The notes under the pieces: model-generated
The model's input: the letters and a program-made list of their open reading frames with translations, nothing else
Told to the model about the DNA's origin: nothing
Database searches by the model: none
NCBI RefSeq assembly: GCF_014489535.1
Contig: NZ_CP060783.1
Coordinates: forward strand, 2,542,001 to 2,606,000
Reading direction: 5' to 3'
Length of the DNA stretch: 64,000 nt
DNA from: Diaphorobacter aerolatus
GTDB lineage: Bacteria > Pseudomonadota > Gammaproteobacteria > Burkholderiales > Burkholderiaceae_C
Made by a program: the position numbers and the translations under genes
Shown here: positions 1-64,000 of the stretch, piece by piece
How the letters are laid out: each line of letters opens with the position of its first letter
Numbering within the stretch: position 1 is the stretch's first letter

Positions 1-7
1 CATTGAA

Positions 8-33
8 GCTGTTGCGTCACTTGACGCAACAGC
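8..33. other. Perfect 11-bp hairpin
   Basis: An 11-bp arm at 8-18 and its exact reverse complement at 23-33 enclose the loop ACTT. It is a strong stem at the window edge and may be the transcription stop of a gene outside the window. No T-run follows on either strand, so a Rho-independent terminator is not established. Confidence 0.4.
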
Positions 34-84
34 CACCGCACAACCGCCTCGCCCAGGCGTGGTCAGAGGCGGGGGATCGGGAGC

Positions 85-165
85 CGGCACGTCGCTGCGC
101 TCGTGCAGTAGCGGGCACCAACGCCCAACGCAACTCAACCCAGGCACGAGCGCAGCGACGTGCCG
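85..165. repeat. 22-bp perfect inverted repeat at the edge of repeat copy A
   Basis: Bases 85-106 are the exact reverse complement of 144-165, separated by 37 bp. The right arm is the first part of the interspersed repeat at 145-313, so the left arm looks like a fragment of the same repeat in opposite orientation. Together they could fold into a long cruciform or RNA stem. Confidence 0.7.
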
Positions 166-313
166 AACGCACCTCTTTCCAGCTGACTTGCGGCGGTTGT
201 TCGAGCGAAGTGACGAAGGAACGAAGCGAGTTTTGCCGCAGGTATTCAAAGCGTTTTTTGGTGCCTTTTTGGCAAGACAAAAAGGTACTGCGCCGCCGGG
301 CGCAATCCCGGCC
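145..313 (+). repeat. Interspersed stem-loop repeat, copy A
   Basis: This roughly 170-bp element has the same layout as the copies at 37359-37532 and 37577-37751: an opening like CACGAGCG..GC..GTGCCGA, a T-rich hairpin (CCTTTTTG at 264-271, loop GCAAGA, CAAAAAGG at 278-285), a GC hairpin (GCGCC at 290-294, GGCGC at 299-303) and the ending TCCCGGCC. The stems differ in sequence from the 37-kb copies but keep pairing. No protein is supported here; reading frames through it are low complexity. Confidence 0.7.
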
Positions 314-360
314 AGCAGCCTCACCAAACAGTCACCAGAAAATGATACGAGCAAGGGAAA

Positions 361-480
361 GTGCCGGGCTCATCTCTTCCCAACTGGCTTGCGGCAGTTG
401 TACGAGCGAAGGAACGCAGCAAGTCCTACCGCAGGTATTCAAAACGCTTTTTTTGTGCCTTTTTGGCAAGACAAAAAAGG
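361..480 (+). repeat. Interspersed stem-loop repeat, copy B (shorter)
   Basis: This is a diverged, shorter copy of the element at 145-313, sharing the stretch CCGCAGGTATTCAAA and the hairpin CCTTTTTG (458-465), loop GCAAGA, C-A6-GG (472-480). It lacks the GC hairpin and the TCCCGGCC end. It ends 28 bp before the YcxB-like gene. Confidence 0.6.
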
Positions 481-508
481 CAAGAACGCCACCCTGCATA
501 ATCAAAAA

Positions 509-1045
509 ATGCCCGCCTCAATCCAATACAAAATCTCTGAATCCGACTATCTGGCAGCCGCTCGCCTCTACCGCAAACGCGCCAGCGGATGGGCCCGTGC
601 ATTAAAGGGGTTCCTGATCCTCGCTGGCGTTGCAATCACAGCATTCGGCGTCTACAGGCATTTGACGGGAGTGATGGTCGCGGGCCTTGTCTACGCCGCG
701 ATGCCCTGGTGGCTTCAGAAACTGATCAACGAGCCGCTGACTCGCCGTCAATATCGCCGGTACCCCGCGATGCAGGAGCAGCAAACGCTCTCGCTCGATG
801 AGGCGGAAACGGGAGTGACCATGCAATCTATGATCGGCGAAACACGTTTGACATGGGAACACCTCATTCGCTGGGCGGAGGATGACGATTTCATTTTGCT
901 CTATGTGCAGCCAAGCATGTACTTCATCGTGCCCAAGCGCGCCGACCCGGGCAATGCGGTGATCGGCCCGCTTCGCGAAGCGTTGCAGCGCCATTTCGGG
1001 GATCAAGGAAACAAGGCGCGCACCACCACCATCCATAAAAAATAA
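509..1045 (+). CDS. YcxB-like membrane protein
   Basis: A 178-residue protein of unknown function. Two adjacent hydrophobic segments at about residues 31-75 are followed by a soluble C-terminal half in which the order L-T-W...W-A-E-D-D-D-F-I-L-L-Y resembles the YcxB-like C-terminal domain found in many bacterial inner-membrane proteins. The ATG at 509 is chosen because the frame upstream only runs through the repeat copies and has low-complexity composition. The gene stands alone, with sorAB starting 190 bp downstream. The family assignment is from recall of the motif; no function is inferred. Confidence 0.7.
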   Translation: MPASIQYKISESDYLAAARLYRKRASGWARALKGFLILAGVAITAFGVYRHLTGVMVAGLVYAAMPWWLQKLINEPLTRRQYRRYPAMQEQQTLSLDEAETGVTMQSMIGETRLTWEHLIRWAEDDDFILLYVQPSMYFIVPKRADPGNAVIGPLREALQRHFGDQGNKARTTTIHKK

Positions 1046-1234
1046 ACTGATCCACGCCGCTGTTTCGGAACACGCCCTACCACTTCAATCGATTCAATGA
1101 ATCCAATCAACCCATAGATTGACTGACACAGACCGACTGAACTCAAGATACTGGTGATCTCCGGATTCACCGACCGCCTACACGAAGAATCCTCCGAAGC
1201 AAGAATTGATACACAACAACAACGGAGATGAGCG

Positions 1235-2508
1235 ATGAAGCTTCACATGAGTACGTCGTCCCCCACCGGCACCGAAGCCCAGACGCGCAATCGCCGCGCG
1301 CTGCTCAAAACCCTGGGCACTGCCGTCGGCTTGACGAGCCCGGCGCTGCGCGCATTCGCCGCCACCCCGCCTGCGCCCAACGAGAAAAAAATCACGCTGC
1401 CATTCGCCAATGGCGAGCGCGAACTGTTGGCTTTTCCCGAAAAGCGCCCGCTGATCGTGCTGACCAGCCGTCCGCCGCAGCTCGAAACGCCGTTCGACAT
1501 ATTCAACGCCGGACTGCTCACGCCCAATGATGCGTTCTTCGTGCGCTACCACTGGAGCGGCATTCCCACCGACATCAAGGCGGCGGATTTCCGCGTAAAG
1601 ATCTCCGGTCTGGTCGATGCGGCGCTCGATCTTTCGCTGGATGATCTGAAAAAGCTCGGCGCGCCGATAAGCCTGGTGGCGGCCCACCAGTGTTCGGGCA
1701 ACAGCCGGGGCTTCTTCGAGCCACGCGCCAACGGCGGGCAGCTCGGACATGGTGCGATGGGCAACGCCAAATGGACGGGCGTGTCGCTCAAGCGCGTGCT
1801 GGAAAAAGCGGGCGTCAAAAAAGGGGCCGTCCAGGTCAGCTTCAACGGCATGGACAAACCGCCAATCGAGGGCGGCCCGGATTTCGTGAAGGCGCTCGAC
1901 ATCGATCACGCGATGGATGGCGAGGTCATGCTCGCGTGGGCGATGAACGACAAGGATTTGCCCATGCTCAATGGCTATCCGCTGCGCCTGATCGTGCCGG
2001 GTTACTACGGCACCTACTGGATCAAGCATGTGAACGACATCCAGGTGCTCGACAAGGTATTCGATGGCTTCTGGATGGCGTCGGCCTACCGCATTCCCGC
2101 CAACGACTGCGCATGCACGCCCCGGGCAAGGCGCCGACCGAGACGGTGCCGATCAACCGGTTCAACACACGTTCGTTCATCACCAGTCTGCAGGACGGCG
2201 CGAAGATCAGGGCGGGCAAGGAAATCGTCTTGCGCGGCATTGCGTTCGACGGGGGTGCGGGCATCGCCGAGGTGTCGGTTTCCAGCGACGGCGGCAAGAC
2301 CTGGACAAAGGCCAAGCTGGGCAAGGAACTGAGCAAGTATTCGTTCCGCGAATGGAAGGCCGCGTTCAAGCCGGCGAAAAAGGGGGCGTACGAACTCAAG
2401 GTGCGTGCCGTGAACCGCGCGGGCCAGGGTCAGCCGATGGAGGCGCTCTGGAATCCGGCTGGCTATATGCGCAACGTGATTGAAACCGTCCGCGTGACCG
2501 CGGCCTAG
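1235..2508 (+). pseudogene. sorA: Sulfite dehydrogenase molybdenum subunit SorA, frameshifted
   Basis: Periplasmic molybdopterin enzyme that oxidises sulfite to sulfate and passes electrons to the SorB cytochrome encoded next. The N-terminus carries a twin-arginine-type signal (NRRALLK at about residues 19-25, hydrophobic stretch, cleavage near AFA). The Mo ligand cysteine lies in AAHQCSGNSRG (about residues 149-159), followed by the Mo-cofactor fold and a C-terminal dimerisation domain read in the next frame (FNTRSFITSL onward to 2508). The reading frame breaks at the CCCC run at 2120-2123; one extra C restores a continuous protein of about 424 residues. The start has a GGAG sequence 8 bp upstream. 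As read the protein would lose its C-terminal third; I think a missing base is likelier than real decay. Confidence 0.85.
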
Positions 2509-2535
2509 AAAGAAAGAGGGAGGCAAGGCAATACC

Positions 2536-2934
2536 ATGAAAAAGACACACTCGACACGCGTTCGCTCGCTCGCATCGACGGCCCGCACCTGCACCGCGTT
2601 GGCGGCGCTGATCTGCGGCGCAGCGCTGCAACAACAGGCGCAGGCTCTCGAAATCGATCTGCCCGGCGAAACGGCCATCTACCGCGAAAGTGACCTGCCG
2701 GGCTACAAGCTCACATTGCAAAACTGCCTGATGTGCCATTCGGCCCAGTACGCGCAGTATCAGCCGACCACCTCGCCGCGCAGCTACTGGGAGGCCACGG
2801 TAAAAAAGATGAAGAAGCCTTTTGGGGCGACCTTCCCCGACGACGACATTCCTGCCATCGTGGACTACCTGAGCAAAACCTATGGGGCCGAAAGCACCGC
2901 GGGTGCAAATGCCGCCGAAGCCGCCAAAAAATAA
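2536..2934 (+). CDS. sorB: Sulfite dehydrogenase cytochrome c subunit SorB
   Basis: A 132-residue periplasmic monohaem cytochrome c that accepts electrons from SorA. It has an N-terminal signal segment (about residues 17-37, ending AQA), one haem-binding motif CLMCH (about residues 64-68), and a downstream methionine in the M-K-K-P-F region as possible sixth ligand. The gene follows sorA by 27 bp with a purine-rich ribosome site (AGAGGGAGG), as expected for a sorAB operon. The C-terminus is alanine rich. SorB in characterised enzymes is of similar small size. Confidence 0.85.
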   Translation: MKKTHSTRVRSLASTARTCTALAALICGAALQQQAQALEIDLPGETAIYRESDLPGYKLTLQNCLMCHSAQYAQYQPTTSPRSYWEATVKKMKKPFGATFPDDDIPAIVDYLSKTYGAESTAGANAAEAAKK

Positions 2935-3056
2935 ATTGATCCACCACGCGGCGGCCATACCCTTGTCTTCGGACAACACTATCGATAACCGCAACGGCCA
3001 CGCTCTGGGCGGTTCCCCTCTGAAAAACAGGTTGCCCGAACACAAAAGCGGGAGGC

Positions 3057-3079
3057 GCATTTTTCGGGCCGAAAAATGC
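3057..3079. terminator. 11-bp palindromic hairpin downstream of sorB
   Basis: GCATTTTTCGG at 3057-3067 and its exact complement at 3069-3079 flank one central base. It lies 122 bp after sorB in a 428-bp gap before the next gene. The A/T-rich outer stem resembles bidirectional terminators, but no separate T-run follows. The rest of the gap (2935-3362) holds an AT-rich stretch near 3225-3290 that probably contains the promoter of the GGDEF-EAL gene; I see no gene in it. Confidence 0.4.
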
Positions 3080-3362
3080 AGGCTATGGGGCTGCATCAAC
3101 CGGATGTATCCATAAACCCCTCAGCCTTGCGGGCGTCCGCATCGGACGGGTGTAACCTCGCCTACATTTCGCTTTCAGCCAACATTTGTGCGGAATTTTG
3201 AGTGTTCGCATGGCAAAGAGCGCCCGATTTACGTAACAAATTTCACAATCAATTGATTTACGCTATTCAATAGTAGAATTCAAATTACATTCCGCCGCTC
3301 TGACACTGCCGCGTCACTTTCTCGTCCGCAGTCTGATATTCGCCCGGCAACAGAAAGTCATC

Positions 3363-5552
3363 ATGGGTCTGCAGCCTAGTCATCTCAAGCAAGTCTCCGG
3401 TCTGTCCAAAACCTCCCGAGTGGTGTCACCGTCCACCGCCACCGTGCCTTCTGACGAGGCCGCGACGCACTTGCAACAGGTGATGGATTCCCTGCCCCAT
3501 CTGGTCTGGATCCGGACCGCCGATGATGGGGACCCGGGTTGGGGCAATGCGGCCTGGCGCGAATTCACCGGCAGGCACTCACATGACTGGCTGGAAGCCT
3601 TGCATCCCGACAGCGTCGAGTACATGACTCGGCAGTGGAACGAAACCCTCGAACATCGCACCGGATTTCAGGAAGAGCTGCGCCTTCGGGCGCGCGATGG
3701 CTCGTTCCGCTGGTTTCTCGTGGCGGCCATCTTTCATCAAGGCAAGAAGGATGGTCGCGGCGAGTCGGGCACGGGCCGGGGTCACTGGTATCTCGGCGCG
3801 ATCGACATCCATGAGCGAGTGCTGGCGCGTCAATCGCTGATGCGTAATCTGGGCATGCAGGAAAAGATGCTGGATGCCAGTGTGGACTGCATCAAGATCG
3901 TCAACACCGACGGTACGCTGGCCCATATGAATCTCTCGGGCTGCCGGGCGCTCGGCGTGTCGCCCGATTCCGGTTTCGGCATGAAGTGGCTGGAGCTGCT
4001 GCCGCCCGAGATCCAGGCTCCCGGCCTGCGCGCTTTCCGCCAGGCGCTGCGCGGCAGCAACGCGCGCTTCGCGGGAAAGAGCATCGCGCCGGGAAAACCG
4101 GCGCAGTACTGGGACAACATTCTCACGCCGGTGTTCGATGACAACGGCAAGACCATGAGCATTCTGTGCGTCTCGCGCGACGTGACGCAGCAGCAGCTTA
4201 CCGAGGAGCGGCTGCGCAAGGCCAACGAGGTCGACGAACTGACCGACCTGCCCAATCGCCGCGCGTTCAACGACGCGCTGCGACCGGCACTGCAGCGGGC
4301 GCGCGAGCAGGGCACGGGCGCGCTACTGATGCTGATCGATCTCGATCACTTCCAGCACCTCAACGACACCCTGGGGCACGCTGCGGGCGACCATTTGTTG
4401 CAAGTACTGGCGCGGCGCATCCAGGGCTGCCTGCCCGAGGATGCCCTCGTCGCGCGCATTGGCGGCGACGAGTTCGCCATCATCGCGCACGACGTCGGTG
4501 ACGAAGACGCCCTGCAACGCATTGCCCATCGCGTGATGCTGCAGCTCGATCCGCCGATCAGCTACGCCGGCAAACGCATCAACGGCAGCATGAGCATCGG
4601 CTGCGCGCTCTATCCGCGCGACGCGCGCGAGGCGGTGGAGCTGATGAGCAATGCCGACGCGGCGCTCAACGAGATGAAGGTCAATGGCCGGGGTGGCGTG
4701 GGCGTGTTCTCGAGGGAAATCATGCGCCCGCTCGAAGACGAGGCCGGCCAGATGGACCAAGCGCGCCGCATCCTGCGCGACGGCACGGTGCGCGCCCATT
4801 ACCAGCCCAAGGTGCGGCTGATCGACCGCAAGGTCGTGGGCATGGAGGCGCTGCTGCGCTCGCAGGACGCGGAGCACGGCAGTCTGCAGATGCCCGGCAA
4901 GGTGCAGGCGGCGTTTCTCAACTATGAACTGGCCACGCGCATCGCCGATGCCCTGCGCGCCAAGGTATTTGCCGACATCGTGACCTGGCAGCGCGCGGGG
5001 TTGCAGATCGTGCCGGTGTCCCTGAACGCCGCGCCGGTGGAGTTCATGCGCGACAACTACGCCGAGCGGCTGCTCAAGCATCTGGAGAAGGCTGGCGTGG
5101 ATCCATCGCTGATCGAACTCGAAGTGACGGAACAGACCTTGCACGAGCGTGGCTCGAAGTACGTCACGCGCGCCCTCGCGCAACTGCGCGCGGCTGGCAT
5201 CCGCGTGGCGCTCGACGATTTCGGCACGGGCCATTCGTCGCTCACGCGGCTGCGCGACTTTCCGGTGGACTGCCTGAAGATCGACTCCAATCTGGTCGGC
5301 AACTTCGGCAGCGACCCGGCCATCACCGCCGTGGTCAACGCCATCGGGCGGATCGGTTCGGATCTTTCGATGGAGCTCGTGGCCGAGGGGATAGAGACGG
5401 AAACACAGTGCCAGGCGCTGCTGGCAGCGGGTTTCGGGATCGGGCAGGGCCATCTGTTCAGCAGGGCCGTCCACGCCGAGGCCATCGCCGCGCTGCTTGC
5501 ATCGGAGCAATCGGCATGGGGACGCGCAGAGCGCGCATCGGCCACCGCCTGA
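3363..5552 (+). CDS. PAS-PAS-GGDEF-EAL cyclic-di-GMP signalling protein
   Basis: A 729-residue cytoplasmic protein that likely controls cyclic-di-GMP. Two PAS sensor domains occupy about residues 39-155 and 167-280. The GGDEF domain (about 285-445) keeps an intact GGDEF signature near residue 366, so diguanylate cyclase activity is possible; the usual RxxD inhibitory site five residues before it is absent. The EAL domain (about 470-715) shows EALLR near 495, LELEVTE, DDFGTG near 618 and a VAEGIET motif, all expected of an active phosphodiesterase. There is no transmembrane segment. Which activity dominates cannot be told from sequence. It stands alone between sorB and a convergent gene. Confidence 0.9.
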   Translation: MGLQPSHLKQVSGLSKTSRVVSPSTATVPSDEAATHLQQVMDSLPHLVWIRTADDGDPGWGNAAWREFTGRHSHDWLEALHPDSVEYMTRQWNETLEHRTGFQEELRLRARDGSFRWFLVAAIFHQGKKDGRGESGTGRGHWYLGAIDIHERVLARQSLMRNLGMQEKMLDASVDCIKIVNTDGTLAHMNLSGCRALGVSPDSGFGMKWLELLPPEIQAPGLRAFRQALRGSNARFAGKSIAPGKPAQYWDNILTPVFDDNGKTMSILCVSRDVTQQQLTEERLRKANEVDELTDLPNRRAFNDALRPALQRAREQGTGALLMLIDLDHFQHLNDTLGHAAGDHLLQVLARRIQGCLPEDALVARIGGDEFAIIAHDVGDEDALQRIAHRVMLQLDPPISYAGKRINGSMSIGCALYPRDAREAVELMSNADAALNEMKVNGRGGVGVFSREIMRPLEDEAGQMDQARRILRDGTVRAHYQPKVRLIDRKVVGMEALLRSQDAEHGSLQMPGKVQAAFLNYELATRIADALRAKVFADIVTWQRAGLQIVPVSLNAAPVEFMRDNYAERLLKHLEKAGVDPSLIELEVTEQTLHERGSKYVTRALAQLRAAGIRVALDDFGTGHSSLTRLRDFPVDCLKIDSNLVGNFGSDPAITAVVNAIGRIGSDLSMELVAEGIETETQCQALLAAGFGIGQGHLFSRAVHAEAIAALLASEQSAWGRAERASATA

Positions 5553-5587
5553 TCCACAGCGCCCCGACGCTGAAGCGTGAAAAAAGG

Positions 5588-6292
5588 TCAGCGGGGAGTG
5601 GTTGACGCCGGCTTGTGATCGGAGCCCGCTGCCGAACCGCCCGCCGCCGCCGCACGCTCGATGGCCCACAGCTCCTTCAATTGCGCCAGTTCAGTGTCGA
5701 AACGCTGCTGGACCTTGCGCTTCTCTTCCTGTTGCGTCGCAATATAGCGCTGCTGCTCGGCAATGTCTTCCTCGTTGTCCGTGATACGGCGCTGCACCTT
5801 GGGTGGTGCCTTCTTGGGGTCGTTCTGGTAGAACTCGAGTTCTGTATTGATCGCCACCCGGTCGGCACGCAACTGCTCGATGCGCTTGTTGGCAATCTGG
5901 ATCAGGTCATTGAACACCGCCAGCGCCGCCGTACGCTCGCCGTTGTGCGTGGCCTCGTCGGGGTAGCGCGTGATCAGGGCGCGGTCGCGGCGGCGCTGGT
6001 CGGCCACGCGGGCCTTCTGCTCCGCGTCGGCACGGCGCTGCGCCTCCTGCGCGGCGCGTTCGTTTTCGGTCAGCGTGGGGCCGAGGCGGCGGCGTTCGGT
6101 GCCGGTCTTGTCCAGCACGCGTTGCTCGCGGTCAAGGCATTCGGGAATCGGGCGGTCGGACGTGATGCGTCGGCCATTTTTGTCAACACAGCTGTACACG
6201 GCCGCGTTCTGCGCCGCTGCGGGCTGCACGGCAGCCATCAGAGCGATGGCGACCAGAACGCCGGAAACCCATTGACTTGCGACCGCTTTCAA
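5588..6292 (-). CDS. DUF4124-type periplasmic coiled-coil protein
   Basis: A 234-residue exported protein. A signal peptide (residues 1-27, ending AAAQ) is followed by a short DUF4124-like segment containing VYSCVDKNGRRITSDRPIP (about 31-50), a pattern seen in many betaproteobacterial periplasmic proteins, then a long charged region (about 75-220) rich in Q, R, E and A that should form coiled coils. The function is unknown. It follows pyrE on the same strand with a 42-bp gap and converges with the GGDEF-EAL gene. Confidence 0.8.
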   Translation of the reverse strand: MKAVASQWVSGVLVAIALMAAVQPAAAQNAAVYSCVDKNGRRITSDRPIPECLDREQRVLDKTGTERRRLGPTLTENERAAQEAQRRADAEQKARVADQRRRDRALITRYPDEATHNGERTAALAVFNDLIQIANKRIEQLRADRVAINTELEFYQNDPKKAPPKVQRRITDNEEDIAEQQRYIATQQEEKRKVQQRFDTELAQLKELWAIERAAAAGGSAAGSDHKPASTTPR

Positions 6293-6334
6293 TCCATCCC
6301 TTTCGTTGCCCCGTACCCGGAGCGATCTACTTTT

Positions 6335-7039
6335 TCACTCGTCTTCGACACCGTAACGATCACGGTAGGCCACGACGCGCTGATGGTGGGCCTTCATTTC
6401 GTCGCCACCACCACTGTGCGCAAGATACTGCAATAAGTCTGCCAACTTTGCGATGGTGCAGACCTGCATGCCCAATTCTCCCCGGACATACTGAACCGCG
6501 CTGTGCGCCACGTCACGACCATTCTCGGTGGCTTTTTCCTGGCGGTCCAGCGCAATGGCGATGGCATGTGGCGTCGCGCCAGCAGCCTGAATCAACGCTA
6601 TCGACTCGCGCGCAGCGGTACCGGCGGACATCACGTCGTCGATGATCAGCACCCGCCCCTTGAGCGGCGCGCCCACCAGCGTGCCGCCCTCGCCGTGGTC
6701 CTTGGCTTCCTTGCGGTTGTAAGCGAAAGGCACGTTGCGGCCAAGGCGCGCGAGCTCGACGGCCACCGTGGCCGCGAGCGGAATGCCCTTGTAGGCGGGG
6801 CCGAACACCATGTCGAACGCAAGGCCGCTGGCCAGAATGGCTTTTGCATAGAATCCGGCAAGGCGACCCATTTTTGCGCCATCATCAAACAGCCCCGCGT
6901 TGAAGAAGTAGGGGCTCATCCGCCCGGCCTTGGTTTTGAATTCTCCAAAGCGCAAAACGCCGGATTCCACTGCGAATTGCACGAAATCCAGCGCCAACTG
7001 GGACTGTTCTGCCGCTTTACCGCTCTTGTCGTTCACCAT
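6335..7039 (-). CDS. pyrE: Orotate phosphoribosyltransferase
   Basis: Converts orotate and PRPP to orotidine 5'-monophosphate in pyrimidine synthesis. The 234-residue protein shows SPYFFNAGLFDDG near the N-terminus (substrate region), the flexible-loop sequence NRKEAKDHGEGG, and the PRPP-binding motif VLIIDDVMSAGTA at about residues 130-142. A longer frame exists upstream, but the ATG at 7039 gives the expected family start. This start codon overlaps the start of xth on the other strand by two bases. The C-terminal tail is somewhat longer than in the roughly 213-residue enterobacterial enzyme. Confidence 0.92.
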   Translation of the reverse strand: MVNDKSGKAAEQSQLALDFVQFAVESGVLRFGEFKTKAGRMSPYFFNAGLFDDGAKMGRLAGFYAKAILASGLAFDMVFGPAYKGIPLAATVAVELARLGRNVPFAYNRKEAKDHGEGGTLVGAPLKGRVLIIDDVMSAGTAARESIALIQAAGATPHAIAIALDRQEKATENGRDVAHSAVQYVRGELGMQVCTIAKLADLLQYLAHSGGGDEMKAHHQRVVAYRDRYGVEDE

Positions 7040-7853
7040 GAATTCTTCCTTGTTCAAACTGACCAGCCTCAACCTCAATGGCATCCGCTCCGCTGCATCC
7101 AAAGGGGTGGTCGAATGGCTGGACCAAAGCCGTCCGGATTGTATTTGCGTCCAGGAAATCAAGGCGCAGGCCAGCGATATTGCCGACAAATTCGAGTCGA
7201 TTGGCGACCTCAAGGGCCACTTTCATTTCGCCGAGAAGAAGGGCTACTCGGGCGTCGGCGTCTACACGCGCCATGAGCCCAGCGACGTGGTGATCGGCTA
7301 CGGCTCGGGCGAATTCGACGCCGAGGGCCGTTTTGTGGAAACGCGCTTCGACACGCCAAAGCGCAAGTTTTCCATCATCAGCGCCTATTTTCCGAGCGGC
7401 TCATCGGGCGATCTGCGGCAGCAGGCGAAATTCCGTTTTCTGGCCGAGTTCCATATGACGCTGATGAAGCTCAAGTCCGAGCGCGATTTCATTCTCTGCG
7501 GCGACGTCAACATCGCCCACCAGCAGGCCGACCTGAAAAACTGGCGCAGCAACCAGAAGAACAGCGGCTTTCTGCCCGAAGAACGTGAATGGATGACAAA
7601 GTTGTTGCACACATCTGATCCAACCGGCGGTCTGGTGGACGTGTACCGCCTCCTCCAGCCCGACACCACGGACGCCTGCTACACATGGTGGAGCAACCGC
7701 GGGCAGGCCTATGCGAACAACGTGGGCTGGCGTCTGGACTACCACCTCGCCACCCCGGCCATCGCCGCGCTCGCGCGAACCGAGGAAATCTACAAGGCGC
7801 AGAAGTTCTCGGATCACGCGCCGATCACCGTAGGCTATGACATGAAGCTGTGA
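7038..7853 (+). CDS. xth: Exodeoxyribonuclease III / AP endonuclease
   Basis: DNA-repair nuclease that cleaves at abasic sites and has 3'-exonuclease activity. The 271-residue protein has the exonuclease III fold signatures: LTSLNLNGIR at the N-terminus (metal-binding Asn), CVQEIKAQ with the catalytic Glu (about residue 40), GDVNIAH (Asp-x-Asn) near 156, and the C-terminal SDHAPI with the catalytic Asp-His pair. The start ATG at 7038 overlaps the pyrE start codon on the opposite strand; the frame is open further upstream but that part is antisense to pyrE. Confidence 0.9.
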   Translation: MNSSLFKLTSLNLNGIRSAASKGVVEWLDQSRPDCICVQEIKAQASDIADKFESIGDLKGHFHFAEKKGYSGVGVYTRHEPSDVVIGYGSGEFDAEGRFVETRFDTPKRKFSIISAYFPSGSSGDLRQQAKFRFLAEFHMTLMKLKSERDFILCGDVNIAHQQADLKNWRSNQKNSGFLPEEREWMTKLLHTSDPTGGLVDVYRLLQPDTTDACYTWWSNRGQAYANNVGWRLDYHLATPAIAALARTEEIYKAQKFSDHAPITVGYDMKL

Positions 7854-7880
7854 TGGCGTGAGCGCAGTTCAAGGGTGATA

Positions 7881-8870
7881 ATGGATGCGATTAATTCTCA
7901 TCCACAAATGACCAGAACTGCCTCCCGCCTCGTCTCGCGCCGCGATCTGCTGGCGCTTGCGTCGGCTTCTTTCCTGATGCCCGGTGCCAGCGCCTCGCCT
8001 GACATGAACACCGCCGCATCTCCCGCCGCCGCTGAGCTTCGCAATGCGCCCCCGGTGCGGCTCGCGCACAGCCATCAGCTCGACATGCGGGACCCCGCGA
8101 GCGGCCATGTGCGCCGCATCTTCGTGCAGGTGCCGGACACGCCCGCGCCCGCTGGCGGCTATCCGGTGCTGTATTTGCTGGATGCCAACGCGAGTTTCGC
8201 CGTGGCCGCGCAGCTCGCGCGCAACGGCGGCAATCGCCCCGCCGCGCTGCGCAAGGACCCGCTGATGGTCGTGGGCATTGGCTATCCCGTCGACGACACC
8301 ATGGACCAGCAGGCACGCCGGCGCGACTACACGCCACCGCCAGCCACCGAAGCGGGCACCGGAGGTGCGGACGAGTTTCTGGATTTCATCGAAAAGCAGT
8401 TGCAACCCGCACTGCGCTCCGCGTGGAGCATCGACCCCGCGCGCCAGACGCTGTTCGGCCATTCGCTTGGCGGCTTGCTCACGGTGCATGCGCTCGTCAC
8501 CCGCAATCGGCTGTTCACGCGCTATGCGGCGGCCAGCCCGTCGCTGTGGTGGAACGGCGCGCAAGCGCTGCAAACCATCGAGCAATGGATTGCCAACGGC
8601 GCGGCTACCGCATCACCCAAGGTGTGGATTCAATTGCGCGTGGGCTCGCGTGAGCGCGCAAGGCGCCACGAAAATGATCCGGCGCGCGCCGCCAGGGCCA
8701 CGGAGCGCCGCATGAACGAACATGTAGAGGCCTTGGCCGCGCGCCTCTCGGGCTTGAACCGCCCGCAGTTGCAGGTGGACTACAGGGAACTGCCGGGCAT
8801 CGACCACGGCGGCACGCTGGCACCGGCCCTGATCGAAGCCATCGCCTTGGCTCAGCGCGACGCCATGTAG
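7881..8870 (+). CDS. Exported alpha/beta-hydrolase of the esterase D type
   Basis: A 329-residue serine hydrolase related to enterochelin-esterase/IroE-like proteins. The nucleophile elbow GHSLGG is near residue 193 and the likely catalytic His is in DHGGTL near 312. The N-terminus resembles a twin-arginine signal (SRRDLLALASASFLM), suggesting periplasmic location. The substrate is not evident; siderophore esters and other carboxylic esters are both possible. A GTG two codons upstream (7875) and an ATG at 7908 are alternative starts. It follows xth by 27 bp and converges with the phosphotransferase gene, with which its 3' end overlaps. Confidence 0.8.
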   Translation: MDAINSHPQMTRTASRLVSRRDLLALASASFLMPGASASPDMNTAASPAAAELRNAPPVRLAHSHQLDMRDPASGHVRRIFVQVPDTPAPAGGYPVLYLLDANASFAVAAQLARNGGNRPAALRKDPLMVVGIGYPVDDTMDQQARRRDYTPPPATEAGTGGADEFLDFIEKQLQPALRSAWSIDPARQTLFGHSLGGLLTVHALVTRNRLFTRYAAASPSLWWNGAQALQTIEQWIANGAATASPKVWIQLRVGSRERARRHENDPARAARATERRMNEHVEALAARLSGLNRPQLQVDYRELPGIDHGGTLAPALIEAIALAQRDAM

Positions 8871-9888
8871 CGCTGCGCGGCCTCCCAGCCCAGATCGGCC
8901 AGCGGACCGGCCTTGCGGCCCGTCTCCACCGCGTCTTCGGCCGCTGCCGTTCCTTCGGCCGCGCGCTGCGCGATGCCGTGCAGGATCGCGGCCATGCGGA
9001 ACAGGTTGTAGGCGATGTAGAAGTCCCAATGTCCGGCGGCATCGCGGCCCGTGGCTTCGCCGTACCACTGCACGTATTGCGCTTCGCTGGGAATGCCGAG
9101 CGCGGCGAGATCGAGCCCGCCGATGCCGCGCCACAGATCGTGCGGAATGCGCCAGCCCATGCACTGGTACGCCAGATCGGCCAGCGGATGACCCAGCGTG
9201 GACAGCTCCCAGTCGAGCACGCCGATCACCCGCGCCTCGCTCGGGTGGAAGATCAGGTTGTCGAGCCGGTAGTCACCATGCACCAGCGTGGTCTCGTCGC
9301 CTTCGGGCAGATGCGCGGGCAGCCATTCCATGAGCCGGTGCATGGATGCATTCACGGGCAGCGTCGATTCCCTGCACTGGCGCGACCAGCGCGCGATCTG
9401 GCGGCTGACGTAGTTGCCTTCCTTGCCGTAGTCACCCAGACCCACGGCCTTGTGGTCCACCGCGTGCAGCGCGGCGATCACGCGGTTCATCTCGCGGTAG
9501 AGCGCCGTGCGTTCGGCGTTGGTCATGCCGGGCAGCGCCTGGTCCATGAACACGCGCCCCTCTAAAAACTCCATCACGAAGAACGGCGTGCCGATGAGGC
9601 TGGCATCCTCGCAATAGTCGAGCATGCGCGGCACCGGAACGCCGGTGTTCGCCAGCGCCTGCATCACGCGAAATTCGCGGTCGATGGCATGTGCCGACGC
9701 GATCAGCGTTCCCGGCGGCTTCTTGCGCAGAACGTAGTGGCGATTCTTGCCCGCATCGATGCGAAACGTGGGATTCGATTGCCCGCCCGCGAGCACGCTC
9801 ACCTTGACCGGCTCGGCGTCCGCAAGGCCTTTGTCGCGCAGGTAGGTTTCAAGCGCGTCGAGGGCAGTGGAGTGGCGACCGCGTTCAT
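8852..9888 (-). CDS. Phosphotransferase family (APH-like) protein, N-terminus frameshifted
   Basis: An aminoglycoside-phosphotransferase-fold protein of the type encoded beside acyl-CoA dehydrogenases (ACAD10/FadE36-like), of uncertain substrate. The kinase-like core shows LAGGQSNPTF at the start, the catalytic loop LVHGDYRLDN and the metal-binding IGVLDWE. The uninterrupted frame begins at 9802 with a GTG, but an ATG at 9888 overlapping the SDR stop codon, plus one extra C near 9869-9870, gives the expected N-terminus continuing into ALDALETYLRDKG. I therefore give the full span. It is the last gene of a three-gene operon with 4-bp overlaps, and its 3' end overlaps the convergent esterase gene by 19 bp. 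Confidence 0.8.
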
Positions 9889-10670
9889 AGGCCGCTCACC
9901 AGATGCGCGCCGTCCACGGCCACGGTTGCGCCCGACATCGCAGCGCCCGCGTCGGACGCCAGCAGCAGTAGCGGACCGTCGAGATCGCCAAGCTCACTGA
10001 AGCGGCGGCTCGGAATCCGCATGCGCAGCTTCTCCCCCAGCTCGCTCGTGAGGAAGTCGCGGTTCAGGTCGGTGATCACGTAGCCGGGCAGCAGGGCATT
10101 CACGCGAATGCCGTAGCGCGCAAGCTCCAGCGCCATGGCCTTGGTCGCCTGGATCACGCCTGCCTTGGAGATCGCATACGGTGCAACGCCGCCGCCCACG
10201 CGCTCGCCCAGAATCGAGGCCACGTTCACGATGGCACCGCCCTTCTTCGCGGCCACCATGCGGCGCGCGCCCTCGGTGGCGACGAGCCAGTTGCCCTTGA
10301 GGTTGGTGCCGATCACCTGGTCGAAATCGTCCTCGGTCTGATCGAGCAAGGCGCGCGTGACCGTGACACCCGCGTTGTTGATGATCACGTCGGGCACGGC
10401 CCATTCGCCGATGGCATCGAAGCCGCTCCTGACGCTTTGCGCGCTGCTCACGTCGAGCGAAAAAGCACGCGCCTGTCCACCGGCGTTCACGATCTCGTCC
10501 ACCACGGACTGCAACTTGTCGCCGCGCCGCGCCGCCACGGCCACCCTGGCACCGTGGGCCGCGAGCATCTTCGCGAAGTGGGTGCCAAGCCCGCTCGATG
10601 CGCCGGTCACGAGCGCGAGTCGGCCCCTGAGACTGAATCTGTCGATGACATTGCTGGTGCTGCTACTCAT
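9885..10670 (-). CDS. SDR family oxidoreductase
   Basis: A 261-residue NAD(P)-dependent short-chain dehydrogenase. Residues about 18-24 carry the cofactor-binding TGASSGLG, followed by NNAG near 95, a catalytic Ser in VNVASILGE, and the YAISK motif (Tyr and Lys) near 172. The ATG at 10670 overlaps the stop codon of the acyl-CoA dehydrogenase gene (ATGA), and its own stop overlaps the start of the phosphotransferase gene in the same way, so the three are translationally coupled. The context suggests a 3-hydroxyacyl-CoA or similar substrate in fatty-acid or branched acyl degradation, which is inference. Confidence 0.88.
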   Translation of the reverse strand: MSSSTSNVIDRFSLRGRLALVTGASSGLGTHFAKMLAAHGARVAVAARRGDKLQSVVDEIVNAGGQARAFSLDVSSAQSVRSGFDAIGEWAVPDVIINNAGVTVTRALLDQTEDDFDQVIGTNLKGNWLVATEGARRMVAAKKGGAIVNVASILGERVGGGVAPYAISKAGVIQATKAMALELARYGIRVNALLPGYVITDLNRDFLTSELGEKLRMRIPSRRFSELGDLDGPLLLLASDAGAAMSGATVAVDGAHLVSGL

Positions 10671-11860
10671 GCCGATGCCTCCGCCGCCGCATGTGCCTTC
10701 TCGGCCATGTGCACCAGCTTGCGCGCCATGCTCCAGCGGTGCACCTCGCTCGGGCCGTCGTAGATGCGGAAGGCGCGCATGTCGCTGAAGATGCGCATCA
10801 CCGGGGTTTCGCCCGTCACGCCCTGACCGCCCAGCATCTGCACGCTGCGGTCGACCACGCGCCATTCGGCCTCGGAGCAGATCACCTTGGCGCGGCTCGA
10901 TTCATAGTTGCCCTTCTCGCCCTGATCGAGCAGCCACGCCGTGTGCCAGATGTTCAGGCGCGCGGTGTGCAGGTCCATGTCGTTGTCGGCCAGCATGAAG
11001 CCCACGCCTTCGTGCTCGGCCAGCGGCTTGCCGAAGGCCTGGCGCTTGCGCGTGTACTCGAGCGCGGTTTCATGCGCCCGGCGTGCCTGACCAAGCCAGC
11101 GCATGCAGTGCGTGAGGCGCGCGGGCGCGAGCCGCACCTGCGCATAGCGAAAGCCCTTGCCGACCTCGCCGAGCACGTCGCTTGCGGGCACGCGCAGATT
11201 GGTGAAACGCAGCACGCCATGGCCGCCGGTGAAGCACGAATCCATCGCGTCCATGCTGCGTTCGAGAACGATCTCGGGCCGGTCCATGTCCGAGAGGAAC
11301 ATGGTCGCCGAGCCGTCCTCCATGCGCGCCATGATGATCACGTAGTCCGCGCCTTCCGCGCCGGTGATGAACCATTTCACGCCGTTGATCAGGTAGTCGT
11401 CCCCGTCCCTGGTGGCGGTGGTTGCGAGCATCGACGGGTCGGCACCTGCACCGGGCGAAGGCTCGGTCATCGCAAAGCATGAGCGCGTTTTGCCTTCGAC
11501 CTGCGGACGCAGCCAGCGCTCCTTCTGCGCGTGCGTCGCAACCTCCTCCATCAGGTGGATGTTGCCCTCGTCGGGCGCATGGATGTTCATCGCCGTGGGG
11601 CCGAGCCACGAGTAGCCGGCCTCCTCGAAGACCACGGCCTTTTCGATGTGCGTGAGGCCGAGGCCGCCCATGTCCCTGGATGCGTGCGGCGTGAGCAGCC
11701 CGGCGGCGCGTGCGCGCTGCACCAGTTCGCGGCGCAATTCCTCGCTCGGTCCGTGCGCGGACTGGCGCGGGTCGCGCTCCATGGGGATCACCTGCTCGGC
11801 GATGAAGCGCCGCGTCCTGCCTTGCAGTTCGCGCAACTCGGGGGAAAGCGAAAAGTCCAT
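10667..11860 (-). CDS. Acyl-CoA dehydrogenase family protein
   Basis: A 397-residue FAD-dependent enzyme of acyl-CoA beta-oxidation. It shows the family signatures FAMTEPSPGAGADPSM (FAD/substrate loop, about residues 132-147), WFITGAEGADY, and the C-terminal MLGGQGVTGETPVMRIFSD stretch typical of the FadE/ACAD10-11-like group. It is the first gene of an operon with an SDR and a phosphotransferase, and is divergent from a GntR/FadR-type regulator. Substrate chain length cannot be read from sequence. Confidence 0.9.
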   Translation of the reverse strand: MDFSLSPELRELQGRTRRFIAEQVIPMERDPRQSAHGPSEELRRELVQRARAAGLLTPHASRDMGGLGLTHIEKAVVFEEAGYSWLGPTAMNIHAPDEGNIHLMEEVATHAQKERWLRPQVEGKTRSCFAMTEPSPGAGADPSMLATTATRDGDDYLINGVKWFITGAEGADYVIIMARMEDGSATMFLSDMDRPEIVLERSMDAMDSCFTGGHGVLRFTNLRVPASDVLGEVGKGFRYAQVRLAPARLTHCMRWLGQARRAHETALEYTRKRQAFGKPLAEHEGVGFMLADNDMDLHTARLNIWHTAWLLDQGEKGNYESSRAKVICSEAEWRVVDRSVQMLGGQGVTGETPVMRIFSDMRAFRIYDGPSEVHRWSMARKLVHMAEKAHAAAEASA

Positions 11861-11936
11861 GGAGTCTCCTGTTGAAACCGGGGTGGCAAAGAATCAATCA
11901 ACCGGCATCTTGCAACGAATTCGTCGGACCGTGCAG

Positions 11937-11949
11937 ATTGTTGAACAAT
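11937..11949. promoter_or_regulatory. Palindromic candidate operator for the GntR regulator
   Basis: ATTGTT-G-AACAAT is a perfect 6-1-6 palindrome in the 186-bp region between the divergent acyl-CoA dehydrogenase and GntR genes. It lies 77 bp upstream of the former and 98 bp upstream of the latter. FadR/FCD regulators usually bind short palindromes of this size, so it is the best candidate site for control of both genes. Confidence 0.5.
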
Positions 11950-12046
11950 ATTGAAGCACAATTACCTGCGCCTGAGCTATCCTGTTGGCGACATCCGTCG
12001 GCGTATTCCGCGCTGACCTCCCTCCACCCACCCTCTTCACGTTCTC

Positions 12047-12733
12047 ATGGCGCGCATCCTGCTGACCGAGCCATCCAGCCCCCATTCCGGCAGCGCGCCC
12101 GACGCCTCGCGCAGCGCCTCCGGCACGGTGTTCTACGGCATCATGAATGGTCTCGAAAGCCAGCAATTCGTGCCCGGACAGCGGCTGGTCGAGGTCGATC
12201 TGGCCGCGCAATATGGCGTGAGCCGCAATTCCGTGCGCGAGGCATTGCAGCGCCTGGCGGCGGAAGGCGTGGTGGAACTCTCGCGCAACAAGGGCGCGGC
12301 GATCCGCTCGCTGAGCCTTGCTCAGACGCTCGAAGTGCTGGACGTTGCAGAGCGCATGACCGGCCTGCTCGCCCTGAGCGCCGCCAAGGGCATCGCCGCA
12401 GGTCGGCCACGCAAGGCTATCGAGCAGGCGCTGCGCGAACTCTCCAGGGCCAATGACGCGCACGACGGCGACGCCTTCGCGCGCGCGCGCCGCGGCCTCT
12501 ACCGTGCGCTGCTCGAGGCCGGGGGCAGCCAGGAATTGCGCCGCTTGTTTCCGTCGATCCAGATGCCCATCGTCTATGCCCAGCACCGCCCCGCCACGTT
12601 GCAGAAGGTACGCATGCGCGACTATCTGGCGATGAGTGAATCCATCCTCGCAGGCAATGCGCAGGCCGCCGACAAGGCAGGCATGGCGCACGTGCAGAAC
12701 GTGCGCGCCGCGATCCTGAGCAAATCCGCGTAG
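12047..12733 (+). CDS. GntR family transcriptional regulator (FCD domain)
   Basis: A 228-residue DNA-binding regulator. The winged helix-turn-helix covers about residues 26-92, with PGQRLVEVDLAAQYGVSRNS followed by VREALQRLAAEGVV, diagnostic of GntR. The C-terminal part (about 100-220) is all helical, as in the FCD effector-binding domain. It is divergent from the acyl-CoA dehydrogenase operon and probably represses it in the absence of an acyl-CoA or organic acid ligand; this is inference from position. Confidence 0.85.
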   Translation: MARILLTEPSSPHSGSAPDASRSASGTVFYGIMNGLESQQFVPGQRLVEVDLAAQYGVSRNSVREALQRLAAEGVVELSRNKGAAIRSLSLAQTLEVLDVAERMTGLLALSAAKGIAAGRPRKAIEQALRELSRANDAHDGDAFARARRGLYRALLEAGGSQELRRLFPSIQMPIVYAQHRPATLQKVRMRDYLAMSESILAGNAQAADKAGMAHVQNVRAAILSKSA

Positions 12734-12737
12734 TCCG

Positions 12738-14149
12738 TCAACGCCGCGCGGCGAGCAGTTCCTTTTTCACCGCATCCTGAAAACGCGGATCCAGCATCGC
12801 CGCCACGTTGCAGCGCGACCATGGCGACGGCGCGGCGGGGTCGAGGTGGAACACGCGACCCGGCGCCATCTTCACGCCGTGCGGCAGCAGCGCCTCGGCC
12901 CATTGCAGCGAGTCTTCCACGCCTGGAAACCTCACCCACAGATACAGCGTCTGCGCATTGCGCGCGAACACTTCGCAGCCTTGCGCGTCGAGCCATGATT
13001 GCGCCTGCTGCGTCGCAGCGCCCAGCTTCTGGCGCAGCTTCACGAGATGGCGTTCGTAGCGCCCCTCGCGCAGCATCACATCGACCATGCGTTCGCAGTA
13101 TTCCGATCCGCTCACGTGGATCAACGCCTTCAGATCGGCCAGATCATTGGCCAGCGCGGCGCTGCACGCGATATAGCCCACGCGCAGAGCGGCCGAAAAC
13201 GACTTGGAAAAACTACCGATGTAGAGCGTGCGCTCCAGCTGATCGAGCGTGGACAGCCGCACCGACGAGGGCGGCTTGAAATCGGCGAACGGGTCGTCTT
13301 CGACGAACACCAGATTGTGCTTCTCCGCGAGCTGCAGCAGCCGGTACGCCTTGGGTGCGCCGAGGTCCGAGCCGGTCGGGTTGTGCGCCAGCGATTGGGT
13401 GAAGAACAGCCGTGGCCGTTCGGTGGTGAGGATGTTCTCCAGCGCGGCGAGATCGGGTCCGTCGGCCTGACGCGGCACGCCGATCACGCGCGCCCCCGCG
13501 AGCTTGAGCTTGCCGAACAGCAGGTAGTAGCCCGGCTCGTCGACCAGCACGGTCGCGCCCGGTGGAACGAAATAGCGGATCACCAGATCGAGAGCATCAT
13601 TCGCGCCCTGCGTGAGAACCAGTTGATGCGGCGTCACCGCGAGCCCCAGCACCCCGAGCTTGCGCACCAGCGAATCGCGCAGCGGCGCGTAGCCAAAGCG
13701 ATTGCCGTAGCGAAACAACGAACCCAGCCCGGTGCGCACGACCTTCTGGTGGTAGCGATCCATGCGCATGTCGGCCAGCCATTCGATGGGCGGAAAACCG
13801 TCGCCCACGGCGGCAACCTCGGGCTGGGTGATGAGCTGCTCGCGCGCCAGCCAGACGGTATCCATGGCGCGCACGAGCTGGCCGCTGTCCTCGTCGGCGG
13901 CCCGGGGTTTGCGCACCTGCCCGGCTGAAACATAGAAGCCCGAGCCGCGCCGGGCTCGATGAGCCCGCGCGAGACCAGCAGGTCGAATGCCGATACCACC
14001 GTGTTCTTGGCGTAGCGATGCAGTTGCGCCAGCTCGCGCAGCGACGGCAGTTTATCGCCGGGCTGGTACACGCCGTCGGCGATCTGCTGGCCGATGAGGT
14101 CGGCCAGTTTTTGCGCAATCGGCGCGGCGCGTCTTGGGGTCTCCGTCAT
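12738..14149 (-). pseudogene. MocR-type regulator (GntR HTH plus aminotransferase domain), frameshifted
   Basis: The N-terminal part, starting at ATG 14149, is a GntR winged helix (YQPGDKLPSLRELAQ, KNTVVSAFDLL). The rest, in another frame, is a fold-type-I aminotransferase domain with the PLP lysine in IGSFSKSFSAALRVG and the aspartate motif VFVEDDPFADF. The junction lies at the GGG at 13952-13954 (CCC on the coding strand); one more C gives RGLIEP followed by RRGSGFYVSAG, the expected linker, and a protein of about 470 residues. MocR proteins use PLP as effector or cofactor while regulating a neighbouring gene. This one is divergent from HMG-CoA reductase and probably controls it. As read the two domains are uncoupled. 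Confidence 0.85.
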
Positions 14150-14195
14150 GGGTTCGCGTCTCCCGATTGCTGCACTGCAACGACACTGTTTGCCC

Positions 14196-14236
14196 AAACT
14201 GTACCTTTAATCGACGGTACAGTTTGAATACAGTTT
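14196..14236. promoter_or_regulatory. Inverted and direct repeat array between MocR and HMG-CoA reductase genes
   Basis: AAACTGTACC (14196-14205) and its exact complement GGTACAGTTT (14216-14225) are separated by 10 bp, and a further ACAGTTT follows at 14230-14236 as a direct repeat 11 bp after the one inside the right arm. MocR regulators typically bind paired or tandem half-sites of this kind. The array sits 47 bp upstream of the MocR start and 64 bp upstream of the reductase start, so it could serve both. Confidence 0.65.
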
Positions 14237-14299
14237 GTCCAACCGTTTGAAATTGCACCGCGTCGGCGCAACCCTCCTTTTCCGTACTGGACTCCGCAC

Positions 14300-15589
14300 A
14301 TGGCCATCGATTCCCGCCTCCCCAACTTCCGCGCCCTCAACCCCGCCGAGCGTTGGGACTACATCGCCAGGGCCTGCAAGCTGAGTGACGAAGAGCGTGC
14401 GCTGATCAGCAGTCCCGGTGCGCTGCCACACGCGCTCGCCGACGGCATGATCGAGAACGTGATCGGCACCTTCGAACTGCCGATCGGCGTGGCCGGCAAC
14501 TTCCAGATCAACGGCCGCGATGTGCTGGTGCCGCTGGCGGTCGAGGAGCCCTCGATCATCGCCGCCGCATCCTTCATGGCAAAGCTGGCGCGTGACGATG
14601 GCGGCTTCCAGACGTCGAGCACCTTGCCGCTGATGCGCGCACAGGTGCAGGTCCTGGGTGTGAACGATCCCTACGGCGCACGCATCGCGCTGTTCAAGGC
14701 GCGTGACGAAATCCTCGCGCTCGCCAACAGCCGCGACAAGGTGTTGATCGGGCTGGGTGGCGGCTGCAAGGACATTGAAGTGCACGTGTTCCCAAGCACG
14801 CCACGCGGCCCGATGGTGGTGCTGCACCTGATTGTCGACGTGCGCGACGCGATGGGTGCAAACACCGTGAATACCATGGCCGAATCGATCTCACCGCTGA
14901 TCGAACAGCTCACCGGCGGATCGGTGCGCCTGCGCATCCTCTCGAACCTCGCCGACCTGCGCCTGGCCCGCGCCCGCGTGCGCCTGACGCCCGGGACGCT
15001 GACCACCAGGGAGCGCAGCGGCGCCGAGATCATCGAAGGCATTCTGGACGCCTACACCTTCGCCGCCATCGACCCGTACCGCGCCGCAACCCACAACAAA
15101 GGCATCATGAACGGCATCGATCCGGTCATCGTCGCCACCGGCAACGACTGGCGCGCGGTCGAAGCCGGAGCGCACGCCTATGCCTGCCGCAATGGCCACT
15201 ACACCTCGCTCACCACCTGGGAGAAGGACAACAGCGGCGCGCTGGTCGGCACCATCGAGCTGCCGATGCCCGTGGGTCTGGTCGGCGGCGCGACCAAGAC
15301 CCATCCGCTGGCGCGTCTGGCGCTCAAGATCATGGATGTCAGGTCCGCACAGGAACTCGGTGAAATCGCTGCCGCCGTGGGCCTGGCGCAGAACCTCGGC
15401 GCGCTGCGCGCACTGGCCACCGAAGGCATCCAGCGCGGCCACATGGCGCTGCACGCGCGCAACATTGCGCTGGTCGCGGGAGCCGTGGGTGAAGAAGTCG
15501 AGCAGGTCGCCAAGCGCCTCGCCGCCGAACACGATGTGCGCACCGACCGCGCGCTCGAAGTGCTCGCCGAGTTGCGCGGCAAGAAGTAA
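14300..15589 (+). CDS. mvaA: Hydroxymethylglutaryl-CoA reductase, degradative (class II)
   Basis: Interconverts mevalonate and HMG-CoA using NAD(P)(H); class II enzymes in Pseudomonas mevalonii and Delftia act in mevalonate catabolism. The 429-residue protein matches class II in length and signatures: catalytic Glu in VEEPSIIAA (about residue 83), Lys in HNKGIMNG (about 267), Asp in [11 protein letters not shown] (about 283), and the C-terminal His in [10 protein letters not shown]. It is not accompanied by an HMG-CoA lyase gene here. The divergent MocR-type gene and the operator array suggest ligand-induced expression. The symbol follows the P. mevalonii name. Confidence 0.92.
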
Positions 15590-15683
15590 ATCGCGGGCCT
15601 TCCTTTTCCGCCCAAAAGCCGCGAGCACTGAAGCCCGCGCGCGGCTCGCATCCGCCGCGCGCGCAATGCGGGACAATCACGCC

Positions 15684-15950
15684 ATGACGACCGCCCCAGA
15701 AAAGCAAGCGCGCAATCCGCTCCACGGCATCACTCTTGAACGCATGGTGACCGAGCTCGCCGATTTTTTCGGCTGGGCCGAGCTGGGCGAGCGCATTCCG
15801 GTGCGCTGCTTCACGCACGACCCGAGCGTGTCGTCGAGCCTCAAGTTTCTGCGCAAGACGCCCTGGGCGCGCGAGAAGGTGGAAGGGCTTTATCTGTTCA
15901 TGCTGCGTGAGCAGCGGCGCGAGGCCGAGCGCGACGCAGCATCACGTTGA
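15684..15950 (+). CDS. VF530 family (DUF2132) small protein
   Basis: An 88-residue protein with the strongly conserved VF530 pattern: [38 protein letters not shown] and [20 protein letters not shown]. The family is small and widespread in proteobacteria; a member from Vibrio fischeri has a known structure and is proposed to bind DNA. No clear role is known. The ATG at 15684 gives the family length. It is downstream of HMG-CoA reductase with a 94-bp gap and is probably transcribed separately or by read-through. Confidence 0.85.
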
Positions 15951-15980
15951 TGGTTTTGCAGCGGCAGGCCGCCTGCGCAC

Positions 15981-16424
15981 TCACCAGCAGGAGGCTCCGG
16001 TCAGCCGCGATCCACCGCCATCGACATTGCTCTGCGCGCCGGTGTGGGCCAGCACGTAGGTATAGCACTTCAGGTCCTTGGTCTGCGAGCCCTGCGGTAC
16101 GGCCTTGACGGAATAGCTCTTTGCATCATCGATGAAGTCGACCGACAACTGGTAGTAGCTGCTGCCTCCCGAGCTTTGCACGACGGCGGGCAGCGCTGCG
16201 TAGCCAAGCTCCGCAGCCGTCTTGGCGTAGCGGTTGTGGATGCTGTAAAAGCGCTCCTGCCGCCCTGCCACCTCGAGCACGGCGTTCTTGGCGTCGGTGC
16301 GGCGCGCGCGCCTCATGTATTCGCTGTAGCTTGGAAACGCCAGCGCGGCGAGGATGGCGATGCAGGCCACGGTGATCATCAATTCGACAAGCGTGAATCC
16401 GTTCATCCGTTTCATTTCGCACAT
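15981..16424 (-). CDS. pilE: Type IV pilin-like protein PilE
   Basis: A 147-residue minor pilin or pseudopilin. The class III signal is MKRMNG followed by FTLVELMITVACIAILAALA, giving prepilin peptidase cleavage after Gly and the +5 Glu. A helical shaft and a C-terminal domain with two cysteines (CYTYV and the terminal CW) follow. It is the last gene of the fimT-pilVWX-pilY1-pilE cluster and starts 15 bp after pilY1. The start at 16424 (MCEMKRMNG) is used; 16415 is an alternative that gives a shorter, more typical leader. Confidence 0.85.
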   Translation of the reverse strand: MCEMKRMNGFTLVELMITVACIAILAALAFPSYSEYMRRARRTDAKNAVLEVAGRQERFYSIHNRYAKTAAELGYAALPAVVQSSGGSSYYQLSVDFIDDAKSYSVKAVPQGSQTKDLKCYTYVLAHTGAQSNVDGGGSRLTGASCW

Positions 16425-16438
16425 GGTCGGGTTCCCGT

Positions 16439-19400
16439 TCAACGCAATTGAATCCACGTGAGGCGGCCACCGCCCGATATGGACGGCTGGATCCTGGTGA
16501 ACTTCTGTTCGCCGTCCCGGGCTCCGCTCCATATCACCGGGCCTCCTGGTGTCTCCTGCCGATTCACGCTGCCGACCTGATTGAGCATGAGTGCGGCGAG
16601 CGGCGCGCCGGTCGCCGTCGTCCCGTCGGTGATGTAGGGACGATCGAGCGATCCCGTATCGGGGTTGAGCGTCAGGAGAAAGCCCGTCGTCTCTCCGGCC
16701 GTGCAGGTGGCGGGGTCGATTGCCGAATTGCCCGGAATGATCGTATTGAGCGTCAACATCCCGTCGTTCAGCGTCGGGTTGTAGATGACCTGTTCATACC
16801 ACGTGCCTTTGTCGCTGCTCGTTGTCGTACCCGGCAAGGCAATTCGCCAGCCCACATGATTGTTGGCCGTGGATTCGCAACGGTTGCTGCCAACCCAGCA
16901 GACGGGGTTGCTGCTGACGGTGCGCCCCTGCGTGGTGTATCCACTGCCGATGACCGTGACGGCGTTGAGCGTTTGCGTCTGCAGCCCCTCGCCCGTGGTG
17001 TTGCGCGACGCCGGGAGTGACGCGTAGGCGGTTGTGCTTCTGGCATTCCAGGCTTCGAGATTCCAGTCCCACAGGCCGTAGAGGTACTGGGCTCCCGCAG
17101 CGGGAACCGCGCCGCCGCTCGTGGTGGCGGGCAGTAGCAGACCGGTTCCGAAATTGATGATCAATCGCGGTGACGCGATGCCCGGCTGTTTCACGCGGCT
17201 CACCGTGGGCTGCGTCGAGATCGGCAGACCGGTCGCCGCAAGCGGCTTGCTGTCTGCCTTCCAGTCTGCCGCATTGCTGCTGCTCAGGTCGAAACGCCAG
17301 AGGTTGCCCTTGAGGTCGCCCGCGTACACATAGTCCGTGACCTTGTCGCCATCGAGATCGGCGGACGTGAGTTCGATGATGCCGTTCTTGCCGACTCCGG
17401 CAGCCGGTGCTGCCGCGCCCGAATCGAGATAACGGAAGCTGGTCGCGCCCGATGCGGAATCCACCGTCATCACGAAGATTCCAGCCTTGCCGCTCGCGCT
17501 GTTGCGGCCATTGCCGAACAGCACGGCCCAATGACCGTTGTGAAGACGCCGCACGATCGGCTTGCCGGAAACACTGCCCAGATGCTTGCCGCACTGGGTA
17601 TCGCCGATACAGGTGATGGTGCTGGAAGTCCAGTCGCCCACGACGACTGCCTCGGCACTGGCATCACTGCTGGAAAAGGCGGACGGATCGGTGACGTCGA
17701 GCACGTAGAACGCGCCCTGCGCGGTGTCGGTCAGATTGCCGATGACGCCGCCCTTGTTGCCGCCATTGCCCAGCCCGCCCGCGAGCCAGGTGTGCCACGC
17801 GCCCCGGTAATACAGATCGCCGGTTCCGGGCGAGCCGTCCACATAGGCATTGTGTGCGTACTTCTCGTCGCTGAAATTTGCGGGGTCGGTCACGCTGCTC
17901 ACACCGAACGAAGCGAGCGCCGCTCCAGGCATGTAGGCGATGAGTTCACGCCCGTCGTTGGCCGAGAGCGGATCGAACTTGCCGCCCCGGTAGGCTCCCG
18001 CGCGAAAGCCATGCAGAAAGCCATCGTTGGCGCCGACATACACCACGTTGGTGCGCGATGCCTTGCTCGCCGCGAACGCCGAATAGGACGTATCGCCCTC
18101 GGGCATGGCCGCATCGGGATACAACGCATCCACCCACACCTGCCGATACGACTGGTTGGGCGGGCCTACCCACGCGGGATTCGAACTCTGAATGTCGCCC
18201 AGTACCCCGGTGCGTTTGCGATAGGTCTGGTGGGTGCTGGTGGCCTGGGTTTCGTAGGTCCGATCTCCAGCGAGATAGTTCAGACGCGAGGCGTCCTGCG
18301 CCGCACCGGGCACCACGTTGCTCAGGCTCAGCGCCTTCTGCTGGGCGTCGCCGAGGCGGTCCCAGCGCAAGGGAATTCCGGCCGCGCCATTCCACGTCAT
18401 GAGGTTGCGCTGCGCGGGGGATTGCGCCGTCACCAAAGCCCCGCCCGTCGAGGCGCAGACACCGCCGGTCAACACGCAACTGGCATTCCAGTTCGCCATC
18501 GGTGCCACCGAGACTCGGTCGGTGGCCGGGTTGTAGACCATGTTCTTCGCGATGAACTCTCCCCACCAGTTTTCCGTGTGGAAGTACGAAAAGAAGACCT
18601 GATCGCCGGTTTCGAGCTTGGTCGATGGATCGGTATTGGCCGACGAGGTCGTCGTCGACGCGCTCAACTGCTCGGCGCGAAAGCAACTGATCTCATGCAC
18701 GTTGCTGCCGGTTCCGGTGCTGGCCGCAAAGCCGAAGTAAAACTTGGACGGCAGGGTTTCGTCAGCCGCGAGAATGGATTTGTCGCGCACCACATCCACA
18801 AAATTGCCGCCTTTGACGCTGTAGGCAAGACTGATCTCGCCCTTGCGGGAAAGCCGCAGGTCATAGGTGATCGCGTTGGCGTCGGTGCGTCGGGGCGCTG
18901 CGATACCCTGCTGGTTCGCGATCTTCGCAGGCACCACCGAGCTTCCGAGCCACCGGTTGTTGGGAACGCTGATGAGCTTGCCACCCGCGCTGACCGTGCC
19001 CTTGGTGCACGCATCCTTGAGCGCCGTCCGCTTGGCGGTCGGAGGCATCGCGTTGGGGAAGGCGGGCTTGGTCTGCGCATTGGCATTCAGATAGGTCCAA
19101 TTGACGTTACCCCGGCCCCGCAACACGACGTTGTTGGGCTTGGGCGCTTCGCCGGTGTTGCCCACCTTGTTGCTCGCATTGAAGTTGCCGAACTCGTCGA
19201 TTCCAAGCCCGATGAAGCCGCCGACGAGCCCTCCCGGATCGGCGGGAATATTGTCGGCATCGGACGAACACCCGTAGCCGAGCGAAGCGCCCGTGGCCCC
19301 GAGTCCGGGCAATTTGGTTGCGCTCAACTCGCCGATCAGTTGCTGTACCTGGTCCCCGTCGATCAGGAAAAAACTCAGTCCGTCCGCGCCGTTGCCATCC

Positions 19401-19893
19401 TTGGAATATGTGTGCCCGACGTTGTTGACCCAGCCGTTGTAGGCATTGCCGCCGTAGGTATAGCTGGTGAAGGTCACGCGCAGGCCTTCATCGCTGGGCA
19501 GCGTCTGTCTGGAGAACACGGCACCGCGTTGGTTGTTGCCGTTGACGCCCTCCATCTGGACATCGCCATTGGTCAGGCGCAGCGCACCACTTCCGACATC
19601 GTCGGGCAATCGACCGCCGGGCTTTGCGCCGCCCACGTGCGTCTTGCCGCTGTAGTAGCTCAAACCCACGCATCGGGGAATCAAACCGCTTCCATTGCCT
19701 GCGGTCAGGCAGGCGCCATCCACCGCGTACCACTGCGAGGAACTCGCGCCATTGAGCGGATCGTTGATGGTCAGCGCCGCAAACGCAGGCGGCGCGCACA
19801 CCGCCATCGTGAGCAGCATCGTCGGCGCAGCCCGTCGTTTGCTGCTGCGAACCGGCGTTGGCGGGGGATGTCTTTCTTTTTTTTCTGCGTCAT
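16439..19893 (-). CDS. pilY1: Type IV pilus tip-associated protein PilY1, N-terminus frameshifted
   Basis: A large secreted pilus-biogenesis factor and adhesin. The uninterrupted frame starts at 19819 (1126 residues) inside the signal peptide (TMLLTMAVCAPPAFAA). The proper ATG is likely at 19893, with one base missing in the T8 run at 19877-19884; restoring it gives a basic n-region MTQKKKERH. A lectin-like N-terminal part precedes the C-terminal beta-propeller (PilC/PilY1 domain), with VYVGANDGFLHGF near residue 591 and the calcium-loop sequence DLDGDKVTDYVYAGDLKGN near 821, counted from 19819. It lies between pilX and pilE, the usual order in Burkholderiales. Confidence 0.9.
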
Positions 19894-19931
19894 GGCGTTT
19901 TCCAGACTGAGGATGGCCCGGGCTCCGGGCT

Positions 19932-20546
19932 TTAGTTGCTCAGGTCCACGACCCGCGAGCCCGTGAGTGCGAACGTGCTCTGCACGACCGAGACGGTGTC
20001 CTCCCGCCCGCCTTTCGCGCTGGCGGTCACCTGATAGATCGGCGACCCGCCCGATGCGCCGCCTACGCCGAGGTAGGCAATGTGCAGGCTCGGCAAGGCC
20101 GCATAGTTGATGTCGCCGCTGCTTGAGAGGCCCCTATCCGCATCGACGACGAAGCTGGTGCCCGGCTGGTAGTCGAAGCGCGTGTCCCAAGGCACGCTCG
20201 TGGCAGACGCCAGCGCCGCATTGCAGACCTTCAGCGACGACGCGTCCACGATGGTGACGACGCCCGCACAGTTCTGCGGCACGGACGCGTGGCCTTCGCG
20301 AAGCCACCATTCGCCGTACTGCAAGGCGCTTTGCGCGGCTTCGTCGGCGCGCTGTTTGTCCAGGGTATTGCCGGCCGCCATTTCCTGCTGACCGAATCCG
20401 CGAAACATCGTGATGGCCAGCACACCGATCACGAGCAGCATCATCAGCGTGGTGACCAGCACCGCACCTTCATGCCGCGTGCGCCCGCGCGCAAGGCGCG
20501 CCCCAAGGCACCGATGAAGAGGTTTCGCCGCCGGATTTTTCATCAT
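19932..20546 (-). CDS. pilX: Pilus assembly protein PilX
   Basis: A 204-residue minor pilin. Its N-terminal helix (GAVLVTTLMMLLVIGVLAIT, about residues 27-46) follows a basic stretch, as in PilX proteins, which often have a less canonical prepilin site. A PilX-type motif RADEAAQSALQYGEWWLR lies at about residues 66-83. The gene overlaps the end of pilW by 4 bp and precedes pilY1. It is thought to help prime pilus assembly with the other minor pilins and PilY1. Confidence 0.85.
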   Translation of the reverse strand: MMKNPAAKPLHRCLGARLARGRTRHEGAVLVTTLMMLLVIGVLAITMFRGFGQQEMAAGNTLDKQRADEAAQSALQYGEWWLREGHASVPQNCAGVVTIVDASSLKVCNAALASATSVPWDTRFDYQPGTSFVVDADRGLSSSGDINYAALPSLHIAYLGVGGASGGSPIYQVTASAKGGREDTVSVVQSTFALTGSRVVDLSN

Positions 20547-21283
20547 GTGTGATTCATCAATGGAATGATGTGGACCAGTACCGGCAGGCTAGAGGCCGTG
20601 CCACCCGACGCCGGGCGCGTCACCGGATCGCGAAACGTCAACCGGGCCCGCACGGCATGCACGCCGGACCACATCGCCGCCGTCGTGAGCGCGCTGGCGG
20701 GCAGGTAGGTGTCGGGCTGCCCATCGCCATCGGTGTCAACGCTGTAGCGCAGCTCCATGCGCGCGATGCCGCTGACCAGCACCACCGGTGCTTGTCCATC
20801 ACCCGACGAACAGGTCAGCTCGCCCTGTGCGTTGACGGTCAGCGTGTTCAGCATCACGCTTTTTGCCGCGCCGGTGTTAACGCCGCCCAGACAATCCACG
20901 AGCGCATCATGTGGCTGGGTTTCGAATCGAATGGAGATCGTATCGGACGCCCCCGATGCGCCGTCCGATCCCGTGATGAACTGCCCGGCGGCGAAGCTCC
21001 CTGACGAGCCAAACACCGACGCACGCGTCGTGGTGAGCGGATCGACGAAATAACCGGCGCTGCGGATCGCATTGCTCAGACTGTTGATCGCCACGCGGCG
21101 CGATTTTTGCAGGTCCGCAAGTCCGCTCTGATTGTTGAAGCTCGTCTTCGCGTTCAGGTACAGGGTCGTCAAACCCGCGAGCATGAACAGGCCGATGGCC
21201 AGGCCCACCATCAGTTCGAGCAGGGTCATGCCGGCGCTGTGGTGAAAGCGATTGCGGTATCGGTGGAGTCCGGACAGGTGCAT
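20543..21283 (-). CDS. pilW: Pilus assembly protein PilW
   Basis: A 246-residue minor pilin with a prepilin-type N-terminus: the processing site before MTLLELMVGLAIGLFMLAGL with Glu at +5 (about residues 19-38). The longer C-terminal domain has two cysteines (DCLGG and TCSSG). It overlaps pilX by 4 bp and begins 8 bp after the end of pilV, so the cluster is one operon. PilW is needed with PilV, PilX and FimT-type proteins to initiate type IV pili. Confidence 0.85.
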   Translation of the reverse strand: MHLSGLHRYRNRFHHSAGMTLLELMVGLAIGLFMLAGLTTLYLNAKTSFNNQSGLADLQKSRRVAINSLSNAIRSAGYFVDPLTTTRASVFGSSGSFAAGQFITGSDGASGASDTISIRFETQPHDALVDCLGGVNTGAAKSVMLNTLTVNAQGELTCSSGDGQAPVVLVSGIARMELRYSVDTDGDGQPDTYLPASALTTAAMWSGVHAVRARLTFRDPVTRPASGGTASSLPVLVHIIPLMNHT

Positions 21284-21291
21284 ATGCGCGC

Positions 21292-21894
21292 TCAGATGCT
21301 GACGTGGGTGATGAAGCTACGCGGACTGTCGGAAGCCGTGGCCGTTGCGGCACTGGTCGATGGGTCGGCGCTGCCGTTGCCGGAGACATAGCGCTCGTGC
21401 CAACGGACGGTGACCGTGCAGCGCGTCAGCCGCTGGGTGGTCTGCGTGCACTGGATCGAGCCGCTCGGATTCGGCAACGCAGCATCGAGTGAGCCGGCCC
21501 ACTCCACCAGATCGTTGCCGACCAGTTCTTCGGGCGAGCATTGCGGTCTCGCCACCACGCCCGTAGCATCGCAATTCAGCCCATTCGCCACGCCAAGCGA
21601 TGAACCTGCGTCGATCTTCCCCTGCTTGAGCGTGATGCTGGCGGTTCTGCCTTCACCGTCGCGCCAGTAGGCGGCGTTGCTTTGGATGATCGACGCCAGC
21701 GAGGCGGCCTGCAGCGCCGCGACGCTACGCGCATTCGCCGTGCTGCTGCTGGCCATGGCGTGTGCCATCATTTTCAGCGGCCCAAGCATGCCGATGGCCA
21801 CCACCAACAGCGCGATGCCGGACTCAAGCAGCGTGAAGCCGCCTTCACGACCGCGCGCGGCCATCGCGGCTTTCCCGATCTTTCGCGTGCTCAT
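21292..21894 (-). CDS. pilV: Type IV pilus modification protein PilV
   Basis: A 200-residue minor pilin. A basic leader precedes the cleavage site at GREGG before FTLLESGIALLVVAIGMLG, with Glu at +5. The C-terminal region contains paired cysteines (NCDATG, PQCSPEE, IQCTQTTQRLTRCTV). The ATG at 21894 forms an ATGA overlap with the fimT stop codon and is chosen for that; an in-frame ATG at 21900 is an alternative. Confidence 0.83.
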   Translation of the reverse strand: MSTRKIGKAAMAARGREGGFTLLESGIALLVVAIGMLGPLKMMAHAMASSSTANARSVAALQAASLASIIQSNAAYWRDGEGRTASITLKQGKIDAGSSLGVANGLNCDATGVVARPQCSPEELVGNDLVEWAGSLDAALPNPSGSIQCTQTTQRLTRCTVTVRWHERYVSGNGSADPSTSAATATASDSPRSFITHVSI

Positions 21895-22442
21895 GCGCAT
21901 CCCGTTGCTCCTGCCTTGAGAACGGTCTCGCGCCCCGCTCGGTTGATGAGCGCGCAACGCGTTGCGTTGGCGTCGATGGGCGATGTGTGCAACGTGAACG
22001 TGACGCTCGCGCTCAGATTGGAGGCCAGCCCCGTGCGCCCCATGGTCAGCGACGAACGTCCGTCACCCGCCTGAAAAGTATCCCCGCCGGTCAAGGCGGG
22101 CTGCACGCGAAGAATCGCCTCGCCGCCATCCACCGAGCCGTCCGCATCGTCGTCCGCAAACACGATCCAGCCTTTCGCCCAGTCGGCGCCGCCCGATCCC
22201 TGACAAGCCGTTCCCTCGCTCGCGCACAGACTGACGGCAGATCCGCGACGACGCGCTTCGCTGCGTGCATATTCGAGATCGAGACTGAATCGCTTCACCG
22301 CAGCCGTTGCGCGATTGACGCGCCAGAGGCTCGCAAAGGAAGGCGCCGCAACGACCAGCAAGATCGCCAATACGCTCAGAGTCACGAGGATTTCGGTCAG
22401 CGTAAAACCGATGGCGCGAGACCGGCGCGGCCTTCGAAACAT
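21891..22442 (-). CDS. fimT: GspH/FimT family pseudopilin
   Basis: A 183-residue minor pilin. The leader MFRRPRRSRAIG precedes FTLTEILVTLSVLAILLVVA, with a prepilin site and +5 Glu. The C-terminal domain is of the GspH type, with conserved ARSEARRRGSAVSLCAS (about residues 60-76) and a WIVFADDDADG segment. It is the first gene of the pilus cluster; the promoter should lie between 22443 and about 22700 on the minus strand, but I cannot point to a clear box. The open frame extends to 22493; the ATG at 22442 gives the normal leader length. Confidence 0.83.
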   Translation of the reverse strand: MFRRPRRSRAIGFTLTEILVTLSVLAILLVVAAPSFASLWRVNRATAAVKRFSLDLEYARSEARRRGSAVSLCASEGTACQGSGGADWAKGWIVFADDDADGSVDGGEAILRVQPALTGGDTFQAGDGRSSLTMGRTGLASNLSASVTFTLHTSPIDANATRCALINRAGRETVLKAGATGCA

Positions 22443-22767
22443 CCCCGATGGCCCTCGCTTGGCGGTGAATATGTCAACGGGAGAGGACAACACGAAAGTG
22501 GCTTCAGTGACTGAGAATCAAAAGTGGGCCTCAGACAATACCTGCTGTCACAAAGCAAATTTTGATACTGACGACGCAGCTTTCAGGGTTTGCCAAACGC
22601 GCGCACTTCGTTTGAACTACATCAGGGAATTTTTGTATGCAGGTGGTGATGAGCGACGGGTTCTGACTGGATTTGCCAGTGCGCATTCCTGATGTTTTCA
22701 AACTCCAGGTCACCCCCCATACTTGAACCGGCCAACAGACCGTCCCGACCACGCGGTGAACACCGCT

Positions 22768-22796
22768 TTCACATCGTCATCGAGTGGCGCTATCAT
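22768..22796 (+). promoter_or_regulatory. Sigma-70-type promoter of the retron ncRNA
   Basis: TTCACA (22768-22773) and TATCAT (22791-22796) each match the -35 and -10 consensus at five of six positions and are exactly 17 bp apart. The predicted start (about 22802-22804) falls on the first bases of the a1-like arm at 22801. A small hairpin (GCGGTG 22753-22758 / CACCGC 22761-22766) lies directly upstream. The preceding stretch 22494-22750 is relatively AT-rich and shows no gene. Confidence 0.65.
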
Positions 22797-22800
22797 TTAT

Positions 22801-23041
22801 CTGGCCCTGCTCTGCCAAGCGTTGCCGTATTGGCTCCACGAGCGTTTTTGAATGCAAGTGGTTTCGTCAATTCGGGCCGTGGGGTATCCCCATGGCTGCA
22901 TCCAAAGTGGATTTCACCGGGCGCGAACCAGCCGCAGATTCGTTCAGCCGTCAGTTCGCGCAAGACCTGCAGGTTGGCAGACCGCAGGGCCTTCTTGTAT
23001 CGACGTAACACCAGCAACAAGGGAGCAAATCTGAGGGCCAG
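22801..23041 (+). ncRNA. Candidate retron msr-msd RNA
   Basis: The 241-nt region is bounded by CTGGCCCT (22801-22808) and its exact complement AGGGCCAG (23034-23041), placed like the a1/a2 arms of retrons, with a G directly after a1 as candidate branch point. Then come small hairpins as in an msr: GCCAA/TTGGC (22814-22834); CCAC-GCGTT-TTTG-AATGC-GTGG with a U-rich loop (22836-22861); and a 10-bp stem with a three-base loop (22875-22897, two G-U pairs). A further 8-bp perfect inverted repeat GCGCGAAC/GTTCGCGC (22921-22961) may belong to the msd. The exact msr/msd border is not resolved by eye, and an 8-bp repeat alone could be chance; the combination with the promoter and RT is what supports it. 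Confidence 0.6.
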
Positions 23042-23057
23042 TACCAATGCTCGACAC

Positions 23058-24593
23058 GTGGCGCTCGCCGTGGCGCATGCGTGGCTTGCCGACAGCGACG
23101 CCGATGGTGGCCGACACCAGCGTTCGTTGATTGCCAGAGCGCAAAATTGCCTCGGCCTGGCATCGAGCGACCAGCCCGATTGGCTCGTCACTTGGAGCCT
23201 ACGCCTGCACCACATGCCTGACCCCATGTGGGCCCGGCTCGATGTTCAGCGCCTCGCATCGGCCTTAGTCGAGCAACAGAGCCTGGGAGCCGCGTGTTAT
23301 CCGCAATGGCGCGTCATCACGCAGGCTGCCGCCGAAAAAGGGATACCGGACGATGAAGAACCCGACCCGCACGGATTGGGCATTGGGTGGGCAGAGGGCT
23401 ACGGCGAGGAGGATGACGACACGGAGTCCACCAACGCTGCGCCAAATTTCTCGCAATGGGTGCAGCAGGAGCGCCCAGCGGTCCGTCGCTGGTTGTTGCG
23501 TCCCGCTCGCATGCAGATCGCCGCGATGGCTCTGCACGATCTGGGATTGCCGAACTGGGCCGACAGCCAACAGCTTGCACAGGCTCTCGGAATAGGTGTC
23601 TCCGATCTCGACTGGCTCGCGAGGCCCGCGTGGCAATTCGCCCCTCGCGACCAGCACGGCAAAAGCCTGGCCGCCAGCCACTATCGCCACAGGCTCACTC
23701 CCAAGGCACGCGGAGGTTTGCGATTGCTGGAAGTGCCCAAGCAACAGCTTGCGGCTGTGCAGAAAAAGATTCACGTCCAATTGCTCAGCCGCATCCCCGT
23801 GCATGAAGCCGCGCACGGCTTTGTCACGGGCCGCAGCGTGCTGACTCACGCCGCCCTGCACGCCGGACAACCCGTTGTATGCACATTCGATCTGCGTGAC
23901 TTCTTCCACAGCATCACGGCTGCGCAAATCCGCGCGCTGTGGCGCAGTCTCGGCTATCCCGCAGGGATCGCTGCGCAACTAACGGCCTTGACAACCACCG
24001 TCACACCCGCTGGAGTGCGCGAGCGTCTGCTCGAAGATGCAAGCGCAACGCGTTCGCAGATCAAACGCCTCGCAACCCCGCATCTGACGCAGGGCGCTGC
24101 ATCATCACCCGCGCTTGCCAATCTGTGCGCATTCCATCTCGACATGCGCCTGTCCGCCCTGGCCGAGCGTTTCGACGCACGCTATTCCCGCTATGCAGAC
24201 GACTTGGTCTTTTCAGGCCCCGATTCGCTGCGCCGCCACTTCGCATCGCTGCGTGGATGGGTGCGCGGCATTGCGCAGGACGAAGGCTTCGCGCTCCACC
24301 CGGACAAGACCCGTCGCATGCCCGACCACACGCGCCAACGCATCACCGGCGTGGTCGTCAACGAGAAACCCAATCTTTCGCGCGCAGACTACGACCTGCT
24401 GCGCGCGCAACTGTATCGACTGGCTGCGCAGCAAGACCCCGCATCCGATGAATTGCTGGCGACCTTGCGTGGCAGGGTCGCCTGGGCGTGCCAACTCGTC
24501 AGTCCTTCGCGGCAGGAGAAACTGAAAACTCTGCTCTCACGCATTCCGCGAGACGATGCTCCACACAAGATGGTGAAACCCATTTTTCAGTGA
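23058..24593 (+). CDS. Retron-type reverse transcriptase with N-terminal extension
   Basis: RNA-directed DNA polymerase. Counted from GTG 23058 (511 residues), palm motifs are DLRDFFHSI near 276, QGAASSPALANL near 350, and the catalytic SRYADDLVFSG near 376-386. A retron-type thumb motif ITGVVVNEKPNL lies near 429, and AHGFVTGRS precedes the palm. The first 170 or so residues are an extension without a domain I recognise, with an acidic stretch (EGYGEEDDDTES); from memory this layout resembles the Mx162-type retron RTs of myxobacteria. The start is uncertain: GTG 23058 has no good ribosome site, whereas CTG 23031 has AAGGGAG five bases upstream. The frame back to 22692 would run through the promoter and RNA. 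A stem-loop (24580-24601) overlaps the stop codon. No separate effector gene is adjacent. Confidence 0.85.
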   Translation: MALAVAHAWLADSDADGGRHQRSLIARAQNCLGLASSDQPDWLVTWSLRLHHMPDPMWARLDVQRLASALVEQQSLGAACYPQWRVITQAAAEKGIPDDEEPDPHGLGIGWAEGYGEEDDDTESTNAAPNFSQWVQQERPAVRRWLLRPARMQIAAMALHDLGLPNWADSQQLAQALGIGVSDLDWLARPAWQFAPRDQHGKSLAASHYRHRLTPKARGGLRLLEVPKQQLAAVQKKIHVQLLSRIPVHEAAHGFVTGRSVLTHAALHAGQPVVCTFDLRDFFHSITAAQIRALWRSLGYPAGIAAQLTALTTTVTPAGVRERLLEDASATRSQIKRLATPHLTQGAASSPALANLCAFHLDMRLSALAERFDARYSRYADDLVFSGPDSLRRHFASLRGWVRGIAQDEGFALHPDKTRRMPDHTRQRITGVVVNEKPNLSRADYDLLRAQLYRLAAQQDPASDELLATLRGRVAWACQLVSPSRQEKLKTLLSRIPRDDAPHKMVKPIFQ

Positions 24594-24802
24594 AAAAATG
24601 GCGGGATACCGACCTGTTCAGATCCCCCGAAGTTCATTTGCCGCCACTGCCCCATCGCGCTGCAGCCTGTGGACTTGTCCTGAGCGCTCTGGCGTCCGTG
24701 TATCTCTCCATCCGCAATCCTCACGAATCACATAGCCGAATACAGCCAGCGCGAAGTACCGCCGAAAAGCATCATGCCGTCTCCAACACTCGAAGGAACG
24801 AT

Positions 24803-25573
24803 ATGAATTCGCTCAAAGGAAAAGTCGCACTGGTCACAGGCGGCAGCTCGGGAATAGGCCGCGCGGCGGCGTTGTTGTTCGCGTCCGAAGGCGCCTCGGT
24901 CGTCATCGGCGCGCGCAGCGAGCAGCCATTGCGGGAACTCGTTGCCGAGATAGAACATGCGGGTGGCAACGCCGTTCAACTGGCCGGTGACGTCGGCCAC
25001 GAAGACTATATGCAGCAACTGGCCGCAACCGCCGTGCGCTCGTTCGGACGGCTGGATATCGCGTTCAATAACGCGGGTACGTTAGGCCCCATGGGACCCA
25101 CCGAGGGAATCTCCCTGAACGAATGGAACGCCGCATTGCAGACCAACCTGACCAGTGCGTTCCTGGCGGCAAAACACCAGGTGCCACAGATGCTCAAGCA
25201 ACAGCATGGCGGCGCAAGCATCGTATTCACAGGCACCTTCGTAGGCTACACGGTCGGCTTCCCGGGAGTTGCCGCCTACGCCGCGAGCAAGGCGGGCCTC
25301 GTCGGATTGGCGCAGGCCCTCGCCGTCGAATACGGCCCTCGCGGAATTCGCGCCAACGTGCTGTTGCCGGGAGGAACCGACACCCCGATGGGCAGACAAA
25401 TGAGCAACACCCCGGAAGCCCTCGCCGCCGTTGCGAATCTCCACGCGCTCAAGCGATTGGCAACGCCAGAAGAGATTGCGCGGGCGGCTCTGTTTTTGGC
25501 AAGCGATGCATCGGCGTTTATGACGGGCGCGGCCATGTTGGTGGATGGAGGGGTGTCGGTGAATCGGGGTTGA
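24803..25573 (+). CDS. SDR family oxidoreductase
   Basis: A 256-residue NAD(P)-dependent short-chain dehydrogenase: cofactor motif TGGSSGIG at residues 12-19, NNAG near 89, catalytic Ser in VFTGTF region, YAASKAG near 159, and the C-terminal ASFMTG-like loop ending in LVDGGVSVNRG. The ATG at 24803 has GAAGGA seven bases upstream. It lies 209 bp after the RT gene; whether it belongs to the retron locus is doubtful because such SDRs are common in accessory regions. The substrate is unknown. Confidence 0.88.
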   Translation: MNSLKGKVALVTGGSSGIGRAAALLFASEGASVVIGARSEQPLRELVAEIEHAGGNAVQLAGDVGHEDYMQQLAATAVRSFGRLDIAFNNAGTLGPMGPTEGISLNEWNAALQTNLTSAFLAAKHQVPQMLKQQHGGASIVFTGTFVGYTVGFPGVAAYAASKAGLVGLAQALAVEYGPRGIRANVLLPGGTDTPMGRQMSNTPEALAAVANLHALKRLATPEEIARAALFLASDASAFMTGAAMLVDGGVSVNRG

Positions 25574-25736
25574 GTTGGGCGGATGCCGCCCTTTGCTGCC
25601 AGGATGTTCTGGATGGAGGTATGTGGTTGATCGAACAGCTTGCCGATCTGATACGCAATTTGTCGCCAGCCTTCCAGCGCTTGCACATCAATGCCTTCTG
25701 CGTTTCTGTGTAGTAGGTCGGTGATCTTTGGTTCAC
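25573..25736 (-). pseudogene. IS30-type transposase N-terminal remnant
   Basis: On the minus strand one frame reads TETQKALMCKRWKAGDKL and, after a shift near 25655, another reads QIAYQIGKLFDQPHTSIQNI followed by LAAKGGIRPTQP. Together they resemble the helix-turn-helix start of IS30-family transposases (a W-x-x-G-x-S-x-x-x-I-A-x-x-L-x-R-x-x-x-S-I pattern followed by GGI). The catalytic DDE part is absent. The remnant ends at the SDR stop codon and marks a past insertion. No clear terminal repeats were found. Confidence 0.6.
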
Positions 25737-25858
25737 ACAACACTCCTTGCACAGAGGTACTCACTGTGTTGCATTGACCGGTTGAATCCGCCGCCAGATG
25801 CAGTCATTCAATTGCTGCAAAATTCAGGGCTGACAAGAGCTTTGAGGAAGACTCATCA

Positions 25859-26542
25859 ATGACGAGAGAGCCTGACTATCAAAATCCTGACGTACCTAAA
25901 TGGGCTTCAGTAGATGCGTATTTTTCTGAAAAATTGGCGCCAGAAGATGAGGCCCTACGTACCGCGTTAGCTGCAAACGCAAATGCTGGTATGCCAACGC
26001 ATGATGTCTCTGCCGTACAGGGAAAATTCTTGGCACTTCTCGTTAGTCTTAGCCAGGCCAAGCGAGTGCTGGAAATCGGGACATTAGGCGGGTACAGCAC
26101 GATCTGGATGGCGAGAGCGTTGCCCATCGATGGCGTCATCACCACCATTGAAGTAGACCCGGAACGAGCCAAAGTTGCGGCCCAGAACTGTGCATTCGCA
26201 GGATGCGGGAAGAAGGTGGATATTCGTATTGGCGCCGCATCTGAGGTATTGCCTCAACTTCAAGGGCCATACGATTTCATCTTCATTGATGCAGACAAGC
26301 CGAACAATCCGAAATATCTGGAATGGGCTTTGAAGCTCGCACGGCCCGGAACAGTCATTGTTGGCGATAACGTGGTTCGAGGAGGCGCCGTGGTGGATAC
26401 GGATAGTCAAGATGGCAACGTCCGTGGAGTCCGAAAATTCATCGATATGCTTTCTAAAAATCAGCGTCTGGACAGCACTGCATTGCAAACAGTCGGTGAA
26501 AAGGGCTGGGATGGTCTGACAATTTCTATTGTCAAGAGTTAG
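25859..26542 (+). CDS. O-methyltransferase (family 3, caffeoyl-CoA OMT-like)
   Basis: A 227-residue SAM-dependent methyltransferase. SAM motif I is VLEIGTLGGYSTIWMARALP (about residues 67-86), followed by TTIEVDPERAK (motif II) and YDFIFIDADKPNN (motif III, with metal-binding acidic residues). Members methylate catechol-like or small phenolic hydroxyls, but the substrate here is unknown. Base composition is visibly more AT-rich than its neighbours, suggesting acquisition by transfer. It lies just after an IS30 remnant and before a 413-bp gap. Confidence 0.88.
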   Translation: MTREPDYQNPDVPKWASVDAYFSEKLAPEDEALRTALAANANAGMPTHDVSAVQGKFLALLVSLSQAKRVLEIGTLGGYSTIWMARALPIDGVITTIEVDPERAKVAAQNCAFAGCGKKVDIRIGAASEVLPQLQGPYDFIFIDADKPNNPKYLEWALKLARPGTVIVGDNVVRGGAVVDTDSQDGNVRGVRKFIDMLSKNQRLDSTALQTVGEKGWDGLTISIVKS

Positions 26543-26955
26543 GCTTTCTACCCCGATAGCTCAATCAAGCCGTCCATGACGGCCCTTGGTCGATCACACC
26601 AATTCATGGCCGGTGATGCAGATATCCGGCACCGGTTCAGCTTGCCTGCATTTCACTGACCGTTTCTCACCAGAAATGCAGCCGTTGGGGTCGACAACAT
26701 CGGTACTGAGTAGATTGCTCTTTAGCCGAAAACTGTACTTCGATTTGCAGATGGGGCTGGCAGCAATCGCTGCAACCGAGTCTCTCAACCCCCCAGCCCA
26801 CCGAACTGAAACCCCGCCCCGAGCATCCCCAGCCTCCATGCGGCAAAATCCTTTTCAAGAACCAATGCATTTCGAATCTTCGTTGTCGCGATTCGGTTCC
26901 TGTCGCGACAAAAGCTCCAAGCAGTGATCGTAGGTTCAACACTTCATCGCCCCAC
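26543..26955. other. Gene-free stretch, AT-richer than flanks
   Basis: No convincing gene was found in these 413 bp. A plus-strand frame at 26586-26927 and minus-strand frames at 26594-26839 and 26667-26957 have no recognisable motif and look like leftovers of decayed sequence. It separates the transferred O-methyltransferase from the core-like MBL hydrolase gene. Confidence 0.5.
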
Positions 26956-27594
26956 ATGCTCCACTACCAAACCATTCCCGTCACCGCCTTCCAACAAAAC
27001 GCTTCCATCGTCTGGTGCGACGCCACCAATGATGCGGCGATCATCGATCCCGGGGGCGATCTGGATGTGTTGATGGGTGAGGTGCGCAGGCTTGGGCTGA
27101 ATCTGAAAGCCTTGTGGCTGACGCATGCGCATATTGATCATGCGGGGGGTACGGGCGAGTTGGCGCAGAAGTTGGACTTGCCGATCATCGGGCCTGAGGA
27201 AGGGGATCAGTTCTGGATCGATGGGCTGCCGCAGCAGAGCCAGATGTTCAACTTTCCGCCCGCGCTTGCGTTCACACCGACGCGTTGGCTACATGACGGG
27301 GATACGGTGCAGATCGGCAATGAGACCTTGAATGTGCGGCACTGCCCAGGGCACACGCCCGGGCATGTGGTGTTTCATGCGCCGCAGATCGATCGCGCGT
27401 TTGTGGGGGATGTGCTGTTTGCGGGAAGCATCGGGCGCACCGATTTTCCCAAGGGCAACCATCAGCAGTTGATCGACTCGATCACCGGGCGTCTGTGGCC
27501 CATGGGGGATCAGACGGTATTCATTCCCGGGCACGGGCCGGAGAGCACGTTCGGACGCGAGCGGCGCACCAATCCCTATGTGGCGAACACCTGA
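26956..27594 (+). CDS. MBL-fold metallo-hydrolase (YcbL/GloB-like)
   Basis: A 212-residue metallo-beta-lactamase-fold hydrolase of the compact glyoxalase II type (YcbL), which hydrolyses thioesters such as S-lactoylglutathione. Metal ligands are visible: THAHIDH at about residues 55-61, HCPGHTPGH near 131, GDVLFAGSIGRTD near 151 and the C-terminal PGHGPES. The strong family length and motifs make the fold certain; the physiological thioester is not. The gene is followed 36 bp later by the convergent M48 peptidase gene. Confidence 0.9.
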   Translation: MLHYQTIPVTAFQQNASIVWCDATNDAAIIDPGGDLDVLMGEVRRLGLNLKALWLTHAHIDHAGGTGELAQKLDLPIIGPEEGDQFWIDGLPQQSQMFNFPPALAFTPTRWLHDGDTVQIGNETLNVRHCPGHTPGHVVFHAPQIDRAFVGDVLFAGSIGRTDFPKGNHQQLIDSITGRLWPMGDQTVFIPGHGPESTFGRERRTNPYVANT

Positions 27595-27630
27595 GGCGCG
27601 CTAACGCCCGCGTCGTCTTTCTGTCCGTTT

Positions 27631-28521
27631 CTATTTCTGGTTGCGGCGTGCGGCTTCGTACAGGCCCTGCACGCGGGCGACGTTTTCCTGTAGTTCCTTG
27701 ATGCGGTGAGGGCCGCTCGGGTGGGTCGACAGAAATTGCAGGCCCTGTTGGCCGGTGGCCTTGCCCATTTTTTCCCAGAGCGTGATCGACGCCTGCGGGT
27801 TGTAGCCTGCGCGTGCGGCGAGTTCGAGGCCGACCAGATCGGCGTCGGTTTCGTCCGAGCGGCTGAATTTCAGCGTCAGGAGTTGCGACCCGAGTCCCGC
27901 TGCGGCGCGGCCCACGTCGCCCAGGCCCAGCAGAGACGCGCCGAGCGAGATGCCGAGATTGGTGGCCTGCGTCTTGGCGATGCGTGCGCGGGAGTGTTCA
28001 CGCAGTGCGTGCGCCATTTCATGGCCCATGATCATCGCGATCTCGTCATCGGTGAGCTTGAGCTGGTCGATGATGCCGGTGTAGAACGCGATCTTTCCGC
28101 CCGGCATGCAGAAGGCGTTGATCTGTTTGCTGCCGACGAGGTTGACCTCCCAGCGCCAGCCGCGCGCGCGTTCGTTCCATGCGTAGGTATATGGAATGAG
28201 TCGCTTGGCGATGTCGCGCAGGCGAATGAGCTGCGGATTGTCGTCACCCGCAAGCGCGCGCTTGGCCTTGGCCTGCGCGAGCAGTTGGTCGTACTGCTGC
28301 GTGGCGGATTTTTCGAGCGTTTCGGCAGGCACCAGATTGCGAAGCGAAGAAGCGTTGCCGACATCCACCTGCGCCATGGCCGGTGCCGCGATGGCCGCCG
28401 TGGCGGCCATCACAAAGGCGCGTCGTGGATTCCATGGCGTCGTCGTGCCGCACAGGCATGCACCCGTGGTTACCGAGGGAGCTTCGTCGCGGGAGTGGCT
28501 GGATTGCTGGGTCATGCACAC
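27631..28521 (-). CDS. M48 family metallopeptidase
   Basis: A 296-residue exported zinc protease. The zinc site is GHEMAHALREHSRARI near residues 164-179 (HExxH), with the third ligand likely in DETDADLVGLELAARAGY near 225. The N-terminus has a signal with PRRAFVMAATAAIAAPAMA (about residues 32-50), possibly twin-arginine type. Homologues such as LoiP and YcaL degrade misfolded outer-membrane proteins in the periplasm. The short gap to the convergent MBL gene leaves little room for a terminator. Confidence 0.87.
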   Translation of the reverse strand: MCMTQQSSHSRDEAPSVTTGACLCGTTTPWNPRRAFVMAATAAIAAPAMAQVDVGNASSLRNLVPAETLEKSATQQYDQLLAQAKAKRALAGDDNPQLIRLRDIAKRLIPYTYAWNERARGWRWEVNLVGSKQINAFCMPGGKIAFYTGIIDQLKLTDDEIAMIMGHEMAHALREHSRARIAKTQATNLGISLGASLLGLGDVGRAAAGLGSQLLTLKFSRSDETDADLVGLELAARAGYNPQASITLWEKMGKATGQQGLQFLSTHPSGPHRIKELQENVARVQGLYEAARRNQK

Positions 28522-28530
28522 CAGTTTAAT

Positions 28531-29499
28531 TTAGGGCACGGCGGCTTGCAGGCGCTCGCGCCTTGAAGCCTGGAGTTCGGCGCGCACGACCACCAACAGG
28601 CCGACCATGACCAGCGCCAGCCCCACCCAGGATTGCAGCGCCTGATGCTCGCCCACCACCCAGATCGCGAGCACGAACGCCGCGACCGGCTCGATCAGCG
28701 AAAGCGTCACGCCCGTGGGTCCGGAAATCCCCCGCAGGCCGCTGGAGAACAGCGCATGCGCAACGCCGGACACCACCACGCCCAGATAGAGCGCCACGAG
28801 CAGCGACGAGGCGGTGAAGCGCGGCACGCCGGCCAACGCGAATGCGACCGGAACGGCGAACAGGGCCGCGCCACTGAACACGTAGAAATTCACCAGCGCA
28901 GGCGATGCGCGAGCCACAAGGCGCTTGTTGATCAGCGCGTACGCGGCATACGACAGCCCCGCGAGCAGACACAGCAGCAATCCGGGCACCGAAAGCGAGG
29001 AAGCCGCGCCCGAGCCCTTGCTGAGGGCCATGGCGACACCGCCCGCGATGCTGACTGCCGTGCCGCACCACCAGAGTGCCGACAGCGGCGTGCGCAGAAA
29101 AATCGCCTGCATGAGCCCGGCCCAGATCGGGCTCGATCCAATCGCCACCGCCGTGCCCACGGCCACGCCGGTGAGCTTCACGCCCGCGTAAAAACAGATG
29201 CTGTATCCGCCGATGCCGACGGCTGCAAGCGCGACGTGGCGCAGGTCCATTCCCAACTGCGAGGGTGTCGGGAGCAGAGGCCGTCGCGAGCGCAGCGGGC
29301 CGCGCTGCGCCAGCACCCAGCACAACGCGGCGTAGAACCCCGCCGACACCACCAGTTGCGCCGCGCCCAGCCAGTAGGGCGACAGGCTGCCGCCACCCAG
29401 GCTTTGCGCGGTGCCGGTCGTGCCCCAGAAGACGGCGGCAATGCTGACCAGCGTGATGCCGAGAGCCGGTGAAATGGTGTGAATCTTGGTGTTCGCCAT
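28531..29499 (-). CDS. EamA/DMT family transporter
   Basis: A 322-residue inner-membrane protein with about ten predicted hydrophobic helices in two homologous EamA repeats; the first begins at residue 11 (ALGITLVSIAAVFWGTTGTA) and the second contains LSVPGLLLCLLAGLSYAAYA. Members export amino acids or other metabolites. The gene follows an AraC-type regulator on the same strand with a 90-bp gap containing an A-rich stretch, so the regulator may control it. The substrate is unknown. Confidence 0.85.
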   Translation of the reverse strand: MANTKIHTISPALGITLVSIAAVFWGTTGTAQSLGGGSLSPYWLGAAQLVVSAGFYAALCWVLAQRGPLRSRRPLLPTPSQLGMDLRHVALAAVGIGGYSICFYAGVKLTGVAVGTAVAIGSSPIWAGLMQAIFLRTPLSALWWCGTAVSIAGGVAMALSKGSGAASSLSVPGLLLCLLAGLSYAAYALINKRLVARASPALVNFYVFSGAALFAVPVAFALAGVPRFTASSLLVALYLGVVVSGVAHALFSSGLRGISGPTGVTLSLIEPVAAFVLAIWVVGEHQALQSWVGLALVMVGLLVVVRAELQASRRERLQAAVP

Positions 29500-29588
29500 G
29501 CCGCGATGATGCGTGCGGGATGGCCGGTGATTTGTAGAGAAACGCTTCTTGTCTTCGACTGTGTTGTCTTTTTTCTTTTATTTTTTTA

Positions 29589-30284
29589 TCAGTCCCTGCG
29601 CCGCAGGTCGCGCGCGCCGATCTTGCGGTCGCGCCGCAGCGCAAACGCGAGCGCGCTCGCGCTACGGTAGCCGTAACGCAGCGCCGTGGTCTCGAGCGAG
29701 TCGCCGCGCGCAAGGGCCACCTCCGCCGCATCGAGCCTCAGGTCACGCAGCCATTGCTGCGGCGTCTTGGCCGTCAGCTCAAGCCAGCGCAGATGAAAGC
29801 GCTGCGCGCTCAAATGCACCAGCGCGGCCATGCGGCGCGTGTTCCAGTTCTCGTGCAGGCTGCGCAAGACCTGTTCGCGCACGTGCTCCAGATCGAGATC
29901 GCGGCGCACGAGCACGCGCGGCGCGCCCAGCAGGCCCGAGAGATGATCGCCCGCGTCGCCGCCGGACTGCGGCGTGCGCAGCGCCGCGGGTACGGCAAAC
30001 CGCCGCAGCTTGTCGACGCCGCTGCGGTCATGCGGCGCGTCGATGACGAGCAGCCTCGCGCCCGGTGACGCGAGAAAGCCGTGTTCTACGCCCGCCGGCA
30101 CCACCATGCCGCAGGCCGCGTCGACGAATGCGGCGCGCCCGTTGACCTCCAGCTCCATCCGGCCTTCGAGCGCGTACAGGATCTGCGCGTGATCGTGCGC
30201 GTGCGCCGCGTGTTCGCCGCTGTAGTGGCGAATCGACGCGACGGGTGCAGTCAGCGCGAACGGAGGTGGGGCGTGGCGGGCCAT
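29589..30284 (-). CDS. AraC family transcriptional regulator
   Basis: A 231-residue regulator: a cupin-like N-terminal sensor (HAAHAHDHAQILYALEGRME, about residues 24-43) and a C-terminal AraC DNA-binding domain (about 135-228) with MAALVHLSAQRFHLRWLEL and ALRYGYRSASALAFALRR as the two helix-turn-helix motifs. The ATG at 30284 is taken as start; an in-frame upstream start at 30323 would abut the divergent ampG. It likely regulates the downstream EamA transporter. Confidence 0.83.
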   Translation of the reverse strand: MARHAPPPFALTAPVASIRHYSGEHAAHAHDHAQILYALEGRMELEVNGRAAFVDAACGMVVPAGVEHGFLASPGARLLVIDAPHDRSGVDKLRRFAVPAALRTPQSGGDAGDHLSGLLGAPRVLVRRDLDLEHVREQVLRSLHENWNTRRMAALVHLSAQRFHLRWLELTAKTPQQWLRDLRLDAAEVALARGDSLETTALRYGYRSASALAFALRRDRKIGARDLRRRD

Positions 30285-30324
30285 TGGCAGATGGTAGCGC
30301 GGCCTCGGGCATGACATCCGCATA

Positions 30325-31740
30325 ATGACGCCTGCCGCTCCAACCTGGCCTCACATGTCGTCCGAATCCACCGCACAGAACCAAACCACATCCGGGACGC
30401 CCAGAAAATCGTGGCGCGACGCCTGGCTTGTCTATCTTCAGCCCGAAAGCCTGCGCATGCTGTCGCTCGGATTTGCAGCGGGGCTGCCGTTGATGCTGGT
30501 GCTCGGAACGCTGTCGTTTCGGCTGCGCGAGGCCGGTATTGATCGCGGCACCATCGGGCATCTGAGCTGGGTGGGGCTGGCCTATGGCTTCAAGTGGATC
30601 TGGGCGCCCATCGTGGACCGCGTGCCGCTGCCCGGTCTGACGCGCGCCATGGGCCGCCGCCGCAGCTGGCTGCTCATCGCGCAGATCGGCGTGATGTGCG
30701 GGCTGGCGGGCATGGCGCTCGCGAATCCGCAGACCGCGCTGCAACCGATGGTGGTGTGGGCGCTGGTGACGGCGTTCGCCTCGGCGACCCAGGACATTGC
30801 GCTCGATGCCTACCGCATCGAATGCGCTCCCGCCAAGGAGCAGGCGGCTCTCGCCGCGAGTTACCAGACGGGCTACCGCCTGGCGATGATCTGGTCCGGC
30901 GCTGGCGTGCTGTGGCTGGCCGCGCGTGCAGAACTCTCGGGCAGCGCGGGCGGTTATCAGAATGCCGCGTGGCAACTGGCCTATCTGGTGATGGCGGGCT
31001 CGATGCTCGTCGGCATTGTCACCGTGCTGATTTCGCCCGAACCCCAACGCGTGGAAATGCCTGCCGCGCGCAGCGCTGGCGAGTGGCTCCAGAGCACGCT
31101 GATCGAGCCGTTTGCGGATTTCTTCCGGCGCTACAAATGGCACGCCGCCGTGATTCTTGCGCTGATCGCCGTCTACCGCATCAGCGACGTGGTCATGGGC
31201 ATCATGGCCAATCCGTTCTACGTGGACACCGGTTTCACCAAGGACGAGGTCGCCACCGTCACCAAGATCTACGGCGTCATCATGACGCTGGTGGGCGCGT
31301 TCATCGGCGGCAGCCTGTCGATGCGCTTTGGCGTGATGCGCATCCTGATGCTCGGCGCGATCCTGAGCGCCTTCACCAATCTGCTGTTCGCCTGGCTCGC
31401 GGGCTATGGCCACAGCGTGCCCGCGCTGATTGCCGTGGTGTCGGCAGACAACCTGGCCTCGGGCATCGCCTCGGCGGCGTTCGTGGGCTATCTCTCAAGC
31501 CTCACCAACATCAGCTACTCGGCATCGCAATATGCGCTGTTCTCGTCGCTCATGCTGCTGCTGCCGAAGTTCATCGCGGGTTTTTCGGGCGACTACGTGA
31601 ACGCGCATGGCTACGCCAATTTCTTCGCCAGCACGGCGGCGCTGGGGCTGCCGGTGCTGCTGCTGGTCTGGGCTGCGGGCCGGGTCAAGAAAAGCGGAGA
31701 GCGCGCAGGCGAGTCTTCCGTTTCCTCTGCCGTTGGATAA
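30325..31740 (+). CDS. ampG: AmpG-type muropeptide MFS transporter
   Basis: Inner-membrane permease that imports anhydromuropeptides for cell-wall recycling and, in many species, signals to AmpC beta-lactamase control. The 471-residue protein has about 12-14 hydrophobic segments and AmpG signatures such as GFAAGLPLMLVLGTLSFRLR (about residues 49-68), WAPIVDRVPLP and SATQDIALDAYRIE (about 154-167). An internal ATG at 30355 is an alternative start. No beta-lactamase gene is near. Confidence 0.87.
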   Translation: MTPAAPTWPHMSSESTAQNQTTSGTPRKSWRDAWLVYLQPESLRMLSLGFAAGLPLMLVLGTLSFRLREAGIDRGTIGHLSWVGLAYGFKWIWAPIVDRVPLPGLTRAMGRRRSWLLIAQIGVMCGLAGMALANPQTALQPMVVWALVTAFASATQDIALDAYRIECAPAKEQAALAASYQTGYRLAMIWSGAGVLWLAARAELSGSAGGYQNAAWQLAYLVMAGSMLVGIVTVLISPEPQRVEMPAARSAGEWLQSTLIEPFADFFRRYKWHAAVILALIAVYRISDVVMGIMANPFYVDTGFTKDEVATVTKIYGVIMTLVGAFIGGSLSMRFGVMRILMLGAILSAFTNLLFAWLAGYGHSVPALIAVVSADNLASGIASAAFVGYLSSLTNISYSASQYALFSSLMLLLPKFIAGFSGDYVNAHGYANFFASTAALGLPVLLLVWAAGRVKKSGERAGESSVSSAVG

Positions 31741-31741
31741 A

Positions 31742-31788
31742 CTGCGCGGCGCTTTACCTATCTTTACGGAAACCGTAAAGACGCGCAG
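31742..31788. promoter_or_regulatory. Nested palindrome with direct repeats, candidate response-regulator operator
   Basis: TCTTTACGG (31761-31769), AAA and the exact complement CCGTAAAGA (31773-31781) form a 9-3-9 palindrome. CTTTAC also occurs 10 bp earlier (31752-31757), giving a helical-turn direct repeat as OmpR-type regulators bind. Outer arms CTGCGCG (31742-31748) and CGCGCAG (31782-31788) also pair. It begins right after the ampG stop and 100 bp before the response-regulator start. A terminator role is less likely because no T-run follows. Confidence 0.5.
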
Positions 31789-31887
31789 CACACCTGGTGC
31801 ACCATCTCCGTCAGACATTCATACCTGCGCTCATGCGAATGCGTCGGCGGTGTCCGTGCAATCCGCGAATCGAACAATCCAAGCCAC

Positions 31888-32604
31888 ATGCCACACAACC
31901 TGCTGATGATCGAAGACGACGCCCGACTCGCCCAGATGGTGAGCGAGTATCTGGGGCAGTCCGGCCTGCATGTCACGCACTGCGGAGACGGCACCAGCGG
32001 GCTGGCGCGCCTGACCGGACCCGAAGCGGCGGAACTTCCCGATCTGGTGATTCTCGATCTGATGCTGCCCGACATGGACGGGCTTGAAATCTGCCGCCGC
32101 ATCCGCTCGCTGCCCGCGCCCGCGTCCCAGGTACCGGTGCTGATGCTGACCGCCAAGGGCGATCCGATGGACCGCGTGATCGGTCTTGAAATCGGTGCCG
32201 ACGACTATCTGCCCAAGCCATTCGAGCCACGCGAGCTGCTGGCCCGCATTCGCGCGATTCTTCGCCGCCGCGAGACCGGCGCGCAACCGGCCACGCAGAC
32301 GCTGCGTTTCGGCTCGCTGGAGATCGACCGCGATGCGCGCACGGTCACCGTGAACGGCCAGCTCGCCGATCTCACCTCCTACCAGTTCGATCTGCTCGTG
32401 ACGATTGCCGAACGCGCGGGCCGCGTGCTCACGCGCGACCAGATCATGGAGGCCGTGCGTGGCCGCGAGCTTGAGGCGTTTGACCGGTCCATCGACGTGC
32501 ACATGGGCCGTATTCGCGCGGCCATCGAGGTCGATCCGAAGAATCCGCGCCGCATTCTCACGGTCCGCGGGGTCGGTTATGTCTTCGCGAAACAGCAGGA
32601 TTGA
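31888..32604 (+). CDS. OmpR-family response regulator
   Basis: A 238-residue two-component regulator. The receiver domain has the acidic pair in MIEDDAR, the phospho-acceptor Asp in LVILDLMLPDMDG (about residue 57), Thr in MLTAKGD and Lys in YLPKPFEPREL (about 110). The C-terminal winged helix (about 135-235) ends in RTVRGVGYVF-like sequence (LTVRGVGYVFAKQ). It is followed by its histidine kinase. A palindrome 100 bp upstream is a candidate autoregulatory site. Confidence 0.92.
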   Translation: MPHNLLMIEDDARLAQMVSEYLGQSGLHVTHCGDGTSGLARLTGPEAAELPDLVILDLMLPDMDGLEICRRIRSLPAPASQVPVLMLTAKGDPMDRVIGLEIGADDYLPKPFEPRELLARIRAILRRRETGAQPATQTLRFGSLEIDRDARTVTVNGQLADLTSYQFDLLVTIAERAGRVLTRDQIMEAVRGRELEAFDRSIDVHMGRIRAAIEVDPKNPRRILTVRGVGYVFAKQQD

Positions 32605-32720
32605 CGAGATGATGAAACGCCTGCTGCTGCATCGAGACTCGCCGCTTTTCGTTACTTTTTCTGTTCGGTCACGCTCCGGTGTCCGCATCGCAGGATCGTT
32701 GTGAGTCCTGATTGACAACC

Positions 32721-33949
32721 ATGTCCCTGATCAGCCCGTTTTCCCGCCGACTCTATCTGCGCATCTGGCTTGCGGTGGTCGGGGCGTGCTGGTCTTTGCA
32801 TTCGCCATCGGTTTTGCCTGGCGCTGGGCGGCCGAGCACAGCGTGCAGAACATGCAGCCGCCGGCACGCGAGATCGTCATCGTCGGCGCAGATGGCAAGG
32901 CGATTCTGGAGGGCCTTGCCACGCGCGAGCGGCGCGAACCCGGCGAGCCCACGGAATACAACATCGAGACGGAATCGGGCGAGAAGCTGCATATGCAGCT
33001 CTCGGCCCGCGCTCCGCGCCAACAGGGACGTGATGGCGCGCGCGGCGTCGCCTACTGGCTGCGCCCGCCGTTTGGCTTCTTCTGGGTTCTCGCGGCGGTC
33101 GGCATTGCCGTGACCATCGGCGTGTTTCCGATCATCCGCAAGCTGTTGCAGCGCCTTGAAAATCTGCAGCGCAGCGTCAAGCGTTTTGGCGAGGGCGATC
33201 TGCGGGTGCGGGTGCGCGCCCAGGGACATGACGAGGTGGCCGATCTGGCGCGGCAATTCAACGCCGCCGCGTCGCGCATCGAGACGCTGGTGCAGTCGCA
33301 CAAGTCGCTGCTCGCGAACGCGTCACACGAACTCCGCTCACCGCTCACACGCATCCGCATGGGCATGGAGCTGATGCAGGACGGCACGCCCTCGCCCGCC
33401 TCGCGCGCAGAAATTCTGCGCAATATTGCGGAGCTGGACCAGTTGGTCGATGAAATCCTGCTCGCCAGCCGACTCGACTCCGGCGCGTCCGAAGTCGGCA
33501 CCATGGAGACCGTCGATCTGCTTGGCCTGTCTGCCGAGGAGTGCGCGCGGGTCGATGCCGATCTGAGTGCCCGCACCGATGGGCTCAACGTCACCGATCT
33601 GGACGTGCAGGGCATTGCCAAGCTGCTGCGGCGCGCGGTGCGCAATCTGCTGGAAAACGCTCGCCGCTACAGCCTGGGCGAGGTCACGCTGGATCTCACG
33701 CGCGAGAGCAACGAGGTCGTGATCCGCGTGTGCGATCACGGCCCGGGCGTGCCGCCGGAACAGCGCGAGCGCATCTTCGAGCCGTTCTACCGCCTGCCGG
33801 GCGCGAGCGAGCGCTCGGGCGGCGTGGGTCTGGGTCTGGCGCTGGTGCGCTCGATTGCGCAGCGCCACCATGGCAGCGTCAAGTGCGAAGACCGGCTAGA
33901 CGGCCAATCGGGCGCATGCTTCGTGTTGCGGTTGCCGGTGAGCGGCTAA
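32721..33949 (+). CDS. Sensor histidine kinase, N-terminus frameshifted
   Basis: Partner of the preceding response regulator. Reconstructed length is about 409 residues. The first transmembrane helix (SRRLYLRIWLAVVG) is read from ATG 32721; the frame then breaks at GGGG 32781-32784 and continues in the frame that is open from 32786, one extra G joining them. Next come a small periplasmic domain, a second membrane helix (FFWVLAAVGIAVTIGVFPII), a HAMP domain, the H-box LLANASHELRSPLTRIRMGM with the phospho-accepting His, and the ATPase with N (LLENARRY), G1 (CDHGPGVP) and G2 (GGVGLGLALVR) boxes. If the break were real a shorter protein from 32786 lacking the first anchor could still be made. 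Confidence 0.85.
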
Positions 33950-33980
33950 GAATCGCCTGCACGCCCCGACCAGGAAATCG

Positions 33981-33996
33981 CGCGGATTTTTCCGCG
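33981..33996. other. Small hairpin between convergent genes
   Basis: CGCGGA, TTTT and TCCGCG form a perfect 6-4-6 hairpin between the convergent histidine kinase and MFS genes. It might end transcription from either side, but it lacks a T-run. Confidence 0.3.
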
Positions 33997-34000
33997 TCCC

Positions 34001-35286
34001 TTAGTTCCGGCCCGCCGCCTTCTCCGGCCAGCACCAAAGCGAAATTGCGTAGATCACGGCGCCCGCGACCAGCGCCAGGGATGCGCATTCAAGGGCGCGA
34101 TCGAATCCCCTGCCATCCGCAGAATGCTGGAGCAGCCATGCCACCAGCGGCGGTCCCGCAATCTGACCGATGCTGTATGTGCCGGTCACCAGCCCGGCAA
34201 AACTGTCTGCTGACGCGGGCCATTCGCGGCGCGCCTCCTGCAACGCAAAGAAAGAGATCGCGGTGAAGGGCAGTCCCACAAGCAGGCTGCTGACGAGAAA
34301 ACCGATGGTGGTGGGCATCCACAGCGTCAGGGCCACGCCCGCAGCCTGGATCAGGTAGGCCACCAACAACAGCCAGCGGCGCGACCAGCGCACCGGCAGG
34401 CGCGTGCTGATCAAGGTGCCGACGAGCGCGCCCGCGCCAGCAATCGGCCAGAAGAGATCCGCCCAGCCGGTATTGCCTGGCAGGACGGTGCGCGCAATCA
34501 CCGGCAGAAAGGTCGCGGTGATGATGTACCCGAAACCCGACAGGCCGTAAGCCAGGGCATGCAACACGCGCGTGGGTACGGGTTGGGCGCGCATGCTCGC
34601 GGCCTGCGCCTGCGTGGGTTTTGGTGCGCCCGTGCTCAAAGTCAGGGCCGCCGGGCCGCGTATCACGGGCCAGATGAACACGCACAGCAACGCGGCCAGC
34701 ACGCTGAATGCCACCCACCCACTGCGTGACTGCCAATGCGCGGCCACCATCACGCTGGTCATCAGACCCGTGATGAGAATGCCCGAGCCAGGACCCCCGA
34801 AAACAAGTCCCGCGAGTTCGGGCCGCCCGAGTGCCGAAAGCCGCACCATGCACCACGAGGCCGTGCCGAGAAACGTGATGCCGCTCGCCACGCCCGCTGC
34901 AAAACGCAGCAGCGGCCAGGCATCCTGAATCGGAAACGCCATCGCCAACGTGAGGATCACCGTGGCAGACAGGCCCCATTTCGCCAGACGCGCCGGGTGC
35001 CATTTCGCGTAGATCGCAGGTGACAGCCACGGAAGCGCCATGCCGATGAGCGCACCGACGAGATAGCCCAGATAGTTGGCGGTGGCGAGCCAGCTTCCCG
35101 TGCGAGGTCGATCACTCCGTCGTGCAGCATCATGGGCAGCAGCGGCGTGAACGCGAAACGACCAATCCCCATCGCCACGGCCAGCGACGCCAGCCCCGCC
35201 AGCCCGACGATCCATGGTCTGACGGAGCCCGAGGGCGGTTGCTGCGCGGGGGTGGCTGTTTCCGGGGTGGAGGAATAGGTGCTCAT
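34001..35286 (-). CDS. YbfB/YjiJ-type MFS transporter, N-terminus frameshifted
   Basis: Inner-membrane protein of about 428 residues with 12 hydrophobic segments, of the YbfB/YjiJ major facilitator group (unknown substrate). The N-terminus from ATG 35286 carries the group signature AMGIGRFAFTPLLPMM. The frame breaks at the CCC at 35097-35099; one extra G on the coding strand joins VIDLAR to GSWLATANYLGYLVG. The frame open from 35215 lacks the first helix. It is divergent from a LysR gene, which probably regulates it. Confidence 0.8.
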
Positions 35287-35310
35287 GGCGCGTGGATAAA
35301 TCTTTTTTTT

Positions 35311-35334
35311 AGATTAATTCATATAAAATAATCT
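35311..35334. promoter_or_regulatory. Inverted repeat between MFS and LysR genes
   Basis: AGATTA (35311-35316) and TAATCT (35329-35334) are exact complements 12 bp apart in an AT-rich 79-bp divergent intergenic region. The layout suits a LysR binding site overlapping the promoters of both genes. Confidence 0.4.
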
Positions 35335-35365
35335 CGCAACAAGATTCTAATCCTGAAGGCTCTTC

Positions 35366-36265
35366 ATGGACCTGTTGTCACTCGACATTTTCCGCACGGT
35401 CGCGCAGGAACATAGCGTCACGCGTGCCGCCGAGCGGCTCGGACGCGTGCAGTCCAATGTCACCACGCGCGTACAGCAACTCGAGGAGCAGCTCGGCACC
35501 GCGCTGTTTTTCCGCGAAGGCAAGCGCATGCAGCTCACGCCCGCCGGAACCACCTTGCTCGGATACGCCGAGCGCCTGCTGTCGCTCGCAGAAGAGGCGC
35601 GCCAGGCGGTCTCGCCCGAACATCCCATGGGACGCCTGCGGCTCGGCGCGATGGAAAGCACGTCGCTCGTGCGCCTGCCCCAGCCGCTCGCGCAATTGCA
35701 TGCCGACTGGCCCGATCTGCGACTGGAACTGCGCACCTCGCCCTCGCGTCAGTTGATCGAGCAGTTGCTCGCCCACGAAATCGATGCCGCGCTGGTCGCC
35801 TGGCCACCGCCCGGCATGGACGCCGACGAGCTGTCCGTGGATTGCACTCCCATCTACGAGGAAGCACTGCTGCTGGCGCTGCCGGCCACGCATCCGCAGG
35901 TGGCGTCTGCCCGGGACCTTGAACTGCATACCGTCGCCGCCTTCACCCGCGGCTGCACCTATCGCCAGATCGGCGAAGACTGGATGCGCGCCGGTGGCCG
36001 CCAGCAGCCGCAGGTGATCGAGCTGGCCTCCTACCCGGCGATTCTCGCGTGCGTCGCCGCAGGCAGTTGCGCGGGCGTCGTGCCCCAAGCCCTGCTCGAC
36101 CAGTTGCGCGCGCCGCCCGCACTGCAATGGGTGCCGCTTCAGCCCTGCACCACCATGCTGGTCACCCGCCAAGGCTTTGCGACACCGGCATTCACGGCGC
36201 TCAGGAACGCCCTGCTGGCCAGCGCCAACGTCCGTGCCGAGTCCGCCACGGCATCCGTGTCATAA
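35366..36265 (+). CDS. LysR family transcriptional regulator
   Basis: A 299-residue regulator. The N-terminal winged helix-turn-helix (residues 1-60) contains SVTRAAERLGRVQSNVTTRV and QLEEQLGTALFFREGKRM; the remainder is a periplasmic-binding-like effector domain. It is divergent from the YbfB-type MFS transporter and is followed 21 bp later by a nitronate monooxygenase gene, either of which may be its target. Confidence 0.88.
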   Translation: MDLLSLDIFRTVAQEHSVTRAAERLGRVQSNVTTRVQQLEEQLGTALFFREGKRMQLTPAGTTLLGYAERLLSLAEEARQAVSPEHPMGRLRLGAMESTSLVRLPQPLAQLHADWPDLRLELRTSPSRQLIEQLLAHEIDAALVAWPPPGMDADELSVDCTPIYEEALLLALPATHPQVASARDLELHTVAAFTRGCTYRQIGEDWMRAGGRQQPQVIELASYPAILACVAAGSCAGVVPQALLDQLRAPPALQWVPLQPCTTMLVTRQGFATPAFTALRNALLASANVRAESATASVS

Positions 36266-36286
36266 CCCCACCTTCAGGAGAGCACC

Positions 36287-37347
36287 ATGTCCGCCGCTTC
36301 CATCCCGTCCATGCTCGAGCAACTGGGCATCGAACACCCCATCGTCCAGGGCCCGATGACCGGCTCCGACACGCCCGCACTCGCAGCGGCTGTTTCCGGG
36401 GCGGGCGCACTCGGCATGCTCGGCTGCGGCATGCGCTCCCCAGCGCGATGCAGGAGGCCGCAAGCGCCGTGCGCAAGGCCACCGACCGGCCCTTCGGCAT
36501 GAACCTGTTCGTGCAAAAGACACCGTCGCCCGACGCCGCCACCGTTCAGAAAGCCATCGAGCGCCTCGCGCCGCTGTACGCCGAATTCGGCCTCACGCCG
36601 AGCGTGCCGGCGCAGTGGTGCGAAGATTTCAACGCCCAGTTTGAAACCCTGCTCGCGCTGAAGCCCGCCGTTGCGAGCTTCACCTTCGGCATCCTCACGC
36701 AGCCCCAGGTGGATCAATTGCACGCCGCCGGTTGCCATGTCATCGGCACCGCCACGACCTTCGCCGAAGCCGAGGCCTGGCAGGCCGTCGGTGCCGACGC
36801 CGTCGTCGCCTCGGGCATGGAATCCGGCGGTCATCGCGGAACCTTCCTGGGCGATTTCCAGGCCAGCATGATCGGCACCCTGCCGCTGGTCGCCGAATGC
36901 GCCGCACGCCTGCACATACCCGTGATCGCGGCCGGCGGCATCATGAACGGTAGCAGCATCGCCGCCGCACAATCCCTCGGCGCACAGGCCGTGCAGATGG
37001 GCACGGCATTCCTCGTCTGCCCCGAATCCGGCATCGGCCCGCCTACCGCGAAGCCATGGCCGCAGCCACGGCCAGCGACACGCGCTGCACCCGCATCTAC
37101 TCGGGCCGCTACGCACGCGGCATCGTCAACACGATGATGGACAAGCTCGCCGAGTTCGAGCACGACATCCCGAATACCCCGTGCAGAACGCACTCACCGG
37201 CCCCTGCGCAAGGCCGCAGCCGCCGCAGGCCGAGCCGACTACCTGTCCCTCTGGGCCGGCCAGGGCATCGCCACCGCCCGAGTCATGCCCGCAGCAGAAC
37301 TCGTACAAAAACTGGTGAACGAACTCAAAGAAACCGCGCGGCGTTAG
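36287..37347 (+). pseudogene. Nitronate monooxygenase, three frameshifts
   Basis: FMN-dependent enzyme that oxidises nitroalkane nitronates. The start (ATG 36287) gives LGIEHPIVQGPMTGSDTPAL, the middle frame gives VASGMESGGHRGTFLGDF and VIAAGGIMNGSSIAAAQSLG (flavin phosphate site), and the end gives ADYLSLWAGQG. Frames change at CCCC 36438-36441, CCC 37038-37040 and CCC 37169-37171; one C added at each site restores a protein of about 354 residues. Three independent contractions in one gene either mean decay or, more likely given the window-wide pattern, under-called homopolymers. Confidence 0.82.
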
Positions 37348-37358
37348 TAAACGGCTTG

Positions 37359-37532
37359 CACGAGCGAAGCAAAGTGCCGATCCCACCTCCCCGGATTCGA
37401 CTGACTCGCGGGGGTTGTCCGAACGGAGCGCGTCAGCGCAAAGTGAGTTCCACCGCGTGACTTCAAAGCGCGTTTTTGATTACTTTTTGAGCGCAAGCAA
37501 AAAGTGATTGCCCCGCCGGGGCAGTCCCGGCC
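37359..37532 (+). repeat. Interspersed stem-loop repeat, copy C
   Basis: A 174-bp copy starting 12 bp after the nitronate monooxygenase stop. It is nearly identical to copy D (37577-37751) and shares architecture with copy A at 145-313. It has the hairpin ACTTTTTG, AGCGCAAG, CAAAAAGT and the GC hairpin GCCCC, GCC, GGGGC, then TCCCGGCC. Reading frames through it are spurious. Confidence 0.85.
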
Positions 37533-37576
37533 TCCGCAAGCAACGCCCCGACAAGAGCAAACCCGAGCGCCCGAGG

Positions 37577-37751
37577 CACGAGCGAAGCAAAGTGCCGATC
37601 CCACCTCCCCGGATTCCACTGACTCGCGGGGGTTGTCCGAACGGAGCGCGTCAGCGCAGAGTGAGTTCCACCGCGTGACTTCAAAGCGCGTTTTTGATTA
37701 CTTTTTGAGCGCAAGCAAAAAGTGATTGCCCCGCCGGGGGCAGTCCCGGCC
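37577..37751 (+). repeat. Interspersed stem-loop repeat, copy D
   Basis: A 175-bp direct repeat of copy C after a 44-bp spacer, differing at only about three positions (including one extra G in the GC hairpin). Direct tandem arrangement suggests recent duplication. The remaining bases to the next gene (37752-37822) show nothing recognisable. Confidence 0.85.
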
Positions 37752-37822
37752 CCGAAATTCAACCCCTCAGCAAAACCCGATGACGCCTCAAAGAAAAGCG
37801 CCAAGCCGGGCGCACTCCGACT

Positions 37823-38581
37823 TCAAGAATTCCACCACTGCGTCTTCTCCCGCGTATGCCTGCGCCTGAACCGCGAATACACGTTGTCATTCGCCTCCAG
37901 TTGCAACCGGTCAAACAACTCCATCACCACCACGCCGAGCGGGTGCAGACCGCAAACCGCTTCCAGCCGCCAGCGCATGTTGCGCAGCGTGTCGTCGGTG
38001 CCCGGAATGAAACCGGCCACTCCGTCGAACAGACCGACGCGATGCGTCCATAGTTCGTCCAGCGCCGCCTGTTGGTCGGGCGTCTCGCCGTTCACACCGA
38101 GGATGAAGCGCTCGGTCTCGCCGAGCTTGACGGAGTTGATCAGTACCGGTCCATTCATCGCGATGGCGCGCAGCAGCGGTTCGTCATCATGGTCGATGAA
38201 GCTGTCGCAGGCGGCGATCAGCCAGCGCGTGTCCAGATGCGCCGCGAGAAAATCGCGCTCGGCCATCCACATGCGCTTGAGGCGTTCGTAGTTGGCCTTG
38301 ACGTCGGCCTCGCGGCGAAGCAGCACGATCAGCATGGCGTGCTGGTACAGCAGCTCGGACTGCCCGACGAATTCGCGCCGCACCTTCGCCAGATGCTCGT
38401 CCAGATTCACCGAAGCGCCATGCGCGTACTTCGCCTCTTCCTCGCCCGTGATGATGCTTTCACGCAGATGCGTGAAATCCTGTGCGTCGAGTTGCTGCAC
38501 GTGCGCATCCGCGCCAAAGCGCCGCCGGTGCCGCGTGAAGGAGAACCATTTTTCGAAAGCAGATTTGCGGCGATGGATCAT
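37823..38581 (-). CDS. Hypothetical protein at the end of the polysaccharide operon
   Basis: A 252-residue protein I do not recognise. It is rich in charged residues and predicted mostly helical, with no signal peptide or membrane segment, a basic start (MIHRRKSAFEKWFSFTRHRR) and a basic end (RFRRRHTREK). The segment DTRWLIAACDSFIDHDDEPL could be a metal or nucleotide site but this is speculation. It is 47 bp downstream of the glycosyltransferase gene on the same strand, so it may act in surface-polysaccharide synthesis. Confidence 0.65.
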   Translation of the reverse strand: MIHRRKSAFEKWFSFTRHRRRFGADAHVQQLDAQDFTHLRESIITGEEEAKYAHGASVNLDEHLAKVRREFVGQSELLYQHAMLIVLLRREADVKANYERLKRMWMAERDFLAAHLDTRWLIAACDSFIDHDDEPLLRAIAMNGPVLINSVKLGETERFILGVNGETPDQQAALDELWTHRVGLFDGVAGFIPGTDDTLRNMRWRLEAVCGLHPLGVVVMELFDRLQLEANDNVYSRFRRRHTREKTQWWNS

Positions 38582-38628
38582 GGTGACAACGGTTCATTCA
38601 GTTCAGGCGATGGGGCTTGTTTGTTCGC

Positions 38629-39615
38629 TCAACAGCCAAGATAGCGACCGAGGATGCTGTCGCTGCGCACCAGCCGCCGCTGCACGTAGAGATCGAGCCG
38701 CTTGCGATCAGGCTTGCGCAGCTTGATCAAGGGCGGCATGGCCTTCGCGACCGGGCGCATCATGAGCTGCACCTTGAGCATGCCACGACTCCAGCGCGAA
38801 GCCACGTGGTAATAGAACGGCCCGTCCTCGGCGCGCGCCAGCGCCAGACGGTAGCCGCCGCGCTTGCGCATCACGTACTGGATCGCCAGATGCATGCTCA
38901 GATAGTCGGGCGAGAAAATGCGCTGCCGCACCTGGTCGAAAATGCCTTCGGCGCGCAATTGCTCGATGTAGGCCTCGTTGCTTCCCGGGACCACGCGCGT
39001 GGTGAATTCCGCTTGCAGATCGACGATGAACGGACTTGCCGGCGGCGCGGCCATGAACCAGTTTTCGACCACGGGATAGGCCGCATCGCTCGTGAATTGC
39101 TCGAGATAAAAGCCCACGTAGTCGCTTTGCGTGCGCGCCTGCGTTGCGATCACCCACTCCAGCGAGGTGGTGAGAATCGTGCTGGCGTCGAGCCAGATCC
39201 CGCCATGGCGCTTGAGCAGTTCGGCGCGCACCCAGTCGGCACGCTTGGGCGCGGTGCTCTGCTGCAGTTCTGCAGGAATGGCGTCCAGATAGCGCAGCAC
39301 GCTGCGCTCATCGAGGATGCGAATGTCGAACTCCGGACACATGCGGCGCCAATTGTCGAAGCAGCGCTGAATCAGCTCCGGCTGCGCCGTGCCGCTCCAG
39401 AATGCCCAGATGATCCGGGGAATGCGGTTCTGGTTACCCACCGGCGGGGCCGCGTCGTGCGCGGTGGGAATCTCAACGCACTGAAACGGCCGCTCGACAA
39501 AGCTGCGCACGGGCTTGTTGCGCAGTTGTTCAAAACCGTAGACGAGCCGCGCGAACATCAGTTCACGACGGTCGCTCGCCGAAATGAGGGGCGTATTGAC
39601 GACAGACGAATTCAC
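38629..39615 (-). CDS. Capsular polysaccharide synthesis protein (GT32-like glycosyltransferase)
   Basis: A 328-residue enzyme with the sugar-transferase layout of the capsular polysaccharide synthesis family: RIPRIIWAFWSGTAQPELIQ (about residues 53-72), then the DXD-type region KRADWVRAELLKRHGGIWLD and AST with the metal-binding Asp. The donor and acceptor are unknown. The GTG at 39615 overlaps the stop of the preceding GT2 gene (GTGA), which I use as start; the frame is open to 39693 within that gene. Confidence 0.82.
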   Translation of the reverse strand: MNSSVVNTPLISASDRRELMFARLVYGFEQLRNKPVRSFVERPFQCVEIPTAHDAAPPVGNQNRIPRIIWAFWSGTAQPELIQRCFDNWRRMCPEFDIRILDERSVLRYLDAIPAELQQSTAPKRADWVRAELLKRHGGIWLDASTILTTSLEWVIATQARTQSDYVGFYLEQFTSDAAYPVVENWFMAAPPASPFIVDLQAEFTTRVVPGSNEAYIEQLRAEGIFDQVRQRIFSPDYLSMHLAIQYVMRKRGGYRLALARAEDGPFYYHVASRWSRGMLKVQLMMRPVAKAMPPLIKLRKPDRKRLDLYVQRRLVRSDSILGRYLGC

Positions 39616-40661
39616 GCTACCTCGCTGGCTTTCAACCACCGTTGAAGTTTGGATTTTCGCAACCACCATCCGCGCACGGCATAAGCCTTGCACAGGGCCT
39701 CGGGCGACAGCGGGGAGGAAGCCAGAAAATGCTGCCGGATGCTTTGCAAGGCCTGCGTCTTTTGCGGGTCACCGTCGGCCACCGAATTCATGTAGCGCAT
39801 CGCGCCAATGAAGTTGCGCGCGCTCTGGTGCGCCAGCGCCAGTCGGACCTTCTCGTTGCCCGCGCAGGCCACACTGGTCTGCAAGGCCGCGCGGAAATCC
39901 ACGAGCGCATGCGCCTGATCGAGCGCCTTGCCGAGGTTGGGCGTTGCCAGAATGCTGGTGCTGCGCTGGCGATATGCAACCCAGGGTTGATCGGCGTAAT
40001 AAAAGGTCGAAGCGCGCAGCATCATGAGCGGCATGGTTGCCATGTCTTCAAAATAACGGCCGACCGGAAAGCGCAGATCACTGCCCCACAGCGCGCGTTT
40101 CGATATTTTGGACCAGGCATGCAGCTCACCGGGCATGAGCGCAGCGGCCAATACCTCGCAGCGGTCGCTCAACACGCGCCGCGCAGGGCCTGCGAAGCTG
40201 CTTCGGTGGCGCTCACCGCGCAGGCGATGTTTCCATTTCGACGTCTCGCGCCAGACCTGAAAGTCGCAGAGCACCACATCGGGCGCATGCGCCGCCGCGA
40301 TGCTCTCCAACGCGCTTATGCTGCCCGGCAGCAGCTTGTCGTCAGAATCGAGAAACCACAGGTATTCACCGCGCGCAGCTTCAATCATTGAATTGCGCGC
40401 CGCGCTCAGGCCCTGGTTGCGCTCGTGCTGCATCAAGGTCAGCCGCCCCGGCCAACGCTGCGCGAGCGTCTGCAAGAGTTCGCCTGAGCCGTCGGTGGCG
40501 CAGTCGTTGAGCACCAGTACCTCGACGCCCGCCACATCCTCGATCTGAGCAACCACGGACAGCAGGCATTCCTCCAGAAAGGGCTCGACGTTGTAGACCG
40601 GCACCAGCACGCTGAGCCAGGGCGAGGCCGGGGATGAATCGGAATGCTGCCGTGTCGTCAT
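39612..40661 (-). CDS. Family 2 glycosyltransferase
   Basis: A 349-residue GT-A-fold enzyme. The nucleotide-sugar domain begins LSVLVPVYNVEPFLEECLLS (about residues 16-35), with DCATDGSGELL, NQGLSAARN and the DXD-type motif LWFLDSDDKLLPGS near 106. The C-terminal part is helical. It overlaps the preceding GT4 gene by 4 bp (ATGA) and the following gene by 4 bp, so the three are translationally coupled in an LPS or capsule operon. Confidence 0.87.
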   Translation of the reverse strand: MTTRQHSDSSPASPWLSVLVPVYNVEPFLEECLLSVVAQIEDVAGVEVLVLNDCATDGSGELLQTLAQRWPGRLTLMQHERNQGLSAARNSMIEAARGEYLWFLDSDDKLLPGSISALESIAAAHAPDVVLCDFQVWRETSKWKHRLRGERHRSSFAGPARRVLSDRCEVLAAALMPGELHAWSKISKRALWGSDLRFPVGRYFEDMATMPLMMLRASTFYYADQPWVAYRQRSTSILATPNLGKALDQAHALVDFRAALQTSVACAGNEKVRLALAHQSARNFIGAMRYMNSVADGDPQKTQALQSIRQHFLASSPLSPEALCKAYAVRGWWLRKSKLQRWLKASEVA

Positions 40662-41833
40662 ATCCGCGAAAGATCCAGAGGCTCATCACCCGCAATGATT
40701 TGCCCGAACAGCGTCTCGTAGCGCGCGATCATGCGTTCAAGCGTGTAGAGCGTGTCGGCATCGGCGCGGCCCTGTGCGGCGAGCCGTTCGCCGTCTTCGG
40801 GACGGGTCAGCACGCGCTCCAGCGCGTCGGCGAGCGAGGCGGCGTCTTCGTGCGCGACGAGCAGTCCGTTGCGGTCATGGTCAATGACTTCCTGCACGCC
40901 AGGCGCTCGCGTCCCGATGGCCACGCAACCGGCGGCCATGCCTTCGATGAGCGAGAGCGGCATGCCTTCGTAATGCGTGGACAGCACGCAGATCTGGTGC
41001 GTCATCAGCAGACCGGGCACGTCCTTGTGATGGCCGAGAAACTCGACCTGATCGGTAAGCCCGAGTTCCGCGCTGAGCTTGTGCGCGGCATTTCTCGCAC
41101 TGGCCTTGCCTGCGCCCGCGAGCTTCACGCTGGGCCGGTGGCCCCGGCTGCGCAGCAGCGCAATCGCGCGAAGCAGCGTGGTGTGATCCTTCTGCCGCGC
41201 AAACCGCGCCGCCATGATGATCCCGGGAATGCGCTCGCGCCAGGAGTGCTGCACCGCCGCGGCGAAGGGCGCGGTGCGGATGCCGTTCGAGATGGCGAGC
41301 GTCTTCGCGACCGGCGTGCCCTTGTCGAGCAGTACCTGCTTGACGCCTTCCGAGCACCCCACGATGGCGTCGGTTCGCCGCGAAAGCCACAGCATCTGCC
41401 GTGTCCGCGACCAGGTGTAGCGCTCGCGCGAGTTGTGTTCGACGTGCACGAGATGCGGCACCTTCGCAAGCAGCCCCGCATAACGGCCCCAGAGATGCTC
41501 GCTGAAGCCATGCGCGACCAGAATGTCGGGCCTGAAGCGCTCGCAGATTTTCACGAGTTGGCGAACGGTGGCGATATGCGCCCAGCCCGCGACCATCTCC
41601 ACGGGAATGCCTTCGCTCAGGAGCGCATCAACGCGTGCCTGTTCGGTGTGCGGCTTGCGCCGGAGCACCAGCAGCGGCTCGAATGATTGTCCCGCGAGAT
41701 GTCCGCGAACCAGATCCACGGCCACCTGCGTGGCCCCGGAGAATCCGCCGGTGACGAAATGCAGCACGCGTGGACGCCGCAGCGCGCGATCGGTGGACTC
41801 GGTCGGGGTGCTGGCGTGGCTGGGCGTGGACAT
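40658..41833 (-). CDS. Family 4 glycosyltransferase
   Basis: A 391-residue GT-B-fold enzyme. The N-terminal domain has VLHFVTGGFSGATQVAVDLV (about residues 23-42). The C-terminal donor-binding half has IIMAARFARQKDHTTLLRAI and the E-x7-E region HYEGMPLSLIEGMAAGCVAI. It follows the O-antigen ligase gene on the same strand. A start ten codons upstream (41863) is possible; the ATG at 41833 (MSTPSHAS) is chosen. Confidence 0.86.
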   Translation of the reverse strand: MSTPSHASTPTESTDRALRRPRVLHFVTGGFSGATQVAVDLVRGHLAGQSFEPLLVLRRKPHTEQARVDALLSEGIPVEMVAGWAHIATVRQLVKICERFRPDILVAHGFSEHLWGRYAGLLAKVPHLVHVEHNSRERYTWSRTRQMLWLSRRTDAIVGCSEGVKQVLLDKGTPVAKTLAISNGIRTAPFAAAVQHSWRERIPGIIMAARFARQKDHTTLLRAIALLRSRGHRPSVKLAGAGKASARNAAHKLSAELGLTDQVEFLGHHKDVPGLLMTHQICVLSTHYEGMPLSLIEGMAAGCVAIGTRAPGVQEVIDHDRNGLLVAHEDAASLADALERVLTRPEDGERLAAQGRADADTLYTLERMIARYETLFGQIIAGDEPLDLSRI

Positions 41834-41896
41834 GGCAACGAGTGTACGGGAAGCATCGCGCAATTTGCGCCGCTCATCGCCGCGAGGTGCGTGTCG

Positions 41897-43192
41897 TCAA
41901 CTCTTGGCGGCGGCCGCATCGCACACGGTGCGCTCCAGACCGATCAGCATCGACCAAAGCAGGATGATGCTGAACAGATAGAACATGATGCCGCTGTTGT
42001 GGGCAAAGAATACCTGCGTGAGACCGAAGCCGAAATACAGCACCGGCACGCAGACACCGCACATGCGCACAGCCAGCACCATGCGCCTGAGCGGCGGGTT
42101 GATGCCCGCATCGAGCAGCCGCATGCGTTCGCGCGTGGGCCAGAACATGCGCAGTGGCAGGATGTAGAACCACATCAGGAGCGCGACGCCCACCAGTCCG
42201 GTTTTCACGAACACGTCGAGTATCTCGTTGTGCACGAACTTGTATATGACGATGGCGGGCTGGTACTGGCCCAGTGCGACGCGCCTCGCCTTTTCCTGCG
42301 TATAGCCCGCCACGCCCCAGCCGAGCAATGGCTTTTCCTTGCCAGCTTCGAGCGCGAAACGCCAATGTTCGAGGCGCTGCCCCACGGAGGTGTTGGCATT
42401 GCGCTGGGTGTCGTAGACCCTGATTTCCGACGCCATCTCGTCCCAGCGCACCGTCAGCATTTCGCGGTTGATCACCGACATCAACCCTGCTGCAACCATC
42501 AGCCCCACCACCACACGCCAGAACAGGCGCACGCGATAACGGTAGAGCAGCACCAGCCCGAAGGGCATGGCGACCAGCACCGCCAGCCAACCGCCGCGCG
42601 AGGCCGACAGCACCGAGGCATCGAGCCCCGCGACGATGGCAACCGTTGCCAGAACCTTTTCGCTCCAGTTCAACTGCTTGTGGATCGCCGCCAGAAACAC
42701 GGTCAGCAGCACCGAGAGCAACAAGGCGAGATTGCCGTACTGGATGGCATTGGTTCGCCCGGTCGCGCGCCATTCGCCCAGCACGTGCACCTGCCAGATG
42801 GCGATGGCACCTGCGCCGATGCAGCCCGCGATCAAGCCCCAGATGAACGCGCGGGGGCGCGGCGGATACACCGTGGCGTAGAGCAGGCAGGGAATCGCCA
42901 GAATGAATTTGGATGGCCGGTCCCACTGGCCTAGGCGCTCGGACGGATCGGCCATCGCAATCCAGATCAGCGCCATCGAGAACAGGCAGACCGCGAACCA
43001 GTAAGTGAGTGGTCGCTGCGGCGCAACCGGCCAGCGCTTGAGCGTGAGCAGCGCGCCAATCAGCAGCAGCGCGGCGCCGTAGGAATACCCCGAGGCAAGC
43101 CACAGCGCGAGGCCGGGAACCGCAAACGCGGCGGCCGAATTCAACTGAACCGGCCAGGACGTTTCGGCCGGATTTCCGTAAGCAAATTTCAA
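41897..43192 (-). CDS. O-antigen ligase family membrane protein
   Basis: A 431-residue inner-membrane protein with about 10-12 hydrophobic segments. The Wzy_C/WaaL-type loop contains SASRGGWLAVLVA (about residues 196-208) and the conserved His in FVHNEILDVFVKTGLVGV (about 317-334). Such enzymes join O-polysaccharide to lipid A-core or polymerise repeat units. It is first in the operon with GT4, GT2 and GT32-like genes, which supports LPS assembly. Ligase versus polymerase cannot be decided from sequence. Confidence 0.82.
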   Translation of the reverse strand: MKFAYGNPAETSWPVQLNSAAAFAVPGLALWLASGYSYGAALLLIGALLTLKRWPVAPQRPLTYWFAVCLFSMALIWIAMADPSERLGQWDRPSKFILAIPCLLYATVYPPRPRAFIWGLIAGCIGAGAIAIWQVHVLGEWRATGRTNAIQYGNLALLLSVLLTVFLAAIHKQLNWSEKVLATVAIVAGLDASVLSASRGGWLAVLVAMPFGLVLLYRYRVRLFWRVVVGLMVAAGLMSVINREMLTVRWDEMASEIRVYDTQRNANTSVGQRLEHWRFALEAGKEKPLLGWGVAGYTQEKARRVALGQYQPAIVIYKFVHNEILDVFVKTGLVGVALLMWFYILPLRMFWPTRERMRLLDAGINPPLRRMVLAVRMCGVCVPVLYFGFGLTQVFFAHNSGIMFYLFSIILLWSMLIGLERTVCDAAAAKS

Positions 43193-43377
43193 GATGAGGG
43201 ACTCGTGTTGAACCGCAGTGATTGCAAATTGCAGTTTGTCCCATGAAAGGTCGCCAGCGCCATGCGGACTAACAAGTACGCCGCGCTACCAATAGCGATT
43301 TTTTTCTGCGCACACCCATCACAGGCCGCACAACCTTGAGCAAACCAGACCATCTGGCAATGAATGCAGACGCGGTT

Positions 43378-43581
43378 TCAGTGACCAGCGCTGACCACTT
43401 CGCCAGCCTTCAGGCGATAGACCGTGCCGCAATAAGGGCACTTGCCTTCGCCATGGGCGACGTCGAGATACACCTTGGGGTGCGAATTCCAGAGCTTCAT
43501 GTCGGCCTTGGGATTGGGGCAGTACACACCGCCCTGGGCGTTCAGATCCTTGGCCAGGAGTTCAACGATAGCTTGGGACAT
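43378..43581 (-). CDS. Zinc-finger (CHCC type) small protein
   Basis: A 67-residue protein with the zf-CHCC pattern: CPNPKADMKLWNSHPKVYLD with one Cys and His, then GEGKCPYCGTVYRL with two Cys. Related proteins occur with respiratory complex I subunits in mitochondria and as small standalone proteins in proteobacteria; the role here is unknown. It starts 5 bp after the ilvE stop and is surely co-transcribed with it. Confidence 0.85.
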   Translation of the reverse strand: MSQAIVELLAKDLNAQGGVYCPNPKADMKLWNSHPKVYLDVAHGEGKCPYCGTVYRLKAGEVVSAGH

Positions 43582-43586
43582 AGCGA

Positions 43587-44525
43587 TCAGACCTTTGTGA
43601 GCCAGTGGGCGTATTTCGGATTGCGTCCATTGACGATGTCAAAGAATGCTGTCTGGATTTTCTCGGTCAGCGGGCCTCGGCTGCCGGAGCCGATCTCCAC
43701 GCGGTCGAGTTCGCGGATCGGCGTGATTTCCGCCGCCGTGCCGCTGAAGAAGGCTTCATCGGCGATGTAGACCTCATCGCGCGTGATGCGCTTTTGCACC
43801 ACCTCGATGCCCAGGTCCTGGCAGATCGCGAACACGGTGTTGCGCGTGATGCCGTTGAGCGCGCCAGCCGACAGATCTGGGGTGTAGACCACGCCGTTCT
43901 TGATGATGAAGACGTTCTCGCCGGAACCCTCGGAGACGAAACCCGAGCTGTCCAGCAGCAGCGCCTCGTCATAACCGTCGTCGATCGCTTCCATGTTGGC
44001 AAGGATCGAGTTCGTGTAGTTGCTCGATGCCTTGGCCTGCGTCATCGTGATGTTCACATGGTGACGCGTGAAGCTCGAGGTCTTCACGCGGATGCCGCGC
44101 TTCATGCCGTCTTCGCCCAGATACGCGCCCCATGCCCAGGCCGCCACCATCATGTGGATCGTGTTGCCCTTGGGCGATACACCCAGCTTCTCGGAGCCGA
44201 TCCAGGTCAGAGGACGCAGATAGCACGACTCGAGCTGGTTCTCGCGCACCACGGCCTTTTGCGCCTCGTTCACCTCTTGCTTGGTGAACGGAATCTTCAT
44301 GCGCAGGATCTTGGCGCTGTTGAAGAGCCGGTCGGTATGGTCGTCGAGCCGGAAGATCGCCGTGCCCTGCTCCGTCTTGTACGCTCGCACGCCTTCGAAA
44401 GCGCCGCACCCATAGTGCAGCGAGTGCGTCAGCACGTGGATCTTGGCATCGCGCCAATCCAGCATCTGGCCGTCCATCCAGATCTTGCCGTCACGGTCGG
44501 CCATCGAGGGAGCTACCGGGCTCAT
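43587..44525 (-). CDS. ilvE: Branched-chain amino acid aminotransferase
   Basis: PLP-dependent fold-type-IV transaminase, last step of leucine, isoleucine and valine synthesis. The 312-residue protein shows HSLHYGCGAFEGVRAY (about residues 35-50), the catalytic Lys in MTQAKASSNYTNSILA (about 160-175), EALLLDSSGFVSEGSGENVF and the phosphate-binding GITRNTV and FSGTAAEI. Start ATG at 44525. Confidence 0.93.
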   Translation of the reverse strand: MSPVAPSMADRDGKIWMDGQMLDWRDAKIHVLTHSLHYGCGAFEGVRAYKTEQGTAIFRLDDHTDRLFNSAKILRMKIPFTKQEVNEAQKAVVRENQLESCYLRPLTWIGSEKLGVSPKGNTIHMMVAAWAWGAYLGEDGMKRGIRVKTSSFTRHHVNITMTQAKASSNYTNSILANMEAIDDGYDEALLLDSSGFVSEGSGENVFIIKNGVVYTPDLSAGALNGITRNTVFAICQDLGIEVVQKRITRDEVYIADEAFFSGTAAEITPIRELDRVEIGSGSRGPLTEKIQTAFFDIVNGRNPKYAHWLTKV

Positions 44526-44569
44526 GAGTGTCCTTTTTTCAATTGCTGTTCATCGCAAAACAGGCGATT

Positions 44570-45016
44570 TTACGATTGAGTCGGGGAAATAGCATCCGTC
44601 GGGCGCTCGGAGGCATGGTCTTCGGGTTGTTGCGGACGGGTCAATTCCCACTTCGTCACTCGGCCATTCACGAATTCGACGTCCACAAACGACCGCGTTC
44701 CATCCGTCCAGCGGTAGCGTTCGGGGTCGGTTCCCTCGGGTGTCAACAGCTCCCCGAGCGAGCGCGTCATCGCCACCACGTGCAGCAGATTCACGCCCGG
44801 GCGCAGCTTGGCGTTGAGCATGACCGCACTGCCAACATAGCCAATCGGGCTTTTGTTGGCCTTCTGCATCACGTTCATCATGCGTGTGTAATGCAGCAAG
44901 CCCCACATCACGACGCCGCCCAGCACCGTGATCGGCCCCTGCCAGCCCCAGGCGTTGTAGGACGCGATGAACAGACAGGCGATACCGATCGGGATGAGAT
45001 ATTTGCGGAAATTCAT
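44570..45016 (-). CDS. Conserved hypothetical membrane protein
   Basis: A 148-residue protein with two N-terminal hydrophobic helices (residues about 7-20 and 30-45) and a soluble C-terminal domain containing LLTPEGTDPERYRWTDG and VDVEFVNGRVTKWEL. I do not recognise a characterised family. The ATG at 45016 gives the membrane-anchored form; the open frame extends to 45145 but has basic low-complexity sequence there. It lies between radA and ilvE on the same strand. Confidence 0.7.
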   Translation of the reverse strand: MNFRKYLIPIGIACLFIASYNAWGWQGPITVLGGVVMWGLLHYTRMMNVMQKANKSPIGYVGSAVMLNAKLRPGVNLLHVVAMTRSLGELLTPEGTDPERYRWTDGTRSFVDVEFVNGRVTKWELTRPQQPEDHASERPTDAISPTQS

Positions 45017-45141
45017 GGGGCGCATTGTCTTACGACTTGCGCGCGGGGCACTGTGGATGCTGCGTAGGTTTTTTTTGGGGAGGATCGTGACGCCTTGCTC
45101 AGAAGCGCAGATCAGCCCCCGGAGCAATCGTCCAAGAGACT

Positions 45142-46527
45142 TCAACCCAGCCCGCGCACGATACTCATCGCCTCTTCCACCCGCTCCACCGCATGGATTT
45201 CGAGGCCTTCGATGGGCTTTTTGGGTGCGTTGGCCTTGGGCACGACCGCGACCGAGAAGCCGAGTTTGGCTGCCTCTTTCAGGCGCTCCTGCCCGCGCGG
45301 GGCGGGGCGCACCTCGCCGGCCAGGCCGACTTCACCGAACGCGATGAAACCCTTGGGCAGGGCCTTGCCGCGCAGGCTGGAGGTGATCGACAGCATCACG
45401 GCCAGATCGGCAGCGGGCTCGCTGATGCGCACGCCGCCGACCGCGTTGACGAACACGTCCTGATCGGCAGAGGCCACGCCCGCGTGGCGATGCAGCACGG
45501 CGAGCAGCATGGCGAGCCGGTCGCGATCAAGGCCCACGGACAGTCTGCGCGGCGCGGGGCCGGCCGAATCGACGAGCGCCTGGATTTCGACCAGCATGGG
45601 CCGCGTGCCCTCGAGCGTGACGAGCACGCAGCTTCCGGGCACGGGCTCGCTGTGCTGCGACAGGAAGATCGCGCTCGGGTTGGTCACGCCCTTGAGGCCA
45701 CGCTCGGTCATCGCGAACACACCGATTTCATTGACCGCGCCAAAGCGGTTCTTGATCGCGCGCACGAGGCGGAAACTCGAATGCGTGTCGCCTTCGAAAT
45801 ACAGCACGGTATCGACCATGTGTTCGAGCACGCGCGGACCGGCGAGCGCGCCCTCCTTGGTGACGTGGCCTACGAGAATCACCGAAATGCCCGTGGACTT
45901 GGCGGCCCGCGTGAGATGCGCCGCGCACTCGCGCACCTGGGCGACCGAGCCCGGCGCACTGGTGAGCTGGTCGGAATAAACGGTCTGGATCGAGTCGATC
46001 ACCACGACGGCGGGCTGGGTGGCCTCCATCGTGGCGAGGATCTTTTCGAGCTGGATCTCGGCCAGCACGTTCACCTGGCTGTGGTCGAGTCCGAGGCGGC
46101 GCGAGCGCAGCGCGACCTGCGCGCCGCTTTCCTCGCCGGTCACGTAGAGCGTGGGCATGCCGGTGCGGTGCAGCGCGTCGAGGGCCTGAAGCAGCAAGGT
46201 GGACTTGCCGATTCCGGGATCACCGCCGATCAGCACCACGCCGCCCTCGACCATACCGCCGCCGAGCACGCGGTCAAGTTCCTCGATGCCACTGGGCGAG
46301 CGAGCCACGTCCTGCGCCTCGATGGCGGCCAGCGGCGTGACCGCCTGGGCCTGTGCCAGCCCGGCGTAACTGGACGCGCTCATGCGGTTCCGGCTGGCGC
46401 TGTTGCCCCCTTCCGCGACCGATTCCACCAAGGTGTTCCATGCGCCGCAGGACGGGCATTTGCCAAGCCAGCGCGGACTGGTGCCGCCGCATTCGGAGCA
46501 GGTGAAGATTGCCTTGTCTTTGGCCAT
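45142..46527 (-). CDS. radA: DNA repair protein RadA
   Basis: RecA-like ATPase that drives branch migration in recombination repair. The 461-residue protein has an N-terminal zinc finger (CSECGGTSPRWLGKCPSCG, residues 10-28), Walker A GGDPGIGKSTLLLQ (about 101-114), Walker B VVVIDSIQTV, the RadA-specific KNRFG motif (about 265) and a C-terminal Lon-like domain. The ATG at 46527 starts directly before the zinc finger; the longer frame upstream is not coding. Confidence 0.93.
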   Translation of the reverse strand: MAKDKAIFTCSECGGTSPRWLGKCPSCGAWNTLVESVAEGGNSASRNRMSASSYAGLAQAQAVTPLAAIEAQDVARSPSGIEELDRVLGGGMVEGGVVLIGGDPGIGKSTLLLQALDALHRTGMPTLYVTGEESGAQVALRSRRLGLDHSQVNVLAEIQLEKILATMEATQPAVVVIDSIQTVYSDQLTSAPGSVAQVRECAAHLTRAAKSTGISVILVGHVTKEGALAGPRVLEHMVDTVLYFEGDTHSSFRLVRAIKNRFGAVNEIGVFAMTERGLKGVTNPSAIFLSQHSEPVPGSCVLVTLEGTRPMLVEIQALVDSAGPAPRRLSVGLDRDRLAMLLAVLHRHAGVASADQDVFVNAVGGVRISEPAADLAVMLSITSSLRGKALPKGFIAFGEVGLAGEVRPAPRGQERLKEAAKLGFSVAVVPKANAPKKPIEGLEIHAVERVEEAMSIVRGLG

Positions 46528-46710
46528 GGAATGAAAACGAGAAGAGATGAAGGAGAGAGTGACGTGGACTACTGATGAAATATACAGCAGTCCACCGCCT
46601 CCGCCACGCGCGGCGAAGTCCCGCGCCGCAGCCACCACAGGCGCCGCGAAAAAGGGCTTTGTGATTCAATGGGCAATCACAGACCCCAACCCATTTTCCG
46701 GAGACAAGAA

Positions 46711-47328
46711 ATGACGCAAGAATCGCTCACCCTGTACTACGCCCCCGGCTCCTGCGCGCAAGCCGTGCACATCGCGCTCGAGGAGGCCAATGCCCGCTAC
46801 GAGGCAAAGCGGCTTGACTTCGCCAGTCAGCAGCAGCGCTCGCCGGAATACCTGGCCATCAATCCCAAGGGTCGCGTGCCTGCGCTGGTCACCCAGGAAG
46901 GCGTCCTGACCGAAGCGCCTGCGCTGCTCGCCTACATCGCTCAGCGGTATGCAGATGCAAAGCTCGCGCCCACCGATGCGTTTGGATTTGCGCGCATGCA
47001 GGAGTTCAACAACTATCTGGCGTCCACGGTCCACGTCAACCACGCCCATCGCCCGCGCGCGGTACGCTGGGCCGACGAGCCCGAAGCCCAGGCCGCCATG
47101 CAGCGCAAGGTGCCGGCCAACATGACCGACAACTTCACCTACATCGAGAAGCAATACCTGAACGGTCCCTGGGTGCTCGGTGATCAGTACAGCGTCTGCG
47201 ATCCTTACCTCTTCACCGTCGCGGGCTGGCTCAAGAGCGACGGCGTGGACATTGCACAGTTTCCCAAAGTGAATGATCACTTCAAGCGCATGTCCGAACG
47301 CGAAGCAGTGAAACGCGCGTTGGCATAA
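46711..47328 (+). CDS. Glutathione S-transferase family protein
   Basis: A 205-residue GST. The thioredoxin-like N-terminal domain contains YYAPGSCAQAVHIALEEANA (residues 8-27; the beta-class GST catalytic Cys/Ser position) and NPKGRVPALVTQEGVLTEAP with the cis-Pro and glutathione-binding Glu. The C-terminal helical domain follows. The ATG at 46711 is preceded by GGAGA. The substrate is unknown. Confidence 0.88.
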   Translation: MTQESLTLYYAPGSCAQAVHIALEEANARYEAKRLDFASQQQRSPEYLAINPKGRVPALVTQEGVLTEAPALLAYIAQRYADAKLAPTDAFGFARMQEFNNYLASTVHVNHAHRPRAVRWADEPEAQAAMQRKVPANMTDNFTYIEKQYLNGPWVLGDQYSVCDPYLFTVAGWLKSDGVDIAQFPKVNDHFKRMSEREAVKRALA

Positions 47329-47417
47329 ATCGCACTAAGCGCCTCGACTCAGCCGCCCCGACCCAATAGTCCATCGAAGCCGTCAAGGCTTCGTGAACAA
47401 AACATACTCCAAAGCAC

Positions 47418-47449
47418 AAAAAAGAAAACCGGGGCCTTTCGACCCCGGT
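47418..47449 (-). terminator. Rho-independent terminator (minus strand)
   Basis: Read on the minus strand, a 7-bp GC-rich stem (ACCGGGG/CCCCGGT, 47443-47449 and 47428-47434) with an 8-base loop is followed by TTTTCTTTTTT. It ends transcription of the membrane-protein and peroxidase-remnant unit. Confidence 0.8.
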
Positions 47450-47499
47450 CCTCTGCGCATCACCTCTGCCCGACAATTGCACCGGGCATGCGTAATTTA

Positions 47500-47692
47500 T
47501 CACTCAAATGGTTGCGGCCGCTTGGGTTTATCACTTGAAGGCCGAAGGATTGGTAACGATAGCCCCGCCCGCTCCCCGGTAAGTGTGTTCAAAAAAGCCA
47601 CAATATCCGTATTTTCTGTCAGGGTAAGCGTCCTGCTGAACGGGATGCGCCCCAGGGTGTCCATCAGCCCCGCCGAGATGAATTGTTGCGAG
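47500..47692 (-). pseudogene. C-terminal remnant of a cytochrome c peroxidase
   Basis: The last 64 codons of this frame, LNSQQFISAGLMDTLGRIPF onward with TENTDIVAFLNTLTGE, match the C-terminal end of bacterial dihaem cytochrome c peroxidases. No haem motif or upstream peroxidase sequence is present: before about 47695 the frame runs into the membrane-protein gene in another frame. It is a truncated leftover, followed by a good terminator that probably belonged to the original gene. Confidence 0.65.
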
Positions 47693-47693
47693 T

Positions 47694-48458
47694 TCAATGT
47701 CCGCGCCACAGCCTCAATGCCTCGGACAGCGAACGCGCCTCGGGCACGAAGTGGTCGATCAGCCCGCCCAGCACCACGGCGCAGACCAGCGCGCCGAGCA
47801 GCGGCTTCCAGGTCAGGTGCACGGCGGCGCTGAGCCAGCCCGCGCGTTCTGCGCCCATGAGCGCACGCGCGGTGGCGATGGAAAATGCCAGCTCCACAGC
47901 AACGGCCAGCAGCACGTCGGAGCCGAAGTACAGCCACATCAGCGCACCAGCGCCCGAGGCCACAACCACCACCGCCACGAAGATCGCGACAACCGGCACG
48001 ACAACGATTGCGCCCTCATCCGCAGCACCAACCGCCTCGAGCGCGCCCGAAGCGAGATCGCCGAACATGCTGCCGTCCAAATGGGAGGTCACCGTATCGG
48101 CGATATCGACCGCATCGGCAAAGCGTTCGTCGCGGGTGCTGGCCGAGGTTTCATGTCCTTCTTCCCGGCTCTCGCGCAGCAGCACCCAGCGCGACCACTC
48201 GTACAACACCAGCAGATAGACCAGATAGCCCGAGCCGAGCGTGACCAAATAACGCAGCGCGAGAGAACCATCTCCGACCAACATCCATTGAAAACGCGAG
48301 ATTGACCACATGAAGGCCATCATGAAAACGCCGATCACCCAGCCGTGCAGCACGAGCGCATTGCGGCGGCGCAGGCGCTGCCCGAAGTGCTCGCGACGAG
48401 GTGCGCGCATGCGGCGCCAGTTGGAGACGCGAGACTTGCTTCGGTCGAATGAGGCCAT
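47694..48458 (-). CDS. Hypothetical multi-helix membrane protein
   Basis: A 254-residue inner-membrane protein with about four to five hydrophobic segments (around residues 38-55, 68-88, 148-180, 186-202 and 215-232) and a basic N-terminus. No known family is recognised. It starts 27 bp after alr and ends exactly where a peroxidase remnant begins, so its C-terminus may be a rearrangement junction. Confidence 0.7.
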   Translation of the reverse strand: MASFDRSKSRVSNWRRMRAPRREHFGQRLRRRNALVLHGWVIGVFMMAFMWSISRFQWMLVGDGSLALRYLVTLGSGYLVYLLVLYEWSRWVLLRESREEGHETSASTRDERFADAVDIADTVTSHLDGSMFGDLASGALEAVGAADEGAIVVVPVVAIFVAVVVVASGAGALMWLYFGSDVLLAVAVELAFSIATARALMGAERAGWLSAAVHLTWKPLLGALVCAVVLGGLIDHFVPEARSLSEALRLWRGH

Positions 48459-48485
48459 ATGCGGACGGATGCTATCCGATGCGCG

Positions 48486-49581
48486 TCACTCGACGACAAC
48501 GAACGGCACGCGCGGCGCGACCGCGCACATCAATTCGTAGCCGATGGTTCCCCCGCGCGCGCGACCTCGTCGATGGGCAGCACGGTGCCGTTGGCCGCCT
48601 TGCCCCAGAGCGTGACCTCCGAGCCCATGTGCGCGCCCGCCACGTCCGTGATGTCCACCGTGAGCATGTCCATGCTCACGCGGCCCACGAGCCGCGTGCG
48701 CACGCCGTCGACCAGCACCGGCGTGCCGGTTCCGCAATGGCGCGGATAGCCGTCGGCGTAGCCGCAACTGACCACGCCGATCGTCATCGGGCCTTCGGCG
48801 GTGAAGGTCGAGCCGTAGCCGATCGTGTCGCCCTTTTGCAGGTGCTGAATGGCGATCAGCCCGCCCGTCAGCGTCATCGTCGGCTGCAATCCCCAGTCGG
48901 CGATGGTGCGCTCGGGATAGTCCGGCGCGCTGCCGTAGAGCACGATGCCGGCGCGCACCCAGTCGCCGCGCACCTCGGCCTCGCTGCCGCGCAACAGGGT
49001 CGCCGCGCTGTTGCAGATAGTGCGCTCGCCGGGCAGGTCGCCGGTGGTTTCCAGAAATGCCTTGAGTTGATGGTGAATGCCGCGCGGGCCGTCGGCATCG
49101 CTGAAATGCGTGATGAAACCGACCTCGTCGACCTGGGGCAGTGCGTTCAGGCGCGCCCAGGCGGCGCGGTATCGCTCGGGGTGAAGCCAAGGCGGTTCAT
49201 GCCCGAGTTCATCTTGAGGAACACATGGTGCGGCGTCTGGGTCTTGTGCGCGGCCAGCCAGTCGATCTGTTCGTCGCAGTGCACGGCATGCCAGAGGCCG
49301 AGACGAGAGCAGATCTCCAGATCGCGGGGCTCGAACGCGCCTTCGAGCAACAGGATCGGGCCGCGCCAACCGAGCTGGCGCACGCGCTCGGCCTCGGCGA
49401 AGTCCAGCATCGCCAGGCCATCCGCGGCGCGCAGCGCGTCAAATACGCGTTCAATGCCATGGCCATAGGCATTGGCCTTGACTACCGCCCAGACCTTGGC
49501 ATCGACCGCCGCCTCACGCGCTCGCGACAAATTATGTTGCACTGCAGCGGTGTGGATGGTCGCTTGGATCGGACGAGGCAT
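48486..49581 (-). pseudogene. alr: Alanine racemase, two frameshifts
   Basis: PLP enzyme that makes D-alanine for peptidoglycan. The N-terminal frame has the PLP lysine motif AVVKANAYGHG (about residues 32-42) and [13 protein letters not shown]. The middle frame has [21 protein letters not shown] and [13 protein letters not shown] with the catalytic Tyr region. The final frame reads [18 protein letters not shown]. Breaks lie at GGGG 49178-49181 and CCCCC 48550-48554; one base added in each restores about 365 residues. Alanine racemase is normally needed for growth, so sequence error is the likelier cause. Confidence 0.88.
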
Positions 49582-49850
49582 GGCGGTGTTTGTACGGAGC
49601 GAAAGGTGGTCATTCTGTCATCGCCAGACAGACTCTGCGTGATATAACCGCCCGTCGCACAGCAGAGTGTTCGGATTTTTTTCTGCGCATCAGTTTGACT
49701 GATAGTCCAAGCTGGGGCCTGTTTTCACCGAATTTGCAAGATGAGTTTCACTCGACACTGCCCAGGCGCAGCACGCCAGACTTCGCACATGCGCGGTACT
49801 ATCTTTTCAGCCGCAAAAATCGGCGCTGCCTAAGGCGAACCAGACACACG

Positions 49851-51128
49851 ATGAAGCGCGGTTTCTACACCATCATGTCGGCGCAGTTTTTCAGCTCGCT
49901 GGCCGACAATGCCCTGTTCGTGGCCGCTGTGGAGTTGCTGCGCACCAGCGGCGCTCCCGAATGGCAGCGCGCCGCCCTGGTGCCCATGTTCGCGCTGTTC
50001 TACGTGGTGCTTGCGCCGTTCGTGGGCGCGTTTGCGGACTCGATGCCCAAGGGCAAGGTCATGTTCATCAGCAACGCGATCAAGGTCGTGGGCTGTCTGA
50101 TGATGCTGTTCGGTCATCACCCGTTGCTCGCGTATGCGGTCGTCGGGCTCGGCGCGGCCGCTTATTCGCCAGCCAAATACGGCATCCTCACCGAACTGCT
50201 GCCCGCATCGCAATTGGTGCGGGCCAACGGCTGGATCGAGGGTCTGACCATCGGTTCGATCATTCTGGGCGTGCTGCTCGGCGGCCAACTGGTCGGCCCG
50301 CATCTCTCGGGCATGCTGCTGGATTTTGACCTGCCGGGCGTCGATCTGGGCATCGAACTGCCCGCGCAGGCGGCCATTCTTTCACTCGTGCCGATCTACG
50401 CACTCGCGGCGTGGTTCAACCTGCGCATCCCGCGCACCCAGGCGGAGCTGCGCCCCATGCCGGGCAATCCGCTGGAGTTGCTGCCCGACTTCTGGAATTG
50501 CAACAACCGCCTGTGGCAGGACAAGCTCGGCCAGATCTCGCTGGCCACGACCACGCTGTTCTGGGGTGTCTCGGGCAACCTGCGCTACATCGTGCTCGCC
50601 TGGAGCGCCGCAGCACTGGGCTACAGCACCACGCAGGCCTCGGCCTTGGTGGGCGTCGTGGCCATCGGCACGGCGGCCGGCGCGGTGATCGCGTCGGTGC
50701 AGATGAAGCTCGAGGGTGCGACCAAGGTGATCCCGATGGGCATCGCCATGGGGCTGCTGGTGATCCTCATGAACGTCATCGACACGCTGTGGCTGGCGAT
50801 TCCGTTTCTCATCATTCTGGGCGGGCTCGGCGGCTTTCTGGTCGTGCCGATGAATGCCCTGCTGCAACACCGCGGCGCCAATCTCATGGGCTCGGGCCGC
50901 TCGATTGCGGTGCAGAACTTCAACGAACAGGCCTGCATTCTGGCGCTGGGCGCGTTCTACAGCCTGTCCACGAAGTTCGGCCTGTCGGCCTTCGGCGCGA
51001 TCACCGTGTTCGGCATCGTCGTCGCGGGCACCATGTGGCTGATCGGGCGCTGGCACCGAAACAACCTCAAGAACTACCCCGACGAGGTCAACCGGCTTCT
51101 GGACATCGCCAGGCGCGATTGCCACTGA
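49851..51128 (+). CDS. lplT: Lysophospholipid transporter LplT
   Basis: A 425-residue MFS-type inner-membrane protein that flips lysophospholipids to the cytoplasmic face for re-acylation. It begins MKRGFYTIMSAQFFSSLADN as in LplT, and has AYSPAKYGILTELLP (about 104-118) and GANLMGSGRSIAVQNFNEQA (about 342-361). There are about 12 hydrophobic segments. No acyltransferase (aas) gene is adjacent. The ATG at 49851 is chosen over upstream in-frame starts. It is divergent from alr. Confidence 0.9.
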   Translation: MKRGFYTIMSAQFFSSLADNALFVAAVELLRTSGAPEWQRAALVPMFALFYVVLAPFVGAFADSMPKGKVMFISNAIKVVGCLMMLFGHHPLLAYAVVGLGAAAYSPAKYGILTELLPASQLVRANGWIEGLTIGSIILGVLLGGQLVGPHLSGMLLDFDLPGVDLGIELPAQAAILSLVPIYALAAWFNLRIPRTQAELRPMPGNPLELLPDFWNCNNRLWQDKLGQISLATTTLFWGVSGNLRYIVLAWSAAALGYSTTQASALVGVVAIGTAAGAVIASVQMKLEGATKVIPMGIAMGLLVILMNVIDTLWLAIPFLIILGGLGGFLVVPMNALLQHRGANLMGSGRSIAVQNFNEQACILALGAFYSLSTKFGLSAFGAITVFGIVVAGTMWLIGRWHRNNLKNYPDEVNRLLDIARRDCH

Positions 51129-51142
51129 CGCGGCAGCCCCCC

Positions 51143-51661
51143 ATGACCAGCCTCTACGACTTCCAGGCCGCGCGCATCGATGGCCGACCGCTGCGCCTGT
51201 CGGACTATCGCGGGCAGGTGCTGCTGATCGTCAACACCGCCAGCGCCTGCGGTTTCACGCCGCAATTTGCCGGGCTCGAAGAACTGCATCGCAAATACGC
51301 GGCACGCGGACTGGTGGTGCTGGGCTTTCCGTGCAACCAGTTCGGCAAGCAGGAACCGGGGAGCAATATCGAGATCGGCGCATTCTGCGAGAAGAACTAC
51401 GGCGTCGATTTCATGATGATGGCGAAGATCGACGTGAACGGGCCGGATGCGATTGCGCTCTACGACTGGTTGAAACGCGAAGCACCCGGCGTGCTGGGCA
51501 CGCAGCGCATCAAGTGGAACTTCACCAAATTCCTCATTGGCCGCGACGGCCGGGTGCTCAAGCGCTTTGCGCCGCGCACCAAGCCTGAGGAACTGATGGG
51601 CGACATCGAGGCGGCGCTCGGTTCAGAAGGATCAGCGCGACAGGTCACCCGCGACGCGTGA
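51143..51661 (+). CDS. Glutathione peroxidase
   Basis: A 172-residue thiol peroxidase that reduces peroxides. The Cys catalytic site is in NTASACGFTPQFAGL (about residues 32-46), the Gln in GFPCNQFGKQEPGS, and the Trp/Asn in IKWNFTKFLIGRDG (about 129-142), giving the complete tetrad of the cysteine-type enzymes. It starts 14 bp after the lplT stop and is probably co-transcribed with it. Confidence 0.92.
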   Translation: MTSLYDFQAARIDGRPLRLSDYRGQVLLIVNTASACGFTPQFAGLEELHRKYAARGLVVLGFPCNQFGKQEPGSNIEIGAFCEKNYGVDFMMMAKIDVNGPDAIALYDWLKREAPGVLGTQRIKWNFTKFLIGRDGRVLKRFAPRTKPEELMGDIEAALGSEGSARQVTRDA

Positions 51662-51970
51662 TGGCCGGGGAATCCAGCCCCGCGCCATGCTCCATATCGA
51701 TGTGGCGCGGGGAGGCGCCGTGACCACCACGGTTGCGCGCCGCGCGCCCGACAGCGACAGCGCGCCAATGCGGACCCATGTGCCTGCGGGCAGTCGCCCG
51801 GGCAACCAGGGCGCATCTCCCTCGAACAGGCGCTGACTGGTCGGCACGCCCGACTCCTGCCACTCGATAACCACGCCGCCGCTTTCGCAACGAAGACCTT
51901 GGATATCCGCCGCGCACAGCAACTGCGGTTGATCGGTTGAAAGAACGAGCCTGGTGCTGGAAATGTCCAT
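51632..51970 (-). CDS. Hypothetical protein, possibly DUF2917-like
   Basis: A 112-residue protein starting MDISSTRLVLSTDQPQLLCA, predicted mostly beta-stranded, with LPAGTWVRIGALSLSGARRA near the end. The layout resembles small DUF2917 proteins but the match is weak. The 3' end overlaps the end of the glutathione peroxidase gene by 30 bp on the opposite strand. It is divergent from the MocR-type gene at 52196. Confidence 0.6.
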   Translation of the reverse strand: MDISSTRLVLSTDQPQLLCAADIQGLRCESGGVVIEWQESGVPTSQRLFEGDAPWLPGRLPAGTWVRIGALSLSGARRATVVVTAPPRATSIWSMARGWIPRPSRVAGDLSR

Positions 51971-52195
51971 GATGAATCCCCTTGAAACAGGGATACAAGC
52001 GTAGGTTTTTCGCGCCCCGAAGGTCAGGCACAGCGCGCGGGCAAGCTGGGCGGCACAGCGCAATCGCACAAGCTCTGTTATCGTTGAAATTCGTGCAATC
52101 TGTGTCTGTTCTGCATGCGCGCGCATCCGCAGAATCGACGCTCACCCCGTTGGAGCGTTCTTGCGAATTCGCGGAGCGCGCATGACAAGGCGTCC

Positions 52196-53722
52196 ATGGA
52201 CCATCTTTTTTCTACCGGCACCGATGTGCTCGATCTGCCTGCGCATGCCACGCCAGCGCCCGAGGACGAGCGGCTGCCCCGGCATCTGTATCAGCGCTGG
52301 GCAGATCACTACGCCAACGCCATCCGCGCGAACGTGCTCGGGCCGCATGAACGCATGCCTTCGGTGCGCGAGATTCGCGAGCGTCACGATGTGAGCCATA
52401 CCACGGCGCTACAGGTGCTGCGCGAGCTTGAGTCGCGCGGACTCATCGAGGCACGCGCACGCGTGGGCTACTTCGTGCGCACGCAGGCCAGCGCCATGCC
52501 CGCCGCGCGTGAGCCGCAAAAACTGGTGCCGTTCGATGCCGATTCCGGCTCCTTTCAGCGCATCGGCGAACGCATTGCCACCTATCTCAACAAGGCGCGT
52601 CTGGTGGGCGAATTCAAGGTCGATCTGGGCAGCGCGATGCCAGCGCCCGAATTGTTCGACGCCAGCTTTCTGAATCGCCATGCCATCGCGCTCCTGCGCG
52701 AACAGCCGGATCTGCTGGTCAGGGCTCCGTCCGCGCCGTTCACGCACCCGGAATTTCAGGCGGCAATGTCACGCTATGCGCTCAGCTTCGGTCTCACGAT
52801 TGCCCCATCCGGGATCACCGCGACCATGGGCAATTCCGAGGCCATGAACATCTCGCTCGATGCGCTCACCCAGCCCGGGGACGTGGTGGCCATCGAGTCG
52901 CCGACGTTCTACGGAATCGTGCAGGCCGTGCAGGCGCGCGGCTTGCGGGCGCTCGAGATTCCGTCGAGCCCGCACACCGGCATGTCGCCGGAGGCGCTGG
53001 AACTGGCGCTTCGCAACTATCCCGAACTCAAGGCCGTGGTCGTCGTGCCGCACCTGCAGATGCCGCTGGGCGCGACCATGCCCGACAGCCACAAGGAGCG
53101 CATCGTCCAGATGTGCTCGCGCCATGGCGTCGCGTTGATCGAAGACGACATCTACCGCGAGTTCATGGAAGACCCCGGCGTGCACCGGCCGTGCCGCGCC
53201 TGGGATAGCGACGGCACGGTGATTTATTGCGCGTCGCTGAGCAAGAGCTTCGCGCCGGGCCTGCGGCTTGGCTGGATGAATGCCGGCCGCTGGCACGAAC
53301 GCGTGCAGATGGTCAAATTCTCGCGCTCCCGCAACATGCCGATGTGGCCGCAACTGCTGGGCGCGCGCACCATCGGGTCGCCGTTTCATCTACGCCATCT
53401 GGCGCGGCTGCGCCAGCACCTGCACCGCCAGCGCGAGCAGGCCGCGCAGGCCGTGGCGAGGCACTTCCCGATCGGTACGCGCATGAGCCTGCCGCGCGGC
53501 GGTCTCAGCATCTGGGTCGAATTGCCGCCAGCGGTGAACACCGCCAGACTCTATGACGAAGCGTTGGCGCTCGGCATTCGCATCGCACCGGGCGACATGT
53601 TTTCCAGCACCGACGAATACGGCCATTTCTTGCGCTTGTCATGCGGGCTTCCGTTCACGCCTGTGGTGGAAGATGCCTATCGCACGCTGGGCAGGATGAT
53701 GCACGCGCAACTGGACCACTGA
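52196..53722 (+). CDS. MocR-type PLP-dependent regulator / aminotransferase
   Basis: A 508-residue protein: GntR winged helix at about residues 30-100 (HERMPSVREIRERHDVSHTT) and a fold-type-I aminotransferase domain from about 130, with ESPTFYGIVQA, ALIEDDIYREF (PLP ring Asp) and the PLP lysine in CASLSKSFAPGLRLGWM near 348. The frame is intact, unlike the MocR gene at 12738-14149. The target is not evident; the divergent small gene at 51632 is the nearest neighbour. Confidence 0.88.
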   Translation: MDHLFSTGTDVLDLPAHATPAPEDERLPRHLYQRWADHYANAIRANVLGPHERMPSVREIRERHDVSHTTALQVLRELESRGLIEARARVGYFVRTQASAMPAAREPQKLVPFDADSGSFQRIGERIATYLNKARLVGEFKVDLGSAMPAPELFDASFLNRHAIALLREQPDLLVRAPSAPFTHPEFQAAMSRYALSFGLTIAPSGITATMGNSEAMNISLDALTQPGDVVAIESPTFYGIVQAVQARGLRALEIPSSPHTGMSPEALELALRNYPELKAVVVVPHLQMPLGATMPDSHKERIVQMCSRHGVALIEDDIYREFMEDPGVHRPCRAWDSDGTVIYCASLSKSFAPGLRLGWMNAGRWHERVQMVKFSRSRNMPMWPQLLGARTIGSPFHLRHLARLRQHLHRQREQAAQAVARHFPIGTRMSLPRGGLSIWVELPPAVNTARLYDEALALGIRIAPGDMFSSTDEYGHFLRLSCGLPFTPVVEDAYRTLGRMMHAQLDH

Positions 53723-53757
53723 ACGGCGACGGCGCAGCCAGCCGATCCAGCAATCCC

Positions 53758-54447
53758 TCAGGCATCAAAGCCGCAGCGCACGCGGCGCATCAGATCGGCG
53801 AGCGTCTTTCCCGACTCCTGCGCATAGGTTTCGTCCAGCAGCTCGCATTGGTCGATCCGGTCGACGCGAAAGGTACGAAAATCCTCGCGCAACTCGCACC
53901 ACGCGGACAGCGTCCAGACCTTGCCCCAGTACAGACATGCCAGCGGGCGCACGCGTCGTTCGCTGAGCCGGTCTTCGAGGTCGAGATACAGCAACCGCAT
54001 CACGCGCTGCGAATGCACCGCGTCGCGCAGGGTCTTGAGCGTTTGCTGCGTGCGCTGATCCAGCCCGCTGCCCGGCGCAAACAGCGCCTGCGCCTCGGCC
54101 GCCACGCGGGCCGACGACGGCAATACCGAGAGAATCTTGCCGAGCGCGCTCTCCACTTCGCGCGCCAGTGCGCCGTCGATCCACGCCTGCGCCACGCGCG
54201 AGGCGATCACCAGAGCGTCGGCCTCGGCCTGCGTGAACATCAGCGGCGGCAGCTCGAAGCCCGAACCCAGCCGATAACCGACGCCCGCCTCGCCTTCAAT
54301 GGGCACGCCCTGGTGCTGCAGATCGGCCACGTCGCGGTAGACCGTGCGCAGCGACACTTCGAGCCGCTGCGCCAGAAACGCCGCCGTGGACAGACGCCGT
54401 CCGCGAATCAGTTGCACCAGCTGGAAGAGTCTGTCGGCACGGCGCAT
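53758..54447 (-). CDS. WYL-domain (YafY-type) transcriptional regulator
   Basis: A 229-residue regulator: a DeoR-like helix-turn-helix at the N-terminus (MRRADRLFQLVQLIRGRR, then AQRLEVSLRTVYRDVADLQ, about residues 26-44) and a C-terminal WYL-type ligand domain (about 135-220, with CLYWGKVWTLSAWCELR). It lies 66 bp downstream of a VOC-family gene on the same strand; such pairs are common and the regulator may control the VOC gene. Confidence 0.86.
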   Translation of the reverse strand: MRRADRLFQLVQLIRGRRLSTAAFLAQRLEVSLRTVYRDVADLQHQGVPIEGEAGVGYRLGSGFELPPLMFTQAEADALVIASRVAQAWIDGALAREVESALGKILSVLPSSARVAAEAQALFAPGSGLDQRTQQTLKTLRDAVHSQRVMRLLYLDLEDRLSERRVRPLACLYWGKVWTLSAWCELREDFRTFRVDRIDQCELLDETYAQESGKTLADLMRRVRCGFDA

Positions 54448-54513
54448 GGGCGCGATGGAATAAAAAGGTAAGAAACAGAAGAACCAAGGCCGCGATCTTA
54501 CGCGGCCAATCGT

Positions 54514-54896
54514 TCAACGGTTCTTGGCGTGCAGCCCGATGGTGTTGCCCTCGGTGTCGCGCACATGGGCCATGAAGCCGATGTCCCGGGCAGTTCCACG
54601 CATTCGTCGAGCACCTGGCCACCGGCCTTACGTGCACGTTCCATCGCGGCCTCGACGCTGGGCTCGCAATCCAGATAGATGCGCACACCGCCATCGTGCG
54701 ACGGCGTGAGCTTGCCGCTACCCACCAGGCAGCCACCGGTCGCCGGATCGTCATACGCAAAGATCACCATCGGCGTGCCGCCGCAGTCGTCAAGACGCAT
54801 CTTGCGCGCCAGCATGGATTCGTAGAACACCTGGGCGCGCGGCAGGTCGGTGCAGGGGATTTCGAACCAGTTGATCACGGAACGGTTTGCAGACAT
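54514..54896 (-). pseudogene. VOC family protein (glyoxalase-like), frameshifted
   Basis: A small vicinal-oxygen-chelate protein. It starts VINWFEIPCTDLPRAQVFYE and has GGVRIYLDCEPSVEAAMERA, typical of the PhnB/glyoxalase-like group. The frame breaks at CCC 54585-54587; one more G on the coding strand gives GDIGFMAHVRDTEGNTIGLH and a stop at 54514, for about 127 residues. As read the frame continues to 54498 with unrelated residues. Confidence 0.8.
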
Positions 54897-54988
54897 GAAG
54901 AAACTCCTGTGGTTGAAAAGTTGAACAGGACTTCATGGTGCGGTCAGCCTGCTGACAACGTACTGTCAGCAGGCTGGTTCGGAGATCT

Positions 54989-55875
54989 TCAGGCCCCGCG
55001 CAAACGCCGGGCGCGTTCGAGCTGCTGCGCCACCTGGCGTGCCTGCATGCCATACATGTCGGCAAAGGCATCGACGTTCGCAGCGCCGCTCATCTCGAAC
55101 GCGCGCAGCAGCGCTTCGTCCTTGGCGCTGCGCGCGGCCACTTCGGCAAGCGCTTCATCGAGCAGCGCGTTGGTGGCATCGTCGCGTCCGCGCACCAGTT
55201 CCAGATAGGCTTCGCGCGACAGGCCCGAGGCCTCGAAGGCGATTTCCATGCGGCGGCGCAGCTTCTGCGTGAGGTCTTCGCCGTCGCGTGGCTTGCGGCG
55301 ACGGAAGACCTCCACGAGCGCGTGGAACACATGCTCCGGTGCCATCTGCTCGACCACGTTGCCCGCCAGATCGTGGCGCGGCTGTCCCTGCGAAACCGCT
55401 TGCAGATAACGCGAGGAACGGGTGTGGATGCCGAGCGCGAGCTTCAGGTCCGCGGCGGCGAAAACCCCGGGCTGTGCGGCTTCCAGATCCTGAAAGATGC
55501 CGCGTTTGAGCGGCTTGGGATTCTCGCCAAACAACTGCGGATACAAGGTCTGCAATTGAAGCAGCGCGGGGTTTTGGCGACGCGGCGCGGGGCCTGCCCT
55601 CCGGGCGCTGGTTGCTGCTTGGGCCTGGCTGCGCCATTGTCGCCCGAAGGCTGATCACCGCCTTCGCCGCGACCGGCTTGGTTGTGACGCCGACCACCGC
55701 GCTTGCGGCGCGGCGCGCCTGTAGCCGGGGATTCGGACGGAGGCGCTTTCTGGGCCTGCGTTGGCAGGGGCGCGCTGTCCGCGCCATCCTTTGGCACCCC
55801 GGTGTCGGTTGCGGCGGCCACGGCCTGTCCGGATACGTCGGCGGGGTTCACAGGTTCGGTCACGGGAGAGTTCAT
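54989..55875 (-). pseudogene. proQ: ProQ/FinO family RNA chaperone, frameshifted
   Basis: RNA-binding protein of the FinO/ProQ type. A disordered Pro/Ala/Gly-rich N-terminal tail (from ATG 55875, with RRKRGGRR) is read in one frame; the FinO domain is in the next, with LFGENPKPLKRGIFQDLEA and LGIHTRSSRYLQAVSQGQPR, then a helical C-terminal part. One C added at the GGGG run 55589-55592 (coding strand CCCC) joins them into about 295 residues. The FinO domain alone is also open from 55555. Confidence 0.82.
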
Positions 55876-56029
55876 TGGCAATTCATGCGCGGCGCACCCG
55901 GCCGCGTCTTGGTCTATCAAAACGCGTCATCATGCCATTGTCTGGAATCCCGCGCGTTTTTGAACGCAGCTGGAGACCCTCTGCTCGCCGTCCGGCATTG
56001 TTCACTTCCTCATTCTGCCGCGCGCGGCC

Positions 56030-57273
56030 TCAGCCCAGCGCTTCGTCCAGCGCCTCGATCCAGTGCTTGACCGGCACGCCCGTGCCCGACTGCAAATGGG
56101 TGATGCAGCCCACGTTGCTCGACAGGATCAGCGCGGGTTTTTCGTCGCCGCAGGCCTCATCGAGCGCGGCGAGCTTGCGTGCGCGCAACTGCCTGGACAG
56201 CTCGGGTTGCAGGATCGAATAGGTTCCGGCGGAGCCGCAGCACAGGTGCGATTCGGTGCGCGAGGTGAGCATCTGAAAACCCAGCTTGGCCAGGTCGCGT
56301 TCCACGCCCCCCGCAGTTTCTGTGCGTGCTGCAACGTGCACGGCGGATGGTAGGCGAGCTTGCCCTTGAAATGCACGCGGCCCTGGAGCCTCCCGGCCAG
56401 TTCGGGCAGCATCGCGGGCAGCAACTCGCTCAGATCGCGCGCCATGGCGCTGATGCGCCCTGCCTTGTCGGCGTACTGCGCATCGTCCTTCAAGGCGTGC
56501 GCGTAGTCCTTGACCATGGCGCTGCACCCCGAGGCGTTCACGACGATGCACTCGACCTGGCCCGACGACACCATCGGCCACCAGGCGTCGATGTTGGCAC
56601 GCATCTGCGCGCGCCCGCCGTCCTGATCGTTCAGGTGAAACTTCACCGCGCCGCAGCAGCCCGCATTGCCCGCGACGACGGTCTGCACGCCCACGGCATC
56701 GAGCACGCGCGCCGTCGCGTAGTTGATGTTGGGAAGCATGGACGGCTGCACGCAGCCCGCCAGCAGCAGCACCTTGCGCGCATGCTCACGCGTCGGCCAC
56801 GCGCCATGCGCCGTCTTCGGCGGCACCTTGGCCTGAATGCTCTCGGGCAAGAGCCCGCGCACCGCCTGGCCGAGCTTCATCGCCGGTGCGAACAGTGGCG
56901 ATGGAATGCCTTCCTTCAACGCCCAGCGCTTGAGGCGTTCACCCGCCGGGCGCGGCACTTTTTCATCGACCACCTGCCTGCCGATGTCCAGCAGATGACC
57001 GTATTGCACGCCGCTCGGGCAGGTGCTCTCGCAGTTGCGGCAGGTCAGGCAGCGATCCAGATGCACCTGCGTCGCGCGCGTCGGCTCTTTGCCTTCGAGC
57101 ACCTGCTTGATCAGATAGATGCGCCCGCGCGGGCCGTCCAGCTCATCGCCGAGGGTCTGGTAGGTGGGACAGGTGGCGGTGCAGAAACCGCAATGCACGC
57201 ACTTGCGCAGAATGGCCTCGGCCTCCTGCCCGTGCGCGGTGTTCTGGTACTCGGGAGCTAGCTGTGTTTGCAT
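56030..57273 (-). pseudogene. glcF: Glycolate oxidase iron-sulfur subunit GlcF, frameshifted
   Basis: Iron-sulfur subunit of glycolate dehydrogenase, passing electrons from GlcD/GlcE to the membrane. It has two [4Fe-4S] motifs, CVHCGFCTATCP (residues 25-36) and CLTCRNCESTCP (about 75-86), and two cysteine-rich CCG domains (AGNAGCCGAVKFH; HLCCGSAGTY). The frame breaks at the C6 run 56307-56312; one more G on the coding strand joins KLRG to GVERDLAKLGFQML and yields about 414 residues. It follows glcE on the same strand. Confidence 0.88.
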
Positions 57274-57314
57274 GGCTTGCGGGGCTGGTTCAATCGGCGT
57301 GGCGGACGGTGGCC

Positions 57315-58454
57315 TCAGCCGCCCGTGCCCATGCGCAGGGGTTGAAAGATGCCCGACGGATCGAAGGCCTGCCGGAGGCGCTCGGTGATCGCGGCAAGCG
57401 CGGGCTGTGCGGATGGCGGGGTCGGCAGGGCTTCACCCTCGTGCGCAGCGCCCTGCGCCGGTGCGGCAAACAGCAGGGCGCTGCCGCCCACCGCTTGCGC
57501 CGTCGCCTGCAACGCCGCGCCGCATGCCAGCGGTGCCTGCACCCAGCGCAGCGCCCCCTGCCATTCGACGAGCGCCGGGGCTACGCCCTCTGGCAGCGCC
57601 AGCACCGGCGCGGTCTGCGGCACCGACAGCCGCCACAGCGCCAATTCGGGACGCGCGGCGCGATCCGCAAACCACGGCAAGGCGTGATCGCGGCAGGCGT
57701 GCCAGTCGGCGGCGACCTGCGCGCTGTCCTGGCGCTCGCCGCCCATGCTGGCGCATGCCGCCTCGACCGCAGCCCTGGCGCCGCGCAGGCGAACATACAA
57801 CTGGCCCTTGCCACCATCCTCGACCCAGCAGCTCGCATTCACGGGCAGCGGCTGGCCGCCCCATGCATGCAACTGCGCAAGCGCGGCGGCCTGATCGAGT
57901 TCGAACTTCAGCGTCGTCTCGGCCACGGGAACGGGCAGCACCTTGAGGCTGACCTCGGTGATCACGCCCAGCGTGCCCCACGACCCCGCCATCACGCGCG
58001 AGACGTCGTAACCCGCGACGTTCTTCATCACCTGCCCGCCAAAGCGCAGCAACTCACCCTTGCCGTTGATGATTTCAATGCCAAGCACATAGTCGCGCAC
58101 CGCGCCGACGCTGGCGCGCGCCGGACCCGACAGCCCCGCTGCCACCATGCCGCCGACCGTGCTGCCTTCGCCAAAACGCGGAGGCTCGAACGGCAGACAC
58201 TGGCCGCGCGAGGCCAGTTCCGCCTCCAGTTCCGACAGGCGCGTGCCCGCGCGAACGGTTACCACCAGCTCGCTGGGCTCGTAGTCGACCACGCCCAGAT
58301 GCCTGCGCATGTCCAGACGCTCGGCGCGGCATTTCGCCACGCTGTCTCCGCCGATGAAGTCCTTGGTGCCGCCGCCGCTGACGCGCAAGCCGGTGCCCGC
58401 GCGCGCGCTGTCGCGCACGCGTTCGATGATCTGGGAGAGCGCTGCTGATTCCAT
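57315..58454 (-). CDS. glcE: Glycolate oxidase FAD-binding subunit GlcE
   Basis: A 379-residue FAD-binding PCMH-type protein of the glycolate dehydrogenase complex. Visible FAD contacts are LRVSGGGTKDFIGG (about residues 23-36), PPRFGEGSTVGGMVAAGLSG (about 91-110) and GQVMKNVAGYDVSRVMAGSW. The C-terminus ends DPSGIFQPLRMG. It precedes glcF by 41 bp. The catalytic subunit gene glcD, usually first in the operon, is not upstream here. Confidence 0.9.
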   Translation of the reverse strand: MESAALSQIIERVRDSARAGTGLRVSGGGTKDFIGGDSVAKCRAERLDMRRHLGVVDYEPSELVVTVRAGTRLSELEAELASRGQCLPFEPPRFGEGSTVGGMVAAGLSGPARASVGAVRDYVLGIEIINGKGELLRFGGQVMKNVAGYDVSRVMAGSWGTLGVITEVSLKVLPVPVAETTLKFELDQAAALAQLHAWGGQPLPVNASCWVEDGGKGQLYVRLRGARAAVEAACASMGGERQDSAQVAADWHACRDHALPWFADRAARPELALWRLSVPQTAPVLALPEGVAPALVEWQGALRWVQAPLACGAALQATAQAVGGSALLFAAPAQGAAHEGEALPTPPSAQPALAAITERLRQAFDPSGIFQPLRMGTGG

Positions 58455-58554
58455 GCAGGCATGGTAGCGCCCAAGCCCGCTCTGGCGCGATCCGGCGGCG
58501 TGATTTTTTTGAAAGACCGGCGTGAGCGTTTTGGTGGCGACGCCGGGCTGCGTG

Positions 58555-59058
58555 TCAACGATGAACCCGGCGCAGGTCTTCGCGCAGCATGTTGAGGGCC
58601 AGATCGAGTTCGCGCATCAGAAAATTCCGCGTCACATGGTGGCGCGTGAGTCCGCGTTGCTGCACGATGTAGATCGGCTGTGCCTGCGCGCCGGACTCGC
58701 GCAGCACGTTGAGCGTGATGGCCGTGCTGGAGCGGCCGCGCTCGTCCTTCCAGACACCGAACTGCATCAGCACCGAAGGCGTCTCGCCGCGATCCGCGGA
58801 ACCGGTCGGCTCGCCTGCAAGCACCTGCACGCCGATGTCGCGCAGATAGAGCGTGGTGCGGCGCGCGACCAACTCGGGCGTGACGCCGGCTGCCGAGGCC
58901 GCGTCATCGATCTCGGGTTCGAGCAGCACGACGGCCCGCACGCCGCGCAGGGCCTGCGGGTCGCGATGGGTGATGTCGGAATGGGCGAACACGGACAGCG
59001 ACGACGCCAGCAGCAGCAAGAACGCCAGCATCGCGCGCAACCATTGGAACGCATGCAT
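58555..59058 (-). CDS. Hypothetical exported protein
   Basis: A 167-residue protein with a signal peptide (LRAMLAFLLLLASSLSVFAH, about residues 7-26) and a mixed alpha/beta domain with RAVVLLEPEIDDAASAAGVT and a helical end (FLMRELDLALNMLREDLRRV). I do not recognise the family. The ATG at 59058 directly precedes the signal peptide; the frame upstream is antisense-like. It sits between glcE and the SMP-30 gene on the same strand. Confidence 0.72.
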   Translation of the reverse strand: MHAFQWLRAMLAFLLLLASSLSVFAHSDITHRDPQALRGVRAVVLLEPEIDDAASAAGVTPELVARRTTLYLRDIGVQVLAGEPTGSADRGETPSVLMQFGVWKDERGRSSTAITLNVLRESGAQAQPIYIVQQRGLTRHHVTRNFLMRELDLALNMLREDLRRVHR

Positions 59059-59114
59059 AGTCACCTTCCTCTCTCTCGATGATGAGACGAGCCCCATCGC
59101 CTGCGACGAAGCCC

Positions 59115-60101
59115 TCAGGCGGCCAGTTCGCACCACTGCACGCAAAGGCCGCGAACAATCGTGCTGTCGTTTGTAACCGATGCGTGTGAAAGTACCTCGC
59201 CCGACCGGGGCATGCGCGCGATTTCTTCGGCTGGACGGCCACCGATCACCGAGGTGACGAACAAACGATTGCCCTCTGCGCCCCCGAAACACGGCATGGT
59301 CGGGCACTGCACGGGAACGGGCAACTCGGCCCGCAATTCGCCGCCGGGCGAAAGGCACAGCACGCGCGCGCCCTCGTACATGGCGCACCAGTAGTTGCCC
59401 TCGGCATCCATGGCTGCGCCGTCGGGACGACCGCCGTAACCGCCCGCGCCCGGCTTCCAGCCATCGGGTTTGGGCGCGAATTGCCGAAACACGCGTGGCT
59501 CGCCGACGGGCTCATGCGCGGCGTTGCAGTCCCAGCTACGAATCAGGTGCGCGGGTGTATCGGCCCAATACAGCGTGCTGCCATCGGGCGACCACGCAAG
59601 GCCGTTCGCGGTCGCGACGCCATCAAGCACCCTGCGAACCTGCGGCGCACCGCGCGTGCGCAGATCGACGCAGAACAGCGCGGCAACGGGCTGGCGCGGG
59701 CCGCTCGCGGGTTCGTGCATCGTTCCGACCCAGAAGCGCCCCAGTGCATCGCACTTGCCGTCGTTGGCGCGCTGGGTCTGGGGATCGATGGGCAAGGTGG
59801 CGACATGGCGCAGTTCGCCGCCCCAGGCGCTCGCATGATGAATCTCGTGCCGCAACGCGATCACGAGGCCGCTCGCCTTGCCATCGATGCGCGCCGGGGC
59901 AATGCAGCCGGGTTCGCTGGGCATGGGCCAGCGCTGCGTCTCGCCACCATCGGGACGGCAGCGCAGGAGGGCGCGGCCCGCGATGTCCACCCAGTAGAGG
60001 CGGTTTTCCTCGGGGTGCCAGAAAGGCGACTCGCCGAGTTGCGAGGTCGAATGCGGCAGCGACTGCCATGCGCTGGCGGCGTCGGGAGGTATGTGATTCA
60101 T
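59115..60101 (-). CDS. SMP-30/gluconolactonase family protein
   Basis: A 328-residue six-bladed beta-propeller lactonase. Metal-binding positions are visible: Glu in LGESPFWHPEENRLYWVD (about residues 22-39), Asn in RANDGKCDALGRFWVG (about 110-125), a second Asn in ATANGLAWSPDG, and Asp in GGRPDGAAMDAEGNYWCAM. It probably hydrolyses a sugar lactone, but no sugar-catabolism genes are adjacent. Confidence 0.88.
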   Translation of the reverse strand: MNHIPPDAASAWQSLPHSTSQLGESPFWHPEENRLYWVDIAGRALLRCRPDGGETQRWPMPSEPGCIAPARIDGKASGLVIALRHEIHHASAWGGELRHVATLPIDPQTQRANDGKCDALGRFWVGTMHEPASGPRQPVAALFCVDLRTRGAPQVRRVLDGVATANGLAWSPDGSTLYWADTPAHLIRSWDCNAAHEPVGEPRVFRQFAPKPDGWKPGAGGYGGRPDGAAMDAEGNYWCAMYEGARVLCLSPGGELRAELPVPVQCPTMPCFGGAEGNRLFVTSVIGGRPAEEIARMPRSGEVLSHASVTNDSTIVRGLCVQWCELAA

Positions 60102-60151
60102 GGCAGTTCACATTATTCCCGCTCGACGTTTCAATCGAACGTCGCACAGAC

Positions 60152-60177
60152 AAAAGAAGGCCCGCACGCGGCGGGCC
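60152..60177 (-). terminator. Rho-independent terminator after amtB
   Basis: Read on the minus strand, a perfect 7-bp stem (GGCCCGC/GCGGGCC, 60171-60177 and 60159-60165) with a 5-base loop is followed by TTCTTTT. It lies 51 bp after the amtB stop and ends the glnK-amtB operon. Confidence 0.75.
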
Positions 60178-60228
60178 AAAGTTCGGCATGGGGCGGCGCC
60201 ACCACGCCGCCCGCCCGGTTCACGCTGC

Positions 60229-61632
60229 TCAACGGTGATATGCGGTTTCGCCGTGCGAGGTGATGTCCAGACCTTCGCGCTCGGCCTCTTCGCTGACACG
60301 CAGGCCCACGGTCAGATCGGCGATCTTGTAGGCAATGAACGCCACGACGCCGGACCATACAATGGTGAACAGCACGCTCTTGATCTGCACCCACACCTGA
60401 TGTCCCATCGCGAAGTCGGCAGGCTGCACGCCGCCAAGTGCCGGTGCCGCGAACACGCCCGTCAGGATCGCGCCGACGATGCCGCCCACGCCGTGCACAC
60501 CGAACGCATCGAACGCGTCATCCACCTTGAGCAGGCGCTTCAATCCGCCCACACCCCACAGACACACGAGGCCGCAGACCAGACCGATCACGATGGCACC
60601 CATCGGGCCGACGAAACCAGCGGCGGGCGTGACGCCCACCAGGCCCGCGACCGCACCCGAGGCCGCACCCAGCATCGAGGCCTTGCCCTTGTGCAGCGCC
60701 TCGCCAGCGAGCCACGAGAGCGTTGCCGCAGCCGTTGCGAGCACGGTGTTCACAAAGGCCAGCCCCGCGACCGCGTTGGCTGCACCGGCGGAGCCCGCGT
60801 TGAATCCGAACCAGCCCACCCACAGCAGCGAAGCGCCCACCATGGTCAGCGTCAGCGAATGCGGCATGAACGCTTCCCTGCCGAAGCCGATGCGCTTGCC
60901 CACCATGTAGGCCCCCACGAGGCCCGCGATACCGGCGTTGATGTGCACCACGGTGCCGCCCGCGAAATCGAGTGCGCCGTCCGCCGCGAGCAGGCCACCG
61001 CCCCAGACGATATGGGCCATCGGCAGATAGCTGAAGGTGAACCACAGGGTCGAGAAGATCAGCACCGCAGTGAACTTCGTGCGCTCGGCAAACGCGCCGA
61101 CGATCAGTGCCACGGTGATGGCCGCGAACGTGCCCTGGAACGCAAAGAACACATACTCGGGAATTGTCGTCAGTGCGCCGAACGATTCGAGATTGATGCC
61201 CTTCATGAACAGCTTGTCGAAGCCGCCGATGAATTTGCCTTCGCCCGAAAACGCGAGGCTATAGCCGTACACGGCCCACAGCACCGACACCAGCGAGAAG
61301 ATCACGAACACCTGCACCAGCACCGACAGCATGTTCTTGGAGCGGCCCAGGCCACCGTAGAACAGCGCCAGACCGGGGATGATCATCAGGATCACGAGCA
61401 GCGTGGAGGTCAGCATCCAGGCGGTGTCGCCCGAATCGATCTTGGGCACCGGTGCGGCAGCAGCAGGCGCTGCGGTGTCGGCGGCTGCTGGCGCGGCAGG
61501 TGCAGCAGCAGGAGCTTCGGGTGTGGCCGTGGCCGCCACCGGTTCGGAGGCCGCAGGCGTCTGGGCCAGTGCAGCGCCGCCACCGGCGAGCAGGCTGAAT
61601 CCCAGAAGGAATGAAGCAAGCAGTTTTTTCAT
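60229..61632 (-). CDS. amtB: Ammonium transporter AmtB
   Basis: Trimeric inner-membrane ammonia channel. The 467-residue protein has a cleavable signal (MKKLLASFLLGFSLLAGGGA), an Ala/Pro-rich linker (about residues 25-62) that is longer than in the E. coli protein, and 11 transmembrane helices. Amt signatures are DTAWMLTSTLLVILMIIPGL (first helix), GGTVVHINAGIAGLVGAYMV (pore His region, about 227-246) and DAFGVHGVGGIVGAI (second pore His, about 371-385). It is transcribed after glnK, whose product blocks it when nitrogen is plentiful. Confidence 0.93.
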   Translation of the reverse strand: MKKLLASFLLGFSLLAGGGAALAQTPAASEPVAATATPEAPAAAPAAPAAADTAAPAAAAPVPKIDSGDTAWMLTSTLLVILMIIPGLALFYGGLGRSKNMLSVLVQVFVIFSLVSVLWAVYGYSLAFSGEGKFIGGFDKLFMKGINLESFGALTTIPEYVFFAFQGTFAAITVALIVGAFAERTKFTAVLIFSTLWFTFSYLPMAHIVWGGGLLAADGALDFAGGTVVHINAGIAGLVGAYMVGKRIGFGREAFMPHSLTLTMVGASLLWVGWFGFNAGSAGAANAVAGLAFVNTVLATAAATLSWLAGEALHKGKASMLGAASGAVAGLVGVTPAAGFVGPMGAIVIGLVCGLVCLWGVGGLKRLLKVDDAFDAFGVHGVGGIVGAILTGVFAAPALGGVQPADFAMGHQVWVQIKSVLFTIVWSGVVAFIAYKIADLTVGLRVSEEAEREGLDITSHGETAYHR

Positions 61633-61679
61633 GGCAGAACGTCTTGATGAGTCGTTGTTCGGGATGAGCGCGTGACGGC

Positions 61680-62048
<369 letters not shown>

Positions 62049-62061
62049 TTACACCGGTTCA

Positions 62062-62077
62062 AGCACGGACCGTGCCA
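62062..62077 (-). promoter_or_regulatory. Sigma-54 promoter of glnK-amtB
   Basis: On the minus strand the sequence TGGCACGGTCCGTGCT has GG and GC exactly 10 bp apart and matches the -24/-12 consensus at all but one or two positions. The predicted start is about 30 bp before glnK. Confidence 0.75.
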
Positions 62078-62161
62078 TGTCATGAAATCCGTGGATTCTT
62101 CAGCCACGCGCACCAAAAACGTTGATCGCCCGCAGCGTCCGGCGTCAAGCGGTGGCAATGC

Positions 62162-62176
62162 GCACCAGATTGGTGC
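62162..62176. promoter_or_regulatory. NtrC-type enhancer site
   Basis: GCACC-AGATT-GGTGC matches the NtrC palindrome (TGCACC-N5-GGTGCA) except for the outermost base on each side. It is about 90 bp upstream of the sigma-54 promoter, a usual enhancer distance. A half-site GCACC (62110-62114) lies between. It is also 57 bp upstream of the divergent yifB gene. Confidence 0.7.
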
Positions 62177-62232
62177 CAAAGTTGGCGGTTTTGCGCACGA
62201 GAGCGCGCACCTCGCTGGGGAGAACGGTTTTC

Positions 62233-63774
62233 ATGAGTCTCGCTTTAGTGCAAAGCCGTGCGCTGACCGGCCTGCAGGCCATGCCCGTCACCGTCGAGGT
62301 GCATCTGGCCAACGGCCTGCCGAGCTTCACGCTGGTGGGCCTCGCGGACGTCGAGGTCAAGGAAGCGCGCGAACGCGTGCGCTCGGCGCTTCAGAACTCG
62401 GGGCTTGAATTCCCGGCCAACAAGAAGATCACGGTGAACCTCGCGCCCGCCGATCTGCCCAAGGATTCGGGGCGCTTTGACCTCCCCATCGCCATGGGCA
62501 TCCTCGCGGCCAGCGGGCAGGTCGATGGCGCGCGCTTCGCGGGCTACGAGTTCGCCGGAGAGCTGTCGCTGTCGGGCGCGCTGCGGCCGGTGCGCGGCGC
62601 ACTCGCTACGGGCCTCGCGATTCGCTCGCAGTCCGGACCGGCCACGGCATTGCGGCAGGTGCTGCCGCCCGGCAGCGCCGAAGAGGCGGCGCTGGTGCCC
62701 GACGCGCAGATCTACCGCGCGGAACACCTGCTCGACGTGGTGCAGCATTTTCTGCCGGTCAGCGCATCGTCGAGCGACGACGTCGTCACCGGTTTGCAGC
62801 GCATGCAGGCACGCGAGATCGCGCCACCGGACAACGGCCCGGACCTTGCCGACGTGAAGGGCCAGAGCGCCGCCAAGCGCGCGATGGAAATCGCTGCGGC
62901 CGGCATGCATGGCATGTTGCTCGTCGGCCCGCCGGGATCGGGCAAATCGATGCTGGCTCAGCGCTTTGCAGGATTGCTGCCACCGATGACGCTGGAGCAG
63001 GCGCTGGAGAGCGCGGCGATTGCCAGCCTCGCAGGCCGATTCACGCCGCAGCAATGGATGCAGCGGCGCACCAGCCATCCGCACCACACCTGTAGCGCCA
63101 TCGCTCTGGTAGGTGGCGGATCGCCGCCCGGCCAGGCGAAATCTCGCTGGCACACGAAGGCGTGCTGTTCCTCGACGAGTTCCCGAGTTCGGACGCAGCG
63201 CGCTCGAGGCACTGCGCGAGCCGCTGGAGACCGGCACGATCACGATCTCGCGCGCGGCGCAACGCGCGGAGTTTCCCGCGCGTTTCACCCTGATCGCGGC
63301 GATGAACCCCTGCCCCTGCGGCTATCTCGGCTCGTTGCAGCGCCTGTGCCGCTGCTCGCCCGAACAGGTTGCGCGTTATCAGGCCAAGCTCAGCGGCCCG
63401 CTGCTTGACCGCATCGACCTGCATGTGGAGGTGCCCGCGCTGCCGCCCGAGGAACTGCTCAACGCCCCGCCGGAGAAACCAGCGCCGCCACACGCGAGCG
63501 CATCATCGCTGCGGCAGAGCGCGCATGGCAGCGCCAGGGTTGTGCCAACCAGCGATTGCAGGGCCGCGAGATCGACATCCACGTGCGGCTCGACGATGCC
63601 GCAGCGCGCTTTCTACAGACCGCAGCCGCGCGGCTGGGCTGGTCGGCGCGCAGCACCCACCGCGCACTCAAGGTGGCGCGCACCATCGCCGATCTCGCGG
63701 GCAGTGAATGCATAGGCGCAGGACATGTCGCGGAGGCGATGCAGTACCGGCGCGGACTCACGGGCGGGCGCTGA
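62233..63774 (+). pseudogene. yifB: YifB family Mg chelatase-like AAA ATPase, three frameshifts
   Basis: ComM/YifB-type AAA+ protein; ComM acts as a helicase in branch migration during natural transformation. The N-terminal Lon-protease-like domain (PVTVEVHLANGLPSFTLVGL) and Walker A (LLVGPPGSGKSMLAQRFAGL) are intact in the first frame. Walker B (GVLFLDEFPEF) and the sensor region FTLIAAMNPCPCGYLG need shifts at the CCC near 63127 and the CCC at 63184-63186, and the C-terminal domain (RLGWSARSTHRALKVARTIA) needs one more at the GG near 63473. Adding one base in each restores about 515 residues. Confidence 0.88.
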
Positions 63775-63783
63775 CGAAGCGTT

Positions 63784-64000
63784 TCACACGCCCAGATACT
63801 GCCTGCGCGCCACCGGATCCGAGGCCAGTTCGTGCATCGTCGACTGATGCACGATCTGGCCTTTTTCGAGCACGAACGCACGGTCGGCAACCACCTGTGC
63901 AAACGGCAGGTTCTGCTCGCTCAGCAGAATGCCGACGCCCTGGCGCTTGAGTTCGAGAATCGAGCGCGCCATCTGCTCGACGATCAGCGGCGCAACACCT
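63784..64000 (-). CDS. livF: ABC transporter ATP-binding protein LivF (partial)
   Basis: The C-terminal 71 residues of a branched-chain amino acid-type ABC ATPase; the rest lies beyond the window end. It contains the switch-His-region context ILLSEQNLPFAQVVADRAFV and LEKGQIVHQ, and ends RRQYLGV, a typical LivF terminus. The start codon is outside the window, so length and Walker motifs cannot be checked. Confidence 0.8.
   Translation of the reverse strand, partial: GVAPLIVEQMARSILELKRQGVGILLSEQNLPFAQVVADRAFVLEKGQIVHQSTMHELASDPVARRQYLGV

Follow-up and report, generated by a model that had tools for sequence, protein, structure and literature searches.

A conserved inverted repeat suggests a MocR-type regulator of mevalonate catabolism genes in Diaphorobacter aerolatus and its relatives

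Introduction

Which genes are controlled by a MocR-type regulator whose gene lies back to back with that of a class II HMG-CoA reductase, and which compound could such a regulator sense? This question is raised by a window of 64,000 nucleotides, i.e., the whole stretch of DNA that was analyzed, from the genome of Diaphorobacter aerolatus, a single contig of 4.95 Mb. Between the two divergent genes, the window contains an inverted repeat (14195-14226) and, 3' of it, a second copy of TACAGTTTG (14229-14237). According to the main text of a survey, the operators of MocR regulators contain between two and four boxes, in inverted and direct orientation and spaced by approximately one or more helical turns, and the core of most boxes is TGT or TGG (PMC5320631). 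The array in the window agrees with this description. The words mevalon, hmg, and hydroxymethylglutaryl do not occur in that main text; this regulator group may be included in the supplementary tables. A MocR regulator of mevalonate genes is not named among the paper matches listed, in a collection that covers a minority of the subscription journals.

Architecture of the intergenic array

The repeat had been predicted to be a perfect one of the form 10-10-10. It is indeed perfect, but each arm is one base longer: CAAACTGTACC and GGTACAGTTTG are 100% complementary over 11 bases and are separated by a spacer of 10 bases, giving the form 11-10-11. The window contains four separate sites with perfect arms of at least 11 bases and a spacer of 4-16 bases, i.e., the array and those near positions 8, 54945, and 57446, and such repeats are hence not unique to this spot. 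When the window was modeled by six first-order Markov copies, none had such a repeat; for the intergenic stretch of 144 bases, one Markov copy in 3000 did. Over its 20 core bases, the array site is the sole match in the genome at up to three mismatches. Conservation, however, is stronger evidence for the array than these chance statistics.

A footprint was obtained by stacking, without gaps, 21 divergent loci, each with at least 16 matches to the 20 core bases. Eight of these loci came from the pattern search, and two (L029 and L030) are near copies; because the pattern chose loci, selection has biased the core columns but not the flanks. Box A, which played no part in the selection, is near invariant. 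Its reading as a reverse half-site at a distance of 11 bases was dropped, as the footprint revealed an ACTGT in direct orientation, at a distance of 13 bases from the ACTGT in box B. Further upstream, a block with the sequence TGCTGCACTGC is kept, which is not explained by the half-site of the regulator (Table 1).

The copy of TACAGTTTG that follows the repeat had been regarded as an extra direct half-site. The copy is present, but a half-site role appears less likely. In the 21 loci, its first six bases read TAnAnT, i.e., the positions typical of a -10 hexamer are kept, whereas the two positions that define the half-site vary. Box C shows the opposite pattern, with the C kept in 21 and the G in 20 of the loci and the sixth base in only 13. 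The TACAGT in this copy, therefore, more probably serves the reductase promoter as its -10 hexamer than the regulator as a half-site. The conserved T's of the -35-like hexamer have no symmetric counterpart in the repeat, and TTTAAT and TAnAnT together may form a weak promoter for the reductase gene. Since a consensus scan for sigma-70 promoters gave nothing reaching the threshold in the stretch between the MocR and reductase genes, it is conservation that suggests where these two hexamers lie.

Table 1. Features of the MocR-reductase region, with positions in the window.
Feature	Position	Strand	Evidence or remark
MocR-type regulator gene (GntR wHTH and aminotransferase class I/II domain)	12738..14150	-	Frame broken at ~13945-13960
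TGCTGCACTGC block	14168..14178		Footprint columns -28 to -18; seen in a majority of the 21 loci; 5' region of MocR gene
Box A, ACTGT	14185..14189	+	Direct orientation to box B; A19 C21 T21 G21 T21 of 21 loci
Box B, CAAACTGTACC, left arm of inverted repeat	14195..14205	+	Repeat search, footprint, operator search
Putative weak -35-like TTTAAT	14206..14211	+	17 bases before -10-like hexamer; T in 21/21 at first base, T in 19/21 at third base
Box C, GGTACAGTTTG, right arm of inverted repeat	14216..14226	-	Repeat search, footprint, operator search
TACAGT, start of the TACAGTTTG copy at 14229-14237	14229..14234	+	More likely reductase -10 hexamer; T20 A21 C13 A20 G14 T21 of 21 loci
Class II (degradative type) HMG-CoA reductase gene	14300..15589	+	TIGR00532 ('degradative'), 420.6 bits, cut-off 259.95
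69 bases where same-genus relative L033 has ~2.4 kb	15590..15658		blastn junction

Conservation of the operator

A lack of half-site conservation in relatives had been named as one outcome that would refute the original proposal; instead, the half-sites are conserved. When the operator was searched near the cluster as AACTGTACC-N10-GGTACAG with at most one mismatch, at least one copy was present in all 21 genomes of the family that encode a MocR of at least 58% identity. It is located between the MocR and reductase genes in 15 of them, upstream of livK in four (G003, G072, G136, and G142, the latter with livK on a separate contig of 3.1 kb), between the MocR and dctP genes in one (G129), and upstream of both livK and a gene for an AMP-binding ligase in one (G080). 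Two genomes (G069 and G175) have a second operator upstream of livK. Four divergent loci (L038, L046, L048, and L049) lack the full repeat between the MocR and reductase genes and have it at livK instead. In the locus of G080 (L039), genes for GMC-type oxidoreductases lie between the operator-bearing promoters of the LIV transporter and the AMP-binding ligase.

In total, the pattern gave 44 matches in 24 genomes vs. six for the backward pattern, with both strands searched and palindromic sites thus counted twice; three of the genomes (G330, G335, and G295) were found by the pattern and are, hence, not independent. Two more sites with one mismatch are located elsewhere (G099 and G330). The exact 22-base pattern was found at five loci in a genome collection of 84,980 species, and all five lie between MocR and reductase genes. 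A 17-base form, with at most one mismatch, was present in nine of 399 genomes of the order, and in seven of these it lies between the two genes; the matches in G458 and G500 have neither a MocR nor a reductase match nearby. The backward control of this form matched in two genomes of the order (G277 and G305).

Outside the family, CTGTACC or GGTACAG occurs, at other spacings, in six of eight intergenic stretches (L172, L173, L175, L176, L177, and L179) and is absent from the other two (L170 and L174). When the eight stretches were replaced by Markov copies in 2000 rounds, no stretch had either word in 1677 rounds, one stretch did in 297, two did in 25, and three did in a single round. Both words are found together in four of the eight stretches, vs. 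at most one in the Markov copies.

Pairing of the regulator with the reductase

The solved structures nearest to the reductase of the window are 6dio and 1qax. The name of the model TIGR00532 is in itself no proof of degradation, since the fused protein of a biosynthetic cluster (L178) also scores above its cut-off. Among 200 genomes of the family, the model matched in 24, with 22 over the cut-off; 23 genomes were counted as encoding a real reductase: G003, with a reductase split into two pieces, was added, and G090, with a weak match (E 1.4e-8), was excluded. When the MocR of C. testosteroni was used as a query in 200 family genomes, 21 had a protein of at least 58% identity, followed by 49% (G188), 43% (G047), and at most 40%. 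All 21 MocR genomes fall within the 23 reductase genomes (Fisher p 1.8e-26, uncorrected for kinship). The two genes are divergent neighbors in 19 of the 21; in G129, the MocR gene is divergent from a TRAP-reductase operon, and in G080, it lies ~2.5 kb downstream of the reductase gene. Two genomes have a reductase without a close MocR, i.e., G047, whose MocR of 43% identity is divergent from a TRAP-reductase operon, and G116, where a CoA-transferase gene is found beside the reductase gene. Conversely, G188, with a MocR of 49% identity, has no reductase match. In L106 (8167-15288), a 49% identical MocR, in a genome without a reductase match, is encoded beside TRAP-like, AMP-ligase-like, and GST-like genes; perhaps, this cluster represents a sister pathway.

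The pairing extends beyond the family. A search in 398 genomes of the phylum yielded 15 reductases over the cut-off, of which 10 were outside the family, and in eight of these 10 loci, a divergent MocR gene, the product of which is 39-52% identical to the query, adjoins the reductase gene or its operon. Because this range overlaps in part with the 36-40% identity of unlinked MocRs of the family, the kinship of the MocRs outside the family is suggested by their linkage and by a tree with long branches.

The other two loci outside the family are without a MocR gene. One (L178) is a biosynthetic cluster, in which the reductase is fused to mevalonate kinase and a decarboxylase is also encoded; no MocR match was found in the stretch covered. 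This biosynthetic cluster with the reductase-mevalonate kinase fusion (L178:6984-11363) is from a proteobacterium. The other (L171) resembles the MocR-linked clusters in combining a reductase and a lyase but differs from them in having a GAF/PucR-type gene upstream, a CoA-transferase gene, and no MocR match within 18 kb. The stretch L171:6190-12552 contains, behind the GAF/PucR-type gene, genes for the reductase, a family III CoA-transferase, an enoyl-CoA hydratase-like protein (by eye), and the lyase; perhaps, the GAF/PucR-type gene encodes another control on the same step.

Taken as a regulator of mevalonate use, the MocR has fared well in one respect and less completely in another: its tie to mevalonate genes is strongly supported by comparison of sequences, with conserved pairing, operator, and co-occurrence, whereas the wider reading is supported in part.

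Gene clusters around the reductase

The genes that accompany the reductase in relatives give an impression of the pathway; in the counts that follow, some loci are too short to display the neighbors. A gene for a TctA-family permease (PF01970) is located 3' of the reductase gene in nine of the 26 loci compared, mostly behind a small gene without Pfam match, which is TctB-like by place and size only; both are present in L103, L104, and L105. In L050, the next gene encodes HMG-CoA lyase (NF004283, 451.7 bits). Other loci contain genes for LivK, LivH, LivMG, LivF, GMC-type oxidoreductases, and an AMP-binding ligase or, alternatively, for DctP and DctM. The TRAP binding protein of L045 matches, among others, solved binding proteins of the lactate and ketoacid types.

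Thus, reductase, HMG-CoA lyase, and a transporter are seen together in relatives. The gene rows of three loci, i.e., reductase, LivK, LivH, LivMG, LivF, and lyase (L179), reductase, DctP, DctM, and lyase (L174), and reductase, lyase, TctB-like protein, and TctA (L172), suggest that the clusters serve the breakdown of mevalonate; with a lyase and one of three transporter types next door, this function is probable.

Proposed regulation of the reductase promoter

Altogether, we consider it probable, and with good confidence, that the MocR is a dedicated regulator of the repressor type, which would act through the inverted repeat on a gene set for mevalonate catabolism and would be released by a molecule of the pathway. 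This explanation builds on the pairing, the conserved operator, and the operator's tracking of transporter, ligase, and reductase promoters, all three of which are borne out by comparison. The gene set would comprise HMG-CoA lyase, a transporter of the TctA, TRAP, or LIV type, and the reductase, which would convert mevalonate into HMG-CoA. A dimer of the MocR is predicted to bind AAACTGTACC-N10-GGTACAGTTT. In the reductase promoter, the -35 region would lie between the two arms of this repeat, the right one of which would end just before the -10 box, and, with this placement, repression of the reductase operon appears the most likely outcome; since the genes are divergent, the MocR gene itself would perhaps be repressed as well. 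Binding of an effector, for which mevalonate or HMG-CoA is our guess, in the aminotransferase-like domain would then release repression.

Alternatively, the MocR could be an activator that bends or loops the DNA of the repeat and thereby aids RNA polymerase at a weak -35 element. Some known MocRs do activate, and the weakness of the -35-like element, together with the lack of a strong promoter in the scan, would fit such a role. However, the center of the repeat is expected at approximately -30 from the putative start, over the -35 element and the spacer between -35 and -10, which is the usual place for a repressor, and activation is, therefore, a possible mode of action but the less favored one.

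State of the system in D. aerolatus

In D. aerolatus itself, the reading frame of the MocR gene is broken, with the GntR domain in one frame and the aminotransferase domain in another, whilst the MocR query gave a single unbroken match in each of 28 other loci, some of them ended by the end of the contig or locus. The segment of ~2.4 kb that is found in the same-genus relative and is missing here (Table 1) carries the genes for a small protein and TctA. A TctA query found no relative in the genome of D. aerolatus, while it matched in four of the four relatives that served as a positive control. Mevalonate kinase had no match in this genome either. The HMG-CoA lyase model gave four genes over its cut-off in the genome, all outside the window, and when the operon-type lyase of L050 was searched in 11 genomes, the best match in D. 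aerolatus was 54% identical and located elsewhere.

Thus, the MocR gene could be a pseudogene and the system a relic in this strain, decaying after the loss of the transporter. The broken frame, the missing segment 3' of the reductase gene, and the absence of a TctA relative are all in line with this idea. Nevertheless, two other genes of the window are broken as well, i.e., an alanine racemase-like gene (by eye; 48500-49580, minus strand), which is split into two frames, and an MFS-like gene (by eye; 34001-35300). An assembly error is, therefore, likely in the MocR frame also, and gene decay as the cause of the frameshift was dropped as the leading explanation when the other broken genes were seen. 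Furthermore, the operator and the reductase gene are intact. A relic is, on balance, unlikely. The system may nonetheless be only partly functional here, given the loss of the transporter gene and a MocR frame that is either broken or misassembled.

Two further gene groups lie on either side of the divergent pair. At 8852-12733, genes for an APH-family protein, an SDR-like protein (by eye), and an acyl-CoA dehydrogenase are accompanied by a divergent gene for a GntR-FCD regulator; in L028, L032, and L033, this set likewise adjoins the MocR gene. On the other side (15981-22493, minus strand), type IV pilin-like minor genes and a gene for a long PilY1-like protein (both by eye) are located.

The MocR protein and its possible effector

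The start codon of the MocR gene is most likely at 14150. The gene of the window matches PF00392 (39.3 bits, cut-off 27) in one frame and PF00155 (120.7 bits) in another; in relatives, a single frame encodes both domains. The MocR of C. testosteroni is 79% identical to that of the window over 397 aligned positions. A prediction of its structure, based on an alignment of four rows, had a mean pLDDT of 46.4 and was discarded. Like other members of the MocR subfamily, e.g., GabR, TauR, PdxR, and EnuR/EhuR, the protein combines a wHTH with an aminotransferase-like domain, and it appears to be served by boxes with a TGT core in inverted and direct orientation. Unlike in those members, the targets would be genes for mevalonate catabolism, and no NCBIfam cut-off was reached: the C. 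testosteroni protein scored below those of the PdxR, EhuR, YczR, PtsJ, GabR, and rhizopine MocR models, the best being PdxR with 229.8 vs. 320. In a tree of 42 MocRs, the 34 that are linked to a reductase form two supported groups, of 27 and seven rows, and seven of the eight unlinked ones are found on one long branch; L077, from G188, is nested inside the larger linked group. Given the long-branch warning and the narrow sample of unlinked proteins, a single origin of the linked MocRs is left unsupported by this tree.

The linked MocRs also deviate from the others at the cofactor site. At a position set via alignment to an aminotransferase, where a tyrosine is presumably a cofactor-site residue as it is in aminotransferases, the 34 linked proteins, the broken copy of the window being excluded from all these counts, have Leu (23), Phe (10), or Met (1), whereas the unlinked ones have Tyr in seven cases and Leu in one. 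The PLP lysine and the C-terminal arginine are each present in 32 of the 34, with gaps in the other two, and an aspartate and an asparagine in all 34. To our knowledge, the effectors described for MocR regulators are PLP or amino compounds, and mevalonate lacks an amino group. Tentatively, and at somewhat less than even chance, this branch of MocRs may sense a hydroxy acid that has no such group, i.e., mevalonate or HMG-CoA; it would have lost the tyrosine and kept PLP as a structural or auxiliary ligand.

The MocR might also control the cluster while sensing PLP or an amino compound, e.g., leucine, rather than mevalonate, with the reductase serving another end. The breakdown of leucine also yields HMG-CoA, some of the clusters contain a LIV-type ABC transporter, and the residues for PLP are kept, the lysine and the arginine in 32 of 32 readable rows. 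Yet, the tyrosine found in seven of eight other MocRs is replaced in every linked one, and TctA and TRAP systems take the place of the LIV system in other genomes, which makes such sensing improbable. Least credible of all is that the array would serve only the autoregulation of the MocR gene, with the neighbor being incidental: although the repeat also lies within the upstream region of that gene, the operator is found before livK, away from the MocR gene, in G080 (there also before the ligase gene), G003, G072, G136, and G142, and the pairing persists across families.

Relation to known systems and significance

The mvaAB operon of P. mevalonii includes a lyase gene. A degradative, NAD-using HMG-CoA reductase and growth on mevalonate are described for this organism in a passage of PMC13412983, and the clusters discussed here share the degradative type of reductase with it. 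They differ in their regulator: MvaT, not a MocR, figures in titles in the reference list of PMC3985676 as an H-NS family member and as the activator of mvaAB operon transcription, and these titles agree with the earlier statement that the mva regulator of P. mevalonii is of a different type.

A MocR gene beside its target is ordinary in kind; as far as the searched papers go, the target and the breadth of the association are new. If the proposed regulation is correct, a dedicated regulator would exist for mevalonate breakdown in Pseudomonadota, and the conserved operator would make its regulon predictable from genomes. A natural mevalonate-responsive switch of this kind would be usable as a biosensor in isoprenoid engineering. 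Furthermore, the reach of the MocR subfamily would be extended to a substrate that lacks an amino group, raising the question of what its enzyme-like domain senses.
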